Under the pieces are notes generated by a model. That model searched no databases, was not told where the DNA came from, and worked only from the letters and a program-made list of their open reading frames with translations. The position numbers and the translations under genes are program-made. Shown one piece after another: positions 1 through 64,000 of a stretch of 64,000 nucleotides of DNA. The number at the start of each line of letters is the position of its first letter. Positions within the stretch are counted from its first letter, which is position 1. Source of the DNA: Alkalispirillum mobile (lineage in GTDB: Bacteria > Pseudomonadota > Gammaproteobacteria > Nitrococcales > Halorhodospiraceae); the NCBI RefSeq assembly GCF_003664325.1, contig NZ_RCDA01000001.1, positions 1,676,866-1,740,865 of the forward strand, in the 5' to 3' direction.

Positions 1-612
1 GAGCTGGCGCTGCTCTTCGAGAAGCTGGGCCTGGACACCGAGGCGGTACTGCAGGCCGCCGGCACCAAGTGGAACTTCCTGCCCTTCCGCCCGGGGCTGG
101 TGGGCGGCCACTGCATCGGCGTGGACCCCTACTACCTGACCCACAAGGCCCAGGCGGTAGGCCACCACCCGGAGATGATCCTGGCCGGGCGCAGGGTCAA
201 CGACGGCATGGGCGCGCACATCGCCGACGCCACGGTGCGGGCGATGGTGCGCAAGGGCATCAACCCGGTGGGGGCCCGGGTGCTGCTGATGGGGCTGACG
301 TTCAAGGAGAACTGCCCGGACCTGCGCAACACCCGGGTGACCGATATCCACGCCACGCTGGCCGACTACAACACCGAAGTCACCGTCTACGACCCCTGGG
401 TGGACCCGGCGGAGGCGGAGGAGGAGTACGGCATCACCCCCCTCACCCGGCCACCGGCGGCGGGCAGCTGCGACGCCATCATCGTCGCCGTGCCCCACCG
501 GGAATTCATCGAGATGGGCATCGAGGCGGTGCGCGCCCTGGGCAAGCCCCACGCGGTGGTCTATGACGTCAAGTCGGTGTTCCCGCGTGGCACCACCGAC
601 CTGCGCCTGTAG
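1..612 (+). CDS. nucleotide-sugar (UDP-HexNAc type) 6-dehydrogenase, C-terminal part
   Basis: The frame is open from base 1, so the gene starts before the window; 203 codons remain. The family oxidises UDP-sugars to uronic acids with two NAD+. The segment WNFLPFRPGLVGGHCIGVDP (about residues 24-43 of the fragment) carries the catalytic Cys of the GGHCIGVDPYYL motif and is followed by KAQAVGHHPEMILAGRRVND, which resembles the WbpA/TviB branch acting on UDP-GlcNAc or UDP-GalNAc. The C-terminal UDP-binding Rossmann-like domain is complete (MGLTFKENCPDLRNTR). It lies at the edge of a polysaccharide locus and presumably supplies a uronic-acid precursor. The exact substrate cannot be told from this part. 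Confidence 0.93.
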   Translation, partial: ELALLFEKLGLDTEAVLQAAGTKWNFLPFRPGLVGGHCIGVDPYYLTHKAQAVGHHPEMILAGRRVNDGMGAHIADATVRAMVRKGINPVGARVLLMGLTFKENCPDLRNTRVTDIHATLADYNTEVTVYDPWVDPAEAEEEYGITPLTRPPAAGSCDAIIVAVPHREFIEMGIEAVRALGKPHAVVYDVKSVFPRGTTDLRL

Positions 613-627
613 CGGCCGGGCAACCGG

Positions 628-2067
628 TCAATGGCAGGGCGCGCAGTCCGGTAGCGCCGGCCCGATGCCCTGCCGGCGCCCGGGGTTGAAGGGCTGGTCC
701 GTGCCGTAGGCGCCCCAGCGATCGGTGGTCCGCTCCCGGGCGTTGAAGTCCAGCGACACGTCCGGCAGGCCGCTGGCCGCCGGCTGGGTGGCCTCGTCAC
801 GGCCGAGCGCCCCATCCCGGGGGTACAAATCGAGCTCGTGCAGCGCCGCCAGCGGCGCTACCAGATACTCGCCTGCACGCTCCAGGGACTCGGTGTAGTT
901 TTCGTCTGCCGAAGCCAGCCCGTCCGGCAGGCGCAACGGCCGGTCCGCGAATACGGCGTTGCCCGCCACCTGCTGGGTATGGTCGCCGTGGGGCCGGTCC
1001 AGCCGGATACCGAACCCGCCCGCCACCACGGTGTTATTCAGGATCAGCACCTCCCGAGGCAAATCGTTGTGGGGCATGAAGATCAGCCCGTCCCCCTGGC
1101 GGTTCACGAACAGGTTGTTATACAGCGCCACGTGCCCCTCGCCCTGGAACAGCCGCTCATGGGGATTCTCGTAGAAGAGATTGCCGTAGACCCGGTAGCG
1201 GTCCTCGCTGCCCGGCCCCTCCAGCGGCCAGTGCCCCAGCAGCAGGTTGGGGCGGGCGCGGCCCCCGCTGCTGCCCCCCTCCGATTTGTCGAACACGTTG
1301 TAGCGGATCACCGTCTCCTTGGGATCCACGGGCATGCCGGGCAGGGTGTCGCGGGGGTTCTGGTGCTTGATCTGCATGTTGTAGCCCCGGGTGCGGGCCA
1401 CGTGGTTGTGTTCGATCAGCCCGTTGATGAAGGGCGCACTGCCGTCAGACTGCCCCAGGTAGAGCCCCGTGCCCACGTCGCGGATGTCGTTGTGCCGGAT
1501 CACCCAGTTCCAGGCCGGCACCCGGTTGGTAATGCCGGTATTGCCCTGGCCGCGGTCGTAGTTGCGGATACGCAGATGCTCGAGGGTGATGTCGTGGGCG
1601 TAATTGCCGTGGGCCTCGGCCACCACGCCGGCGATGGGGTGGCGTTGGCCATCCAGGGTCAGGTGGCGCACCACGATGTGGGCGCTGTCCAGCAGACTGA
1701 CGGTATTCGCCCCCGGGCGGCCCAGCAGCACGGCCGGGTCCCCCTCGGCCGGCCCGGAGACGACGATGGGCGCCTCGGCCGTGCCCTGGAGGCGGCGCAG
1801 GGACAGCGGGCGGGGGTACTCGCCCGGCGCCAGCTGCAGCCAGTCCCCGGGCTGCAACCGGGCAACCGCCTCGCGGTAGTCCTCGGGCCCGGCCTGGATG
1901 ACCCGGCGGGGCTCGGGCAGGCCGGAATCCGGGTCGGGGTGCTCACCCGCTGCCACCGCCATGGGCAGCGCCGCCAGCGCCAGCAGCAGACCGAGGCCGC
2001 AGACCTGCCACGCCCAATCCGCCGCCCGCTGGCCGCCGGCTGCCACCCATCGCCCGAAAACCTTCAT
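628..2067 (-). CDS. exported right-handed parallel beta-helix protein with C-terminal CAPCH
   Basis: The protein has 479 residues. A long hydrophobic stretch (about 24-40, LGLLLALAALPMAVAAG) predicts a signal peptide. The body has the turn-rich, N- and V-rich repeat pattern of parallel beta-helix proteins of the polysaccharide-lyase/NosD type (for example VVRHLTLDG, NWVIRHNDIRDV, LIEHNHVART, VALYNNLFVN, VLILNNTVVAGGFGIRL). Such proteins often modify or cut uronate polymers in the periplasm, which fits the adjacent uronate-forming dehydrogenase and the polymerase on the other side. The last five residues are CAPCH, a CxxCH haem-attachment consensus, which is unusual here. No catalytic residues could be assigned, so enzymatic activity is an inference. 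It converges on the dehydrogenase with a 15-base gap. Confidence 0.8.
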   Translation of the reverse strand: MKVFGRWVAAGGQRAADWAWQVCGLGLLLALAALPMAVAAGEHPDPDSGLPEPRRVIQAGPEDYREAVARLQPGDWLQLAPGEYPRPLSLRRLQGTAEAPIVVSGPAEGDPAVLLGRPGANTVSLLDSAHIVVRHLTLDGQRHPIAGVVAEAHGNYAHDITLEHLRIRNYDRGQGNTGITNRVPAWNWVIRHNDIRDVGTGLYLGQSDGSAPFINGLIEHNHVARTRGYNMQIKHQNPRDTLPGMPVDPKETVIRYNVFDKSEGGSSGGRARPNLLLGHWPLEGPGSEDRYRVYGNLFYENPHERLFQGEGHVALYNNLFVNRQGDGLIFMPHNDLPREVLILNNTVVAGGFGIRLDRPHGDHTQQVAGNAVFADRPLRLPDGLASADENYTESLERAGEYLVAPLAALHELDLYPRDGALGRDEATQPAASGLPDVSLDFNARERTTDRWGAYGTDQPFNPGRRQGIGPALPDCAPCH

Positions 2068-2329
2068 CTCAAATCCACCCCCCGGAGATCCGCATTACCG
2101 TGCCAGCGCGCCAGCCCCCGAGGAGCCGACTACAATGGCTGCCAGGGTCCTGTGCGCCCTGTCCCGAAAGACTAGGGCAGGGCCTGGCCATTTGCGCGGG
2201 GTCGCCTGATACCCCACACCGCCCACAGCAACAGGATAGCCGCAGGAAAGGACGGAACCCCGATCATGCCCGGAAGCGCCCCCAGCCATCCGACCGGCCC
2301 CATCAAGGCCGACAACACCGCGAGCGCCC
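2068..2329. other. 262-bp divergent intergenic region
   Basis: The region separates the minus-strand beta-helix gene from the plus-strand VanZ/polymerase gene, so it must hold promoters for both, but I see no clear -35/-10 pair. The minus strand carries a short open frame ending at 2172 with a hydrophobic translation, described under findings. No palindrome or repeat of note was seen. Confidence 0.5.
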
Positions 2330-5300
2330 ATGGCCCCGCGTGAGCCGTGGCAGTACAGCACCTGCGTCATCTGGGCCTGGCTGTCGTTGGCCGGCGCCGT
2401 CTACCTGACCCTGCTGCCCTTCCAGTTCGGTGACGTCACCCTGCAGCAGGCCTGGGAGACCTACCGCAACATGAGCCTGACCGGCCCCGGAGCATCGGGC
2501 CGGGCCCAGTTCATGGCCAACCTCTTCATGTTCATGCCGCTGGGGTTCTTCTGGGCCGCCTGGCTTTCCTACGGGCAGCGCGGGCTGGGGGTGGCCCTGC
2601 GCGCCTTCCTGGCCGTGGCCACCCTCGGCCTGCTGACCACCGCCACGGTGGAGTTCCTGCAGGTCTGGCTGCCCTTCCGCCACCCGGCGGGCGCCGATAT
2701 CGCCGGCAACTTCACCGGCGCGGTGGCCGGTGCACTCGCCTGGTTCGCCCTGCGCGAGCCGCTGGGCCGCTGGGCGCGGGCGCTGTCCCGTCCGGGGCCG
2801 CAGGCCTTGCAGATCGCGCTGGCGATTTACGCCGCGGCCTACGTGGCCGCCGGGCTGGTCCCCTTCGACCTGGTGCTCTCCGCGGACGAACTGGCCCGTC
2901 GACTGCAGTCGGCCTCTGCCTGGGGGCTCTGGACCACGCCGGATGCCTGCACCGCCGGGCTTCGCTGTTACGCCTGGCTGACCCTCGAGGTGGCGGCCGC
3001 CATCCCGGTGGGCCTGCTGTTGGGGTACTGGCTGATGGGCCGGGGCATCGCTCCGTTGCTCGCCGGCATACCGCTGGCCGTCGCGTTGGGTGCCGCGCTG
3101 GAACTGCTCAACCTGTTGACCCTCAGCGGCATCACCGAGGGGCGCTCGGTACTGCTGCGCGCCCTGGGCATCACCCTGGGGCTCATCCTCTGCCGGCACG
3201 GGCCGGCACGGCCCGATGCGCTACTGGACCCGCTGGGGCGGCGCGCCCTGCTCATTGTGGCCCTCGCCACGCCCCTGTACCTGCTGCTCCTGCTGGGGCT
3301 GAACCACGGCCTGGGGCCCTACCACGCCGACTTCGCCCGCGCCTGGGCGCAGTTTGGCGAGCTGCGCCTGATCCCGTTCTATTACCACTACCACGTACCC
3401 GAGATCGTTGCCCTGCGCAGCACGGCGCTGCACCTGGCCATGTATCTGCCGGTGGGGGTGCTGGCCTGGCTCTGGCAGCTGCGGCACCCCCTGGGCCAGC
3501 GCCAGTTCTACACGCTGGCCGTCACCGCCGGTGTACTCACCGCCCTGGCCATGGAGACGGGCAAGCTGTTCGTGGAAAACGCCCGGCCCGACCCGGCCAG
3601 CCTGGTACTGGGCGGACTGGCTGCCTGGGGCGCGGCCGCCACGCTGGCCTGGCTGACCGCCACCAGCGGTGCCATCCGGCAGCGGCCGGAGGCGGACGGC
3701 GCGCCGGAACCCCCGGCCGCACCCCGCTTCGCCCTGACCGGGGAAAGCCCCTGGCACCAGGCGACGGCAGGGCTGTTGCTGCTGTTCACGCTGGCACTGG
3801 CCATCAGCTGGCCGGTGGCCGCCTGGGCCCTGACCCCGGCCCTGATCGGATACGCCGGGCTGCTGCTCTGGCGGCCGCAATTCGGCCTGCTGATCATCCC
3901 GGCGCTCATCCCCACGCTGGACCTGGGCCTGTACACCGGCCGGCTGTACCTCTCGGAGCTCGACCTTTTCCTGGCGGCCACCCTCGCCGTGGTGCTCTGG
4001 CGCTGGCCCCGGCGCCCTGGCCGCAGCCTGCTCGCCACCGCCATCCGCTGGCCGCTCTACCTGCTGCTGGCCTCCACCCTGATCAGTCTGGCCCTCACCC
4101 TGGTGCCACCAGGCCGGATCGACCTGGGACAGCTCTACCACTACGGCCACCAGTGGAACGGGCTGCGGGTGGCCAAGGGGCTGTTCGGTGCCCTGTTGCT
4201 GCTGGGGCTCATGCGCATCACCCCGCTGCCGCGGCGCGAGCAGTTGGAGCACTGGTGCCTGCCCGGCGTGGCGCTCGGGCTGCTCGGTGCGTTGCTCATC
4301 ATCCTGCGCGAGCGCATCACCTATCCCGGGCTACTGGACCTGGACAGCCGCTACCGGATTACCGGCTTTTTTACCGACATGCACGTGGGCGGCCCCAGCG
4401 TGGAGACCTACCTGGTCCTGGCACTGGGGGCAGTGCTGGCCTGGGGGGCGCGCAAGCGCTTTGGGGCAGCGCTCACTCTGCTGGCCACCCTGGGCACCGG
4501 TTACGCCATAGCGGTCACCTATTCCCGGGGTGGTTACCTGGGGCTGGTGGTGGTCCTGCTGCTGTTCCTGGCCCTGGCATTGGTAGCCGCGCTGCGGCGC
4601 CGCCCACCGGCAGGTGAGGGTGACCACCCCGCCCCGGCCCCGGGGCGCGGTCACCTGGTGGCGGCGGCGCTGGCCCCCGTGCTGGCGGTGGCCGCGGTGG
4701 CCATCCCGTTCGCGGACAGTTTTGGCGAACGGCGCCTGGGCCAGGTGGGGCAGGATATGGAGCAACGCATCAGCCACTGGCAGGGCGGCTTGGCGCTGCC
4801 CGGTGGTACGGCATTCTCTCCGATGGTCGGCCGGGGGCTGGGCAGCTTCCCCGAGGCCTACCGTATTGGCAATCCGCAGGGCGTGCTACCGGCCAACTTC
4901 GGCTTCACCCGCAATGACGGGGAGTCCCTCCTGAGGCTCGGCCAGGGCGCCTCCCTGTTCCTGAATCAGCGGGTCTCGCCGCCCACCGGCACCCCGTTGC
5001 AGCTGCGCGCACGCGTACGCAGCGCCGCGCCGGCCGGTCTCGGCATCTACCTCTGCGAAAAGCCGGTGCGCCACTCCTTCGAGTGCCGCAACACCACCCT
5101 GCAACTGCCCGAGGGCTCCGGGTGGGTCACCCTCGGCTGGTCGACCACCACCGAGGGCATGGCGGATCAGGCGTGGCCCTTCCAGCGCGGGCTGGTACTG
5201 TCGCTGAGCAACCGGGGCCGCGACGGCGCCATTATCGACGTGGCCCAGCTGTCGCTCACCGATCCAGAGGGTCGCGAATACCTGCGCAACGGCGACTTCG

Positions 5301-5671
5301 CCCGCATGGGCCAGCACTGGTACATGAGTACCGACAACCTGGACACCTGGCGGCTGGAGAACCAGTGGCTGGAGGTCTACTTCGATCAGGGGGCGCTGGG
5401 GGTGATCGCCTTCGTTTGGCTGACCCTCGCCGGCATGGTGCTGCTGGTGCGGCGCGGCCTGCGGGGCGACGTGACGGCCATGGGCATCGCCGCCGCACTG
5501 GCCGGGGCGTTGACCGTGGGGCTGTTCAGCACCATCTTCTTCTCGGAGCGGATCACGTTGCTTTTCTATCTGCTCCTTCTGCTCGGGGTTGCCGGAACCG
5601 CGCGCGGGTCTAAGCTTGGTCCGGCGGGGGCAACAGCCATGCACCCACCAGGTGACAGGGAGAGGGTTTGA
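2330..5671 (+). CDS. VanZ-repeat / O-antigen ligase-polymerase fusion with periplasmic insert
   Basis: This is a 1113-residue integral membrane protein. Residues 1 to about 460 contain three VanZ-like units. The first shows FMANLFMFMPLGFF and then EFLQVWLPFRHPAGADIAGN, the E-Q-F-P-R-D-N pattern of VanZ; the second and third are more divergent (ELLNLLTLSGITEGRS, LIPFYYHYHVPE). Residues from about 480 to 820 resemble the Wzy/WaaL O-antigen ligase family, including TYSRGGYLGL. A soluble, probably periplasmic segment (about 830-1020) sits between the last polymerase helices and looks like a beta-sandwich/carbohydrate-binding module. Final helices follow. Usual Wzy proteins have about 400-450 residues, so this is a fusion. 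It probably polymerises or ligates the exopolysaccharide. Its stop overlaps the next start by 4 bp. Confidence 0.82.
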   Translation: MAPREPWQYSTCVIWAWLSLAGAVYLTLLPFQFGDVTLQQAWETYRNMSLTGPGASGRAQFMANLFMFMPLGFFWAAWLSYGQRGLGVALRAFLAVATLGLLTTATVEFLQVWLPFRHPAGADIAGNFTGAVAGALAWFALREPLGRWARALSRPGPQALQIALAIYAAAYVAAGLVPFDLVLSADELARRLQSASAWGLWTTPDACTAGLRCYAWLTLEVAAAIPVGLLLGYWLMGRGIAPLLAGIPLAVALGAALELLNLLTLSGITEGRSVLLRALGITLGLILCRHGPARPDALLDPLGRRALLIVALATPLYLLLLLGLNHGLGPYHADFARAWAQFGELRLIPFYYHYHVPEIVALRSTALHLAMYLPVGVLAWLWQLRHPLGQRQFYTLAVTAGVLTALAMETGKLFVENARPDPASLVLGGLAAWGAAATLAWLTATSGAIRQRPEADGAPEPPAAPRFALTGESPWHQATAGLLLLFTLALAISWPVAAWALTPALIGYAGLLLWRPQFGLLIIPALIPTLDLGLYTGRLYLSELDLFLAATLAVVLWRWPRRPGRSLLATAIRWPLYLLLASTLISLALTLVPPGRIDLGQLYHYGHQWNGLRVAKGLFGALLLLGLMRITPLPRREQLEHWCLPGVALGLLGALLIILRERITYPGLLDLDSRYRITGFFTDMHVGGPSVETYLVLALGAVLAWGARKRFGAALTLLATLGTGYAIAVTYSRGGYLGLVVVLLLFLALALVAALRRRPPAGEGDHPAPAPGRGHLVAAALAPVLAVAAVAIPFADSFGERRLGQVGQDMEQRISHWQGGLALPGGTAFSPMVGRGLGSFPEAYRIGNPQGVLPANFGFTRNDGESLLRLGQGASLFLNQRVSPPTGTPLQLRARVRSAAPAGLGIYLCEKPVRHSFECRNTTLQLPEGSGWVTLGWSTTTEGMADQAWPFQRGLVLSLSNRGRDGAIIDVAQLSLTDPEGREYLRNGDFARMGQHWYMSTDNLDTWRLENQWLEVYFDQGALGVIAFVWLTLAGMVLLVRRGLRGDVTAMGIAAALAGALTVGLFSTIFFSERITLLFYLLLLLGVAGTARGSKLGPAGATAMHPPGDRERV

Positions 5672-6402
5672 CGGACAAGGGTTTTGAAGCGCGTTGGCGC
5701 GAGCGCTTCACCGCGCGCGGCGCACAGCTGGATGACGACGCCGGGATTGCCGGCTGGACGCCCACCGGGCTGAACAGTCGTGTCCGCCAGTTCCAGCGCC
5801 TGTGGCAGCAGACACCGGGCCAGGCCGGGCGCTGGCTGGATATCGGCTGTGGCGCCGGCACCTACACCCGCATGCTGCACCAGCAGGGCTATGCCGTGGC
5901 CGGGCTGGATTACTCCGCACCGTCGCTGCACAAGGCCCAGGCGCGCAGCCCGCAAGGCATTCCCTGGCTGGCAGCGGACATCCACCACCTGCCACTGGCC
6001 GACAACACCGCCGACGGCATCCTCTGTTTCGGGGTCATGCAGGCGCTGGCCGACCCGGCCCCGGCACTGGCGGAGCTGCGCCGGGTGCTGAAGCCCGGCG
6101 GCGAGCTCTGGGTCGATGCCCTCAACGCCCGCTGCCTGCCCACGGCCCTGCGGGAACAGCGTCGGCGGCGGGCCGGGCGCCCCCCGCACCTGCGCTACGA
6201 TGACCCGCAGGCCCTGCGCGCCCTGGCGCAAGCCTCCGGGTTGCAAACGGTCGCGCTGCACTGGCTGCCACTGGCCCCCGGGCGACTGTCGGCGCTGCAA
6301 CCCCTGCTGGAGGCCGGTATCAGCCGGGCCGCACTCTCGGCGCTGGCACCCTTGGGAGGAGGCCTGAGCCACTCTTTCATCCTGCGCACCCGGGCGATCT
6401 GA
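5668..6402 (+). CDS. class I SAM-dependent methyltransferase
   Basis: The protein has 244 residues and begins at a TTG that overlaps the upstream stop (TTGA), so the two genes are translationally coupled. It has the class I Rossmann methyltransferase signature: WLDIGCGAGTYTRML (motif I, about residues 50-64), VAGLDYS (motif II acidic residue) and VLKPGGELWVDA (post-motif III). It resembles the Methyltransf_11 family. It is probably a small-molecule or glycan methyltransferase, and coupling to the polymerase suggests a polysaccharide or lipid-linked sugar substrate, but the sequence does not fix the acceptor. Confidence 0.85.
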   Translation: MTDKGFEARWRERFTARGAQLDDDAGIAGWTPTGLNSRVRQFQRLWQQTPGQAGRWLDIGCGAGTYTRMLHQQGYAVAGLDYSAPSLHKAQARSPQGIPWLAADIHHLPLADNTADGILCFGVMQALADPAPALAELRRVLKPGGELWVDALNARCLPTALREQRRRRAGRPPHLRYDDPQALRALAQASGLQTVALHWLPLAPGRLSALQPLLEAGISRAALSALAPLGGGLSHSFILRTRAI

Positions 6403-6731
6403 GTACTGGATGTAAATATTACCAACAGCCCCGCGCCCGGTGCGGGTCCTTCCATGTCAGGCTGCGCCCGGGCCAGAACCTTCTATACTCCGGCTGTGGC
6501 CGCTGACAGCGGCGGATGGGCGGATCGGGAACGGCGCAAGAACGCCAGTCACGTCGGTTTTTTTTACAGACCGATTGGCGACGGCCACACGCTCATTCGA
6601 GTGCCGCGCGCATTATTACGCAGAAACAGCAGGTTGGGAACGGGAAAAGAAGGCGGATCGAATTTTGCATGTAATCATGCAACGATGCCCCAGCGACAAC
6701 CAGCAGGGCGGTCTTTCTCAGGGTGACCCAC
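6403..6731 (+). promoter_or_regulatory. 329-bp leader region upstream of the Tat/PqqD/kinase cassette
   Basis: This gap is visibly less GC-rich than the flanking genes and has no convincing gene. It holds an 11-bp palindrome GTAAATATTAC (6412-6422), a -10-like TATACT (6484-6489) without a clear -35, a GCCGCTG-A-CAGCGGC hairpin (6499-6513), a run of eight T (about 6558-6565) and an 18-bp inverted repeat TTGCATG-TAAT-CATGCAA (6665-6682). It most likely contains the promoter and operator of the downstream cassette. Which elements are functional is not known. Confidence 0.5.
6665..6682. repeat. 18-bp inverted repeat, candidate operator
   Basis: Perfect 7-bp arms TTGCATG and CATGCAA flank TAAT, 49 bp before the ATG of the Tat-signal gene. 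The geometry is that of a dimeric regulator site. No regulator is identified. Confidence 0.5.
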
Positions 6732-7373
6732 ATGGCGCACAAGAACGTGGACAAACCGGAAACCGATAACTCAACGAAGCGACCGCGCGGCGTCAGCCGT
6801 CGGCGTTTCGGCCAGACTGCACTGGCCAGCGCACCCGTGGTGCTGATGGCGATGCACAGTCGCCCGCTCAAGGCCTCGGTCGCGGCCAACTGCACGCCAT
6901 CCGGCTGGGTCTCCGGCAACACCTCGCCCCACCACGAGAAGGAGCCGTGCGGGGGGCGCACCCCGGGCTACTGGGCGGGCGGCAACCCGCATCACCCGCA
7001 GGGCTGGGTGGACAACAAGGACACGCTGGTCAACTCCAGTTACGGGTTCCCCGGCATCACCTATTTCGATGGCAGCGGCCCGGATGGCGAGGCGACCATG
7101 CTGGACGCCGTCAGTGGCCCCGGGCAGTACCCGCTGGGCATCAATTCCACCGACGAGCGGCAGGTCCTGCGCTTCGGCACTGCCGCACTGTTGAATGCCA
7201 AGTACTCGGAGGTCACGGACGGTTATCCCCTCTCCGAGGCCCAGGTGCGCGAGATGGTCATCGCCGTGCTCACCACCGGTTTCTACGAGAGCGGTACCGG
7301 TGAAACGCTGAACATGGAACAGATGCACCGCTTCCTGAAAAACACCATGGAGGCACCCACCTGGGGGCCTTAA
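6732..7373 (+). CDS. Tat-signal exported protein, first gene of HPr-rel-A-like cassette
   Basis: The protein has 213 residues. The ATG at 6732 is preferred over GTG 6723 because AGGGTG lies six bases before it. The N terminus has a twin-arginine signal: SRRRFGQTAL followed by the hydrophobic ASAPVVLMAM, so it is exported folded. The mature part begins with a Cys/Gly/aromatic-rich region (NCTPSGWVSGN, CGGRTPGYWAGGN), a short motif type seen in several exported proteins of unknown function. The rest looks globular. Neighbours are a PqqD-like protein (13-bp gap), an HPr-kinase-like kinase and a nucleotidyltransferase, so it may be the substrate or effector of that set. No enzyme family is recognised. 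Confidence 0.78.
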   Translation: MAHKNVDKPETDNSTKRPRGVSRRRFGQTALASAPVVLMAMHSRPLKASVAANCTPSGWVSGNTSPHHEKEPCGGRTPGYWAGGNPHHPQGWVDNKDTLVNSSYGFPGITYFDGSGPDGEATMLDAVSGPGQYPLGINSTDERQVLRFGTAALLNAKYSEVTDGYPLSEAQVREMVIAVLTTGFYESGTGETLNMEQMHRFLKNTMEAPTWGP

Positions 7374-7386
7374 CCTGGGGTAGCTG

Positions 7387-7656
7387 ATGCAGGACGCTGT
7401 CAGGCTACAGGACTGGGCACTCGCCCCGGAGACCGAGTACCGCTTCTGCGACGACCTGGTGCTGGCCTTCCATGCCGGCACCGGTGATACCCTCGTGCTG
7501 GCGGGAGCCGGGGCAGAGCTGCTAACGCTTCTGGACCGGCCGTCGGCTGATCACCCCGACACCCCCGAACCGGCCCTGCCGGCGCCTGCCGATTGCCAGG
7601 AAGCCCTGGAGGCCCTCCGTGACGCCGGCCTGATCCAGCCGAGGGCGCAAGCCTGA
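7387..7656 (+). CDS. PqqD-family small protein, HPr-rel-A system type
   Basis: The protein has 89 residues, the usual size for PqqD-like RRE (RiPP recognition element) proteins, which bind a leader or substrate and present it to a modifying enzyme. The N-terminal half has the alternating pattern of the PqqD winged-helix fold (YRFCDDLVLAFHAGTGDTLV, then LLTLLDRP). The C-terminal helix is ALEALRDAGLIQP. Its stop overlaps the next ATG by one base (TGATG), showing coupling to the HprK-like kinase. Assignment to the HPr-rel-A family rests mainly on this order of genes, which matches that set. Its binding partner is unknown. Confidence 0.72.
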   Translation: MQDAVRLQDWALAPETEYRFCDDLVLAFHAGTGDTLVLAGAGAELLTLLDRPSADHPDTPEPALPAPADCQEALEALRDAGLIQPRAQA

Positions 7657-8561
7657 TGCAGGTTTCAGAGCTGGGCACCCGGGAACTGCGCCGGCGCCTC
7701 ACCCACGCAGGGCTCTGCCTGCAAACCGGCCCCTTTCGCACCCGCATCCACAGCCGGATACCCGCCGTGGCCGACGGCATTGCCTTTCAGTACCGCGACT
7801 TCCCGGTGGTACCGGCCGACAGCTTTTGCGACTTCCGCTGCCACCTGCGGGCGCCGCGCACCCTGCGCCGCTTCCACCGCCCGCAGGTGCTGTTCCTGGC
7901 CGACGGCCGCAGCATCTTCAAGCCCCTGGCCTACCACCAAGCCTTTCCCATGCTGGAGTGGGGCATGAACTGGTGCGTGGCCAACCAGACGCCCGAACAC
8001 CTGGTCTTCCACGCCGCCGCGCTGGCCCGTGGTGAGCGCGCGTTGATACTCCCCGCGCCGCCGGGTGCCGGGAAAAGCACCCTGTGTGCCGCCCTGGCCC
8101 AGCGGGGCTGGCGCCTGCTCACCGACGAGTCCACCCTGCTGGACCCGGCCAGCGGCAGCGTCTGCGGCCCGGCCCGGCCGGTGAGCCTTAAGAACGCCTC
8201 TATCGAGGTGCTGCGCCGCTTCGCGCCGGAGGCGGTCATAGGCCCCGCCTGCCACGACACCATCAAGGGCACGGTGGCGCACATGCGCCCGCCCGAGGGG
8301 AGCGCGTTGGCGGCCGGGCAACCGGCGCGCCCGGCCTGGCTGGTCTTTCCCCGCTACCAGCCGGGCGCGGAAACCCGTCTCACACCCCGTCACCCGGCGG
8401 AGGCCTTTATGGAAATGGCTTCACAGGCCTTCAACTACGCTAACCTTGGTCGTACTGCCTTTCACGCCACAGCGGACCTGATCGACCAGGTGGAGGCCTA
8501 CGACTTTGTCTACAGCCGACTCGAGGAAGCCATCGACTGCTTCGATGCGCTGGCCGACTGA
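7656..8561 (+). CDS. HprK-related kinase A
   Basis: The protein has 301 residues. Its P-loop APPGAGKST (134-142) follows a conserved HLVFHAAALARGERALILP stretch, the layout of the C-terminal domain of HPr kinase/phosphorylase; LLTDESTLLDP supplies the second acidic motif. HPr kinases phosphorylate a Ser in a protein partner; relatives tailor lasso peptides. No PTS genes are nearby, so HPr itself is an unlikely substrate. It is translationally coupled to the PqqD-like gene and overlaps the following nucleotidyltransferase by about 17 bases, so all three are probably made together. Candidate substrates are the Tat protein upstream or an unseen peptide. Confidence 0.82.
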   Translation: MQVSELGTRELRRRLTHAGLCLQTGPFRTRIHSRIPAVADGIAFQYRDFPVVPADSFCDFRCHLRAPRTLRRFHRPQVLFLADGRSIFKPLAYHQAFPMLEWGMNWCVANQTPEHLVFHAAALARGERALILPAPPGAGKSTLCAALAQRGWRLLTDESTLLDPASGSVCGPARPVSLKNASIEVLRRFAPEAVIGPACHDTIKGTVAHMRPPEGSALAAGQPARPAWLVFPRYQPGAETRLTPRHPAEAFMEMASQAFNYANLGRTAFHATADLIDQVEAYDFVYSRLEEAIDCFDALAD

Positions 8562-9675
8562 CGGGACGCGGGACCTGACCCGCCTGCTGGCCGACCCCGA
8601 ATCGGCGCACGCCCTCAGCCCGTTGCAGTGGGAAGGGGTGGTCACCGCCGGGCGGGAGACCACGCTGCTGGGCACCCTCTGGCACCGGTTGAACCAGGCG
8701 CAATGCCAAACGGCCGTGCCGCAAGCCGTGGCGTGGCACCTGCGCGGCGCACAGCGCGTCGCCGACCGCCAGGCCGAGGCCCTGCGCTGGGAGCTGCGCG
8801 AGCTGCAGGACGGCATGCTGCAGCGGATGGCAGCCCCCATCCTGCTCAAGGGGGCCGCCTACCTGCTGGCAGACCTGCCCAACGCCCGGGGCCGCTTCTG
8901 CAACGATATCGACCTGATGTTCCCGGAGGACCAGCTGGAGCGGGCGGAATCGCTGCTCTTCTTTGATGGCTGGCTGGGCAGCCATCACGATGAGTATGAT
9001 CAGCGCTACTACCGCGAGTGGATGCACGAACTGCCCCCGCTGCAGCACCAGCGCCGAGGCACCACCCTCGACCTGCACCACAACATCCTGCCCCGCACCT
9101 TCCGCGTGACCGTGGACGCGGAACGGCTGTGGAGGCATTCGCAACCCCTGCCCGCCCCCTGGCGCTTCCGCGTGCTCTGCCCGGTGCACCGGGTGCTGCA
9201 CTGTGTGGTTCACCTCTACTCGGAGACCGACTGGGACCGGGGGCTGCGCGATCTCTACGACATCCACGCGCTCATCGGGCACTGCACGGCCGAGGAGGGG
9301 GCCGGCTTCTGGGATGCGCTGATCAGCGAGGCGGAGACCCTGGGCCTGGGCTGGCTGCTGGCACCGGCCGTGCGCGACTGTCAGCAGCGCTTCCGCCTGC
9401 CAGTACCGGCCGAAGCCGACCGCCGCCTGCACCGCCACCAGGGCCTCGCGGCGCTCAGGCCACTGCGCCGGCGGGTGTTTCACTACGGGCTCAACACCCG
9501 GACCACCCGCACGCCCGCGCGCGACGCCCTGGCCCGGGGGCTATTATTCTTCAGGGGGCACTGGCTGAAGATGCCGCCCGGCCTGCTGGTTCGGCACCTG
9601 ACGTACAAGGCCCTGCACGGGGACAAGGACGACCCGCCCACCCCGCAGGCCAACCAACCGGAACAACACGGATAA
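8545..9675 (+). CDS. nucleotidyltransferase family protein (NTP_transf_5 type)
   Basis: The start at ATG 8545 gives 376 residues and a 17-bp overlap with the kinase; an upstream TTG (8506) would overlap more and is less likely. The nucleotidyltransferase core is visible: LLKGAAYLLADLP (the G-containing strand-helix) and RFCNDIDLMFPED with the DxD metal-binding pair, followed by TTLDLHHNILP as the third acidic strand. The family is poorly characterised, but members accompany HprK-like kinases and PqqD-like proteins in peptide- or protein-modifying clusters. It probably transfers a nucleotide monophosphate to an unknown acceptor. The gene is followed after 15 bp by manC. Confidence 0.8.
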   Translation: MRWPTDGTRDLTRLLADPESAHALSPLQWEGVVTAGRETTLLGTLWHRLNQAQCQTAVPQAVAWHLRGAQRVADRQAEALRWELRELQDGMLQRMAAPILLKGAAYLLADLPNARGRFCNDIDLMFPEDQLERAESLLFFDGWLGSHHDEYDQRYYREWMHELPPLQHQRRGTTLDLHHNILPRTFRVTVDAERLWRHSQPLPAPWRFRVLCPVHRVLHCVVHLYSETDWDRGLRDLYDIHALIGHCTAEEGAGFWDALISEAETLGLGWLLAPAVRDCQQRFRLPVPAEADRRLHRHQGLAALRPLRRRVFHYGLNTRTTRTPARDALARGLLFFRGHWLKMPPGLLVRHLTYKALHGDKDDPPTPQANQPEQHG

Positions 9676-9690
9676 ACACGACGGGACACC

Positions 9691-11124
9691 ATGGCAGACA
9701 TCGACGCAGCCGCCGCACCGCACCGCCACGCCATCATCCTCGCCGGTGGTTCCGGCACCCGGCTCTGGCCGCTCTCGCGCAGCAACATGCCCAAGCAGCT
9801 GCTGGCGCTGGACGGCGAGGAGTCGCTGCTCCAGCAGACCGCCCGCCGGCTGCTACCCCTGGTGCGCGCGGACCGGGTGACCACCGTGACCCACCAGGAC
9901 CACCGCTTCGAGGTCATGGGTCAGTTGCACGCCGTGGCACCGGCGCTGGCCGACCACGTGCTGGCCGAACCGGTGGGCCGCAACACCCTGCCGGCCATCG
10001 CCTGGGCGGTGGCCGGCATCGCGCGGGACGACCCGCAGGCGGTGGTGGGGGTGTTCTCCTCGGACCACGTCATCAACCGGACCGAGGACTTCCACCGCGC
10101 CTGGCTGACCGCGGAACCGGCCGCCGAGGCGGGCCACCTGGTGCTGTTCGGCATCCGCCCCACCGAGCCGGCCACGGGTTACGGCTACATTCAGGCGGAC
10201 CGGCCCCTGATGGACGGGGTGGAAGCGGTCAACCGCTTCGTGGAAAAACCGGACCGACCCACGGCCGAGCGCTTTCTGGAGGAGGGGGGTTATTACTGGA
10301 ACGGCGGGATGTTCGTCTTCCGGGCCGACCGTTTCATGGCCCTGCTGGCCCGCCACCAGCCGGCCTTGGCCGACGCCGTTACCGCCATTGCAGAGGCCGG
10401 GACGCCCCCTTCCGGCGAGGCCTACGCCGAATTACCGAACACCTCCATCGACTACGGCCTGGTGGAACACGCCGACCGGGTGGCCGTGGTGCCCGCGGAG
10501 CTGGGCTGGAACGACCTGGGCAGCTGGGAGGCGCTCTACCAGCAGCGCGGCAAGGACGCCGACGGCAACGTCTGCCAGGGCACCGTGCTGACCGAGGACA
10601 GCCGGAACAACCTGCTCTGGGGCGATGACAACGGCAGCCTGCTGGCCGCCTACGGTGTCGAGGGGCTGGCGCTGGTGCAGACCCGGGACGCCACCCTGGT
10701 CTGCCCCCGCGAGCGCCTGGCCGAACTCAAGCAGATGGTGGCTCGGGTGCGCGAGGAGCACCGTGAGCTGACCGAAACCCACGTCACCGTGGCCAGGCCC
10801 TGGGGCAGCTACACCACGCTGGAAGAGGGCCACCGCTACAAGATCAAGCGCATCGTGGTAAAGCCGGGCGGGCAACTGTCGCTGCAGATGCACTACCACC
10901 GCTCCGAGCACTGGGTGGTCATCGCCGGCACGGCGCGGATCGTCAACGGCGACGAGGTGGTCTACCTGGAGGAAAACCAGTCCACCTACATCCCCAAGAC
11001 GCGGGCGCACCGGCTGGAGAACCCCGGCCACATTCCGCTGCAGATCATCGAGATCCAGACCGGGCCCTACCTGCACGAGGACGACATCGTGCGGTTCGAG
11101 GACACTTACGGCCGTCCCTGCTGA
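9691..11124 (+). CDS. manC: mannose-1-phosphate guanylyltransferase / mannose-6-phosphate isomerase
   Basis: The protein has 477 residues, normal for the bifunctional CpsB/AlgA/ManC class. It makes GDP-mannose from mannose-1-phosphate and GTP, and the C-terminal domain interconverts fructose-6-phosphate and mannose-6-phosphate. The pyrophosphorylase signature GGSGTRLWPLSR is at 19-30, FVEKPD is in the middle, and the C-terminal cupin shows RPWGSYTTLEEG and QMHYHRSEHWVV with metal-binding His residues. It supplies GDP-mannose for the polysaccharide made by the preceding genes and is probably cotranscribed with them. It converges on the protease gene. Confidence 0.95.
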   Translation: MADIDAAAAPHRHAIILAGGSGTRLWPLSRSNMPKQLLALDGEESLLQQTARRLLPLVRADRVTTVTHQDHRFEVMGQLHAVAPALADHVLAEPVGRNTLPAIAWAVAGIARDDPQAVVGVFSSDHVINRTEDFHRAWLTAEPAAEAGHLVLFGIRPTEPATGYGYIQADRPLMDGVEAVNRFVEKPDRPTAERFLEEGGYYWNGGMFVFRADRFMALLARHQPALADAVTAIAEAGTPPSGEAYAELPNTSIDYGLVEHADRVAVVPAELGWNDLGSWEALYQQRGKDADGNVCQGTVLTEDSRNNLLWGDDNGSLLAAYGVEGLALVQTRDATLVCPRERLAELKQMVARVREEHRELTETHVTVARPWGSYTTLEEGHRYKIKRIVVKPGGQLSLQMHYHRSEHWVVIAGTARIVNGDEVVYLEENQSTYIPKTRAHRLENPGHIPLQIIEIQTGPYLHEDDIVRFEDTYGRPC

Positions 11125-11128
11125 CCCG

Positions 11129-11150
11129 CGCCCGCGACCCGTGGCGGGCG
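11129..11150. terminator. hairpin between convergent genes, possible bidirectional terminator
   Basis: CGCCCGC (11129-11135) pairs with GCGGGCG (11144-11150) across an 8-base loop, between the stops of manC and the protease. There is no T-run, so intrinsic termination is doubtful. Confidence 0.35.
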
Positions 11151-11151
11151 G

Positions 11152-12006
11152 CTACTGCTGCTGGTCGAGTAGCTGCTGCAGCGCGCTGGCGGGCACCGCG
11201 TAGCTGATGCCGCTGGGGCTACCCACCGCTGCCTCGCGGCCGCCTTGGACAAACACCTGGTTGATGATACCCACTACCTCGCCGGTATCGATCCGGTAGA
11301 GCGGGCTACCACTGTTGCCGGGGTAGGCGGTACCGTCCAGTTGGAACACCATGGGGCGGTTTCGCCGCAACTGGGCGACTCGGCCGGCATCCAGTTGCCC
11401 GCTGTGGGCGGCCGGCAAAGCCATCGGGGTGCGGGCCGAAACCGACGCACGGTGGGTGGCCGGATACATCCCGAGGATCATGCCGATCGGAAACCCGGTC
11501 AGTGCCAGCTTCTCCCCGGTACGCACCGCATCCGAATCACCCAGGGTGAGGGCGGGAAGGGCTGCGCCTGAGATGCGCAGCAGGGCCAGATCATGGCTGT
11601 CACTGTCCGCGACTTTCTCCGCATGGCGCATGTCCAGATCCCGCCCGGTCCCCGCCACCACCACCAGCCGCTCGCGTGCCTCCGTATCCAGGCGGTCGGG
11701 CAACACGTGCAGGTTGGTGGCCACCAGCCGCCCGTCACCAACAACAAACCCGGTACCCAAGTGGTTCAGCCGTGGGCTGCGGGTGGACTGGTAGGTGGCG
11801 ATACTCACGATGGCGGGCTCCACCCGCTCCACCGTGTCCGGCAGGCTGTCCGCCTGCGCCAGGCGGGGCGCGAACAGCAAGATCAACAGCACCATCACAA
11901 CCACCACCAGCAGTACCCAGCGGACGACACCACGGGCGTTGCCGGGGTAGGCAGAGGTGGAGGAGGAGCAGGTCAGGTCGGCTTTCCGCATCAGCATTAT
12001 GATCAT
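11152..12006 (-). CDS. membrane-anchored trypsin-like serine protease
   Basis: The protein has 284 residues. One strong membrane segment (about 28-46, WVLLVVVVMVLLILLFAP) is followed by a trypsin-fold domain in the periplasm. The triad is visible: His100 in LVATNLHVLP, Asp139 in SHDLALLRI and Ser232 in AYPGNSGSPLY. There is no room for a PDZ domain, so it differs from DegP/DegQ and resembles single-domain S1C-type proteases. The start at 12006 adds MIIML before MRKADL; the second Met is equally possible. The substrate is unknown. Confidence 0.85.
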   Translation of the reverse strand: MIIMLMRKADLTCSSSTSAYPGNARGVVRWVLLVVVVMVLLILLFAPRLAQADSLPDTVERVEPAIVSIATYQSTRSPRLNHLGTGFVVGDGRLVATNLHVLPDRLDTEARERLVVVAGTGRDLDMRHAEKVADSDSHDLALLRISGAALPALTLGDSDAVRTGEKLALTGFPIGMILGMYPATHRASVSARTPMALPAAHSGQLDAGRVAQLRRNRPMVFQLDGTAYPGNSGSPLYRIDTGEVVGIINQVFVQGGREAAVGSPSGISYAVPASALQQLLDQQQ

Positions 12007-12065
12007 CCCGGTTGGTCAGGCAGGTGGCCCATTCAGGCGCCAGGCCCGTGCCCTGCAAGCATGGC

Positions 12066-13142
12066 TCACAGACCGCGCCTGCGCATCCACCAGAACAGCA
12101 GGCCGATGGTCATCAGGATCACGCCCCAGGCGAACAGGTAGCCGAAGGGCCAGGCCAGCTCCGGCATGTTCCAGCGGCTGGCATCGGGATCGAAGTTCAT
12201 GCCGTAAACCCCGACGATGAAAGTGGGCGGAATGAACAGCGTGGCCACGATGGTCAACATGCGCATGGACTCGCTAAGCCGGTGGTTTAGCCGGGTCAGC
12301 TGCACGTCCAGCAGGTGGGTGGCCATCTCCCGGTACGCCTCCAGCATCTCGATCATCTGCACCGCGTGGTCGTGGCAATCACGCAGATGGAGACGGGTGG
12401 TCTCGTGCACCAGAGCCGTCTCGTCCCGGCTGAGGTACGCGGTGGCCTCCCGTTGCGGCCATAAGGCGCGTCGCAGCTGCAGGGCGGCGGCCCGCAACCG
12501 GTGGAGCCGCGCGGAGGCCCGGCCATCCGCCTCGTCCAGCACCACATCCTCCACCGCCTCCAGCTCGTCGCCCAGGCGCTCCAGGGCCGGGAAGCCCTGG
12601 TCCACCACCAGGTCCACCAGGGCGTACAGCAGGTAATCGGCCCCCGCCCGGCGGAAACGCCCGACGACACCGCGCAACCGCTGTCTGACCGGCTCGAACG
12701 GGTCCTCGGCCCCCTCGGCGAAACTCACCACGTAATGGTCACCAAGAAAGAGGCTGACCTGCTCTATGGCGAGCCGCACCCCTTCACCTGAGTCATGCCA
12801 ACAGGGGCTGGCCAGCACCACGAACAACTGCCCCCCATAGTCCTCCACCTTGGCGCGCTGCCCCCGGTTGAGCACGTCCTCCATAGCCAGATGGTGCAGA
12901 CCAAAGGCGTTTCCGATCTCCTGTAGCAGCTCCGGGTGCGGCCGTCCCTGCACATGCACCCAGGTCACGGTCTGATCCTGATGCAACGCCGGGGTGCACT
13001 CCGCCACCGTGGCATCCGCCCGCTCGGCAAGGCGATCGGGGCTGTAGTCCATCAGGTGTACCGTGGCCGCACCGGAGTCATCACCCGCCAGGGTCCCCGG
13101 CGCGGTGCCGGGCGGGTGGTAACGCTTGTCGAAATAGGCCAT
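12066..13142 (-). CDS. corA: CorA family Mg2+/divalent cation transporter
   Basis: The ATG at 13142 is chosen because AGGGGGG precedes it; the longer open frame to 13478 adds a Pro/Arg-rich sequence antisense to the next gene and is not credible. The protein has 358 residues. It has the long helical cytoplasmic domain of CorA (LDAVEDVVLDEADG-like segments, many charged helices) and two C-terminal membrane helices. The first ends in the selectivity motif VYGMNF (GMN), and the C terminus WWMRRRGL is basic. It mediates uptake of Mg2+, or Co2+/Ni2+ or Zn2+ in relatives. It diverges from the L,D-transpeptidase gene. Confidence 0.93.
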   Translation of the reverse strand: MAYFDKRYHPPGTAPGTLAGDDSGAATVHLMDYSPDRLAERADATVAECTPALHQDQTVTWVHVQGRPHPELLQEIGNAFGLHHLAMEDVLNRGQRAKVEDYGGQLFVVLASPCWHDSGEGVRLAIEQVSLFLGDHYVVSFAEGAEDPFEPVRQRLRGVVGRFRRAGADYLLYALVDLVVDQGFPALERLGDELEAVEDVVLDEADGRASARLHRLRAAALQLRRALWPQREATAYLSRDETALVHETTRLHLRDCHDHAVQMIEMLEAYREMATHLLDVQLTRLNHRLSESMRMLTIVATLFIPPTFIVGVYGMNFDPDASRWNMPELAWPFGYLFAWGVILMTIGLLFWWMRRRGL

Positions 13143-13246
13143 GGATCCCCCCTGGCAGCACGTTGTCAAATGAGGATAGCAGCGCATCCCTCTGCTAGGC
13201 TCAGGATCAAGCGGTCGCCGCTTGTCCGCCGTCCCCGGAGGTCGCC

Positions 13247-14944
13247 ATGACCGCAATCTGCCGCACCCTTGCCCTGCTGCTCCTCGCCCTGCCGCTGGCC
13301 GTCGCCGCCGTGGACGAGCCGGGGTTCGACGACCAGGTTGCCGAGCATCTGCGGGACCGCCTGGAGGCGGCCACCGCCGAGGCCCAGGGCAGCGAGGCGG
13401 ACCCGGAGGCGAACCCCCTGCACCGGTTCTACGTGGAACGGGTCTACCGCCCCGCCTGGACCCGGGACGGGACGCCACGCTCCACCGCTGACCAACTGCT
13501 GGCCGTGGTCGAGGAGAGCCGCGACCACGGCCTGGACCCGGAAGCCTATGACCACGAGGCGCTCATCGAGCGGCTGGCGGACTGGTCCGACGAGGCGGGC
13601 GTCTCCGCCACGGCCGACCTGGAGTTGCGCCTCACCCGCACCTGGTTGCAACTGGCCGAGGATGCCCTCACCGGACAGCTCAACCCCGACGTCGTCGCCC
13701 CCGACTGGGAGCTGCAGCCGCCCCCCTCGGAGGATCTGGTGGCCGCCCTGCAGGCCGGTCTCGAGCAAAACGACGTGGCCGAGGCGTTGCGGGCCCTCTA
13801 CCCGGAGGACACCCGCTACGAGCACATGCGGCGAGGACTGCGTGAGATGGAGGCCCTGGCCGAGGCGCACATCTACCCCCGCCTGGCCATCGGGCCGACC
13901 CTCCGTGCGGGCGATCGGGATGACCGGGTGCGGACACTGCGTGAACAGCTCTACCTGCTCGGCGATATCGGCGAGGCCCCCGCAACGGTCGCGGACGAGC
14001 TGTTCGACGAAGCCCTGGAGGCCGCCGTGCGCCGCTTTCAGCGCCGGCATGGGCTGCAGGAGGACGGCCTGGTGGGGCCACGCACGCTGGCCGCGCTCAA
14101 TATCCATCCGTCACGGCGGGCCGAGCAGCTCCGGGTCAACATGGAGCGCGCGCGCTGGATGCCGCGCGATCTGGGCGAGCGCTACATTCTGGTGAATATC
14201 GCCGGATTCAGCATGACCGTCTACGACCAGGGCGAGGCCGTGATCAATCAGCGGGTGGTGGTGGGCCGGGACTACCGCCGGACGCCGGTGTTCACCGGGC
14301 GGATGACCTATCTGGTCCTCAACCCGGCCTGGGAGGTGCCCCACAGCCTGGCTACCCGCGATATCCTGCCCCAGATCCAGCGCGACCCGGACCACCTGGA
14401 GCGCATGGGCTTCCGCGTGCTGCAGGGCTGGGGCGAGGCGGAGCGGGTCATCGACCCCGAGACGGTGGACTGGGACAGCCTCTCCCGGCGCCACTTTCCC
14501 TACCGGCTGCGCCAGCTGCCCGGGCCGCAAAACGCCATGGGGCAGGTCAAGTTCATGTTCCCCAACCGCCACAACGTCTATCTGCACGACACGCCGGCGC
14601 GGGAGCTGTTCGACCAGCCCCGTCGGGCCTTCAGCTCCGGGTGCATCCGTATCGAGCGGCCGCTGGAGCTGGCCGCCTGGTTGTTGCGGGACCATCCCGA
14701 CTGGTCGGCAGAGGCCATTGACCGGGCACTGGAACGGGGCCGGGGCGGGCGGGAGCGCACGGTCTCACTGCCGCGGAGCATCCCCGTCCACCTGCAGTAC
14801 TGGACCGCCTGGGCCGACCAAGACGGCACCCTGCACTTTCGCGAGGACCTCTACGACCGCGACGCCGGCATCGCGGCAGCACTGGCCGCCGATACCCCTG
14901 ATGAGGAGGAGGTGTGGCCGGAGCTGGGGCTGAGCCTGCGGTGA
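13247..14944 (+). CDS. murein L,D-transpeptidase, YcbB/LdtD-like
   Basis: The protein has 565 residues. An N-terminal signal peptide (RTLALLLLALPLAVAA) sends it to the periplasm. A helical scaffold domain follows, then a peptidoglycan-binding domain (about 225-285, VRRFQRRHGLQEDGLVGPRT) and a YkuD catalytic domain (about 310-490). Catalytic Cys466 lies in FSSGCIRIERP, with the conserved His upstream in NVYLHDTPAR. The size and order match E. coli YcbB/LdtD, which forms 3-3 cross-links in peptidoglycan. The stop is directly against the stop of the convergent MoeB/ThiF-like gene. Confidence 0.92.
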   Translation: MTAICRTLALLLLALPLAVAAVDEPGFDDQVAEHLRDRLEAATAEAQGSEADPEANPLHRFYVERVYRPAWTRDGTPRSTADQLLAVVEESRDHGLDPEAYDHEALIERLADWSDEAGVSATADLELRLTRTWLQLAEDALTGQLNPDVVAPDWELQPPPSEDLVAALQAGLEQNDVAEALRALYPEDTRYEHMRRGLREMEALAEAHIYPRLAIGPTLRAGDRDDRVRTLREQLYLLGDIGEAPATVADELFDEALEAAVRRFQRRHGLQEDGLVGPRTLAALNIHPSRRAEQLRVNMERARWMPRDLGERYILVNIAGFSMTVYDQGEAVINQRVVVGRDYRRTPVFTGRMTYLVLNPAWEVPHSLATRDILPQIQRDPDHLERMGFRVLQGWGEAERVIDPETVDWDSLSRRHFPYRLRQLPGPQNAMGQVKFMFPNRHNVYLHDTPARELFDQPRRAFSSGCIRIERPLELAAWLLRDHPDWSAEAIDRALERGRGGRERTVSLPRSIPVHLQYWTAWADQDGTLHFREDLYDRDAGIAAALAADTPDEEEVWPELGLSLR

Positions 14945-15694
14945 TCAGCGGCCACCGCAGACCGGGCAGTCAGGGTCGGGGTGCACCCCCAGACCGCGCC
15001 ACTCCAGGCCCATGGCATCGAAGGTGTAGAGCCGGCCACGCGTGGCCTCGTCCTTGTTCAGCAGCACCTTGACCGCCTCCACCGACTGCAGGCAGCCCAT
15101 GGTGCCCGCGAGCGGGGCCAACACGCCGGTATCACTGCAGGTCTGCCGGGCCTCCTCGCCGGTGTCGGGGAAGATGCACTGGTAGCAGGGCGCGCGCTGG
15201 AGATCGAAGCGGAGGTTGGCGAGTTGGCCCTGCATGCGGATGACCGCCGCGGTGACCAGCGGCTTGCCGGCGGCCACGCAGGCCGCGTTCACCGCGTAGC
15301 GGGTGGCGAAGTTATCCGAGCCGTCCAGCACCAGGTCCACGCGCCCGACCCACTCGGCAAGCAGCGCGGGGTCCAGCCGCCGGTCCACGGTCTCCACCGC
15401 TACGCCGGGGTTGAGGCGCGCCACCGCGTCGCGGGCCGACTCCACCTTCATGCGACCCAGGTCCTGGGTGGAGTGGGCGATCTGGCGCTGGAGGTTGGAC
15501 ATCTCCACCCGGTCGAAGTCCGCCAGCACCAGCTGCCCGACCCCTGCCGCGGCCAGGTACAGGGTGACGGGGGACCCCAAGCCACCGACACCGACCACCA
15601 GCACACGGCTGGCCAACAAACGCTCCTGGCCCGCCAGGTCGATCTCCGGCAGCATGATCTGGCGGTTGTAGCGCAAGAGTTGTTCGTCGTTCAT
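14945..15694 (-). CDS. MoeB/ThiF-family ubiquitin-like-protein adenylyltransferase
   Basis: ATG 15694 has GGAGAG just upstream and begins the typical MNDEQLLRYNRQIMLPEI, so the longer frame to 15829 is rejected. The protein has 249 residues, matching MoeB (249). It has the nucleotide-binding GVGGLGSPV, the adenylylation motif NLQRQIAH and DGSDNFATRY. Two zinc CxxC pairs are present (PCYQC and CPVC near the C terminus). The family adenylates the C-terminal Gly of MoaD or ThiS. No moaD or thiS is next to it, so molybdopterin versus thiamine use cannot be decided. Confidence 0.9.
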   Translation of the reverse strand: MNDEQLLRYNRQIMLPEIDLAGQERLLASRVLVVGVGGLGSPVTLYLAAAGVGQLVLADFDRVEMSNLQRQIAHSTQDLGRMKVESARDAVARLNPGVAVETVDRRLDPALLAEWVGRVDLVLDGSDNFATRYAVNAACVAAGKPLVTAAVIRMQGQLANLRFDLQRAPCYQCIFPDTGEEARQTCSDTGVLAPLAGTMGCLQSVEAVKVLLNKDEATRGRLYTFDAMGLEWRGLGVHPDPDCPVCGGR

Positions 15695-15786
15695 TCCGCT
15701 CTCCTCGGGGCCTCCGGGGCAGTCTGCCGCAGATGACCGACTTGCGCCACGGGTGGTCCCGGGGCAAGAATGACGAGCCCATTCAA

Positions 15787-15794
15787 AAGGAGGT
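15787..15794 (+). promoter_or_regulatory. strong ribosome binding site deciding the SirB2 start
   Basis: AAGGAGGT lies seven bases before ATG 15802, which fixes that start over an earlier in-frame ATG at 15733. Confidence 0.85.
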
Positions 15795-15801
15795 CGATCG
15801 G

Positions 15802-16197
15802 ATGTTGCCGCCAGAGCTTTACATGCCACTCAAGCATACCCACATGCTCATGGCCATCATCAGTATCACGCTGTTCGTCCTGCGTGGCCTGATGCTGCCC
15901 ATCGCGCCGGGGGTGTTGGCCAACAAGGCCGTGCGCATCATCCCGCACATCTTTGACACGGTGTTGCTGCTCACCGCGCTGGGCCTGCTGGCGGTGCTCT
16001 CGCTCAACCCCTTTGCCCAGGGCTGGGTGATGGCCAAGATCATCGGCCTGGTGGTCTATATCGTGCTGGGCACCATCGCGCTGAAGCGCGGCCGCACCGC
16101 GATGAGCAAGGGCTTGGCCTTTTTCGCGGCCGTGCTGACCTTCGCCTACATTTACGCCGTGGCCCTGACCCGCACGCCGCTGCCCTTCGTAAGCTGA
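15802..16197 (+). CDS. SirB2 family membrane protein
   Basis: The protein has 131 residues and four predicted membrane helices. LKHTHMLMAIISITLFVLRG with its His and Arg residues is typical of the SirB2/InvJ-like family, as is RIIPHIFDTVLLLTALGL. The family was named from a Salmonella invasion-gene regulator locus, but its biochemical role is not established. It diverges from the MoeB/ThiF-like gene and converges on rfaH. The start is supported by a near-consensus ribosome binding site. Confidence 0.88.
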   Translation: MLPPELYMPLKHTHMLMAIISITLFVLRGLMLPIAPGVLANKAVRIIPHIFDTVLLLTALGLLAVLSLNPFAQGWVMAKIIGLVVYIVLGTIALKRGRTAMSKGLAFFAAVLTFAYIYAVALTRTPLPFVS

Positions 16198-16210
16198 ACC
16201 CGGCCGACAC

Positions 16211-16235
16211 GGGCCCCGTCCAGCGTGCGGGGCCC
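16211..16235. terminator. strong hairpin between convergent SirB2 and rfaH genes
   Basis: GGGCCCCG (16211-16218) pairs with CGGGGCCC (16228-16235) over a nine-base loop. No T-run follows on either strand. The position suggests a bidirectional transcript end. Confidence 0.4.
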
Positions 16236-16248
16236 TGCCAGCCGCTGG

Positions 16249-16779
16249 TCACTCCCCCTGGACAGGGTCGATGTCATCCGCCGGAAGGCTGACCCGCGAC
16301 TGCTTGCCCGCCACCTCCAGCAACACCAGCACCCGCTCCTGGCCATTGCGCGCCTGGAAGACCGCCTCGTACCCGGCGAAGGCGCCGTGGGCTACGCGCA
16401 CCCGGTCGCCCCGGGTGGGCTGCTGGCGTTGCGAAAGGTCGCAGATATCCTGCTCGTCGGCCCGGGCCTGCAGCGCCGCCACCAGTGGCTCCGGCACCTT
16501 GGCCGGCCGCCCGCCAAATCGCACCAGCGTGCTGACACCCAGGGTCGAACGGATCGGGCTCCAGTCCTGACGGCTACCGTCCAACTGCACGAACAGGTAG
16601 CGCGGGAACATCGGCTCCACCACCGGCACCCGCCGGGTGCCGCGCCGCTTCACCACCCGCACCAGCGGCAACCAGGCATCGAAGCCCTGCCGCACCAGGT
16701 TGTCGCGGGCATCGCGCTCCTGCCGCGGCTTGGTATAGATGAGGTACCAGGCCAGGTCCTGTTCTTCCGTCACGATCAC
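16249..16779 (-). CDS. rfaH: RfaH, NusG-paralogue transcription antiterminator
   Basis: The protein has 176 residues, close to E. coli RfaH (162). The NGN domain starts WYLIYTKPRQERDARDNLVR and contains MFPRYLFVQL and STLGVSTLVRFGG, which distinguish RfaH from general NusG. The C-terminal KOW-type segment (GDRVRVAHGAFAGYEAVFQ) is present. RfaH is recruited at ops elements and carries RNA polymerase through long surface-polysaccharide and secretion operons, so the exopolysaccharide genes at 1-11124 are plausible targets. I did not find an ops consensus (GGCGGTAGCNTG) in a non-coding position here. Confidence 0.9.
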   Translation of the reverse strand: MIVTEEQDLAWYLIYTKPRQERDARDNLVRQGFDAWLPLVRVVKRRGTRRVPVVEPMFPRYLFVQLDGSRQDWSPIRSTLGVSTLVRFGGRPAKVPEPLVAALQARADEQDICDLSQRQQPTRGDRVRVAHGAFAGYEAVFQARNGQERVLVLLEVAGKQSRVSLPADDIDPVQGE

Positions 16780-16913
16780 ACGTCCAGGCAGATCCGGTTA
16801 GCAGGGGACAGCCGCCGGGGGTGGGCGGTCGACACCCCCTAATGTAACATTCGACAAGCCCCGGCCGGTTCCCACCCGGGGCCACCCACCCGTTCCGATG
16901 CTGCGGAGTCACC

Positions 16914-17420
16914 ATGCCCCGAGTTCGCCTGCTGTTCTCTCTGCTATTCCTTGGCCCGGCCCTGGCACTGGCCGATGTGGGCGACGACCCGTGGGACGCC
17001 GCGCTGGAGGCGGCCGGACAGGAGGGCGACGGCCAGCTGATCGCGCGGGTACTGGCCTCCCAGACCATCGCCGATGACCTGGCGCAGAACCCCGAGACGC
17101 CGCAACCGCTGGTCCGAATCCAGCGCGAATGGCGGGAAGGGGGCGATGTCTGCGAGCAGATGGATATCATCACCGAGCGGTACTACCGCGGGCAGCGGAT
17201 CCGCCACAACATGGTGGTGCAGCGCGAGGCCGAACGCGTGGTCGGCGAACGTGACACCCCCGACATGGACAACGAGGACCTGACCCACGCCGTGGCTGGC
17301 TACCTCACCTGGGGCATGGTCATGCGCAATCCCCCGGCCTGCGATTGTGACCCACCGCAGATAACGGCCATACTGGAGGCGTGCGAGGCCGGCGGGTTCG
17401 TGCCCGAATTCGACCACTAA
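16914..17420 (+). CDS. hypothetical secreted protein
   Basis: The protein has 168 residues and no family I recognise. An N-terminal signal peptide is clear (RLLFSLLFLGPALALA, cleavage likely near ADVGD). The mature part is acidic, mostly helical and has four Cys (GDVCEQM, ACDCDPP, ILEACEAG) that could form two disulphides in the periplasm. A Tyr/Arg segment (ITERYYRGQRIRHNMVVQRE) lies in the middle. It ends 33 bp before the MFS gene on the same strand and may be cotranscribed with it. Function is unknown. Confidence 0.75.
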   Translation: MPRVRLLFSLLFLGPALALADVGDDPWDAALEAAGQEGDGQLIARVLASQTIADDLAQNPETPQPLVRIQREWREGGDVCEQMDIITERYYRGQRIRHNMVVQREAERVVGERDTPDMDNEDLTHAVAGYLTWGMVMRNPPACDCDPPQITAILEACEAGGFVPEFDH

Positions 17421-17453
17421 GCCAGGCGACAGCTGTCGCCAACGGGGGCTGCC

Positions 17454-18836
17454 GTGGCGCAGGTGTTCCTCTCCATTCTCGCCCTGCTGGGGTCGGTGGG
17501 CATATTTACCCTGGGCAGCGGGCTGCTGGGCACGCTGCTGGGCGTGCGCATGACCCTCGATGGATTTGACCCCCAGGTCACCGGGCTGGTAATGGCCGCC
17601 TTTTTCCTGGGGCTGATGGTCGGCGCCATGCAGGCCGGGCGGGTGATCCAGCGGGTGGGGCATATCCGGGCCTTCGCGGTGTTCGCCGCCTGCGCCACCG
17701 CCGCGGTGCTGCTCCACGGGCTGTTCGTCTCAGTCAGCGCCTGGGCCCTGTTGCGGGTGATCACCGGATTCTCCGCTGCCGGCATCTACATGGTCATCGA
17801 GAGCTGGCTCAACGAGCGGGCCTCGGCAGCCAACCGCGGGCGGGTCTTCTCCGTCTACCAAGTGGTCAGCTACCTGGGCCTGGGCACCGGCCAATTCCTG
17901 CTCTTCACCGGCGATCCGGCCACCAACGAGCTGTTCATGGTCGCGGCCGGCCTGTTTGCCCTCTGCCTGATCCCCGTGGCCATGACCCGAGGCATCCACC
18001 CCTCGCCGCCGGAGAGCCACGGCATGGCCCTGAAGCCGGCCCTCACCCATTCACAGCTGGGTGTCGTGGCCTGCGTGGGCGCGGGCATGGTCAACGGGGC
18101 GGTCTTTGCCCTCACGCCGGTGTTCGCCCTGTCGGCGGGCCTGGGCCTGGCCGGGGTGTCCTTTCTGATGGGCGCGATCATTTTCGGCGGCTTCCTGCTG
18201 CAATGGCCCATCGGCCACCTGTCGGACAACTTTGGCCGGCGCGGCGTGATGGCCATCGTCAACCTGTCGGTAGCGGTGGTTGCCGTGGCCCTGGTCTTCT
18301 CCGCGGAGCTGACATTGCCGGTACTGATGGGGGTCGGCGCACTGTTCGGCGGGCTCTCGTTCACCCTCTACCCGCTGGCGGTGGCCCACACCAACGACCA
18401 ATTGAAGGTGGGTGACTTCGTCACCATCAGTGCAGCACTGCTGTTTCTGTGGGGACTCGGTTCGGCGGTAGGCCCGGTGCTCGCGGGGCAGCTGATGGGC
18501 CAGGTGGGGGATATCGGGTTATTCCTGTTCATCGCCGTCATCGCGCTCGGGGTGGCCCTGACCGCCTGGCTCGTCCGCGGCGAGACCGTGGCGCCGGAGG
18601 ACCAGGAGCCCTTCGTGGTCATGGCCCGGACCACCCCCGTGGCCTCTGAGCTGGACCCGCGCTATGACGAAGAGGCCCACCAGGAGGAGATGGCCCAGCA
18701 GGCCCGGGCTGATGCCGAGACCGAGGCCGCCGCGCTCTGGGACGAGGTCACGGCCACTCCGGAGGAAGCCATCGAACCGAACACGGCGGGGGAGGCAGAC
18801 CAAGCCCCGCCGTCCCGGCGCGACCCGGAGACCTGA
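17454..18836 (+). CDS. MFS transporter (YcaD-like) with acidic C-terminal tail
   Basis: The protein has 460 residues and starts at GTG with GGGGGC upstream. About twelve membrane helices fill residues 1-385. MFS landmarks are FFLGLMVGAMQAGRVIQRVG (motif A region between helices 2 and 3) and SWLNERASAANRGRVFSVYQ, typical of the YcaD/YfkF subgroup of uncharacterised carriers. A roughly 70-residue acidic cytoplasmic tail (EEAHQEEMAQQARADAETEA) is unusual for the family. The substrate is unknown. It converges on the ferric-reductase-like gene with a 12-bp gap. Confidence 0.87.
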   Translation: MAQVFLSILALLGSVGIFTLGSGLLGTLLGVRMTLDGFDPQVTGLVMAAFFLGLMVGAMQAGRVIQRVGHIRAFAVFAACATAAVLLHGLFVSVSAWALLRVITGFSAAGIYMVIESWLNERASAANRGRVFSVYQVVSYLGLGTGQFLLFTGDPATNELFMVAAGLFALCLIPVAMTRGIHPSPPESHGMALKPALTHSQLGVVACVGAGMVNGAVFALTPVFALSAGLGLAGVSFLMGAIIFGGFLLQWPIGHLSDNFGRRGVMAIVNLSVAVVAVALVFSAELTLPVLMGVGALFGGLSFTLYPLAVAHTNDQLKVGDFVTISAALLFLWGLGSAVGPVLAGQLMGQVGDIGLFLFIAVIALGVALTAWLVRGETVAPEDQEPFVVMARTTPVASELDPRYDEEAHQEEMAQQARADAETEAAALWDEVTATPEEAIEPNTAGEADQAPPSRRDPET

Positions 18837-18848
18837 AGGCGCCTCCGG

Positions 18849-20324
18849 TCAGGCCAGGGCGAAGAGCAGAGCGGCCACCACCACGACGGCCGTGACCCCG
18901 GCCCAGATCGCCATGATCCGCCGGGAGCGGCGGGTGCTGGCGTGATAGGTGTAGCGGAAGCGCTCCGTGCGGATCCGCTCCAGGGGCACCTGCTCCGCTT
19001 CCAGGCTGTTCTCCACGGAGTCGATCATCGCCGGCGGGCCGCAGACGAAGTGCTGCCAGTCGGCGGCACCCCGCTCCGGCAGGCAGCGTTGCAGCACCTC
19101 GCGGGTGACCGGCCCCCGCAGCACGTTCGGGTCGTCGCTGGCCTCGTCCGCCACCCGGAAGACCTTCAGGTCCATTTCCTGCTCGGCCTCGTCCAGCTCC
19201 TCGCGGAACAGCGCCTCGTCGAGGCTGCGGACACCGTAGACCAGCCGCACGGGGCGCCGATCCCCCTGGGCACGCAACGCCCGCAGCAAGGCCATGATCG
19301 GCGCAATACCGACCCCCCCGGCGATCAGCATGATGCCTCCGGCGGGCCGGTCGTCCAGCACGAAGTGGCCGTGCGGACCGTCCAGGTAGGCCTTCTGCCC
19401 CGGCTGCAACTGCCCCACGGTGTTGGTGAAGTCCCCCGCTTCCTTGATCGTGAAGGTGACCTCCGGCAGTGCTGCCGGACTGGAGGCGATGGAGAACGGG
19501 TGCTCCTTGAGGGTGTAGGGGCTGTCCGCCACCTTGAGCCAGGCGAACTGGCCGGCCTGGAACTGGAACGTGACCGCTTCGCTGTTGCCGGCGGGCTCCA
19601 GGGTGACATTCCAGTAACCCGGCGCGGCCTGCTCCACCGCCTTGACGCGCCAGGGCGCACGGGCCTGGCGCCGGGGCACCAGCCAGTAGGCGTGCAGCAG
19701 GGTGAACAGCGCCGCCGCCACGGCCAGCACCCAGAACGCGGCCAGCCAGCCCTGACCGCTGTAAACACCGGCCTCCAGCGTATGGTGCAGCCCGAAGACC
19801 GCCACCACACCGGCCCCCACACCGTGCACCAGGCGCCAGCGCTCATACCCCATGCCGATCATGTCACGAGCGATGGCCAGCAACACCACCGTTCCCAGCA
19901 CCAGCCAGGCGATCACCCCGGTGAACCCCTCGGCCATCCCCGAAGCGGGGGCGGGCACGACCACCCCAGGCGCCTGCGTAGCCGCGGGTATCAAGGCGTA
20001 CAGGTAGGGATGGATGAGCAGCAACACCAGCACCGTGTGGCCCATCAGCTGGTGGAAGCGCAGGGTGACGTCGATCCCGATGGGCGCCGTCACCCGCCGG
20101 AAGCGCCCGGAGAGGATGAACTCCGCCAGCAGCAGGGCGAAGCCGGCCATGGCCACGCCATTACCCAACTTGTGCCAGAAATGCAGCCCGTCCCCGGCAC
20201 CGGTATCGGCCAGCAGCAGGGGCAACAGGGCGAACAGGGTGTAGAGCCCGAGCAGGGCGGGCACCAGCCAGGCGGGGGCCTGGGTGGCCACAGGGCGAGC
20301 GGACGCGGCGGCACTGCGGGGCAT
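18849..20324 (-). CDS. ferric-reductase-like membrane flavoprotein
   Basis: The protein has 491 residues with AGGAGG upstream of the ATG. The N-terminal half has about six helices with the His residues of the ferric-reductase transmembrane domain (FHQLMGHTVLVLLLIHPYLY, HGVGAGVVAVFGLHHTLE), likely haem ligands. The C-terminal half is a ferredoxin-NADP reductase module: FAD-binding EHPFSIASS and NAD(P)-binding GGVGIAPIMALLRALR, with the terminal FVCGPPAMIDSVE. One more helix sits at the C terminus. It would move electrons from NAD(P)H across the inner membrane, to Fe(III) or another acceptor. The real acceptor is not evident. Confidence 0.88.
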   Translation of the reverse strand: MPRSAAASARPVATQAPAWLVPALLGLYTLFALLPLLLADTGAGDGLHFWHKLGNGVAMAGFALLLAEFILSGRFRRVTAPIGIDVTLRFHQLMGHTVLVLLLIHPYLYALIPAATQAPGVVVPAPASGMAEGFTGVIAWLVLGTVVLLAIARDMIGMGYERWRLVHGVGAGVVAVFGLHHTLEAGVYSGQGWLAAFWVLAVAAALFTLLHAYWLVPRRQARAPWRVKAVEQAAPGYWNVTLEPAGNSEAVTFQFQAGQFAWLKVADSPYTLKEHPFSIASSPAALPEVTFTIKEAGDFTNTVGQLQPGQKAYLDGPHGHFVLDDRPAGGIMLIAGGVGIAPIMALLRALRAQGDRRPVRLVYGVRSLDEALFREELDEAEQEMDLKVFRVADEASDDPNVLRGPVTREVLQRCLPERGAADWQHFVCGPPAMIDSVENSLEAEQVPLERIRTERFRYTYHASTRRSRRIMAIWAGVTAVVVVAALLFALA

Positions 20325-20388
20325 GATCAGCCTCCTGGATCATCAGCACAAAGCAATGCTTCTGAGGTTAGACGGCAAGACACCGCTT

Positions 20389-20410
20389 AAAAACCCCGGA
20401 CGACGCCAGG
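20389..20410 (-). terminator. weak intrinsic terminator after tRNA-Gly
   Basis: Read on the minus strand, CCTGG and CCGGG form a 5-bp stem around CGTCGT, followed by G and five T. It lies 42 bp after the tRNA 3' end. The stem is short and contains a G-T pair. Confidence 0.4.
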
Positions 20411-20452
20411 AAAGCCGCGAACAGTGGGAAGGCACTGCAGGGGAGGAGAAGA

Positions 20453-20526
20453 TGGAGCGGGTGATGGGAATCGAACCCACGTTCTCAGCTTGGGAAGCTG
20501 ATGTTCTACCATTGAACTACACCCGC
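20453..20526 (-). tRNA. tRNA-Gly(CCC)
   Basis: The 74-nt minus-strand sequence folds as a full cloverleaf with encoded CCA. The acceptor stem is GCGGGTG/CACCCGC, the anticodon stem is TCAGC/GCTGA with loop TTCCCAA, and the T-loop is TTCGATT. The anticodon CCC is complementary to 20492-20494 and reads GGG glycine codons. Confidence 0.96.
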
Positions 20527-20537
20527 CGGGACCACGC

Positions 20538-20567
20538 ATATTAGCGATTCCGGGGCGGTCGTGGCAA
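20538..20567 (-). promoter_or_regulatory. sigma-70 promoter of tRNA-Gly
   Basis: On the minus strand TTGCCA (20567-20562) and TAATAT (20543-20538) are separated by 18 bp, and the predicted start falls about five bases before the tRNA. The -35 matches consensus at five of six positions. Confidence 0.6.
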
Positions 20568-20590
20568 GGGGTGCCGGCCACCGCGGCGGG

Positions 20591-21637
20591 TCACCGTACC
20601 GGGACGAACTCCCCGTTGGCATCGCGGACCAACGACGGATCGTTATCGTCCAGGCCACAAAGCCCGTAACGGAACGGCGACCGCAGGCCCGGCAGGCGGA
20701 AGCGCAGGTCCCGGAAGGTGGCGCAGTCCCCGTCCACGCTGTAGACCGCGGGCAACCCCGCGAAGCGGCGGTAATCGGCAAACGCCGGGTGTTGCCACGC
20801 CTGCTCGGCGCGTTCCGCCTCCTCACCCTCGCCATGCCGGCTGAAGTACTCCCATTCCAGGTCATCCAGCGGCTGGTAGGCGGACCACAAGTCCCGCAGG
20901 GGCGCCGGCAGCGGGGGGGCGGGCGGCGTGGGGCCGCGCTGGCGCAAGTTGAGATAGGCCAGGTGGTGGCCCTCGTCGACGCTGACGCTGACCATCCAGT
21001 TGAAGGGCGAGTAGGGCTGCGGCCAGGCGCGTACCTCGGCACTCTCCAGCCCCTCCGCGTCGACAAAGCGGTGCCCGATGTCCACCGCCTGGCGCATCAT
21101 CACCGCCTGGAAGGCAACCAGTGACGCAACCGCCAGCAGGGTGAGGCGGGCCACGGGGATCGCCCGCCAGTAGAGCGACAGTAACAGCCCAGCCAACAGC
21201 AGGCCGGAGAACCAGGGGTCAATGACGAAGGTGGTGTTCCAGGCGAACCCGTGGCTGGACAGGGGGGCGAGCAACTGGGTGCCATAGCTGGTGATCAGAT
21301 CACCGATGATGTGGATCAGCAACGCCACCGCCGAGACGAGATACCACGCCCGCCAGCCATAGCGGCCGCCACCGAACCACGGCGCCACCCGGGCAAAGAC
21401 CAGGGCCAGGAGCCAGGCCCATACCGGCAGCAACAAGAGCGAGTGGGTGACCCCGCGGTGCAGGTTCAGGTAGACCAGCGGGTCCAGGAACCGCAGCACG
21501 ATGTCGATATCGGGAAAGGCTGCCGCCACGAACCCCGCCCAGGTGCGCTCCCTCAGCCCGGGCCCGGGGGCGCCTCGCCGGTCGGGCAGGGCCCGGCCAG
21601 CCACGGCACCGCTGATGGCGTGAGTTAGGGTATCCAT
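20591..21637 (-). CDS. YdjM-like membrane-bound metal-dependent hydrolase
   Basis: The protein has 348 residues. It begins MDTLTHAISGAVAGRALP, the metal-binding His-containing start of the YdjM/DUF457 family, and has FPDIDIVLRFLDP and YLNLHRGVTHSLLLLPVWAW, with the His-Arg-Gly-x-x-His-Ser motif. Five or so membrane helices follow. The C-terminal third is soluble and less conserved. The family is annotated as membrane metal-dependent hydrolases, but the substrate and reaction are not established. It is the last gene of a minus-strand run after ilvA and the TetR regulator. Confidence 0.85.
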   Translation of the reverse strand: MDTLTHAISGAVAGRALPDRRGAPGPGLRERTWAGFVAAAFPDIDIVLRFLDPLVYLNLHRGVTHSLLLLPVWAWLLALVFARVAPWFGGGRYGWRAWYLVSAVALLIHIIGDLITSYGTQLLAPLSSHGFAWNTTFVIDPWFSGLLLAGLLLSLYWRAIPVARLTLLAVASLVAFQAVMMRQAVDIGHRFVDAEGLESAEVRAWPQPYSPFNWMVSVSVDEGHHLAYLNLRQRGPTPPAPPLPAPLRDLWSAYQPLDDLEWEYFSRHGEGEEAERAEQAWQHPAFADYRRFAGLPAVYSVDGDCATFRDLRFRLPGLRSPFRYGLCGLDDNDPSLVRDANGEFVPVR

Positions 21638-21720
21638 ACTCCTGCTGGGTTTATCACGGTTTGCGCGCCATATTACCCCCTGAGCCCAAGGGGGTCACGC
21701 CCCACCGCCGGCCCCCACCG

Positions 21721-22332
21721 TCAGCCCTGATGCGGGCGGGGCAGGAGCGGGAGCCAGCGGTGAACGGTCTGCAGACGGCGCAGCCCTTGCTCAAGGAAGC
21801 GCCCGGTCGGCGCCAGGGTGGGGTCATCGTCACGCAGCCACCGCACCACCGTGCTCAGGAAGAGCGTGGTCAGCGCCGTCTCCTCCACGGCCCGCGCCAG
21901 GTGCACCCCGGGCCGGTCCGCGGCCTCGCGCCACCATTGCACGGTGCGACTCACCCGGAGCAGGAGCGGGAACTGCACGTGGATGTGGCCGAACTCCATC
22001 TTGTGGGCCAGCATGCCCTGCACCACCACCCGATCCTGCTGCAGGTCCTCGAACCAGGCCATCAGCAGCCGGTGCAGGCGGCCCACACTGTTCAGCCGGG
22101 GGAAGTCCGGCTGCTCGGGCACCGCCAGCATCGCGGCATCGGCCCGGTCCAGGCGGGCATCGATCAGCTCGTCCTTCTCGCGGAAATGGTGCTGGACGGC
22201 AGTGAGCCCCACCCCCAGACGGCGCGCCACCGGGGCCAGGCGCAGGCCTTCCCAGCCGGTCTCACGGGCCTCGGCCAGGGCCGCATCCAGGATGGCGTCG
22301 GCGCTGACGTGGGGCTGCTCGGTCATGGGCAC
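21721..22332 (-). CDS. TetR/AcrR-family transcriptional regulator
   Basis: The protein has 203 residues. The N-terminal HTH is typical: ILDAALAEARETGWEGLRLA, then RLGVGLTAVQHHFREKDELI, where tyrosine of the usual LYxHF is replaced by QHHF. The C-terminal ligand domain is helical and does not identify an inducer. MPMTEQ offers two starts six bases apart. It lies 31 bp downstream of ilvA on the same strand, so it may be cotranscribed with it. Its targets cannot be named. Confidence 0.83.
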   Translation of the reverse strand: MPMTEQPHVSADAILDAALAEARETGWEGLRLAPVARRLGVGLTAVQHHFREKDELIDARLDRADAAMLAVPEQPDFPRLNSVGRLHRLLMAWFEDLQQDRVVVQGMLAHKMEFGHIHVQFPLLLRVSRTVQWWREAADRPGVHLARAVEETALTTLFLSTVVRWLRDDDPTLAPTGRFLEQGLRRLQTVHRWLPLLPRPHQG

Positions 22333-22363
22333 GGCCTCCGCGCGGGTCGGCCCGGCCCCGGGA

Positions 22364-23878
22364 TCAGCTCAGGAACAACCGGTAGGCCGGGTTTTCGGTT
22401 TCCTCCGCATACCGATAGCCCAGTTTATCCAGGTATGCCACACAGCGGGCCCGCTCGGCCTCCGGCACCTGCATGCCTACCAGCACCTTGCCGTAGGCCG
22501 CACCATGGTTGCGGTAGTGGAACAGCGAGATATTCCAGCGCCGCCCCATGCGCGAGAGGAACTTGAGCAGGGCACCCGGGCGCTCCGGGAACTCGAAGCG
22601 GTAGAGGATCTCGTCCTCCACGCCCCCGCCGCGGCCACCCACCATGTGGCGGACGTGTACCTTGGCCATCTCGTCCTCGGTGAGATCGAGCACCGGGTAG
22701 CCGGCCTCCTCCAACTCGTCGCGCAGCGCCTGGCGCTCCTCGTCACCATTGCTGAGCTGAATACCGGCGTAGACGTGGGCCTGGGTGGGATCGGCGTACC
22801 GGTAGTTGAACTCGGTGATCCCGCGCTTGCCGATGGCCTCGCAGAACTGCTTGAAGCTGCCCGGACGCTCGGGGATGGTCACGGCAAAGACCGCCTCCCG
22901 GTGTTCGCCCAGCTCGGCCCGCTCGGCCACGTGGCCCAGGCGGGAGAAGTTCATGTTGGCACCGCAGTTCACCGCCACCAGGGTCTTGTCGCGGATGCCC
23001 GTGCGCTCGACGTACTTCTTGGCCCCGGCCACGCCCAAGGCGCCAGCCGGCTCCATGATCGAGCGGGTGTCATCGAAGATATCCTTGATGGCGGCACAGA
23101 TCTCGTCGTCGGAGACCAGCACCACATCGTCCACGTACTGGCGCAGCAGCGGCCAGTTGGTCTTGCCGACCTGGCGCACTGCGACCCCATCGGCGAACAG
23201 CCCCACCTGCTCCAGCTTGACCCGGCGGCCGGTCTCCAGGCTACGCGCCAGCGTGGGCGCCGTTTCCGGCTCCACCGCGATGATGCGGATATCCGGGCGC
23301 AACTGTTTCACGTACACGGCGATACCCGCGGCCAGGCCGCCCCCGCCGACGGCGATGAAGATGGCGTGGATGTCCCGCGGGTGCTGGTAGAGGATCTCCA
23401 TGCCCACCGTCCCCTGGCCGGCGATCACGTCCGGATCGTCGTAGGGGGGCACGTAGGTCATCCCCTTTTCCTCGACCAGCTTGCTCGCGTGCTGCGAGGC
23501 CTCGTCGTAGGAGTCGCCGTGCAGCACCACCCGGCCGCCCAGCCGCCTCACCGCGTTGACCTTGATGTCCGGGGTGGTACGCGGCATGACGATGGTGGCC
23601 TTGATGCCCAGCTGCTTCGCGGAGAGCGCGACGCCCTGGGCGTGGTTGCCGGCGGAGGCGCAGATGACGCCCTTCTTGCGCGCCTCCTCGGACAGGCGGT
23701 TCATCTTGTTATAGGCGCCGCGCAGCTTGAAGGAGAAGACCGGCTGCAGGTCCTCGCGCTTCATCAGCACGCGGTTGCCCAGGCGCTCGGAGAGGGTGGC
23801 GCCGTCGTCCAGCGGGCTTTGGATGGCCACGTCGTAGACACAGGCGGTGAGAATGCGCTCCAGGTAGGATCGGCTCAT
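22364..23878 (-). CDS. ilvA: threonine ammonia-lyase, biosynthetic
   Basis: The start at ATG 23878 gives 504 residues (E. coli IlvA 514); the frame continues to 24184 but that part is antisense to rpiA. The enzyme makes 2-oxobutyrate from threonine, the first step to isoleucine. The PLP lysine lies in FSFKLRGAYNKM, the glycine-rich phosphate loop is AVGGGGLAAG, and the substrate loop is SAGNHAQGVA. Two C-terminal ACT-like domains (ERPGSFKQFCEAIG and ERPGALLKFLSRMG) bind isoleucine and valine, so feedback control is expected. It diverges from rpiA across 79 bp. Confidence 0.96.
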   Translation of the reverse strand: MSRSYLERILTACVYDVAIQSPLDDGATLSERLGNRVLMKREDLQPVFSFKLRGAYNKMNRLSEEARKKGVICASAGNHAQGVALSAKQLGIKATIVMPRTTPDIKVNAVRRLGGRVVLHGDSYDEASQHASKLVEEKGMTYVPPYDDPDVIAGQGTVGMEILYQHPRDIHAIFIAVGGGGLAAGIAVYVKQLRPDIRIIAVEPETAPTLARSLETGRRVKLEQVGLFADGVAVRQVGKTNWPLLRQYVDDVVLVSDDEICAAIKDIFDDTRSIMEPAGALGVAGAKKYVERTGIRDKTLVAVNCGANMNFSRLGHVAERAELGEHREAVFAVTIPERPGSFKQFCEAIGKRGITEFNYRYADPTQAHVYAGIQLSNGDEERQALRDELEEAGYPVLDLTEDEMAKVHVRHMVGGRGGGVEDEILYRFEFPERPGALLKFLSRMGRRWNISLFHYRNHGAAYGKVLVGMQVPEAERARCVAYLDKLGYRYAEETENPAYRLFLS

Positions 23879-23957
23879 GAGGGCTTGACTTGCGCTGTCG
23901 GGATGGGCTTTGGATTCGCTATCATAAGGGGTACATCCTAACGCACTAAGGGAGTCA

Positions 23958-24623
23958 ATGATGAGCGCTGACCAGGGCAAGCGCATGGCGGCCGAAGCGG
24001 CCATGGAGTACGTAGAGGAAAACACCGTCATCGGCGTGGGCACCGGCTCCACCGTCAACCTGTTCATCGACGCCCTGGCCGACATGAAGGCCCGCATCGA
24101 CGGCACCATCTCCAGCTCCGAGGCCAGCACCGCCCGGCTGCGCAAGCATGGCATCCCGGTGCTTGACCTCAACGAAGTGGGCACCCTTCCGCTCTACGTG
24201 GACGGCGCGGACGAATCCACCCGTTTTCTCCAGCTGATCAAGGGCGGGGGTGGCGCGCTCACCCGCGAGAAGATCGTCGCCGCCGCCTCCGAGCGCTTCA
24301 TCTGCGTGGCCGATGAGTCCAAGCTGGTGGACGTGCTGGGCGGCTTCCCGCTGCCGGTGGAGGTTATCCCCATGGCGCGCAGCTACGTGGCCCGCGAGCT
24401 GGTCAAGCTGGGCGGCCGGCCCGAGTTGCGCTCCGGGTTCACCACGGACAACGGCAACATCATCCTGGACGTCCACGGCCTGAAGATCATGGAGCCGATC
24501 AAGCTGGAGCAGCAGATCAATAACATACCCGGCGTGGTCACCAACGGCCTATTCGCCCTGCGCCCCGCCGACCTGCTGCTGCTCGGCTCCGCCGACGGCG
24601 TGCGCAAACTCACCGCGGAGTAA
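23958..24623 (+). CDS. rpiA: ribose-5-phosphate isomerase A
   Basis: The protein has 221 residues, the usual length. It interconverts ribose-5-phosphate and ribulose-5-phosphate in the pentose phosphate pathway. Family motifs are [17 protein letters not shown] near residue 25, YVDGADE with catalytic acidic residues and [16 protein letters not shown] with the catalytic Lys. The C terminus has [19 protein letters not shown]. The gene starts with tandem ATGs (23958 and 23961); either could be used. A small DUF2905 gene follows after 15 bp. Confidence 0.96.
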
Positions 24624-24638
24624 CCCACGGGGCCGTCC

Positions 24639-24848
24639 ATGGACATCGGCCGCCTGCTGCTGACCATCGGCCTCGTGCTGGTCGTCGCCGGGCTGCTCTG
24701 GCCCTGGCTGAGCAAGCTCGGCCTGGGCCGCCTCCCGGGGGATATCCATATCCAGCGCGACGGCTTCCAGTTCTATTTTCCGCTGACCACCTCCATCATC
24801 GTCAGCGTGGTGCTGACGGTGGTGCTCTGGCTCTTCTTTCGGCGCTGA
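24639..24848 (+). CDS. DUF2905 family small membrane protein
   Basis: The protein has 69 residues with two membrane helices (about 5-23 and 48-66). The linking segment LGLGRLPGDIHIQRDGFQFY, containing the LPGDI motif, is the hallmark of DUF2905. No function is known for the family. It lies between rpiA and argB on the same strand with short gaps and is probably cotranscribed with rpiA. Confidence 0.88.
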   Translation: MDIGRLLLTIGLVLVVAGLLWPWLSKLGLGRLPGDIHIQRDGFQFYFPLTTSIIVSVVLTVVLWLFFRR

Positions 24849-25814
<966 letters not shown>

Positions 25815-26019
25815 GGGCGCGGAACCGGGGGCGGCCTGCTACGCTTGCGAGAGCGGGCACCGGATTAACCTATTGGGGCACTGGGCAATAGCGGATGCAA
25901 ACCGCAACCTTAACCGGCGCCCGAGGGCTACCCATGACCCCGGTTTCATGGCAAGCTTTGCCGGCCAAAGAATAACCATTATTGTCATCGTATTAACCAC
26001 CCAGTGGTGAGGATCCCCC

Positions 26020-26595
26020 GTGAGCAAGACTCAGGACCAGACCTTCGTAAATACCTTCATCGGTATCATCGTCCTACTGGCACTCATCGCCTTGGTGCTG
26101 GCAGGCCTGTCGCACTACACCGGCGGCACCATCACGCACCAGGCCGACCAGCGCGCCGAACACGAGCGTGAGCGGGTGCTGCAGGCCATCGCGCCGGTCG
26201 GGCAGGTGGCCATCGCCGGTCGCGACGAGGCCCCCGGCACCGTCGAGGACGAGGATGTGGACCCGGACGAGGCCGTGGCCGAAGCGGATGACGTGGACGA
26301 GGCACCGGAGGAGGAGGAGGACCGCCCCGCCTTCGATCCGGAGGTGGCCCAGCAGATCAACGAGGCCGCCTGCATGGCCTGTCATGCCAGTGGTGTGGCC
26401 GGCTCGCCGGTGACCGGCGAAGAGGGCGAGTGGGCTCCGCGGCTGGATGAGCGCGGCCTGGACGGCCTGGTGGAGAACGTGATCAGCGGCATGGGCGCCA
26501 TGCCCCCGCGCGGCGGGGCCGACGCCGATGACACCGAGCTGCGCTGGGTGGTCATCTGGATGCTGGAGGAGTCGGGCCTCGAGGTGGACTACTGA
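26020..26595 (+). CDS. membrane-anchored c5-type cytochrome c
   Basis: The protein has 191 residues and a GTG start. An N-terminal membrane helix (about 11-32) anchors it to the inner membrane. An acidic low-complexity linker (about 66-107, rich in D, E, A and V) follows, and then a c-type domain with haem motif CMACH at 118-122 and probable axial Met in GMGAMPPRGG. The order (anchor, flexible linker, haem domain) matches cytochrome c5/c4-like electron carriers serving terminal oxidases. The partner is unknown. A 205-bp gap precedes it, with no clear promoter. Confidence 0.88.
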   Translation: MSKTQDQTFVNTFIGIIVLLALIALVLAGLSHYTGGTITHQADQRAEHERERVLQAIAPVGQVAIAGRDEAPGTVEDEDVDPDEAVAEADDVDEAPEEEEDRPAFDPEVAQQINEAACMACHASGVAGSPVTGEEGEWAPRLDERGLDGLVENVISGMGAMPPRGGADADDTELRWVVIWMLEESGLEVDY

Positions 26596-26618
26596 GCCAC
26601 CCCCTCCCCGATTGGGCC

Positions 26619-28133
26619 TCAGGGCCCGGGCGCCTTCCGCCCGGGCTCCAGCCCCCGGCGCAGGGAAAGCGCCTCAGTAATGTGGCGGGTGGCCAGCCCA
26701 TCCGCTCCCTCCAGGTCCGCGATAGTTCGGGCCAGGCGCAGTATCCGATGGTAGGCACGGGCTGACAGGCCCAGCTGGTCCATGGCCCGCGCCAGTAGTC
26801 CGGCATCCGTCCGGGTGAGCCGGCAACAACGCTCCAGAGCCTGCCCCTGTAGTCGCGCGTTCTCGACGCCGGCACGGGCCTGCTGTCGATCTCGCGCCTG
26901 CGCCACCCGCTCTCGCACCGTGGCGCTGCTCTCTCCCTCCGACCGACCCTGCAGTTCCGCGGCAGTCAGGCGGGGCACGTCTGCTTGCATATCCAGCCGG
27001 TCCATCAACGGCCCGGAAAGCCGGCCGCGATACCGCTCCACCTGCTCGGGGGTGCACCGGCAACGGCCACCGGGATCGCCCAGATGCCCGCAGGGGCAGG
27101 GGTTCATGGCCGCGATGAGCTGGAAGCGGGCCGGGTAACTGACCCGGGCCGAGGCGCGGGAGATATGGACCTCACCGGTCTCCAGTGGCTCGCGCAATGC
27201 CTCCAGTGCGGTGCGGGGGAACTCCGGCAATTCATCCAGGAACAGAATGCCGCGATGGGCCAGGGAGGCCTCGCCCGGTCCGGGTTTGCGGCCGCCACCG
27301 ATCAGCGCCGCCTGAGAGGCGCTGTGGTGTGGCTGGCGGAAGGGCCTCCGCGCCCACTGCCCGGGCCGAAAGCCGTGGTGGCTGATGGAGGCCACGGCCG
27401 CCGCCTCCAGCGCCTCGGAATGGGTCATCGGCGGCAGGATGCCGGGCAGGCGGGCGGCCAGCATGCTTTTCCCGGTACCCGGGGGCCCGCTGAAAAGCAG
27501 GGCGTGCCCCCCGGCTGCGGCAACCTCCAGCGCGCGCCGCGCACCGGCCTGCCCCCGGACGTCTGCCAGATCGGCCACTGCAGCGGCCTCTGCACCGAGC
27601 GGGCCCGGCCGCGCCACAGCCAGGCAGGGTTCACCCGAGAGATGGCGGCAGACATCCAGCAGATGGCCGGCGGAGAGTGCTTCCGGATGGACCACACCCA
27701 CCTCGGCGCCGGAACCTTCCGGCACCACCAGTCCGCGGCCGGCCTCACGGGTCCGCAGGGCGAACGGCAACAACCCCGGCACGGGCCGCAGGGCACCGCC
27801 CAGGGCCAGCTCACCGGCGAACTCCCAGCCCTCCAGCCGGGCCTGCAACTGGCCGGAGGCGCTGAGAATACCGAGGGCGATGGGCAGGTCGTAACGGCCG
27901 CCGCCCTTGGGCAGGTCGGCGGGGGCAAGGTTGACGGTGATACGGCCAGGGGGAAACTCGAACCCGGCCATGGTGAGCGCGGAACGGACCCGCTCGCGCG
28001 CCTCGCGCACGGCGGTTTCCGGCAGCCCGACAATGGCCAGGGAGGGCAGCCCGGGCCCGATGTGTACTTCTACCGTGACCTCCGGGGCGTCCAGCCCCAT
28101 TGAGGCCCGGGTGTAGACCACGGCCAATGACAT
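26619..28133 (-). CDS. comM: YifB/ComM family Mg-chelatase-like AAA+ ATPase
   Basis: The protein has 504 residues, the family norm. The N-terminal Lon-substrate-like domain (MSLAVVYTRASMGLDAPEVT) is followed by an AAA+ core with Walker A SGPPGTGKSML (216-223) and LFLDELPEF as Walker B, plus a cysteine cluster (NPCPCGHLGDP, CRCTPEQ) and a C-terminal Mg-chelatase domain. In related bacteria ComM is a hexameric helicase that promotes branch migration during natural transformation. It converges on the cytochrome gene and precedes ubiK on the other side. Confidence 0.93.
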   Translation of the reverse strand: MSLAVVYTRASMGLDAPEVTVEVHIGPGLPSLAIVGLPETAVREARERVRSALTMAGFEFPPGRITVNLAPADLPKGGGRYDLPIALGILSASGQLQARLEGWEFAGELALGGALRPVPGLLPFALRTREAGRGLVVPEGSGAEVGVVHPEALSAGHLLDVCRHLSGEPCLAVARPGPLGAEAAAVADLADVRGQAGARRALEVAAAGGHALLFSGPPGTGKSMLAARLPGILPPMTHSEALEAAAVASISHHGFRPGQWARRPFRQPHHSASQAALIGGGRKPGPGEASLAHRGILFLDELPEFPRTALEALREPLETGEVHISRASARVSYPARFQLIAAMNPCPCGHLGDPGGRCRCTPEQVERYRGRLSGPLMDRLDMQADVPRLTAAELQGRSEGESSATVRERVAQARDRQQARAGVENARLQGQALERCCRLTRTDAGLLARAMDQLGLSARAYHRILRLARTIADLEGADGLATRHITEALSLRRGLEPGRKAPGP

Positions 28134-28173
28134 CCTTGTCGACCTCCTTAGTCAGCATCCGTGCTGGTGGGGC

Positions 28174-29048
<875 letters not shown>

Positions 29049-29110
29049 TGCCTTTCCTTCACCACTGATCCCTGCATCAGACGACTCAAGGATCATCGGG
29101 AGCAAGCACA

Positions 29111-30361
29111 ATGGAAGAAATACGCGAACTTTCCTACGCCCTGGATACCTTCTATTTCCTGGTATCCGGCGCGCTGGTCATGTGGATGGCCGCCGGCTTC
29201 ACCATGCTGGAAGCTGGCCTGGTCCGCTCCAAGAACACCACGGAAATCCTCACCAAGAACATTTCGCTCTACGCCATCGCCTGCATCATGTACATGGTGG
29301 TGGGCTACAACATCATGTACGGCGACGGCCTGAGCTCGGTCATCCCCTCGATCAGCTTCATCCTGGGCGCGTCCGATAACAGCGCCTCCGCGGTGGCAGC
29401 GGGTGAAGGCTCCTACTACTCCGACGTCTCCGACTTCTTCTTCCAGGTGGTGTTCGTGGCAACCGCCATGTCGATCATCTCGGGCGCGGTGGCCGAGCGG
29501 ATGAAGCTCTGGTCCTTCCTGCTCTTCGCGGTGGTGCTCACCGGCTTCATCTACCCGATCCAGGGCTACTGGAGCTGGGGCGAGGGCTTCCTCGATGAGC
29601 TGGGCTACGCCGACTACGCCGGTTCCGGCATTGTGCACATGTTCGGTGCCTCCGCCGCCCTGGCTGCAGTACTGGTCCTTGGCCCGCGTAAGGGCAAGTA
29701 CGGCCCCAACGGTGAAGTACGGCCCATCCCCGGTGCCAACATGCCGCTGGCCACCCTGGGTGTCTTTATCCTCTGGCTGGGCTGGTTCGGCTTCAACGGC
29801 GGTTCCGAGCTGAAGGTCTCCGACGTGGATTCGGCCAACGCCGTCGCCCTGGTCTTTGCCAACACCAACCTGGCAGCCGCCGGTGGCGTGGTGGCGGCGC
29901 TGATCACCGCCCGCCTTATGTTCGGCAAGGCTGACCTGACCATGGCCCTGAACGGCGCCATCGCCGGCCTGGTGTCGATCACGGCAGGCCCGGACGCGCC
30001 GAGCATGCTGCTGGCTACCTTCATCGGCGCCGTCGGTGGTGTGCTGGTGGTGCTCTCCATCGTTGGCCTGGACAAGCTGAAGATCGACGACCCGGTGGGT
30101 GCGATCTCGGCCCACGGTACCGCCGGTATCTGGGGCCTGCTGGCGGTCCTCCTCTGGATGGAAGATGCCAGCTTCCTCGCCCAGATCGTGGGCATCGTGA
30201 CCATCTTCGCCTGGACGTTCGGCGTGAGCCTGGTGCTCTGGATGATCCTCAAGGCGGTCATGGGTATCCGTGTGACCGAAGAGGAAGAGCAGCAGGGGCT
30301 GGACATCACCGAGTGTGGTATCGAGGCCTACCCGGACTTCGTCCAGCAGAGCAAGACGTAA
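29111..30361 (+). CDS. amtB: ammonium transporter AmtB
   Basis: The protein has 416 residues with eleven expected helices. It conducts ammonium/ammonia into the cell. Family motifs are MWMAAGFTMLEAGLVRSKN near the start, and the pore twin histidines lie in SGIVHMFGASAALAAV and ISAHGTAGIWGLLAV. No cleavable signal peptide is evident. The cytoplasmic C-terminal tail (GIRVTEEEEQQGLDITECG) contains the conserved GlnK-coupling region. It is cotranscribed with glnK and followed by a strong terminator. Confidence 0.96.
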   Translation: MEEIRELSYALDTFYFLVSGALVMWMAAGFTMLEAGLVRSKNTTEILTKNISLYAIACIMYMVVGYNIMYGDGLSSVIPSISFILGASDNSASAVAAGEGSYYSDVSDFFFQVVFVATAMSIISGAVAERMKLWSFLLFAVVLTGFIYPIQGYWSWGEGFLDELGYADYAGSGIVHMFGASAALAAVLVLGPRKGKYGPNGEVRPIPGANMPLATLGVFILWLGWFGFNGGSELKVSDVDSANAVALVFANTNLAAAGGVVAALITARLMFGKADLTMALNGAIAGLVSITAGPDAPSMLLATFIGAVGGVLVVLSIVGLDKLKIDDPVGAISAHGTAGIWGLLAVLLWMEDASFLAQIVGIVTIFAWTFGVSLVLWMILKAVMGIRVTEEEEQQGLDITECGIEAYPDFVQQSKT

Positions 30362-30395
30362 GCCGGAATAACCTTCTCCTTCAGCGGTGGCTTTT

Positions 30396-30421
30396 CGGGC
30401 GCTTCGGCGCCCGTTTTTTTT
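30396..30421 (+). terminator. rho-independent terminator of glnK-amtB
   Basis: CGGGCGC and GCGCCCG form a 7-bp stem closed by a TTCG tetraloop (30403-30406), followed by eight T. It lies 35 bp after the amtB stop. Confidence 0.93.
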
Positions 30422-30559
30422 GGCTCGCGGGGCGTTACTTTGCCGTTATCTTTGCATTTGCCGACGGCCGGCCCACGCGAGATCATCCCACCATTGCCTC
30501 GGGAGCCTACCGGGGGGGCTACCCGGCCCCGGGCAAACGCAAACCCTAGCGTAGCGTTG

Positions 30560-30595
30560 GGCAGGCCGGATTACCCCCGGTCTGCCTCTTTTTTT
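30560..30595 (+). terminator. second plus-strand intrinsic terminator, overlapping the regulator's 3' end
   Basis: GGCAGGCCGG (30560-30569) pairs with CCGGTCTGCC (30577-30586), ten pairs including one G-T, over a 7-base loop, then TCTTTTTTT. The T-run is on the plus strand, so it does not serve the minus-strand regulator gene. No plus-strand gene is known between it and the amtB terminator. Confidence 0.75.
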
Positions 30596-33500
30596 GTCTG
30601 CGAGACAGGGCGAGCGCCCGCATCGATTCCAGCAAGGCGTTGCTCCAGGCGCACCAGGTCCTCGGCCAACGCTGACCGCCCCTCACCCGGCCCCGCAAAC
30701 TCGAGCATGTCGCGCAACACCCGGACCTCCAGCCCAAGGGCGCCCTGGCGGGCGGCCAGGGCCCGCGCCTCGGACAGATCCCGCCAGCCGGCCTCCGCCT
30801 CGCGCGGCGCTGGACCGGTGAGCAACGTCCGGCCGCGCAATCGCTGGATCATGGGCAGGTAGCAGTCGTCGCCGGTCCGCGCCGCATCCGCCAGCGCCCG
30901 GTTGGCGGTGGTCAGCCGCTCACGGTGACCGGACGGGTCCCCTTCCGGCAGGGCATCAATCAGGAAAAGGCGGAACAGGGTGCTGACGCCGCCCATGGAT
31001 TCGCTGATCACCTGGACCTGTTCGCGCAGCACCTCCAGGGCGGATGACTCGCCCAATCGAGCCTGCGCCCAGGCTCGCACCGCGGTGCCCGCCACCTGCC
31101 ACAGGGGCAACCTGTGTTCGACCGCCAGCGCCATCGTGTGCTCAGCGCTCTCCAGGGCGGCTCGCGGGGCGTCGTCGAAGAATCCCAACCCTCCCCGGAA
31201 GGCCTCCACGAAGGCCTGGGTGGGGCGGTGCTGCAGCGCCGCGGCCTCGGCGCGGGCCGCGTCGATCTCGGCCCAGGCCGCATCGCGCCGGCCACTCATA
31301 TGCAGCGTCCAGGCCCTGACTGCGCGCACCGTGAGCACGGGGCTCTCGCCGTGGCGGGCGATGAGGGTGGCATGGTCACCCTTCCGGGCGAGGGCCAACG
31401 CCCGTTGTTGGTGCGTCAGTGCCTGGCTGTACCGGGCGGTCCAGAAGTGCGCGTTCCCCTGGGCGTACTGGGCCGCGACACGCAGCAGCCGATCGCCGGA
31501 ACGCTCGGCCAACCGATCCATTTCCAGGGCGAGCCGATGCGCCTCCCCGGTGCCCTCGCGGGACCCGGATCCGTGCCAGAGCCCCCACAGGGCCTGGAAG
31601 TAAAGCACCCGGTCCGCACGCTCATCCGCCATCTCGAACGCCCGCTCAAAGGTCCGCACCACCGGCTCGGCGCCGTACCCGGCAAGCCCCAGGCGGGCCA
31701 CGCCCAGCCCCACCAGGGCGCGGAGGTTTTTCTGCCGGACCCAGGGCAGACGGCCATCCGCCTCGCCAACCCGGTCCAGCAAGGCCTGCGCATCGGCGTA
31801 GTGCTGCTCGGCCTCCGGCAACATCCCCTGGGCGATGGCCTGGTCACCGGCCAGCAACCACTGCTCTACCGCATCGTCGGGCCGACCGGCCTCGCGCAGG
31901 TGCTCCGCCAGGATTTCCGGCTCGGTATTGCCCACGCCGAGCTCGGCGTCCTCCTCCAGGAGCTGGGCCAGCCGCCCGTGTAGCGCGCGCCGCTCGGTGG
32001 CGGGCAACGCTTCGTAAGCGGCCTGATGGTAAAGCGCATGCCGGAAGCGGTAGCGCGAGGCAACGAGGGCAGCGTCACGCTCGACAAACCCCAGCGCCAC
32101 CAGCTGCTTGATCACCGTCTGCACCTGGTCAAGGTTTTGCCCGGTCAGCCGGGCCAACAGGCGAATATCGAAATCCCGACCGATCACGGCTGCGGCATGG
32201 GCCAGCTCCCGACCGCCACCCAACCCCTCCAGGCGGGCAACCAGCAGATCCGACAGCGCCGGCGGCAATGCGGCCTCCGGCTCCCCGGCACGACGGCGCT
32301 GGATGGCGTGCAGGGTCAGTTCCTCCAGGAACAGCGGGACCCCCTCCGCACGGCGGCAGATGGCCTCGCGGGTGGGCTCCGGCAACAGCTGCTCGCGGTC
32401 CAGGGCGTTGATCAACGCCATGCCAGCCCCATCGGACAGGCCGGACAGGCGCAACTCGGCGGGGGCGGTGTGCAGCCATTCCGAGCGGAAGCTCATCCGC
32501 CCGGTAAAGATGATCAGGACCGGTTGTCGGGCCAGTCGGCGCTGCACCCGGCGCAACAGTTCCGCGGTACCCGAATCGATCCAGTGGGCATCATCACAGA
32601 CGAGCAATACCGGGCCGCTGCGGGCCCGCTCGGCCAGCAATTGAACCAGGGCGTCCAGCAGGCGGTCCCTGTCGCCGCCCTGGTGAATCAGGCTCCGGTC
32701 ATCGGTGTCCACCAGCCAGCGGGCCACCCGCCGGACCAGGGCGGGGCTCTGCAGGTGGCGCTGCAACTGCCAGCGGATCAATCGCCGCCGTGCCCGGCCC
32801 CGTCGCCACGCGGGCTCTGGCCCGACCCAGCGGGCGAAGGCCTGGCGAACCGGCATCAGCAGCTGGCGCTCGAAGCGCTGGCGACAGGGCAGCATCAGTA
32901 CCAGCTGCGCCTGGCCATCCACTGCCTCGATGAGGCCACGGGCCAGCCGGCTCTTGCCCAGGCCGGCCTCGCTACGGATGACCAGGCTCGTACACTGCCC
33001 GGAGCAGGCCCGCTGCCAGGCCGCTTCCAGGCGCGACAGCGGTTGCTCGCGCCCAACCAGGGGCGCCAAAGCCCGCGCGGCCTGCGCCTCCACCCGGTCG
33101 GCGTGGCCCGGGTGGTGAACCAGGCGGGGCGCGGGCAGCCCCTCGGTCACGAACCGGAAGTGTCCCCGGAAGCGTTCGTGGATGCCGCTGGAGACACTCA
33201 CCGTACCCGGCGCCGTCACCGCCGCCAGCCGGAGGGCCCGGTCGGTCAGCAGACCGGCGGGGTCCGGTACCTCCGGGTCGCTGCCGGTGATGATCACGTC
33301 GGAGTCCACCGCGATACGCGGCCTGGCACCGTCGGGCATGCCGCGCAGGGCCTCCCATACCGCGTCCAGGGCGTCCAGGGTGGCCTCCTCGCGGCCGCTG
33401 GGATAGCCGAAATAGCCCAGCAAGCAGGCCCAGGGCAGGCGCACGATGTGGCCCCGGTGATTGAACAGCGTGGCCTCCACCCGCGCCGTCCCCTGCTGCA

Positions 33501-34386
33501 CGGCGGCGGTGAGCGTCTCGACATCGGTCTGCCCGGGATCCCGTGCCGGGGGCCGGAAGTCGCAGACCACCACCGCCACCCGACGGCGCTCGGGTCTGAG
33601 GCTGACATCCTCGACTGCGGCGTGCGCGCCCGCCCCGGGCGCCAGCCGACTGCGCAGGTCGGTGTAGAGCCGACGCAGGCTGGGCCCGGGCCGCGTATCC
33701 AGCTCCCGGCGCAGGTGGGCCTCGAACTCCAGGTAACAGTCGAGCGCACGGGTAGGCTGACTGGTGCCGGCCAGGGCCCGCATCAGCAGCCCCTGGAGCT
33801 GCTCATCCAGCGGCTCCAGGGCGACCAGGCGCTGCAGTTCGTGGATGAGGTCGACGGCCTCACTGCTGGCACCCGCCCGGGCAACACACTGCTCCAGCAG
33901 GCTCAGCACCGTGCGCCATACGCGCTGACGGCTCTGGATAAGCCAGTCCTCCAGCCCCCCGGTATCCTGGACGCTGGATAGGTCGGCCAGAAAGTGCCCC
34001 CGGAACCCCCGCACCGCGTCGATCAGGGTCGGGACCGGCTCGCGGCGGGAAGCGGCCAGCGCCTCCAACTGCAGGGCATCCACCTGGACCGCGGGGCCGG
34101 GGATGAAACGCACATAACGGGCATCCAGTTTCAGCACCTGCCCAGCCAGGTCACCCAACTGGCGTCGCAGCTGGAACAGGGCCTGGCGCAGGTTGCCCCG
34201 GGCCACCTCCGGGGCCTGGTCCGGCCAGAATTGCCGCGCCAGCTCCGGTCGCGGCACACTACGCTGATGCTCCATCGCCAGGAAGGACAACAGCACACCG
34301 ACCTTGGTGCTGCTGAGGGCGGAGGCCTCGGCACCATCGAGCCAGGCCTCGGTTCTCCCCAGGGTGTGAAGCTGCAGCCTTACCAT
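30571..34386 (-). CDS. giant BTAD/SARP-type regulator with pseudo-cyclase, ATPase and TPR domains
   Basis: ATG 34386 (MVRLQLHTLGRTEAWLDG) is the family start; the longer frame to 35067 is antisense to the ABC gene. The protein has 1271 residues. Domains: winged-helix plus bacterial transcriptional activation domain (1-240, ARGNLRQALFQLRRQLGDL), a class III nucleotide-cyclase-like domain (266-425, RRVAVVVCDFR, GYFGYPSGREEATLDA), an AAA/STAND ATPase (Walker A SEAGLGKSRL about 472-481, Walker B LLVCDDAHW) and C-terminal TPR-like helices. In active cyclases the strand before AYFGYP has GD; here it reads LPWACLLGYFG, so the second metal Asp is missing and the domain is probably a non-catalytic sensor. 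It diverges from fetAB across 151 bp and may regulate them. Confidence 0.86.
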   Translation of the reverse strand: MVRLQLHTLGRTEAWLDGAEASALSSTKVGVLLSFLAMEHQRSVPRPELARQFWPDQAPEVARGNLRQALFQLRRQLGDLAGQVLKLDARYVRFIPGPAVQVDALQLEALAASRREPVPTLIDAVRGFRGHFLADLSSVQDTGGLEDWLIQSRQRVWRTVLSLLEQCVARAGASSEAVDLIHELQRLVALEPLDEQLQGLLMRALAGTSQPTRALDCYLEFEAHLRRELDTRPGPSLRRLYTDLRSRLAPGAGAHAAVEDVSLRPERRRVAVVVCDFRPPARDPGQTDVETLTAAVQQGTARVEATLFNHRGHIVRLPWACLLGYFGYPSGREEATLDALDAVWEALRGMPDGARPRIAVDSDVIITGSDPEVPDPAGLLTDRALRLAAVTAPGTVSVSSGIHERFRGHFRFVTEGLPAPRLVHHPGHADRVEAQAARALAPLVGREQPLSRLEAAWQRACSGQCTSLVIRSEAGLGKSRLARGLIEAVDGQAQLVLMLPCRQRFERQLLMPVRQAFARWVGPEPAWRRGRARRRLIRWQLQRHLQSPALVRRVARWLVDTDDRSLIHQGGDRDRLLDALVQLLAERARSGPVLLVCDDAHWIDSGTAELLRRVQRRLARQPVLIIFTGRMSFRSEWLHTAPAELRLSGLSDGAGMALINALDREQLLPEPTREAICRRAEGVPLFLEELTLHAIQRRRAGEPEAALPPALSDLLVARLEGLGGGRELAHAAAVIGRDFDIRLLARLTGQNLDQVQTVIKQLVALGFVERDAALVASRYRFRHALYHQAAYEALPATERRALHGRLAQLLEEDAELGVGNTEPEILAEHLREAGRPDDAVEQWLLAGDQAIAQGMLPEAEQHYADAQALLDRVGEADGRLPWVRQKNLRALVGLGVARLGLAGYGAEPVVRTFERAFEMADERADRVLYFQALWGLWHGSGSREGTGEAHRLALEMDRLAERSGDRLLRVAAQYAQGNAHFWTARYSQALTHQQRALALARKGDHATLIARHGESPVLTVRAVRAWTLHMSGRRDAAWAEIDAARAEAAALQHRPTQAFVEAFRGGLGFFDDAPRAALESAEHTMALAVEHRLPLWQVAGTAVRAWAQARLGESSALEVLREQVQVISESMGGVSTLFRLFLIDALPEGDPSGHRERLTTANRALADAARTGDDCYLPMIQRLRGRTLLTGPAPREAEAGWRDLSEARALAARQGALGLEVRVLRDMLEFAGPGEGRSALAEDLVRLEQRLAGIDAGARPVSQTKKEADRG

Positions 34387-34537
34387 CGTCGACCTCGCCA
34401 GGTTTCGGAGTGGGACAGCCTGCCACAAATGAGCAAACGGTGCCGTAACGGCTTGACCCCGGGAAACGCCCGATGGGTGGCCGGTGTATAGTCCGCGAAA
34501 CAAGAAACCCTGCACCACTAACCCTGGATTAACGCTG

Positions 34538-35206
34538 ATGACAAGGACAAGCGCCCCCTTGCTCAGGGCCGAGGCCCTGGCGTTCGGCCTGCTCGCCCCC
34601 CTGACCCTGAGCGTCGGTGCCGGGGAGTGCGTGGCCCTGTGGGGCCCATCCGGCAGCGGCAAGACCCGCCTGCTGCGGGCCCTCGCCGACCTGGATCCGA
34701 ACAGCGGCGCCGTCTGGCTGAACAACCGCCCCCGGGAGGATTTCCCCGGCCACGAGTGGCGGCGGCGGGTGGCCCTGCTGCCCGCCGAGGCGCCCTGGTG
34801 GCTCGAGTCGGTGGGCGAACACCTGGCCACCGATACCCCCACGGCCGCGCTCAGCGCGCTGGGTTTCGAACGGGACGTGCTGGACTGGCAGGTGAACAGG
34901 CTCTCCACCGGGGAGAAGCAGCGACTGGCCCTGATCCGCCTGCTGCACCCGCGGCCGGTGCCGGGCGCCCCCGATACGGAAACAGCTGCCGACCCGGCCG
35001 GAGAGCCGCCACCGCCCTGCGTGCTGCTGCTGGACGAGCCCACGGCCAACCTGGACACCCGGAACACCGAGCGGGTGGAGCAATTTCTCGCGGAGCAACG
35101 GCGCCAGGGCCGGGGGCTGCTCTGGGTCAGCCACGACCCGGAACAGCGCCACCGCGTGGCGGACCGTGCCTACACCCTGCGGGACGGCCGCATGGAGGTC
35201 GCGTAA
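34538..35206 (+). CDS. fetA: ABC transporter ATPase, FetA/YbbL type
   Basis: The start at ATG 34538 gives 222 residues. Walker A GPSGSGKT is at 36-43, the signature is LSTGEKQRLAL and Walker B is VLLLDEPTANLD. It pairs with the FetB-like permease whose start overlaps its stop by one base (TAATG). In E. coli FetAB exports iron and protects against oxidative stress. An insertion of about 20 Pro/Asp-rich residues separates the signature helix from Walker B, which is unusual. Confidence 0.87.
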   Translation: MTRTSAPLLRAEALAFGLLAPLTLSVGAGECVALWGPSGSGKTRLLRALADLDPNSGAVWLNNRPREDFPGHEWRRRVALLPAEAPWWLESVGEHLATDTPTAALSALGFERDVLDWQVNRLSTGEKQRLALIRLLHPRPVPGAPDTETAADPAGEPPPPCVLLLDEPTANLDTRNTERVEQFLAEQRRQGRGLLWVSHDPEQRHRVADRAYTLRDGRMEVA

Positions 35207-36015
35207 TGAACGGCGAGCTGATCAGCCTGACCCCCTGGGACCTGGCCCTGGCCGGTGGCCTGGTCGTGTTGCTGGCGGCACTCAGTTACTGGACGCGCCT
35301 GGGCGTCGCCAAACCCCTGTTGATCGCCGCCACCCGGACCGTGGTGCAACTGGCCCTGATCGGGCTGGTGCTGCAGGCCCTGTTCAGCCACGCCACGCTG
35401 TACTGGGTGGCGCTGATGAGCGTGGTCATGCTGCTGGTTGCCGGCCGCGAGGTCATGGCCCGGCAGAAGCGGCGGATGGCCGGCTGGTGGGGCTACGGGC
35501 TGGGCACCAGCGCCATGTTCGTCTCGTCCTTCGTGACCATGGTGCTGGCGCTGACGGTCATCGTGCAGCCCACCCCGGTCTGGCAGCCGCAGTACGCCAT
35601 CCCGATCCTGGGGATGATCCTGGGCAACACCATGACCGGCATCGCCCTGTCGCTGGACCGCCTCAACGACAGCGCCTGGCAGCAGCGACCGGTGATCGAG
35701 GCGCGGCTGATGCTGGGCGAACCCTGGTGGTCCGCCATTGAGGAGATCCGCCGCGACAGCATGCGCTCGGGGATGATTCCCATGATCAACGCCATGGCAG
35801 CGGCGGGGATCGTCAGCCTGCCAGGGATGATGACCGGTCAGATCCTGGCCGGCGCCCCGCCCATGGAGGCGGTCAAGTACCAGATCCTGATCATGTTCCT
35901 GATCACCGTCGGTACCGGCTTCGGGACCCTGATGGCGGTCTGGTTCGGCGCCCGGCGACTGTTCGATGAACGGGAGAGGCTGCGGCTGGACCGGCTCAAG
36001 CCGGGGCGGGGCTAG
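35206..36015 (+). CDS. fetB: ABC permease, FetB/YbbM (UPF0014) type
   Basis: The protein has 269 residues and about seven helices. Family features are AATRTVVQLALIGLVLQALF, ILGMILGNTMTGIALSLDRL and MINAMAAAGIVSLPGMMTGQ, the last being the most conserved part of UPF0014. Residues EARLMLGEPWWSAIEEIRR form the conserved cytoplasmic loop that contacts the ATPase. The ATG overlaps the fetA stop, so the pair is translationally coupled. Iron export is inferred from the E. coli pair. Confidence 0.9.
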   Translation: MNGELISLTPWDLALAGGLVVLLAALSYWTRLGVAKPLLIAATRTVVQLALIGLVLQALFSHATLYWVALMSVVMLLVAGREVMARQKRRMAGWWGYGLGTSAMFVSSFVTMVLALTVIVQPTPVWQPQYAIPILGMILGNTMTGIALSLDRLNDSAWQQRPVIEARLMLGEPWWSAIEEIRRDSMRSGMIPMINAMAAAGIVSLPGMMTGQILAGAPPMEAVKYQILIMFLITVGTGFGTLMAVWFGARRLFDERERLRLDRLKPGRG

Positions 36016-36035
36016 CCGCCCCGGCGGCCGGCGGC

Positions 36036-36599
36036 TCAGCGGGCCCGGCGGAGCACCAGCGTACCGGCAATAATGTCGTGCAGGCCCTGCTTGCGGCGGG
36101 TGAACGCCACCATCAGGTAGCCGATCAGCAGCAGCATGGCGGAGAGGATCTCGGCGAAATACCGCCCGGTGGCGCGGGCGAAGGAGATGCGCGCGCCCGC
36201 AGTATCCGTGACGTACATGCCCATGATCATCTTGCCCAGGGTGGCCTGGTAGACGGAGCTGTGCATGCCCGCGCTGTAACCCCACCAGATCAGGATATTC
36301 ACCACGGACCAGATCAGGTCGGCCCGCGCGGCCTCGGCGGTCAGCTGCTCGTCGTAGATCCCCGGGGTGATCGCGCCCTGGACCAGCGCCAGCGGCACGC
36401 CGATGATGAGGGCGTCCAGGATGGCGGCCAGCACCCGGCGCCAGAAGCCGCCGTAACCGGCCACCCCCGCCGGCAGGTCACTGTAATGACCGGTCTCGCG
36501 CGCCACGGCGCGCAGGTCCTCCGGGTCCAGGGGCGCACCGCAATGGACACAAAAGCGCGCCTCGGCAGCATTCTCCTTGCCACACTGACTGCAAAACAT
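36036..36599 (-). CDS. RDD family membrane protein with zinc ribbon
   Basis: The protein has 187 residues. The N terminus MFCSQCGKENAAEARFCVHC has two CxxC knuckles of a zinc ribbon. An RDD domain follows (FWRRVLAAILDALIIGVPL, where the Arg-Asp pair is conserved), with three or four helices and TLGKMIMGMYVTDTAGARIS, the typical RDD loop. RDD proteins are poorly understood; some act in ion homeostasis. It converges on fetB and lies 20 bp downstream of the GGDEF-EAL gene on the same strand. Confidence 0.87.
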   Translation of the reverse strand: MFCSQCGKENAAEARFCVHCGAPLDPEDLRAVARETGHYSDLPAGVAGYGGFWRRVLAAILDALIIGVPLALVQGAITPGIYDEQLTAEAARADLIWSVVNILIWWGYSAGMHSSVYQATLGKMIMGMYVTDTAGARISFARATGRYFAEILSAMLLLIGYLMVAFTRRKQGLHDIIAGTLVLRRAR

Positions 36600-36619
36600 C
36601 CGCTCTCTCCCTGTACCGG

Positions 36620-39253
36620 TCAGTCTGTTCTCTCACCCTGGGCGGCGCCAGTAGTGCCGCCATCCGGCCCCGAGGCCGTGTTGCCCCGGAATGCGCGTAG
36701 CCATTCCGTCAGTTTGCGCGCCGGCAACGGCCGGCTGAAGTGATACCCCTGCACCCGGTCGCACCCGGCCTGACGCAGCAATGGCATATGCTCGGCCGAC
36801 TCCACACCCTCTGCCACCACCGCCAGACTGAGGCCGTGGCCCATGGCGATCACCGTATTGGCCAGCGTGCGGTCGTGCTCGTCGGTGACCATATCACGCA
36901 CGAACGACTTGTCGATCTTCAGCGTATCGATGGGGAAGCGCTTGAGGTAGCTTAGGCTGGAATAGCCGGTGCCGAAATCATCCAGCGACAACCGCACCCC
37001 GATGGCCTTGAAGTCGTCGAGCCGGGCCTCGATGTTAAGGCTCCCGTGCATCAGCGTGCTTTCGGTGATCTCCAGGGTCAGGGCCTCGGGGGGCAGCCGG
37101 TGCCGGGCCAGTGCGTCGCGGACGGCCCGGGGCAGTTCGTCACCGAAGAACTGCTCGCCGGAGACGTTTACCGAGACGCTCAACGCCATGCCCAGTTCGC
37201 GCCAGCGGGCGGCCTGCGCACAGGCGGTCTGCAGCACCCACGCCCCCATCGGCCGGATCAGGCCGGTCTCCTCCGCCAGCGGGATGAACCGGTCCGGCGG
37301 GATCATCCCCTCCTCGGGGTGGTGCCAGCGGAGCAGCGCCTCGACGCCCAGTACCTGCAGCGACCGGGTATCGAGGATCGGCTGGTAGTGGAGCTCGAAC
37401 TCCGCGCGGCGCAGCGCCTCGCGCAGGTCGTTCTCCAGGTGCAGCCGCTCGGCGGCGGCGGCGGTCATGCCGGGCTCGTGGAACTGGTGGTGATTACTGC
37501 CGTGCGCCTTGGCGTAGTGCAGGGCGGTGTCGGCAGCGCTGATCAGGGCCTCGCGGCGGTTGCCGTCGCGCGGGTGCATGGCCACCCCCACACTGCAGGT
37601 CACCACCAGCGGTCGTTCCGTGAGTTTATAGGGCTGGCCAACCACCTCCACCAGTTGACGGGCGAGCCGGGCACACCGGTCGTGGTCCCGCTCGGGCACC
37701 AGCAGCGCGAACTCGTCACCGCCCACGCGGCAGACCATGGCCTGGGCCCCGGCGACCTCTTGCAGTCGCTGCGCCACCTCGCGCAAGAGCTGGTCGCCGG
37801 TGTCATGGCCCAGGGTGTCGTTGATGTTCTTGAACCGGTCCAGGTCGAGGAAGAGCAGGCCGACCGGCCGCACCCCCCGGGCGTTGCGCACCACGCGGTC
37901 GAGCTCCTCCTCCAACATGCGGCGATTGCCCAAGCCGGTGAGGGTGTCGTAGTGGGACAGGTAATTGATCTGCCGCTCCGCGGCCTTGTGCGAGGTGATA
38001 TCACTGGCGATGCCGATGTAGTGGGTCACCTCGCCCTGGTGGTCGGTCACGGCGCTGACCGAGAGCAGGCTGGGGTAGGTGCGGCCATCGGCGCGGCGGT
38101 TCCATAATTCGCCCTGCCAGTGGCCGTTCTCATTAAGCGCTTGCCACATCTCACGGTAGAAACCAGTGCCCTGCTGGCCGGACTGCAGGATGCGGGGCGT
38201 GCGCCCGAGCAGCTCCTCCTCCCGGTACCCGCTGATCGCCTCGAACGCGGGATTGACCTGAAGGATGCGGCTGTCGGCATCGGTGATGATGATCGCGTCG
38301 CGGCTGCCCTCGAACACTTGGTCGGTGAGTCGGAGCTGCTCCTCCACCCGGCTGCGGGCCAGTTCGGTACCGGCGCGGGCGGCGAACAGACTGATTACCG
38401 CCCGCTCGGTGGCGCTGACCTCGCGCGGCTCGTCATGCATGAACGCCAGCACCCCGGTCACGCTTCCATACGCATCCAGGATCGGCACGCCGAAGTAGGT
38501 CTTCACCCCCATCTCGTGCAGCATCTCATCGTCCGGGAAATAGCTGCTGAGATCCCCCGTGTAGAGACAGGGCTCGTTCGAGACCACCTCGGCACAGGGC
38601 GTGCCCGCCAGGTTGTAGCTCATGTTCGGCACCAGCCCGCCGTCCATGTAGAGCGCGCGCGTGCGCACCCGACGGGGTTCGCGCCGGGTGAGCTCGCCGA
38701 GCAGCGCATAGCGCATGCCCATGCCCTCGGCCAGGTGGCGCACCAGGGCCTGGAAGAACGCCTCGCCGGTCACTCCGGCGGTCAGGTGGGAGACGGTGCG
38801 GAGCAGGTTATCGGCGCGCTGGCGGGCGGTGATGTCCTGCCAGACCCCGACCGCCATCTCCGGTCGTTCCGCGGTGGCCGGCAGCAGGCGCAGGCGGTCG
38901 TGGACCCAACGGTAACCCCCGTCGCGATGCCGGACCCGGTACTCGTGGTCCACCCAGCCATCGGTCTGCAGGCGCGCTGAGTTGCTCAGCACCCGGGCAC
39001 GGTCCTGCGGGTGCAGGCACTGCTCCCAAAGCATCGGGTTCGCCAGCCAGTCAACGGGAGCATAGCCCAGCAACTGCTCCACGTGGGCAGAAACAAAAAC
39101 CGGGCGGAACGACGGGCCCTGTTCGGCCCGCGCCAGCGCGTAAGTGACGGCGGGGCTGCCGTCCAGGACCCAGCGCAGGTCATCGGGTAAGGCTGTCGGG
39201 ATGTTCACCGTTTTACCGTTGCAACGGGCTTCAGGCCAGAAGGTACTGGTCAC
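36620..39253 (-). CDS. PAS-GAF-PAS-GGDEF-EAL cyclic-di-GMP protein
   Basis: The protein has 877 residues. Predicted order: PAS (about 25-145, RHRDGGYRWVHDRLRLLP), GAF (about 160-305), PAS with PAC (about 310-430, IIITDADSRILQVNPAF), GGDEF (about 440-600) and EAL (about 610-860). The GGDEF core is intact (CRVGGDEFALLV). The EAL domain has VEALLRWHHPEEG, SLDDFGTGYSSLSYLKRF and DTLKIDKSFV, so all main catalytic residues look present. It could therefore make and degrade c-di-GMP, with sensory input from the N-terminal domains. No membrane helices are seen, so it is cytoplasmic. Confidence 0.92.
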   Translation of the reverse strand: MTSTFWPEARCNGKTVNIPTALPDDLRWVLDGSPAVTYALARAEQGPSFRPVFVSAHVEQLLGYAPVDWLANPMLWEQCLHPQDRARVLSNSARLQTDGWVDHEYRVRHRDGGYRWVHDRLRLLPATAERPEMAVGVWQDITARQRADNLLRTVSHLTAGVTGEAFFQALVRHLAEGMGMRYALLGELTRREPRRVRTRALYMDGGLVPNMSYNLAGTPCAEVVSNEPCLYTGDLSSYFPDDEMLHEMGVKTYFGVPILDAYGSVTGVLAFMHDEPREVSATERAVISLFAARAGTELARSRVEEQLRLTDQVFEGSRDAIIITDADSRILQVNPAFEAISGYREEELLGRTPRILQSGQQGTGFYREMWQALNENGHWQGELWNRRADGRTYPSLLSVSAVTDHQGEVTHYIGIASDITSHKAAERQINYLSHYDTLTGLGNRRMLEEELDRVVRNARGVRPVGLLFLDLDRFKNINDTLGHDTGDQLLREVAQRLQEVAGAQAMVCRVGGDEFALLVPERDHDRCARLARQLVEVVGQPYKLTERPLVVTCSVGVAMHPRDGNRREALISAADTALHYAKAHGSNHHQFHEPGMTAAAAERLHLENDLREALRRAEFELHYQPILDTRSLQVLGVEALLRWHHPEEGMIPPDRFIPLAEETGLIRPMGAWVLQTACAQAARWRELGMALSVSVNVSGEQFFGDELPRAVRDALARHRLPPEALTLEITESTLMHGSLNIEARLDDFKAIGVRLSLDDFGTGYSSLSYLKRFPIDTLKIDKSFVRDMVTDEHDRTLANTVIAMGHGLSLAVVAEGVESAEHMPLLRQAGCDRVQGYHFSRPLPARKLTEWLRAFRGNTASGPDGGTTGAAQGERTD

Positions 39254-39313
39254 TATATCAGGAGAAGGGCAACGACAAACAACGTCGCAGTACGCGCACG
39301 CACCGGCGGCCCC

Positions 39314-40174
39314 TCACTGATCGGTGAACAACCCCTTGCAGAACTCCGGGGCCGCCAGCGCGGCGCGGTGGATGTCCGCGTTGTAGTAATGAGTGGCGAA
39401 GGGCTTGTGTCGGGCATCCTGATCGCGGAAATCCGCCGGGTGGGGGCCCTTGCTGGCCACCGTGGCGGACCACCAGCCCGAGGGGTAGCTGACCACCGGG
39501 TACTGCAGGGTGACCACCCTGGCATACCCGCTCTGGCGCATGTGGCCGTGCAGCCGGGCCAGGATGGTGTCGCGGTGCAGGATGGGCGACTCGCTCTGCT
39601 GCACCATCAGCCCCTGCTCGCCCAGCACCCGGTGCACCTGGCCCAGGAACGCCGGCCCGAACAGCCCCTCCGCCACGCCCACCGGGTCGGTGCTGTCGAC
39701 AATGACCAGGTCCAGGCTGCCGGTAGGCTGGTTCTCGATCCAGGCCACGCCGTCGTCGAACAGCAGGCTGGCGCGCGGGTCGTCATTGGATTCGGTCAGC
39801 TCGGGGAAGTAACGTTCGGCGGCGCGGGTGACCCCGGCGTCGATGTCCACCTGCACCACGGACTCCACCCCCGGGTGTTTGAGCACCTCGCGCAGCATGC
39901 CGCAGTCCCCGCCGCCGATGATCGCCACCCGGCGCGGGTCCGGGTGGGTGAACAGGGCGGGGTGACTCATCATCTCGTGGTAGACGAAGTTGTCCCGGCT
40001 GGTGAGCATCACGCAGCCGTCGATGACCAGCAGCCGGCCCCAGGCCTCGGTCTCGTACACCTCGATGTGCTGAAAGGCGGTGCGCTCCTCGTGCAGTTTC
40101 TCCCGAACGCGCAGCGAGAAGGCCATGCCCTCGTCTTCCATCACCTCGGTAAACCAGTTGCCCTTGCCGATCAT
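39314..40174 (-). CDS. speE: spermidine synthase (polyamine aminopropyltransferase)
   Basis: ATG 40174 (MIGKGNWFTEVM) gives 286 residues; the frame extends to 40243 without support. The enzyme transfers an aminopropyl group from decarboxylated SAM to putrescine. Motifs: RVAIIGGGDCGMLREVLKHP (dcSAM binding), VVQVDIDAGVTRAAERYFPE, and LVIVDSTDPVGVAEGLFG with the catalytic Asp. It diverges from speA, which makes the agmatine precursor of putrescine, across 98 bp. Confidence 0.94.
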   Translation of the reverse strand: MIGKGNWFTEVMEDEGMAFSLRVREKLHEERTAFQHIEVYETEAWGRLLVIDGCVMLTSRDNFVYHEMMSHPALFTHPDPRRVAIIGGGDCGMLREVLKHPGVESVVQVDIDAGVTRAAERYFPELTESNDDPRASLLFDDGVAWIENQPTGSLDLVIVDSTDPVGVAEGLFGPAFLGQVHRVLGEQGLMVQQSESPILHRDTILARLHGHMRQSGYARVVTLQYPVVSYPSGWWSATVASKGPHPADFRDQDARHKPFATHYYNADIHRAALAAPEFCKGLFTDQ

Positions 40175-40272
40175 GCCGCTACTCCCGAAGCCTGGGGTTG
40201 GGGGCGGCAATGATACCACCGGTGATACCATGTGGCCCCTCAACGCTGGGCTGCGGCAGGGTAGGACACGGC

Positions 40273-42156
<1,884 letters not shown>

Positions 42157-42198
42157 GCCCGGCACGTCCCGGACCGAGGCGCAGGGGGAGCGGCCGGC

Positions 42199-43863
42199 TT
42201 ACCGGCGCGGCCAAGCCGCCAGCAGCAGCAGGCCGCCGGCGCCACCCAGCACCCAGGTCATGAAGGGCGCATCGCCCAGCATCGCCGGGGCGTAGCCGTC
42301 CAGCCCCAGCAACAGGAAGGCGCTCACCACCAGGGCGGCGCCGGTGACGGTGGCGAAACTGCGGGCGCTGCTGTGGCGCACCTCGCGGCGCAGGCGGTGG
42401 AGTTGCTCATTCTGCACCTCCACCTGGGTGCGCAGGGCCTCCACCTCGTTGAGCGTCTTTACCACCCGCATGGGCAGCTCGGGCAGTTCCTCGCCCAGCC
42501 GCGGCAGCTGGCGGCGGAACTTGCGCAGAATCGAGCGCGGGCCCACCTGCTCGTCCATCCAGCGCTGCAGGTGGGGCTTGGCGGTCTTCCACAGGTCCAG
42601 CTCCGGGTAGAGGTCGCGGCCCAGCCCCTCGATGTTGAGCAGGGTCTTCTGCAGCAGCACCAGCTGCGGCTGCACCTCCATGTTGAAGCGCTGACCGGTC
42701 TGGAACAGGCGCAGCAGCAGGGCCCCGAAGGAGATCTCGTGCAGCGGCCGCTCGAAGATGGGCTCGCAGACCGTGCGGATGGCCGCCTCGAACTCATCCA
42801 CCCGGGTCTCCGGCGGCACCCAGCCGGACTCCACGTGCAGCTCGGCCACCCGGCGGTAGTCGCGGTTGAAGAAGGCCAGGAAGTTCTCCGCCAGGTAGCG
42901 GTGGTCGGTGGGGTTCAGCGTGCCCATGATGCCGAAGTCCACCGCCAGGTAGCGGGGATCGTCCGGCCGGTCCGGGTCCACGAAGATGTTGCCCGGGTGC
43001 ATGTCGGCGTGGAAGAAGCTGTCGCGGAACACCTGGGTGAAGAAGATCTCCACCCCCCGCTCGGCCAGCGCCTGCATGTCCACGCCCCTGGCGCGCAGGG
43101 TCTCCACGTCGCTGACGTGGATGCCCTGGATGCGCTCCATGACCATCACGTCGCGACGGGTCAGGGGCCAGTCCACCTCCGGCACGTAGAGCAGGCCCGA
43201 GCCCTCGAAATTGCGCCGCAGCTGGGAAGCGTTCGCCGCCTCGCGCATCAGGTCCAGCTCGTCGTAGAGGTTCTTCTCGAACTCGCGCACCACGTCCATG
43301 GGGTGCAGCCGCTTGCCCTCGGTCCAGTAGCGCTCGGCCAGCCCGGCCACGGTGTACATCAGGTCCAGGTCGCGGCGGATGACCCGGGGAATGCCCGGAC
43401 GCACCACCTTCACCACCACATCACGGCCGTCGCGCAGCCGCGCCAGGTGCACCTGGGCGATGGAGGCCGAGGCCAGCGGCACCTCGTCGAAGTGCTCGAA
43501 GTACTCGTCCAGGCTGTGGCCGTAGGCGCGCTCGATGATGCGCCGGGCCTCGCTGCCGGGGAAGGGCGGCACCCGGTCCTGCAGCCGCGCCAGCTCTTCG
43601 GAGATATCCGGCGGCAGCAGGTCGCGGCGGGTGGAGAGGATCTGGCCGAACTTCACGAAGATGGGGCCCAGGTCCTCCAGCGCGCCGCGTATGCGCTGGC
43701 CGCGCGGGATATGCCGGCTACGCAACCAGCGCCAGGGCATGAACCAGCCCAGGAAGCGCAGCGGCCGGAACAGGTGGGTGGCCAGGATGACCTCGTCCAG
43801 GCCGTGGCGCAGCAGGACCCAGTTGATGTAAACGAGACGGGGCAGGCGACCGAGCCGGATCAT
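42199..43863 (-). CDS. ubiB: ubiquinone biosynthesis regulatory protein kinase UbiB
   Basis: The protein has 554 residues, the family norm. The KxGQ motif lies in [20 protein letters not shown], with an atypical A-rich nucleotide loop [12 protein letters not shown] and [10 protein letters not shown] as the DFG-like metal site. Two C-terminal helices ([19 protein letters not shown] and [15 protein letters not shown]) anchor it in the inner membrane. UbiB is an ATPase needed for coenzyme Q synthesis. Its ATG overlaps the ubiJ stop by four bases. Confidence 0.95.
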
Positions 43864-44489
43864 GCGTTGCCCCCCGGACCCGGTTCAGCGCGCCGGCGCT
43901 CCAGCCGGGCGATGCGTGCCGCCAGCCGGTCGGCGTCCTGGCGCAGCACGGTCACGTCCTCGACGAAGGCGCGCACCTCGGCGCGCGGCGGCAGCAGCCG
44001 CCCCTCCTCGGTGAGGTACTCCCCCAGGTTGAGGCGCACGGACTCCAGCACCTCCCCGCCCCAGCGGCCCAGGCCGCGGGCGAACTGGCCCAGCTGGTGG
44101 GCGGGGATGTCGCCCACCACCTCCGCCAGCTGGGCCTCCCAGTCCACCTCCAGGCCGGCGAAAAAGTCGCGCACGGCCTGCACGGTGTGCACATCACCGC
44201 GGAACTCGAAGCCCTCGGTGCCCTCACCCCGTCGCCGGGCCAGGGCGAGCAGGGCGCCCGGCGTGGTCCGAATGTGGGCCTGCGCCCCGCCGTCATCCTC
44301 GCCCCGCAGCGGGGTGACGGTGACGCCGGTCTCGGTGAACCCCAGCAGCAGCCGGCCACTACCCACCAGTTCCACCGCCACCTGCTGCCCGGCCAGCGGC
44401 CGCAGGCGCAGCGGCGTGTCCGGATCGAGCGCCAGCGCCGTGTCCAAAAGCCGCTGGAGGGTGTTGCAAACGAGATCCCAGGCGCTCAT
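43860..44489 (-). CDS. ubiJ: ubiquinone biosynthesis accessory factor UbiJ
   Basis: The protein has 209 residues. The N-terminal SCP2-type lipid-binding domain (about 1-115) ends near [20 protein letters not shown], and the C-terminal half is a helical coiled coil ([14 protein letters not shown]). In E. coli UbiJ with UbiK organises the ubiquinone-synthesis complex and binds lipid intermediates. It lies between ubiE (1-bp gap) and ubiB (4-bp overlap), the conserved order. Confidence 0.9.
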
Positions 44490-44490
44490 G

Positions 44491-45297
44491 TCAGTAGCGG
44501 AAGCCCCGGTGGATGGCGACCACGCCGGCGGACAGGTTGAGGTAGTCCACGTCCTCGAAGCCGGCGGCGGTCATCATCTCGGCCAGCTGTTCCTGCGGCG
44601 GGTGCATGCGGATGGATTCGGCCAGGTAGCGGTAACTCTCCGCATCGTTGGCCACCAGCTTGCCCATCACCGGCAGCACGCGGAAGGAGTAGAGGTCATA
44701 GACCGGGCGCAGGGGCGGCAGGTAGACCCGGGAGAACTCCAGCACGGTGGCCCAGCCGCCCGGTTTCAGCACCCGGTGCATCTCGCGCAGCGCGCGGTCC
44801 TTGTCGGTGACGTTGCGCAGTCCGAAGGCGATGGTCACCCGGTCAAAGTACTGGTCGGGGAAGGGCAGCGCCTCGGCGTTGCAGAGCGCATAGCGCAGGT
44901 TGCCGACCCGGCCGGCGTCGAGCATGCGGTCGCGGCCGCGGGCGAGCATGGCCTCGTTGATGTCGGTCATGACCACCTCGCCCTCCGGGCCCACCCGCCT
45001 GGATAGCACCAGCGAGAGGTCGCCCGTGCCGGCGGCCAGGTCCAGCACCCGATGACCGCGCCGGGGCTGTACCCGGTTGATCGCCTGGTGCTTCCAGAGG
45101 CGGTGCAGGCCGGCGGACATCAGGTCGTTCATCAGGTCGTAGCGGTCGGCCACGGAGCGAAACACCTGCCGCACCCGCTGTGCCTTCTCGCCTACCGGCA
45201 CCTGCTGGTAACCGAAATCGATGGTCCCTGCCCCTTCCGGCCGCTCGCCGGCAGGTGGGGATGAGCCGGGGTGGTGATCGCCGGGCCGCTCACTCAT
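44491..45297 (-). CDS. ubiE: ubiquinone/menaquinone methyltransferase UbiE
   Basis: The protein has 268 residues. It C-methylates the benzoquinone ring in ubiquinone synthesis. Motifs: [20 protein letters not shown] (SAM motif I), [20 protein letters not shown] (motif II, highly specific to UbiE) and [17 protein letters not shown]. An N-terminal extension of about 20 residues rich in Pro/Gly precedes the conserved [15 protein letters not shown]. It is the first ubi gene of the run and is separated from the DUF971 gene by three bases. Confidence 0.95.
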
Positions 45298-45300
45298 CGG

Positions 45301-45678
45301 CTAGTGCCTCCCGCTGTCAGTGGGCTCGCGCCGGGTATAGCCCGCCTCGGCCAGCCGGTCCAGGTAGCGCTGCCAGTACTGCTCCTGGTTCCGGCCCAGG
45401 TCGTAGAGCAACTCCCAGGTGTAGAGCCCGGTGGCGTGGCCGTCGTCGAAGCGCAGTCGCACCGCGTAGCTGCCCACCGGCTCGATCTCGCTGATGTTGA
45501 CCTGCTCCTTGCCCGTCTGCAGCACCGCCTGACCGGGGCCGTGACCCTGCACCTCGGCAGAGGGGCTGTGCACCCGCAGGTACTCGCAGGGCAGGTGGAA
45601 GACCTCGTCGTCGAACTGCACCTCGAGGATGCGGGAGGCCTTGTGCAGTCGGATGTTGCTGGGCACTTTCATGGTCAT
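45301..45678 (-). CDS. DUF971 (gamma-butyrobetaine hydroxylase-like N-terminal domain) protein
   Basis: The protein has 125 residues. The family core is visible: PSNIRLHKASRILEVQFDDE, LPCEYLRVHSPSAEVQGHG and LRFDDGHATGLYTWELLYDL, all found in stand-alone DUF971 proteins. The domain binds zinc in some eukaryotic hydroxylases; bacterial function is unknown, and only one Cys is near the N-terminal motif here. It is squeezed between hslU (1 bp) and ubiE (3 bp), so it is cotranscribed with both. Either MTM or MKV may be the first residue. Confidence 0.88.
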   Translation of the reverse strand: MTMKVPSNIRLHKASRILEVQFDDEVFHLPCEYLRVHSPSAEVQGHGPGQAVLQTGKEQVNISEIEPVGSYAVRLRFDDGHATGLYTWELLYDLGRNQEQYWQRYLDRLAEAGYTRREPTDSGRH

Positions 45679-45679
45679 C

Positions 45680-47002
45680 TCACAGAATATACCGGCTCAG
45701 GTCTTCGTCCTGCACCAGGCTGCCCAGGTGCTGGTCCACGTACTCGGCGTCCACCGTGATCTGCTGCCCGCCGCGGTCGGCGGCGCTGTAGGAGATCTCC
45801 TCCAGCAGCCGCTCCATGACGGTGTGCAGGCGGCGGGCGCCAATGTTCTCGGTGCGGCTGTTCACCTCCCAGGCCACCTCTGCCACGCGGCGAATGCCGT
45901 CGTCGGTGAAGGTCAGCTCACAGCCCTCGGTGGCGATCAGCGCCTGGTACTGGTGGACCAGGGAGGCGCTGGGCTCGCTCAGGATGCGCACGAAGTCGTC
46001 GGTGGTCAGCGCCTGCAGCTCCACCCGGATCGGCAGCCGCCCCTGCAGTTCGGGGATCAGGTCCGAGGGCTTGGACAGGTGGAACGCACCCGAGGCAATG
46101 AACAGGATGTGGTCGGTACGCACCATGCCGTGCTTGGTGGACACGGTGGAGCCCTCCACCAGCGGCAGCAGGTCGCGCTGCACGCCCTCGCGGGAGACAT
46201 CGCCACCAGTACCCTGTTCGGCCCGCTTGCAGACCTTGTCGATCTCGTCCAGGAAGACGATGGCGTTCTGCTCCACGCGGTCCACGGCCTCGGCCTTCAG
46301 GTCCTCGTCGTTGACCAGCCGGGCGGCCTCCTCTTCCTTGAGTACCTCCAGGGCCTCCTTCACCTTCATCTTGCGGCGCTTGGTCTTGTCGCCGCCGAAG
46401 TTCTGGAACATCTGCTGGAGCTGGTTGGTCATTTCCTCCATGCCCGGCGGGGCCATGATCTCCACACCGGCGGGGTTGGCGCTGATCTCCACCTCGATCT
46501 CGCGCTCGTCCAGGTGACCCTCGCGCAGCTTCTTGCGCAGCTTCTGCCGGGTGGCCGAGCTGGGGTCCTCCTCATCGAAGCTCTGGGCCCGGGGCAGCAT
46601 GATGTCCAGCACCCGGTCCTCGGCGGCGTCGGCGGCCTGGTGCTGGACCCGCTCCATGGCCTCCTCGCGCACCAGCTTGATGGCGATATCCACCAGGTCG
46701 CGGATGATGGACTCCACGTCGCGGCCGACATAGCCCACTTCGGTGAACTTGGTGGCCTCGATCTTGATGAAGGGCGCCCGCGCCAGCTTGGCCAGGCGGC
46801 GGGCAATCTCGGTCTTGCCGACACCGGTGGGCCCGATCATCAGGATGTTCTTCGGGGTGATCTCAGGCTGCAGGGCGGTGTCCACCTGCATGCGGCGCCA
46901 GCGGTTGCGCAGGGCGATGGCCACGGAGCGTTTGGCCGCATCCTGGCCGATGATGTATTTGTCCAGTTCCTGGACGATTTCGCGGGGCGTCATTTCGGAC
47001 AT
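45680..47002 (-). CDS. hslU: HslU, ATPase of the HslUV protease
   Basis: The protein has 440 residues (E. coli 443). The AAA+ Walker A GPTGVGKT (57-64) is preceded by PKNILMIG, and Walker B is in [12 protein letters not shown]. The intermediate I-domain (about 110-240) is rich in charged residues. It unfolds substrates for the HslV peptidase. It follows hslV after 14 bp, so the two are cotranscribed. The C-terminal tail ends RYIL, which inserts into HslV to activate it. Confidence 0.97.
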
Positions 47003-47016
47003 GGGATAGCCTGCCT

Positions 47017-47568
47017 TCAGTCCTCGCTCTCGGGACCCAGTTCCTCGATGGTGAGGTTGCGGTTGGTGTAGATGCAGATGTCGCCGGCGATGCCCAGGGC
47101 CTGTTCCACCAGCTCGCGGGCGGACAGGTCGCTGTGGCGCATCAGGGCAGTGGCCGCGGCCTGGGCGTAGGGGCCACCGGAGCCGATGGCCACGAAGTCA
47201 TCCTCGGGGTCGATCACGTCACCGTTGCCGGAGATGACCAGCATGGCCTCGTGGTCGGCGACGATCAGCAGGGCCTCCAGGCGGCGCAGCACGCGGTCCG
47301 AGCGCCAGTCCTTGGCCATCTCCACGGCGGCCCGGGTGAGGTTGCCGCGGTATTTCTCCAGCTGCCCCTCGAAGCGCTCGAACAGGGTGAACGCGTCCGC
47401 CGTGCCGCCGGCAAACCCCGCCACCACTCGGCCGTTGTGCAGCCGGCGCACCTTGCGGGCATTGCCCTTCATTACCGTGTGGCCCAGGGTGACCTGGCCA
47501 TCGCCACCGACCACCACGTGGCCGTTGCGCCTTGCTGCCAGTATGGTCGTGCCTCTGAACTGTTCCAC
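47017..47568 (-). CDS. hslV: HslV, peptidase of the HslUV protease
   Basis: The protein has 183 residues and starts at GTG. Residues 1-6 (MEQFRG) form a propeptide and Thr7 of [10 protein letters not shown] becomes the N-terminal nucleophile, as in bacterial Hsl[27 protein letters not shown] follows in two adjacent segments typical of the family. The proteasome-like fold forms a double hexamer capped by HslU. Ribosome site GGGAGG lies just before the start. A heat-shock-type promoter is possible upstream. Confidence 0.96.
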
Positions 47569-47586
47569 GGGGCCTCCCGGATTCGG

Positions 47587-47614
47587 CTATGGGGTATGGG
47601 CTCGACATTCTACA
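47587..47614 (-). promoter_or_regulatory. possible sigma-32 (heat-shock) promoter of hslVU
   Basis: On the minus strand, CCCCATAG (47594-47587) matches the sigma-32 -10 consensus CCCCATNT at all but the last position, and TGTAGAA lies 13 bp upstream as a weak -35. hslVU is heat-shock controlled in E. coli. The -35 is poor, so confidence is low. Confidence 0.32.
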
Positions 47615-47668
47615 TGAGCCACGCGGCGGCTGTACCTGACCGGGGGTGAGGCCGCAGGCGGGCACTGC

Positions 47669-48580
47669 TCAGTCGTCGTCGCGCCGCCGGCGCGCCCGCG
47701 GGTGGGCCTGGTCGTACACCTTGGCCAGGTGCTGGAAGTCCAGGTGAGTGTAGACCTGCGTGGTGGCAATGTCGGCGTGGCCCAGCAGTTCCTGCACGGC
47801 GCGCAGGTCGCCGCTGGACTCCAGCAGATGGCTGGCGAAGGAGTGGCGCAGCATGTGCGGGTGGACCGGGCGGCCGACGCCGCTCACCACGGCCAGCCGC
47901 GACAGCCGGGCCTGGACGCTGCGGGCGGACAACCGGCGGCCGCGCTGGCTGACGAACACCGCCGGCTCGTCGGCCCGCGCCAACCCGGGGCGCACCGCCA
48001 GCCAGGCGGCCAGGGCCTGGCGCGCCTTGTCGCCCACCGGCACCAGGCGGGTCTTGGCGCCCTTGCCCAGCACCTCCACCGTGCCCTCACCGAGGTCCAG
48101 CCGCCCCAGGTCCAGACCGACGGCCTCCGCCAGCCGCAGCCCGGAGGAGTAGACCAACTCGTAGAGCGCTTTGTCGCGCAGGGCCAGCGGATCGTCCTCC
48201 GGCGAGCCCTCCAGCAACCGTGCGGTCTCATCGGGGCTGAGCACCGCGGGGAGCCGGCGCTGGCGCCGGGGGGCGGGAACGCCCTCGGCCGGGTTGCCCC
48301 TGAGCTGCCCTTCCCGCACCAGGTAGCGGAACAGGCTGCGCAGGCCGGACAGCACGCGCTGCACCGACCCGGGGGAGAGGCCCTGGCGGTGCCGCGCGGC
48401 GGCGAACCGGCGGATATGGTGGGCGGTGATCGCGGCGGCATCCGTCAGCCCCGCGTCCTCGCACCATTGGAGAAAGCGCGCCAGGTCGCGCCGGTAGGCC
48501 TTCACGGTGTGGGGCGACAGCCCGCGCTCGTAGTGCAGGTGGTGGAGGAAACGCTGGATGGACAGCTCCAGCGGGGTCAC
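47669..48580 (-). CDS. xerC: tyrosine recombinase XerC
   Basis: The start GTG 48580 gives 303 residues (E. coli 298) and lies just past the stop of the upstream DUF484 gene; an ATG at 48622 would overlap that gene by 38 bases. The core-binding domain (ERGLSPHTVKAYRRDLARFL) precedes the catalytic domain with Arg in YSSGLRLAEAVGL, the His-x-x-Arg box HPHMLRHSFASHLL, and nucleophile Tyr in TQVYTHLDF. With XerD it resolves chromosome dimers at dif. The dapF-DUF484-xerC order is conserved in gammaproteobacteria. Confidence 0.94.
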   Translation of the reverse strand: MTPLELSIQRFLHHLHYERGLSPHTVKAYRRDLARFLQWCEDAGLTDAAAITAHHIRRFAAARHRQGLSPGSVQRVLSGLRSLFRYLVREGQLRGNPAEGVPAPRRQRRLPAVLSPDETARLLEGSPEDDPLALRDKALYELVYSSGLRLAEAVGLDLGRLDLGEGTVEVLGKGAKTRLVPVGDKARQALAAWLAVRPGLARADEPAVFVSQRGRRLSARSVQARLSRLAVVSGVGRPVHPHMLRHSFASHLLESSGDLRAVQELLGHADIATTQVYTHLDFQHLAKVYDQAHPRARRRRDDD

Positions 48581-48584
48581 GGGG

Positions 48585-49283
48585 TTACGCCACGGTAGTG
48601 CGGTGGGCGGCCAGGGCCTCACCCGCCAGCTGCCCGAGCTGGGTCAGGTAGACGGTGCCCTGGCCCTCGTGGAAACGATCGGCCTGGTGGCTGCCGATGC
48701 CCAGCAACCCCTGCACCCCCTGGTCGGCCACCAACGGCACGATGGCGGCGGAGTTGACCCGGGTGGCACCACTGCCGAAAAGCTGTTCCAGCTGCTCGCC
48801 GCGCATCCGGCCGCACCGGGGGCGGCGGTCCATGATGAAGTTGTTGAGGCTTGCCAGGCGGTCGTCGTCCTCCGGCAGGCAGGGCACCGGCAGACCCTCC
48901 GCCGGTTCGCTATCGCCGAACAGCAGCAGGGCAACGGCATCCGCCTGAAAGCCCTCGCGCAGGCCCGCGCGCAGCACCTCCACCACCGCAGTCAGCGAGT
49001 CGGCGCGCATCAGCTCCAGGGTGAGCTGGTGCAACCGGGTCCCGGTGCGATCGTTGTAGCGGGCCACGGCCAGCAGGCCCTCCAACTCCTCGCGCAGGGC
49101 ATCGTTTTCGTGGCGGAGCAGCTGCACCTGACGCTCGATCAGGGAGACGGCGGGCGCGCAGTCGTGGCGCAGCTCCAAGTCACGCAGCACCTTCGGGTGG
49201 CGCAACAGGAAGGTCGGATCCTCGGCGAGCCACGCGGCCACGTCCTCGGCGGTGAGTTGCGCTTCAGGCTTGGTCTGTTGCAT
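48585..49283 (-). CDS. DUF484 family protein (YigA-like)
   Basis: The protein has 232 residues. The start KPEAQLTAEDVAAWLAEDP and FLLRHPKVLRDLELRHD, then a coiled coil (LIERQVQLLRHENDALREEL) and a GAF-like C-terminal domain, define DUF484. The family lies between dapF and xerC in many gammaproteobacteria. Function is unknown. It is 39 bp after dapF and 4 bp before xerC, so it is cotranscribed with both. Confidence 0.92.
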   Translation of the reverse strand: MQQTKPEAQLTAEDVAAWLAEDPTFLLRHPKVLRDLELRHDCAPAVSLIERQVQLLRHENDALREELEGLLAVARYNDRTGTRLHQLTLELMRADSLTAVVEVLRAGLREGFQADAVALLLFGDSEPAEGLPVPCLPEDDDRLASLNNFIMDRRPRCGRMRGEQLEQLFGSGATRVNSAAIVPLVADQGVQGLLGIGSHQADRFHEGQGTVYLTQLGQLAGEALAAHRTTVA

Positions 49284-49322
49284 AGGTAGTGCCCCAATGC
49301 TGGCGGATGCCTTGTGCGGGCC

Positions 49323-50162
49323 TCAGTCCAGACGGATCTCCCCCTCGAATACCGTCTCGGCCGGGCCGGTCATCCACACGTGTTCCCCCTCTCCAGGCCA
49401 GTGTATCACGAGGCGTCCGCCCGGCAGGTCGACGTCCACGGCGTCATCCAGCCACCCCCGCAGGCGCCCGGAGACCACCGCCGCGCACGCCCCGGTGCCG
49501 CAGGCCAGGGTCTCGCCGGCCGCCCGCTCGTACACCCGCAACCGGACATGCCCGGGGGTGATGACCTGAAGGAAACCCACGTTTACCCGGCGCGGGAAGC
49601 GGTGATGCGCCTCGATGGCCGGCCCCAGGGTCTCCACCGGGGCGCTGTCCACGTCGTCCACCCGCAGCACCGCGTGCGGATTACCCATGGAGACCGCCCC
49701 CAGGCGCACCACCTGGCCAGCCACCTCCAGCTCGTACTCCCGCGCCCGGGCCGGCGCGCGAAAGGGGATCTGCGGTGGCTCCAGCACCGGTGCCCCCATG
49801 TCCACGGTGACCGGCCCGTCGTCACACAGGCGCACCCGCGACAGGCCGTTGACCGTCTCGATGACCAGTTCGTGGCGCCCGGCGGACACCAGACCGTGAT
49901 CGTCGAGGAACCGGGCCAGGCAGCGCACGCCGTTGCCGCAATGTTCGGCCTGGCTGCCGTCGGGGTTGAAGATCAGATAGCGGAAGTCGGCCTGGCTGCG
50001 CCGGGCCGGGGTGGCCAGCAGCACCTGGTCGCAGCCCACCCCGTACCGGCGGTCGGCGATGCGGCGGATCTGCTCCGGGCTCAAATCGACGGGCTGGCGC
50101 ACGGCATCGATGACCACGAAGTCGTTGCCCAGCCCCTGCATCTTGGTGAAATGAATTTTCAT
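49323..50162 (-). CDS. dapF: diaminopimelate epimerase
   Basis: ATG 50162 ([19 protein letters not shown]) gives 279 residues, the normal size; the longer frame is rejected. It interconverts LL- and meso-diaminopimelate for lysine and peptidoglycan. The two catalytic Cys are Cys75 in [10 protein letters not shown] and the later one in LACGTGACA. It leads the dapF-DUF484-xerC unit. Confidence 0.96.
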
Positions 50163-50246
50163 GCCCCCATTAAAGCGCAGAGCGGGGGTATCGGGAAGCC
50201 CTGCGGGCGAAGCAAGGCGGAGCAAAACTAAATAGCAGTCGACTGA

Positions 50247-50540
50247 TCAGCCAACGGTTACACCAGACCCTGCACCTGGCACCAAGTGCCCCCCACAATC
50301 CACCGGGTGCCCGCTCAGAGCAATCGGCTTGCCGTCCACCAGGCACGTGGCCTTGCCCTTTGCAATACGCCGGCCATGGCTGGAGCCCCCGGGTTTGCGA
50401 TGGGGTGCCAGCGGGTCACCCTGTCGGGCCACCGGACGGCCATTGATCTGTACGGTGGGGCTACCTGAGGTTACCGCGGTCGGCGGGTGACTACCGTGGC
50501 CGGTGTCCTTGTCACCCAGCAGTATGACTTGTCGCGACAT
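50247..50540 (-). CDS. PAAR-domain type VI secretion spike-tip protein
   Basis: The start at ATG 50540 (MSRQVILLGDKDTGHG) gives 97 residues. The protein is all PAAR: DTGHGSHPPTAVTSGSPTV, VARQGDPLAPH and the repeat of ING/VDG turns (VDGKPIALSGHPVDCGGHL) with metal-binding His and Cys. PAAR proteins sharpen the VgrG spike of the type VI system. No effector domain is fused, so it would carry separate cargo. It lies 88 bp downstream of hcp, and no vgrG is in the window. Confidence 0.88.
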   Translation of the reverse strand: MSRQVILLGDKDTGHGSHPPTAVTSGSPTVQINGRPVARQGDPLAPHRKPGGSSHGRRIAKGKATCLVDGKPIALSGHPVDCGGHLVPGAGSGVTVG

Positions 50541-50598
50541 GTTGTTCGCTCTCCATGCGATCATCTTCAGTCATCGGGTCAGCTCTGACGCTCGGGAT

Positions 50599-50620
50599 GG
50601 GGCGCCCTGGAAGGCGCCCC
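50599..50620 (-). other. stem-loop between hcp and PAAR genes
   Basis: GGGGCGCC (50599-50606) pairs perfectly with GGCGCCCC (50613-50620) over a six-base loop. It lies 8 bp past the hcp stop. There is no T-run, so it may stabilise hcp mRNA or weaken read-through into PAAR rather than terminate fully. Confidence 0.5.
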
Positions 50621-50628
50621 GAATAGAC

Positions 50629-51147
50629 TCAGGATTCAACGGGCGAGCGCCAGTCATCGGCCCCGGAGGTACCGGCAACGGTATGCTCCCAGTCGATCTT
50701 GCGGTACGCCAGACTGACCTCCATGAGCTGGGTGAATTCAGCCTTGGTGGCATCCTGGGCGTGAGGCATGCTGAGATCGATGTTCACGACAGTAGCGTCT
50801 GTGAGCGTCGTCGTGAAGAAATGCTCCTGCTTGCCGTCGGTGGAGGTGCGGTACCACCGCAGGGTCACCTCGGGCAACATCTCGCCGGCAGCCAGGGCGT
50901 TGTAAAGCAAAGGCACCGCCTTGTTGAGTGCAACGGTAAGAATCAGCGGCTTGTGCGCTCGCTGACCCGAGGGTTGGCCCGATTGGGGGTCGGTGGGCAC
51001 GGTGACCACGTGCTTGACCTCCTGGACAAGCATTTCGTCTTCGTGACCTTCGACATAGATGTTGCCGACGGAGTCGGGGGTAAAGGCGCCCGCAGTGATG
51101 TTGCCCTGCGTCTGACCCTGAATGCTCACGTAGCATGGTGTTGGCAT
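50629..51147 (-). CDS. hcp: Hcp, type VI secretion tube protein
   Basis: The start at ATG 51147 gives 172 residues, the normal Hcp size. Family features: MPTPCYVSIQGQTQGNITAG, GNIYVEGHEDEMLVQEVKHV and HKPLILTVALNKAVPLLYNA. Hcp hexamers stack into the inner tube expelled by the type VI sheath and also carry effectors. It has its own sigma-54 promoter and is followed by PAAR, separate from the tss genes further upstream on the same strand. Confidence 0.95.
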   Translation of the reverse strand: MPTPCYVSIQGQTQGNITAGAFTPDSVGNIYVEGHEDEMLVQEVKHVVTVPTDPQSGQPSGQRAHKPLILTVALNKAVPLLYNALAAGEMLPEVTLRWYRTSTDGKQEHFFTTTLTDATVVNIDLSMPHAQDATKAEFTQLMEVSLAYRKIDWEHTVAGTSGADDWRSPVES

Positions 51148-51209
51148 GGATTCCGTTCCTCTACAGATCAAGTGATTTAACATCTGCCCCAACGGGACGA
51201 TGAGTGCTA

Positions 51210-51225
51210 GGCAGGGACTGTGCCA
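51210..51225 (-). promoter_or_regulatory. sigma-54 promoter of hcp
   Basis: Minus strand TGGCAC-AGTCC-CTGCC has GG and GC separated by exactly ten bases. The predicted start is near 51199, giving a leader of about 52 nt before the hcp ATG. VasH, encoded at 57122-58696, would be the activator. Confidence 0.72.
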
Positions 51226-51253
51226 GCTGGCCTCGCGCAGGTCAGCCCTGGAA

Positions 51254-51266
51254 AATCAGCTACTTA
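51254..51266. promoter_or_regulatory. IHF-like site in the hcp promoter
   Basis: AATCAG-CTAC-TTA matches WATCARNNNNTTR at every fixed position. It lies about 55-67 bp upstream of the predicted hcp start, where IHF bends DNA between enhancer and sigma-54 promoter. Confidence 0.6.
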
Positions 51267-51304
51267 CATGCCTGTTTTTGCAATTCCGGCCGAAGCCGGG
51301 CCAC

Positions 51305-51346
51305 ACATTGCCCGAACTGCGAGCAAAACATTGCCCGGACGCAAAA
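51305..51346. repeat. direct repeats upstream of hcp, candidate VasH sites
   Basis: ACATTGCCCG occurs at 51305-51314 and 51328-51337, 23 bp apart (about two helical turns). GCAAAA also occurs at 51323-51328 and 51341-51346. They lie 105-150 bp upstream of the predicted start. Confidence 0.5.
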
Positions 51347-51367
51347 TCTCGCCTTCCCCGCACCCTC

Positions 51368-54300
51368 TCACTTTGCCTCCGCAATACCCGGATCACCATT
51401 GCGGTAGAGCGTCGTGGGCACCCGATAGCCTCTGGCCAATGGCCGCGTGAACGGGTTGTGGACCCGGTCGGCAGTCAGCCGGTAGCGCATATGGCCCCCG
51501 TCCACCTGGAAGGTGAGCTCGATCACCCGTTCGCTGACCGAGACCACCTCGGCCTGGTCAAGCAGCCGGAACCAGGCCCAAGCTCCTTGGTGACCCTCAC
51601 TCCGCGGGGAACGATTGACCTGATCGGGAACAAGCGTGATCCGGCTTTCGTTGCCCTCGCGCAGGGTGTTGGGCCACAGCATGGCCACCCGCTGCGGGGC
51701 GCCGTGATGGTAAGAGAGCAGTTGCCCGTCCACGTTGAGCACGCTGCGCCGCTTATCACCGCTTAAGCTTACCGGCATCAGAGTGAACCCGATGTCCAGT
51801 AGGCCATCCCGCCCGAAGTACGCCTCCCGGATGCGCTCCCCCCGCTCCATGGCGGTCAGCAGAGCGGGGTTAAGCAGAGGTGCGCCATCCGGATCCTTCA
51901 GTAGCTCCGGCGCCTCGTCCATGAAGGGCTGGAGCTTGTCCATGTAAAATGTGTCAATAATGCCGCCCTCGGCAAAAAACCCCTCAAAGTCGTCCAGAGC
52001 TACCTCCCGGCTGGCCGTTGGGTCCAAGGGATAACGGCCAGCCAGATCGCCCTCGAAGGGCGCCACTACCTGATCCAGCCATTGCCGCTCCAGGTAGCGG
52101 ACTGCCTGCTCCGAAATCAACTGCCAACTCTGTGCTGCCACCTCCTGCATGAAGCGGTCCAGCGGTGCCGGCAGCCCGTCAGCCAAACGCTCCACCTGCG
52201 CCACCGGATCATCGCTGGAGTGCAACAGTCGTTCACGTGCATGGCGGAACGCTCGTCGCCCCGGGTCCGAGGACTGTTCAATCTCCCGCAGGTGGTCACG
52301 GAGTTCAGCGAGCGACGACCTGATAAGCGACAGATCGCTCGTTCCGTTATCATCAGCCCGGGTCACCTCATGAAGCGTTTCAAAGGGGCGAGCCAGCTCG
52401 GTCGCAAAAGTACTTCTAGCGGCATCGCGCAACCCTTCTGGAGCTTCTTCATCGTCCACGGGCAATTCCGGGGAGAGCTGCGTGTGACGAGTCACCTCGG
52501 CAATCAGCCGATCCAGCGGGCGAGCCTCCCCCAACAGCGCTTCGAGCACCACCACGGCGTGTGGAATGCTCTGCATATCAGTGATGTGAATATCCTCGAG
52601 AGCCCTTTGCCAGGCGAGATGGAAATCAGCCACAAACCGCTTATGGAGGTCCTCCCGCAGGCGCTGTTCATCCCGGTCACTGAAATGAACGTCATCTCGC
52701 TCTCCCAGTACCCACAAGTCCTGCAGGGCAAGTTCGGTGGCCGAATCCAGCTCCGTCAGAAAGACGGTCTCAAAGCCGGTCCTTGTCAGGAGCGGCCGCA
52801 CCTCCACGTTGGTGGGGTCGCCGCCCCTGGGGCTGAAGACGGTATTCCAGCCGGCTCCTACGCGGCGATCAAGGCGCACCCCGGGCCCAACGCGCTCCGC
52901 CCCGCGGCGCTCCAGTTGGCTGTAAACCCGCTCGGCCACGGTTTTCTGGGAGAACGCTGCCTGGGCATGCCGGATACTGCCGGCCACGGGCGCGAGGGCG
53001 GCGGCAGCGCTGAGATCTCTGGCCTGACGCCCGACCAGGTCGGTGCGGATAAGGGCTTGCTCAAGATGAGTCACCAGCCGGCCCTGAAGCCGCCCGCGGT
53101 TGGGGTATTGCGCCTGCCAGTGATCAGCCATATAGGCAAGAACCTGCGCTGGATCCCGGCCGCTGGCATCCGAGAGCATCCGCAGGATGCGTAGTCGCTC
53201 AAATTGCGCCTCACTACCGGGGGCGGCCTGGTTCATTTCATGAGCAAGCTCTCCCATCACCATGGGCAGGAAGTAAGTGCGCAGGGCATCCATGTAAGCC
53301 TGGTCGGCAACCGGCCCCACATCATTGCCCTTATACAGGCCCAGGTGGGAGAGTCCGGCCCAACGCCCACGGTGGCCGGCGAAGACAGTGGTGGCTTCAC
53401 GCAGGGGGTCCAGCCACTCGAGAAGGGCCTCGCTTGCGCTACCATCCCGACCGGCAGCAGGTGGAGGCGTTTCGGTGAGCGCTTGTACCTTTGCCTCCAC
53501 AGCTTGCAGGGCAATCAAGTTATTCTGGTAATAGTGCCCCCAGCCGATCACCAGCGCGGCGAGCCCTGCCAGGCAGAGAGCGATACTGGCACGACGCAGT
53601 CGCAGACGCCGGCTGATGAAGCGCTGATTATCGCCGGCCAACCCCGCCTCAGGGAACACGACCCGCTGGAGCAATTGCTCGGAGAACCAGGCCATTGAGC
53701 TCGCCGCACGGCGGGCACCGTAAACGGCACCGGGCAACTGGTAACGGGCCGTGGCGGCGTCGCTGAAGGGGTCGATGGGGACCCCCTGCTGCTGAACCGA
53801 CGTAAAATAAACCCCGCGCATCAGGGGCCTGGCGGCATGGGAGCGTACGCTGACAACGGTCTGGAGCGTCTCGGCAAGGACCGATTGCAGGCCCGCGAGT
53901 TGGCGCGACATGCGGAATACGGCCTCGCGCTCTTCCCCGTCCCGGCACGCTGCCAGCCAGCTTATGAGTCGCCGTTCAATCCGCCCGAGCATACGTTCAT
54001 AGGCTCGGTTGAACTCGCCTTCCCAGGCATCCGGCTCCGACTGGCTTTTCGCACTGAAGGAGAAGCCCAGGGGCTGATCCTGAGCCGCATCCCCACAGCG
54101 ACGGAGAAAGGTCTCGAAACCGTACAGCCGATCGATCTGAGTCAGTACAACGTAAACCGGCAACCGGCTGCGGTAATGTCGGCTCAAATCCTGCAACCGG
54201 TGTCGCAGAACGCCGCTCCACGACTGGCGCTCGGCAGCGTCTGCACTGGCCAGCCAGGATAGGTCCAGGACCAGGAGCACACCGTCCAGGGGGCGGTGGG

Positions 54301-55021
54301 GACGACACTGCTGAACCCAATCGGTCAACTGGCTCCAGAGCGCCTGCCCCAGGCGGCCCTCGGCATCGGAAGAGACCGCTTCCGATTCACTGGTATCGTG
54401 CCGGAGCAGACCTCCTCCGGGCTCCAGCATCACCGCCTGATCGCTGACCCACCAGTGGTGTGTCACTTCCGGGACCTCTTCGCCCAGCGGCCGGACCGCT
54501 CGGGTCAGGGCGAACCGTTGACCGGAACGCTGAATGAGACTGGTTTTGCCGCTGCCACCTGGCCCGAGCACCAGGTACCAGGGCAGGGCGTAACACGCCT
54601 GGCGACCTCGGCCCAGGTGCGCTTGCAGTTGCTCCAGGAAGCCACGCAAACCGCGAGCCTGCTGTTCGGTTGCCAGATCCACCGCGTCGGGGGCGGCGCT
54701 CTCGTCTGCAACGGATTCGGCAGCGCGCAAGCGAGCCACCAGCTTCAGGCCGACGATCACAGCAACGGTTAACACGACGCCCAGTAGAACCAGCAGGCGG
54801 TTCGGCCAAGGTGCCAGGGGTCGCACACCGCCGATCTGCCATAGAGGCCCCCAGATCCATATCACCGCCAGCACCCCGACCAGCAATGCCGCCAGCAGCC
54901 AGGGCCGCCACCGCCCGGCGCGCAGCATGCGGGGCAGTTTCCGGCTTGCCATACCAGGGGCCGATCCACCGACCGCACCGCCGACGGGACGCGCCCCAAG
55001 ATTCCTTTCCTTATCCCACAT
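51368..55021 (-). CDS. tssM: TssM/IcmF, type VI membrane-complex protein
   Basis: ATG 55021 (MWDKERNLGARP) gives 1217 residues, the usual size. Two N-terminal helices (about 41-61 and 75-95) precede a cytoplasmic NTPase-like domain with Walker A LGPGGSGKT (152-160). A third helix (about 507-525, IALCLAGLAALVIGWGHYY) precedes the large periplasmic domain, whose C terminus contacts TssJ. TssM spans the inner membrane and links TssL to the outer-membrane lipoprotein TssJ. It lies 35 bp after tssA. Confidence 0.95.
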   Translation of the reverse strand: MWDKERNLGARPVGGAVGGSAPGMASRKLPRMLRAGRWRPWLLAALLVGVLAVIWIWGPLWQIGGVRPLAPWPNRLLVLLGVVLTVAVIVGLKLVARLRAAESVADESAAPDAVDLATEQQARGLRGFLEQLQAHLGRGRQACYALPWYLVLGPGGSGKTSLIQRSGQRFALTRAVRPLGEEVPEVTHHWWVSDQAVMLEPGGGLLRHDTSESEAVSSDAEGRLGQALWSQLTDWVQQCRPHRPLDGVLLVLDLSWLASADAAERQSWSGVLRHRLQDLSRHYRSRLPVYVVLTQIDRLYGFETFLRRCGDAAQDQPLGFSFSAKSQSEPDAWEGEFNRAYERMLGRIERRLISWLAACRDGEEREAVFRMSRQLAGLQSVLAETLQTVVSVRSHAARPLMRGVYFTSVQQQGVPIDPFSDAATARYQLPGAVYGARRAASSMAWFSEQLLQRVVFPEAGLAGDNQRFISRRLRLRRASIALCLAGLAALVIGWGHYYQNNLIALQAVEAKVQALTETPPPAAGRDGSASEALLEWLDPLREATTVFAGHRGRWAGLSHLGLYKGNDVGPVADQAYMDALRTYFLPMVMGELAHEMNQAAPGSEAQFERLRILRMLSDASGRDPAQVLAYMADHWQAQYPNRGRLQGRLVTHLEQALIRTDLVGRQARDLSAAAALAPVAGSIRHAQAAFSQKTVAERVYSQLERRGAERVGPGVRLDRRVGAGWNTVFSPRGGDPTNVEVRPLLTRTGFETVFLTELDSATELALQDLWVLGERDDVHFSDRDEQRLREDLHKRFVADFHLAWQRALEDIHITDMQSIPHAVVVLEALLGEARPLDRLIAEVTRHTQLSPELPVDDEEAPEGLRDAARSTFATELARPFETLHEVTRADDNGTSDLSLIRSSLAELRDHLREIEQSSDPGRRAFRHARERLLHSSDDPVAQVERLADGLPAPLDRFMQEVAAQSWQLISEQAVRYLERQWLDQVVAPFEGDLAGRYPLDPTASREVALDDFEGFFAEGGIIDTFYMDKLQPFMDEAPELLKDPDGAPLLNPALLTAMERGERIREAYFGRDGLLDIGFTLMPVSLSGDKRRSVLNVDGQLLSYHHGAPQRVAMLWPNTLREGNESRITLVPDQVNRSPRSEGHQGAWAWFRLLDQAEVVSVSERVIELTFQVDGGHMRYRLTADRVHNPFTRPLARGYRVPTTLYRNGDPGIAEAK

Positions 55022-55056
55022 GGTTCTGCTTCCTGCGTTGATGAGGGTCGGGGTAG

Positions 55057-56499
55057 TTACTGGCGGCACAGAGCGTCAAGGCGCTCTACCAACCGAGGCT
55101 CCCATTGCGCCAGGCCCAGGCCCTCGATAGCACTGCGGAGGGCCCGATACTGTTGCCGGGCCATCGCCTCCAGGCCTGCGCTGTGCAGCAGATCGGCACT
55201 GGCCAGGCGCCAGTAGGCCGCTTCCCGAGGGGAATCGGCGTCAGCCAGACCGCTGTCGAGGATTTCGAGTGCGACACCCAGTCCGTCCTGGGCGAGATGC
55301 TCCCGGGCCTTAACCAAAGCTCGCGACCAGGCGTCTGCGTTGCCGCCGGAGGCGTTCCCGGGCAACGCGGGCCCAACCAACCAGGCGCGGGTCGTTTCAT
55401 CGACGAAGGGGGTGCCATCGCTGAACCGACAATCCGCGAGACCGGGGAGCCGCTCCAGGAATCGCGCGGCCTCCTCCCGGATGGCGTTGGCGCAAGGTTC
55501 ACGGCCCAGTTGGCATGCCAGATCTGCGCTCAGGCGGTGGCCCTCCAGCCAGAAAGGACTGACCTCCAGGCTGTGCTCCAGCCGACTCCAAAGCGTGCCG
55601 TCACCACACTGGGCTGCTTCACGGTAAAGGGCGGCACGATCGGCAGCCACCGGCGCCAGCTCGGTACGCCCGTCATTCCGCGCCGGGGGTGGGTTATCGA
55701 TGGCTTGCCAGACGGCGAAACGGCGTAACCGATACCCCAAAGGGTTATCGGGGGCCTGGTCAGTCAGGTCACTGGCCACCCTCAGCAGCACGTCACGGTT
55801 GCCACGCACGTCTCCCGGAAGCAGCTCCGACTGAACCCTTGCCTCAGTAGAGGCCTCCTCCGGCTCGGGCGAGTGATCCTGACCGTTGGCCGGCGGTGAC
55901 GAGCCCCGCACGGCCAGTGGCCCACCGTGCGCGACCGGGACCAAACGGTCCAGGGCCTGCTCAAGATCCACCAGCGGTTCTTTTGGAAGCCCCTTCTCGG
56001 ACGCTGGCGAGCGAAGGCCGGTCACGGCGTCGAGGCAATGGCGCAGGGCCGCTTCCTTGGCACCCTGCAGTTGGGCAGCCAGAGAGGTGGCCCGCCGGAT
56101 CATGGTAGTGAACAGCCGAGACCGCCACGCTGACCCCTGACGCGCCGGCCTGGGGTAGGCCTCCTCCCACCAGTGGCTCAGGGCGTGCTGCAGTAAATTG
56201 AGGGACAAAGCAAAGCGGACGGCGTCGCGGTCTCTCTGCAGACAGTGCAGCAGGTGCGCGAGGACACGAAGGTCTCTGCCCCTATCAGCCAACAGGCAAA
56301 TCGCTTGCTGCTCCGCACCGGCCCAGTCGATCTCGCCATGTTGCAGAGAGCCCGCCTTCATGAGCTCTTCATCCAGCCAGACGTAGGCGGCCTCGTCGGT
56401 CACCGGCTGACCGATCCCCTCACCCTCCGCCAGTGGGTCCAGCAGGGGGGTGAGATCCGCCTCCCGGCCTATGCGCCGGGGTAGCTCTACCATCGGCAT
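55057..56499 (-). CDS. tssA: TssA (VasJ-type) type VI assembly protein
   Basis: The protein has 480 residues. The N-terminal ImpA domain is visible (about 10-130, ALSLNLLQHALSHWWEEAYP, RLFTTMIRRATSLAAQL). The C-terminal half, with NPLGYRLRRFAVWQAID and a helical tail, matches the VasJ/VC_A0119 class rather than the short ring-forming TssA. TssA proteins coordinate priming and extension of tube and sheath. Its start overlaps the tagO stop by 13 bases. MVELPRR, two codons in, is an alternative start. Confidence 0.88.
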   Translation of the reverse strand: MPMVELPRRIGREADLTPLLDPLAEGEGIGQPVTDEAAYVWLDEELMKAGSLQHGEIDWAGAEQQAICLLADRGRDLRVLAHLLHCLQRDRDAVRFALSLNLLQHALSHWWEEAYPRPARQGSAWRSRLFTTMIRRATSLAAQLQGAKEAALRHCLDAVTGLRSPASEKGLPKEPLVDLEQALDRLVPVAHGGPLAVRGSSPPANGQDHSPEPEEASTEARVQSELLPGDVRGNRDVLLRVASDLTDQAPDNPLGYRLRRFAVWQAIDNPPPARNDGRTELAPVAADRAALYREAAQCGDGTLWSRLEHSLEVSPFWLEGHRLSADLACQLGREPCANAIREEAARFLERLPGLADCRFSDGTPFVDETTRAWLVGPALPGNASGGNADAWSRALVKAREHLAQDGLGVALEILDSGLADADSPREAAYWRLASADLLHSAGLEAMARQQYRALRSAIEGLGLAQWEPRLVERLDALCRQ

Positions 56500-57125
56500 T
56501 GCGCCCTCAGGGGTTGCAAGGCCTCGCCAAGCCCATTGAGGTCGAAACGCAAGCCGTCCAGGTCGTGGCTCTCGTTACTCTGCAAACTCAAGGTGCCTCC
56601 GGCCAGAAGCTCGCGCAGAGTCTCGATCGCCGGCAGGCCGCGCCCTCCGCTGAGCACCCGGCCGCCATCACGCAGCCGCCAGGTCTGCCTCAGGCGGGCC
56701 TCTCCCAGGCGCAGGGTCAAATCGACGCGCCCGACTCCGGCAGGCTCCGGCAGGTGGATCTCAAAATGCGTGATCTCGTTGTGACAAGCGAGGACGAGGG
56801 TGGGTCGGGGCGGAGGTGTACCGAGAGCCGGCGCAGTAAGCAGCACCCGGTCCGCATCCTCCACCACCCTAAGCCCGGCATCCGCCTGCTCGCGGCCCCG
56901 CTCCTGGCGCGCTGCGAGCTGCCACAGGGGCGATTCGAGCGATGTCGGCTCAGCAGCATCCGAATTGGGTGGGAAAAGAGCATCGTAACAGGCAAGTCGC
57001 TCGGCGCGGCTGGCCACTCCCGCACACGCCGCGGCGCTCGGGCCATCGGCGCCAAGGAGGGCCGTCACCGGTAGCAGCGACAGACCGATCAGCAGCGATG
57101 GCAACATCCAGGGCCGATGGCTCAT
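56487..57125 (-). CDS. TagO/VasI-type exported type VI-associated protein
   Basis: ATG 57125 overlaps the vasH stop by four bases, giving 212 residues. A signal peptide ([19 protein letters not shown]) is followed by the typical [19 protein letters not shown], where a Cys pair and the CYD triplet are hallmarks of VasI/TagO proteins. The C-terminal domain has [18 protein letters not shown]. It acts in the periplasm of type VI systems but its exact role is unclear. Confidence 0.82.
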
Positions 57126-58696
57126 GGCAGGTCCCCGTCCAATTGCAGTTGCCGGCACTTGTGAGCCAGTGTCCGCTTCGGCAGACCCAGGCTAAGCGCC
57201 GCCTTGGCACGATTGCCGTTGAACTGGCGCAGCTTTTCGCGGATCAACCGGGCTTCGTAGGCGCGCACCACCTCGCGCAGGTTGAAGGCCGCCCCCCAGG
57301 ATTCAATCCCGGAGGGGGATTCTGGCGGAGCAGTCTGGGGCAGCAACTCGGGGCCGATCGGCTGACCAACCGGCGCCATGGCACAGGCGTACTCCACCTG
57401 GTTCCGCAGTTCACGCACATTGCCTGGGAAGTCGCCAGAGGCGAGGTGGGCCAACGCCGAAGGGCTCAGGCTCGTGGTTGGTCGACCCTCCCGGGCGGCA
57501 TAAGAAACCGCAAAGTGCTCGGCAAGCTCCGGGATGTCCTCCCGGCGATCCCGCAGAGGCGGCACGCTGAGCGGGAACTGGTTCAGCCGATAGTAGAGAT
57601 CAGCCCGGAACTGCCGTTCGCGGATCAGCTTCACCAGTGGCTGATGGCTCGCGGAGACCAACCGAATGTCTGCATGCCTTTCTCGACCCCCACCCAGCGG
57701 CCGGTACCGGCCACTCTCAAGCACCCGCAACAGCTTGGCCTGCAATGCGGGCGGCATGTCGCCGATCTCGTCCAGGAAAAGCGTGCCACCGTCAGCAGCC
57801 GACAGCAGCCCTGCGCGATCGCGGGTGGCTGCGGAGTGCGCCCCGCGCACGTGACCGAAAAGCTCGGACTCCAGCAGGGTCTCGGGGATGGCTGCGCAAT
57901 TGATCGCCACGAATGGGCCATCGCGCCGTGCCGAACAACGATGCAGGGCACGCGCCACGCATTCCTTGCCGGTGCCCGTCTCACCTTGCAACAGCACCGC
58001 CAGGCCGGTGTCCGCGGCACGCACCAGCCGCTCCCGCAGGCGCACCATTGCCGGCGAGTGGCCAATCAGCTCCCGAGCCAGTGAGTCAGCCAGCGCGTGG
58101 GAGCGCTGATCCTCACGCAGTCGGCGCAGGGAGTCACGAAGATTCTGATCCTGCCGGTGTGATCGATCCTGTGCCAACAGCCGGTACCAGAGATGGCAGA
58201 GCAGACGCTCCAGTGCGGCAAAATCGGCACTGCCCTGCAGCGCGGCCAACGTGGCCCGGGAACCCGCCATTCCCCAAACTCCCAGCCAGTCGTACGGTGC
58301 ACCGGGTGCCCGCAGCGGGCGACAGTGCAGATCCCAATCCCCTCGCAGATTGGCGGCCTCAGCCAGAAAATCCGGGTGGTTCATGCGACCGCGCAGGGCA
58401 TTGACCCGACCAAGCAGCGGCGTACCACTGCGAATCACGTGGGCGAAAGGGTGACGAAAATCGTCGCAACGGTAGACTGTATCCGAACCATCTGCGCAGA
58501 GCCTTCGACCGTCGGAGTCCAGCGCCAGACAGCGGACCCAAGGCAAACCGGCGGTCCTCGCGAGTAGCCTGCAGGCATTACGGCGCACCTGTGCCGGAGA
58601 TGAGCTCTCGACCAGCGGCAGGATCGAGGCGAACCCGGTCAGCGCCGGTACAAGGCGCTCGCCATCTGTGACTGGCGTCCCCCCCACCATAATCAC
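57122..58696 (-). CDS. vasH: VasH-type sigma-54-dependent activator with aberrant GAFTGA loop
   Basis: The protein has 524 residues. The N-terminal GAF-like sensor (1-200) precedes an AAA+ sigma-54-activator domain with Walker A GETGTGKE (238-245) and Walker [13 protein letters not shown]. The C-terminal Fis-type HTH is present ([20 protein letters not shown]). The sigma-54-contact loop, normally GAFTGA, reads GAHSAA at 285-290 (in [17 protein letters not shown]). Three of six positions are changed, so activator function may be altered. It sits inside the tss operon, overlapping clpV and tagO by four bases each, and is the natural candidate to drive hcp. Confidence 0.9.
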
Positions 58697-61302
58697 ACCA
58701 CCTCGGCCCGAAACGCACCGCTGTCCTGGTCCACTGCTAGCACCAGGCGCTGGAGCGTGGCTTTGCGAGCCCTGTGCTCGAGCAGGGTTCGGGAAACAGG
58801 TGGCAAGAGCTCACCCTCTATTATGGCGTCGAGCATGCGAGCGCCATTCTCCTGCTGCGTCGCGCGCTGACAAATGGCAGCAGAAAGTTCCGGGTCCAGT
58901 TCCACCTCTGCCTCTGCATGCCGATGCCGAATCCGTGCAACCAGGCCTGCCAGGCGTGCGGTGACAATCTGTTCCAGGACAGCCCGGGGCAGGGGGCGGA
59001 AGGGCACAACCGTCATCCGCGCCAATAGCGCGGGCTTGAAAAAGTCCGCCAACAGGGGGTGAAGGGCCCGGTCCAGGGACTCGGCCCCACCGCGATGACG
59101 CAGTATCTGCTCCTGACCCAGGTTGGACGTCAGGAAAAACACCGCGTTGCGGCAGTCGATGCGTCGCCCTTCCCCATCCGCCAACTCCCCCTTGTCGAAC
59201 ACCTGGTAAAAGAGATTGAGTACGTCCGGATGGGCCTTCTCGGCCTCGTCGAGCAGCACCACGGAGTAGGGCCGCTGGCGCAACGCCTCGGTAAGCAAAC
59301 CGCCCTCGCCGAAGCCCACGTACCCGGGCGGAGCTCCGATCAGGCGCGCCACACTGTGCTTCTCCTGGTACTCCGAGAGATTCACGGTGGTAAGGAACGA
59401 CCGGCCACCATAGAGCTGCTCGGCCAGCTGGTGCACGGTTTCCGTTTTTCCTACGCCGCTGGGCCCGACCAGCAGGAAGGCACCCGTAGGCCGGTCCGGG
59501 CGACGAAGGTCAGCGCGGGCGGTAAGCAAGTGGCGGTGAATGCGGGCTATGGCCTCATCCTGACCCTTGATCTCCTCACCGAGCAGGTCTGGCAGGCAGG
59601 CCAGGCGACTGAATTCGTCGCGGCTCATGCGATTCACCGGCACACCGGTCCAGTCCTCGATAACCCGGGCAACTTGAGGCGCCTCCACCGTGGCATTGAC
59701 GAGGGTGAAGCGCGACTGAAGTGAAGCCAGCGCCTCCTCTTGCCGGGCCAGCTCCGCGATCAGGGCCTCCCGATCCACATCGGCCATCGGGGGTTCGGAG
59801 AGCAGCCGCCGGTGGGAGGCCACAATGGCGTCGACTTGCTCGCGCTGCGCCTGCCAGGCGGACGCCAGCTCGGTGCGCCGCGCACAGAGGGACTCGCGGT
59901 GCTGGTCCAGGGCCTCCCGACGCTCGACGGTGGTGGTCCGGCCCAGTAGCGTCTCACGCGCCACCTGGGCTACCTCCCGCTCCACGGCGGCCAGTTCACT
60001 CTCAAGGTGAGCCAGTTGACGAGGAGGGGCCTGCAACGCCTGGGAGACTCTGGCGCAAGCGGTGTCCAGCACGTCGATGGCCTTGTCCGGGAGTTGTCGC
60101 CCGGCCAGATATCGAGCCGAGAGTTCCGCCGCTGCCCGGAGGGCGCTATCCCCGATCAACACGCCATGGCTACGCTCGTAGGCATCGCGCAGGCCGCGGA
60201 GAATCACCAGCGCTTGCGCAGGGTCAGGCTCAGCCACGGCCACGGGTTGGAAGCGTCGCGTGAGGGCCGGATCCTTCTCAAAATACTGCTTGTACTCCCG
60301 CCAGGTGGTGGCGGCAATGGTGCGCAGTTCCCCCCGTGCCAGGGCGGGTTTGAGCAGATTGGCGGCATCTCCCCCGCCAGCAGGGTTGCCGGCACCGATG
60401 AGCGTGTGGGCCTCATCAATGAACAGCAGGACGGGGTGAGTGGCTTCGCGGGCTTCGTTCACCACGGCCTTGAGCCGCTTTTCGAACTCGCCCTTTACCG
60501 CGGCGCCGGCCTGCAGCGCCCCCAGGTCCAACACCCGCAGGTCCACTCCCCGCAATACCCCGGGCACCTGGTCGGCCACGATACGGGCGGCCAGTCCCTC
60601 GACCAGCGCGCTCTTACCGACCCCCGCGTCGCCGACAATAATCGGGTTGTTTTTCCGCCGCCGGGCCAGGATATCGACCACCTGGTCGATCTCATGATCC
60701 CGGCACAGCACCGGGTCGAGCTCCCCCTGCTTGGCCTGCCAGGTCAATGAGTGGCTGAACCGAGCGAGGGCGCTGTCGGACCCGCCAACGGCGGGCGATC
60801 CTTTGTCATGCCGGGCCGGCTCCGTTTGCTCGGCGGACCCGGCAGTCAGCACACTGAAACGCTGCAGCAACGCGTGGCGATCGAGCACTACTAACCGGCG
60901 GGCGCAATCGCCCCCCAGGTAGCGGTCCGGCTGGTGAAGCAGTGCGAGCAGGATCGGGCCGCTGCGCAGGTTGGTGTGCTCCAGTTCGGTGCTGGCCAGC
61001 AGCCACGCATCCTGCAACAGCGCGACCAACAGCGGGGAGAAGCCAGGCGTCTGATCGTCCGCCGGGACCAGCGGGGCAGCATCGGCCAGAATCCGGCTGC
61101 GCAGCGCCGCGGGATCGAGGCCGGAGTCCGCCAACAGCCCCCGAACATCGCTCAGCGGTTGCTCCAGGAGCGCTCCCAACAGATGACCAGCGCGCACCTC
61201 CGGGGCCCGGTGCTCGATGGCAAGGCCGGCAGCAGCTTCTAGTGCCTCACGGGTCATTGGGTGAAGGCGTCGAATCAAAGCGCTCAATGTGACTTTGAGC
61301 AT
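58693..61302 (-). CDS. clpV: ClpV/TssH, AAA+ ATPase of the type VI system
   Basis: The protein has 869 residues. Clp N-domain repeats fill about 1-150. Nucleotide domain 1 has Walker [10 protein letters not shown] (224-232) and [12 protein letters not shown]; the middle coiled coil follows (about 410-530); domain 2 has [32 protein letters not shown] and [13 protein letters not shown]. The latter segments are typical of ClpV rather than ClpB. ClpV disassembles contracted TssBC sheath. It lies 3 bp after tssL. Confidence 0.96.
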
Positions 61303-61305
61303 TCG

Positions 61306-62115
61306 CTACTTCCCTGTCTGTTCAATGATTTGACTTAACAATCCCGTAACCTCCGCGGCCTGTTGATCGAGGGACCAGGACATCGCCAGGTACAGGCCGA
61401 CGGCCACCAGCCCGAACAGACCGTATATCAGCCAGAGCGGGATCCCCGTACCGGAATGACTGCCACTGCGCGTGATATGGCGCTCCGGCTCCGTCAATCC
61501 CTCGTTATCAACGCCCTGCAGACTGGACAGCTGGTCGCCCAGCGCACGGACGATGCGCTGGTACTCATCTTGTCCACCGGGTTGAATGCGATAACGCCCC
61601 TTGAAGCCGAGGCAGAGGCAGAGATAGATGAAAGTCAGTAACGATTCATAACGCTTTGGCTCCTGTTGAAGTCGGGCGAGTATGGAGAAGACCTTTTCCC
61701 CACCCCAGGTTTCGTCGTGGAATCGGGACAACAGTGAGTACCGGGACCAGTTGCTCTGCCGCCCCCATTCGGTACCCATTACCGCCTCATCAACGAAGGC
61801 ACACAGCACGTAGCGGAAGGCCAGCAGCGTGGACTGATCGTAGCCCTGCCCGGTCAACTCCTGCTGAATGGCCTGGATTTCCTCCACCACCTGTTGGTAA
61901 AGCCCGGCGACGTTATCGAGGGTCGTCAAATCGCGGGCACGAATCACCATACCGAGCAACGGATTGGCAGCATCCACAAACGGATTGAGGTGGTATCCGC
62001 GCAGCCGGAAGCCCGACGGCGCCTCCACGGTGCGAGGCTGGGGACGGTCGGCCGCAAGTCTTCCTTGGCCGATCGGTGGGGCCGTTGCAGCAGGCTCCTG
62101 TACTGAAATCGCCAT
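61306..62115 (-). CDS. tssL: TssL/DotU, type VI inner-membrane protein
   Basis: ATG 62115, with AGGAG seven bases upstream, gives 269 residues and starts two bases after the tssK stop. The cytoplasmic hook domain has NPLLGMVIRARDLTTLD, YVLCAFVDEAVMGTEWG and IYLCLCLGFKGRYRI, all TssL/DotU signatures. One C-terminal helix (LWLIYGLFGLVAVGLYLAMS) anchors it. There is no C-terminal OmpA peptidoglycan-binding domain, so wall binding must come from another protein. It binds TssM, TssK and the baseplate. Confidence 0.95.
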   Translation of the reverse strand: MAISVQEPAATAPPIGQGRLAADRPQPRTVEAPSGFRLRGYHLNPFVDAANPLLGMVIRARDLTTLDNVAGLYQQVVEEIQAIQQELTGQGYDQSTLLAFRYVLCAFVDEAVMGTEWGRQSNWSRYSLLSRFHDETWGGEKVFSILARLQQEPKRYESLLTFIYLCLCLGFKGRYRIQPGGQDEYQRIVRALGDQLSSLQGVDNEGLTEPERHITRSGSHSGTGIPLWLIYGLFGLVAVGLYLAMSWSLDQQAAEVTGLLSQIIEQTGK

Positions 62116-62117
62116 AA

Positions 62118-63455
62118 TCAACTCCTGATGGCCCAGAACTGAATGTCCAGTCCGGGAAACTCACCACCGAGGTGGAATGCGAAGCCCCCCGAGCCGGTCA
62201 GCATTTCCCAGGTCTCACTGCGCTGGTCCAGTTGGAAGTAGACATGGCTCGCGTGGTAAGGCAACTGTCGAGGGGCTACGGGCAGGGGCGTAAGCGGTAT
62301 ACCGGGTAGTTGCAGGCTCACCAGGTCACGAATTCGTTCAATGCTGGCGACCTTGACCTGCTGCACAAAGCGCCGGCGCAACGTCTCAACCGGCAGGTCC
62401 GCATGCACGGCGACGATAAATTGGGCGTGCTCGAGTAGCGCACGGTCATTCAACGGGGCGACCATGAGCCCGTAGTGGTGATCCTCCAGGGGAATGGCCA
62501 CGGCGCGGGCCTCAAGCACAGTGGATAGCGCTTGGCGCAGCCCCTGCATCAGCGCGCGGAAGGCGGCATCGGGGGCGTCGTGATCGTAGGCCGGGTGACT
62601 GCTTGGCAGTCGCGACTGATCGGTGAATGTGGCCAGCTCACCGCACGCCTCAAGCAGGTGGCTATAAAGCGTCTCCGGGTGCAGCCGACGGTGCTGAAGC
62701 AGATGCTGGAAACGCGGCTGCAACCGGTTCAGCAGTTGTAACAGCATGAAGTCGGAGACGTCGGCCACTCCGGCCTGCTGGGGGGCGGCCAGCCGCTGGG
62801 CAATAGCGCGCGCCCGCGTCTGCATCAAACCGGCTACCTCACCGATGAAGCGTTGCAGCCCCGGGACAACGCGGGTGGTCAACGCCGTCGGGATGAAGTG
62901 CGGATCCAGTACCAGGGCACCGTCCGGGCGCCGCGCCTGGATGCGCGCCACTGCCAGGCAGGCGTAGCCACTGCGGTCGTCGCGCTCCAGCAACAGCCGC
63001 GGTGCGGCCCGGGCCACGGCCATCTCGGTGACATCGCCCGGGTGAGAATGCAGATCACGGATCTGCCGTCGGTGCAGACGGTACCGGCTGTCCGCCTGGG
63101 GGGCATCCTCCTCGCCCACTTCTGCCACGCCATCACCGGCGAGTGGCAACCCCAGGTAGACCCGCTGATCGGCGATCCCCGCCTCTTCCACGACCAGCGG
63201 TGCGGGTGCCAGGTCGTCGCCGGGCAGGTCGAAGGCGGTGCCGTCTGGCATGACCCCTCGGGCGCAAATCAGCGCAATCCGACCAAACCCGAGGAACTCA
63301 CTGTTAATGTCGAGCTCCAGGAAGCCATGGGCATAACCACTTACCCCCTGCAAACGCAGGTCAAGCAGACCCTCGAGACTGCGCTGTTGCTGCTGGAAGT
63401 GCTGAGGTTTGATAAACGCGCCTTCGCGCCAGACCACTCGGTTTCGGCTCACCAT
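62118..63455 (-). CDS. tssK: TssK, type VI baseplate protein
   Basis: ATG 63455 (MVSRNRVVWREGAFIKPQHF) gives 445 residues, the family size; the longer frame overlaps tssJ and is rejected. QHFQQQQRSLEGLL and the late YHASHVYFQLDQRSETWEML are typical of TssK. The protein is a trimer linking the baseplate to TssL/TssM. Its ATG overlaps the tssJ stop by one base, so translation is coupled. Confidence 0.94.
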   Translation of the reverse strand: MVSRNRVVWREGAFIKPQHFQQQQRSLEGLLDLRLQGVSGYAHGFLELDINSEFLGFGRIALICARGVMPDGTAFDLPGDDLAPAPLVVEEAGIADQRVYLGLPLAGDGVAEVGEEDAPQADSRYRLHRRQIRDLHSHPGDVTEMAVARAAPRLLLERDDRSGYACLAVARIQARRPDGALVLDPHFIPTALTTRVVPGLQRFIGEVAGLMQTRARAIAQRLAAPQQAGVADVSDFMLLQLLNRLQPRFQHLLQHRRLHPETLYSHLLEACGELATFTDQSRLPSSHPAYDHDAPDAAFRALMQGLRQALSTVLEARAVAIPLEDHHYGLMVAPLNDRALLEHAQFIVAVHADLPVETLRRRFVQQVKVASIERIRDLVSLQLPGIPLTPLPVAPRQLPYHASHVYFQLDQRSETWEMLTGSGGFAFHLGGEFPGLDIQFWAIRS

Positions 63456-64000
63456 CAGTCCTCGTCCTTGAGTTCGGCCTCGTGCCGGCGCAGGCGCACC
63501 AGAAAATGATAATCCTGACCGCGCGATTGCACCCGCAGGACCTTCTTCCACTGCGCCCGGTCCGGCTCCGCGTAGTAGGCGACCACGCCCAGGTAGCGGC
63601 TGTCGCTGTCCAGAGCCTCCAACTGGAAGACCTTGAACTGCCCGGGTAGCAAGGTGAAGTCGTCATGACTCAGGTAGTTAGTACCCAGAGCGTCCTCCAG
63701 GTCACCCTCCAACTCGTCGTAGTCGGCCGCCATCAGCATGGAGTCATCCTTGAGTTGCAGGACACGAAACATCAGCGGCGTACCCTCATCGAGCGCATTA
63801 GGGTTGACGTCCTCGTCCGCCAGGAGGCTCAGACTTGCCGTGGAGGGGCGGTCTTCGGGGTGGCCAACCGGCGTCGAGGGGTCCCAGATCACCTGCCCCA
63901 ATTTGCCAGCCGTCTCCAGCGGTGCGGCGCACCCCGAGCCCCCGAAGATGACCATCAGGCATAGCAACCCGAGCAGCCCGCGCCCATTCTGGCACCGCTT
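63455..64000 (-). CDS. tssJ: TssJ outer-membrane lipoprotein, 5' end outside the window
   Basis: The frame stays open to base 64000, so the start is just beyond the window; about 181 codons remain. The visible N terminus, GLLGLLCLMVIFGGSGC, is a lipoprotein signal with lipobox Cys after GGSG. The rest has the TssJ beta-sandwich pattern (TPLMFRVLQLKDDSMLMAAD, FTLLPGQFKVFQLEALD, YLGVVAYYAEPDRAQWKKV). TssJ anchors TssM at the outer membrane. Confidence 0.92.
   Translation of the reverse strand, partial: KRCQNGRGLLGLLCLMVIFGGSGCAAPLETAGKLGQVIWDPSTPVGHPEDRPSTASLSLLADEDVNPNALDEGTPLMFRVLQLKDDSMLMAADYDELEGDLEDALGTNYLSHDDFTLLPGQFKVFQLEALDSDSRYLGVVAYYAEPDRAQWKKVLRVQSRGQDYHFLVRLRRHEAELKDED

Follow-up and report, generated by a model that had tools for sequence, protein, structure and literature searches.

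VanZ-1 proteins of the Lipocone superfamily have a published sequence pattern in which H2 has an Asn, H3 an ExxQ motif and H4 a DxDDxxxN motif, and the main text describing this superfamily reports links between VanZ-1 and exopolysaccharide genes, those to WaaL-like enzymes and domain fusions in general among them (PMC12419801). The VanZ families are proposed there to act on lipid-linked head groups, an activity that is a published prediction (PMC12419801, main text). With the Wzy polymerases and WaaL O-antigen ligases of clan GT-C1, the protein described here shares a membrane domain in which several Arg residues are conserved and which has a large loop on the C-terminal side that ends in x-N-x9-G-x-x-G. 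At the position of the His of O-antigen ligases, GT-C1 polymerases carry Glu or Asp, with the exception of GT127, whose conserved Glu is located in the loop that connects helices 5 and 6 (PMC10920833).

The window, i.e., the whole stretch of 64,000 nucleotides of Alkalispirillum mobile DNA that was analysed, contains an intact open reading frame with an ATG start and no internal stop, which encodes a single chain of 1113 residues with three VanZ units that are homologous to one another, followed by a Wzy/WaaL-like membrane domain into which a beta-sandwich is inserted:

2330..5671, plus strand: whole gene, a triple-VanZ, Wzy-like and CBM-like-insert fusion (open reading frame, Pfam, domain limits)
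2375..2776, plus strand: VanZ unit 1, residues 16–149, with N64, E108, Q111, R117 and D123 (Pfam VanZ, domain limits)
2801..3199, plus strand: VanZ unit 2, residues 158–290, with a changed site of E220, E258, S273 and R277 (profile match to unit 1)
3254..3661, plus strand: VanZ unit 3, residues 309–444, with a changed site of E358, E409, K412 and D421 (profile match to unit 1)
3764..4864, plus strand: Wzy/WaaL-like domain, first part, residues 479–845 (Wzy_C at 720–836, below the cut-off)
4868..5341, plus strand: beta-sandwich insert, residues 847–1004, with Cys909 and Cys919 (domain limits, model, CBM matches)
5345..5605, plus strand: Wzy-like domain, last part, residues 1006–1092, with E1010-N-x9-G-x-x-G in place of H-N-x9-G-x-x-G (domain limits, alignment)

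The 2.95-Mb genome has no second copy of the gene (the self-match alone was found) and a single VanZ match. An NCBIfam scan gave distant matches only, to VanZ in the first half and to an IctB-like family in the second half, and phmmer with the whole fusion protein returned zero matches among PDB sequences. A full-length structure model built from four sequences has four long helices in each VanZ unit, mostly at pLDDT below 50; with a mean pLDDT of 40.4 this model is too poor for fold assignment and was left out of the fold search, and the VanZ units thus rest on sequence profiles without structural support.

The VanZ block and its partners

Pfam VanZ (PF04892) matches two stretches of the fusion protein with 55.1 bits against a cut-off of 30.1. 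The original prediction of three VanZ-like units is confirmed by comparison of profiles built from family segments (n = 37, 31 and 29 for units 1, 2 and 3), which relates unit 1 to unit 2 with 98.2% probability (E 4.3e-14), unit 1 to unit 3 with 97.3% (E 2.7e-11) and unit 2 to unit 3 with 95.0% (E 3.9e-8), whereas three controls, run against the polymerase and insert portions, gave 0.1–0.5%. Unit 1 agrees with the VanZ-1 pattern in H2 (N64) and H3 (E108xxQ111), while units 2 and 3 differ from it. The full DxDDxxxN motif of H4 is absent from unit 1, which retains D123 (plus N127 in the window protein) but has lost the other Asp residues. Further differences from the VanZ-1 family are the tandem arrangement of three units and the fixed Wzy-like or heparinase-type partner. 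Across 29 modules, the unit 1 residues are close to invariant (N64 and Q111 in 28/29; E108, R117 and D123 in 29/29) and are retained regardless of the C-terminal partner. The changed sites are also conserved, both in unit 2 (E258 in 29/29; E220, S273 and R277 in 25/29 each) and in unit 3 (E409 in 29/29, E358 and D421 in 28/29, K412 in 22/29). The Lys and Arg content of the VanZ loops, at 13 of 114 residues on the "inside" and 10 of 151 on the "outside", is only weakly informative.

A search for the same architecture in other genomes brought the number of complete VanZx3-Wzy-insert fusions to 13 proteins in 13 genomes (the window genome, G001, G038, G143, G159, G176, G274, G300, G347, G365, G373, G379 and a Thiobacillaceae genome), and because the whole arrangement is kept in all of these, it is not a product of chance. 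Six proteins carry VanZx3 with a heparinase II/III-type C-terminus, and three more have diverged units of which unit 1 alone is detected. In a Pfam scan of eight proteins, six pass both the VanZ and the Hepar_II_III_C cut-offs (four complete and two diverged), and the remaining two, a mis-chosen open reading frame and a Wzy+insert protein, have zero matches; G114, G123 and G140 are placed in the heparinase group only by a profile built for this analysis. The window genome has no match to heparinase PF07940. VanZx3 stands alone in eight proteins, with two more at contig edges, and Wzy+insert is found without VanZ in five. In G003, the two halves are separate genes within one locus. These counts were taken from the domain-limit analysis, since the automatic choice of reading frames for the neighbour clusters mis-picked one in L067, and they leave out fragments at contig ends in G008, the contig-edge cases of G002 and G019, the duplicate of a G159 gene and a 346-aa two-unit Ectothiorhodospira protein. 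A phylum-wide profile search matched 59/398 genomes, five of them with E < 1e-60 (G000, G159, G671, G738 and G794, the last of which falls outside the class); the remaining 54 matches are weak (3.8e-9 or worse) and uncounted, and G671, G738 and G794 stand outside the architecture counts.

A tree of the 29 modules groups fused with unfused forms on strong branches (G001 and G003, 100/100; G373 and Ectothiorhodospira, 99/98), and its starred branches require the Wzy-fused label to have changed at least four times. In this tree, 11/26 inner branches are open, G298 sits on a long branch and the composition of six rows is unusual. Such a distribution could also arise if adjacent genes had merged accidentally, with no functional link between the products. 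We consider this very improbable, because 13 genomes share the fusion, the second type of partner to which the block is fused is likewise of a polysaccharide-enzyme type, and the locus of G003 holds both halves unfused. A further alternative is that the VanZ block serves as a scaffold without catalytic activity, or as a docking platform for the lipid carrier, and that all chemistry is performed by the C-terminal partner. The loss of the standard pattern in units 2 and 3, the partial H4 motif of unit 1 and the joining of the block to unlike partners would agree with this, but the conservation of N64, E108, Q111 and D123 exceeds the needs of a scaffold, and we regard a purely passive block as possible, if somewhat doubtful.

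The Wzy/WaaL-like domain and its insert

The predicted polymerase/ligase domain with an SRGG motif is present, with the motif at S732–G735, although Pfam Wzy_C (PF04932) scores 23.4 bits, i.e., under its cut-off of 31.7. Among 18 relatives, 17 match Wzy_C with E no higher than 1 (2.8e-10 for the best), and R613, E661, R662, R676, R733, R802, D809 and R813 are identical in all 18. The ligase motif is one that we take to be H[NSQ]x9GxxG, its His presumably being that of H338 in Escherichia coli WaaL and H349 in Neisseria meningitidis PglL. Both of these residues are listed as important in the excerpted text of PMC3643930. The ligase His position is occupied by Glu1010 in the window protein, and in the relatives the same column holds Glu (10), Asp (2), Lys (3), Leu (2) or Ser (1), but His in 0/18. 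With an acidic residue in 12/18, and a His two residues before this column in 8/18, the identity of the catalytic base is uncertain. E661 and D809 are invariant candidates outside column 1010, and by analogy with the exception noted above, E661 may be a candidate of a GT127-like second kind. Compared with Wzy polymerases and WaaL ligases, the domain is thus distinguished by a Wzy_C score below the cut-off, Glu in place of His, a sandwich of about 160 residues in the loop, and the N-terminal VanZ block.

The insert follows a GxGxG stretch (residues 834–838) and precedes the Glu1010 motif, and presumably occupies the catalytic loop, i.e., the one that carries the catalytic residue in ligases. 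It is present in all 18 complete Wzy-like relatives examined. A soluble segment with a carbohydrate-binding fold before the last helices had been anticipated, and the model of residues 843–1008 alone, built from two sequences, agrees with this in having a CBM-type fold with 12 strands (mean pLDDT 71.0, pTM 0.69). The top structural match of the model is CBM6 2cdp_B (Z 11.3, rmsd 2.3, 114 aligned), followed by CBM36, CBM16 and CBM4 with Z about 10, and Foldseek matches the model to CBM4 1gu3_A (E 1.9e-4). Toxin domains (of Cry and Vip3) or other domains of the same fold that do not bind sugar also occur in the match lists, and the fold by itself is therefore no proof of sugar binding. At the sequence level, a family profile matches PDB entry 4mgq, named glycosyl hydrolase family 10, over 45 residues (E 1.4e-6), and this entry is also the sole PDB match of the polymerase-part profile, via the insert; Pfam CBM_4_9 is matched by 1/18 relatives (E 0.0021). 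The insert thus has the beta-sandwich in common with CBM6, CBM16, CBM36 and CBM4 and an end motif in common with 4mgq, but differs from these modules in its low identity (10–18% in the listed CBM rows) and in being seated in the loop of a membrane enzyme. Cys909 is found in 18/18 and Cys919 in 17/18 relatives, a pair that would fit a periplasmic disulfide. Judging from the modelled fold, the insert may bind a glycan.

Genomic context and the link to exosortase A

The genes on either side of the fusion are:

628..2067, minus strand: divergent beta-helix-type protein (Pfam PF12708, E 0.014, and NosD matches, both below cut-off)
5668..6402, plus strand: SAM-dependent methyltransferase, with a listed start that overlaps the fusion stop by 4 bases

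The fusion and methyltransferase genes may be translationally coupled. A relative of the beta-helix-type protein passes Beta_helix PF13229, and relatives of this neighbour lie close to family genes in 12/33 other genomes, as do relatives of a trypsin-like protease in 16/33, counts for which the absence of a neighbour means little because the stretches covered span about 3 to 20 kb. A glycopeptide-like function, which had also been proposed, finds no support, as the neighbours scanned (part of all neighbours) are mostly polysaccharide genes, with no vanY/vanA-type genes among them, and the family shows an association with exosortase A (XrtA).

Among the matches listed, XrtA exceeds its cut-off in 23/25 genomes with a strong family match (E < 1e-10), as compared with 50/344 others (Fisher p 6e-16, for species that are not independent). 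The 25 are part of 369 genomes sampled across the class, and the samples of the family search and the XrtA search, whose handles agree, were taken as identical. At E <= 1e-3 the family is matched in 32/369 genomes, and XrtA is over the cut-off in 73/369; the seven matched genomes with E 1e-10 to 1e-3 are outside the 23/25, and two of these (G140 and G372) have XrtA over the cut-off. XrtA is located on the same contig as the family gene, within about 101 kb, in 13/23 genomes and on another contig in 10/23. Of the two exceptions among the strong-match genomes, G105 gives no XrtA match and G300 one that falls below the cut-off; since a strong family match is also missing from 50/73 XrtA genomes, the fusion protein does not belong to the XrtA core.

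In the window genome, XrtA is found about 53 kb upstream of the fusion gene, which lies beyond the XrtA exopolysaccharide locus. This locus comprises an XrtA-type chain-length determinant, a kinase, a deacetylase, an amidotransferase, the ligase TIGR03097, an acyl-CoA ligase and a decarboxylase, as well as a flippase-like protein that scores below the cut-off. Of three Wzy_C-type matches in the genome, one is TIGR03097, one lies on a different contig and the third is the fusion, which is below the cut-off. TIGR03097, the putative O-glycosylation ligase of XrtA systems, has its superfamily and genomic region in common with the fusion but is a separate gene for 469 aa, without VanZ and with the His kept in its motif. 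An assignment of the fusion itself as TIGR03097 was dropped, since TIGR03097 is encoded by this separate gene.

The Wzy/WaaL-like domain might nevertheless be a ligase that transfers a finished glycan to a PEP-CTERM protein or a lipid acceptor, with the VanZ block docking the donor or anchoring the product. Wzy_C spans ligases and polymerases alike, the XrtA locus with which the family is associated does include a putative O-glycosylation ligase, and the upstream His in 8/18 relatives could be read in the same direction. A ligase role is unlikely, however, because TIGR03097, over its cut-off and with its motif His, is already at the XrtA locus, and because the window protein has Glu at the His position, as in GT-C1 polymerases. 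With a His-type ligase and a Glu-type fusion in one genome, a polymerase role for the fusion would be the simplest division of labour, and we infer that the domain acts as a polymerase rather than a ligase.

A possible role for the fusion

With moderate confidence, we propose that the fusion is a polymerase at the periplasmic face of the membrane for an XrtA-linked exopolysaccharide, with an insert that holds the glycan and a VanZ block that handles the lipid-carrier end. It would be an inner-membrane, periplasm-facing enzyme that assembles exopolysaccharide made beside the XrtA system. Repeat units linked to undecaprenyl diphosphate would arrive at the periplasmic face and be joined by the Wzy/WaaL-like domain, while the CBM-like sandwich in the catalytic loop may clamp the growing chain beside the active site. 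In the outer leaflet, the undecaprenyl-phosphate end would be bound by the three Lipocone/VanZ units. With the principal VanZ-1 active-site residues in place, unit 1 probably cleaves the head group or transfers it, so that the chain is released or handed over, head-group chemistry that is suggested by its sequence; units 2 and 3, with their changed but conserved sites, may bind without cutting. The earlier proposal that one polypeptide combines polymer recognition with polymerisation would hold in this polymerase model, the former by the CBM-type fold and the latter by the Wzy/WaaL-like domain, as judged from fold and genomic context, and anchoring could be one of several readings, given that release or transfer of a lipid-linked chain is conceivable for a Lipocone/VanZ domain.

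Because the VanZ block is elsewhere fused to lyase-type partners, its task is expected to be common to the building and the trimming of polymers. A broader and more tentative proposal is that the triple-VanZ block is a general XrtA-linked membrane module, which plugs into either a chain-building (Wzy-like with CBM-type clamp) or a chain-cutting (heparinase II/III) enzyme and in which unit 1 would release or hand over the undecaprenyl-linked chain. The words "heparinase" and "exosortase" do not occur in the main text of PMC12419801, the supplements of which may list the architecture. In the literature searched, we found no description of the triple block, of a CBM-type insert within the catalytic loop, of a fusion to heparinase or of the XrtA link, and no publication on VanZ together with exosortase and PEP-CTERM.

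To our knowledge, VanZ has no settled biochemical role, and the holding, finishing and release of long exopolysaccharides at the membrane are poorly known. The natural fusion of VanZ with a polymerase-like enzyme that contains a CBM-type insert, and elsewhere with a lyase-type domain, provides a testable place for VanZ in these steps, with named residues. The occurrence of the block with a sugar-cutting enzyme as well suggests that VanZ has a part in the making of surface polysaccharides, and if the triple-VanZ block is indeed a general module, VanZ would gain a defined enzymatic step in polysaccharide assembly.

Architectures at related loci

Beside the triple-VanZ gene, four genomes carry a separate protein of 352–372 residues with one recognisable VanZ unit:
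L012 6812–7870, single-VanZ-unit protein
L065 10206–11309, single-VanZ-unit protein
L076 10762–11865, single-VanZ-unit protein
L077 7570–8688, single-VanZ-unit protein

Genomes G389 and G186 hold the following variants:
L064 3773–11085, + strand, two tandem VanZ-heparinase fusion genes (G389)
L060 7895–11158, − strand, 1087-aa Wzy/WaaL-like protein with the insert (G186)

The VanZ units are diverged in the first gene of the tandem pair. The G186 protein has an additional C-terminal segment of ~430 residues, in which a Pfam scan matched nothing.

Genes downstream of the window fusion

6723–9675, + strand, three-gene cassette: 216-aa protein, HprK-related kinase A and NTP_transf_5 (profile matches for the latter two; 216-aa protein start by eye)
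11152–12006, − strand, DegP/HtrA-like protease (NCBIfam matches under cut-offs)
13247–14944, + strand, putative L,D-transpeptidase, 565-aa ORF (resemblance by eye)

Relatives of the protease occur near the triple-VanZ family in 16 of 33 other genomes. The cassette kinase scores above the TIGR04352 cut-off, and its relatives lie close to family members in 10/33, as do those of NTP_transf_5 (10/33). By eye, the 216-aa protein has a twin-arginine-like N-terminal start. The cassette repeatedly adjoins triple-VanZ family genes.
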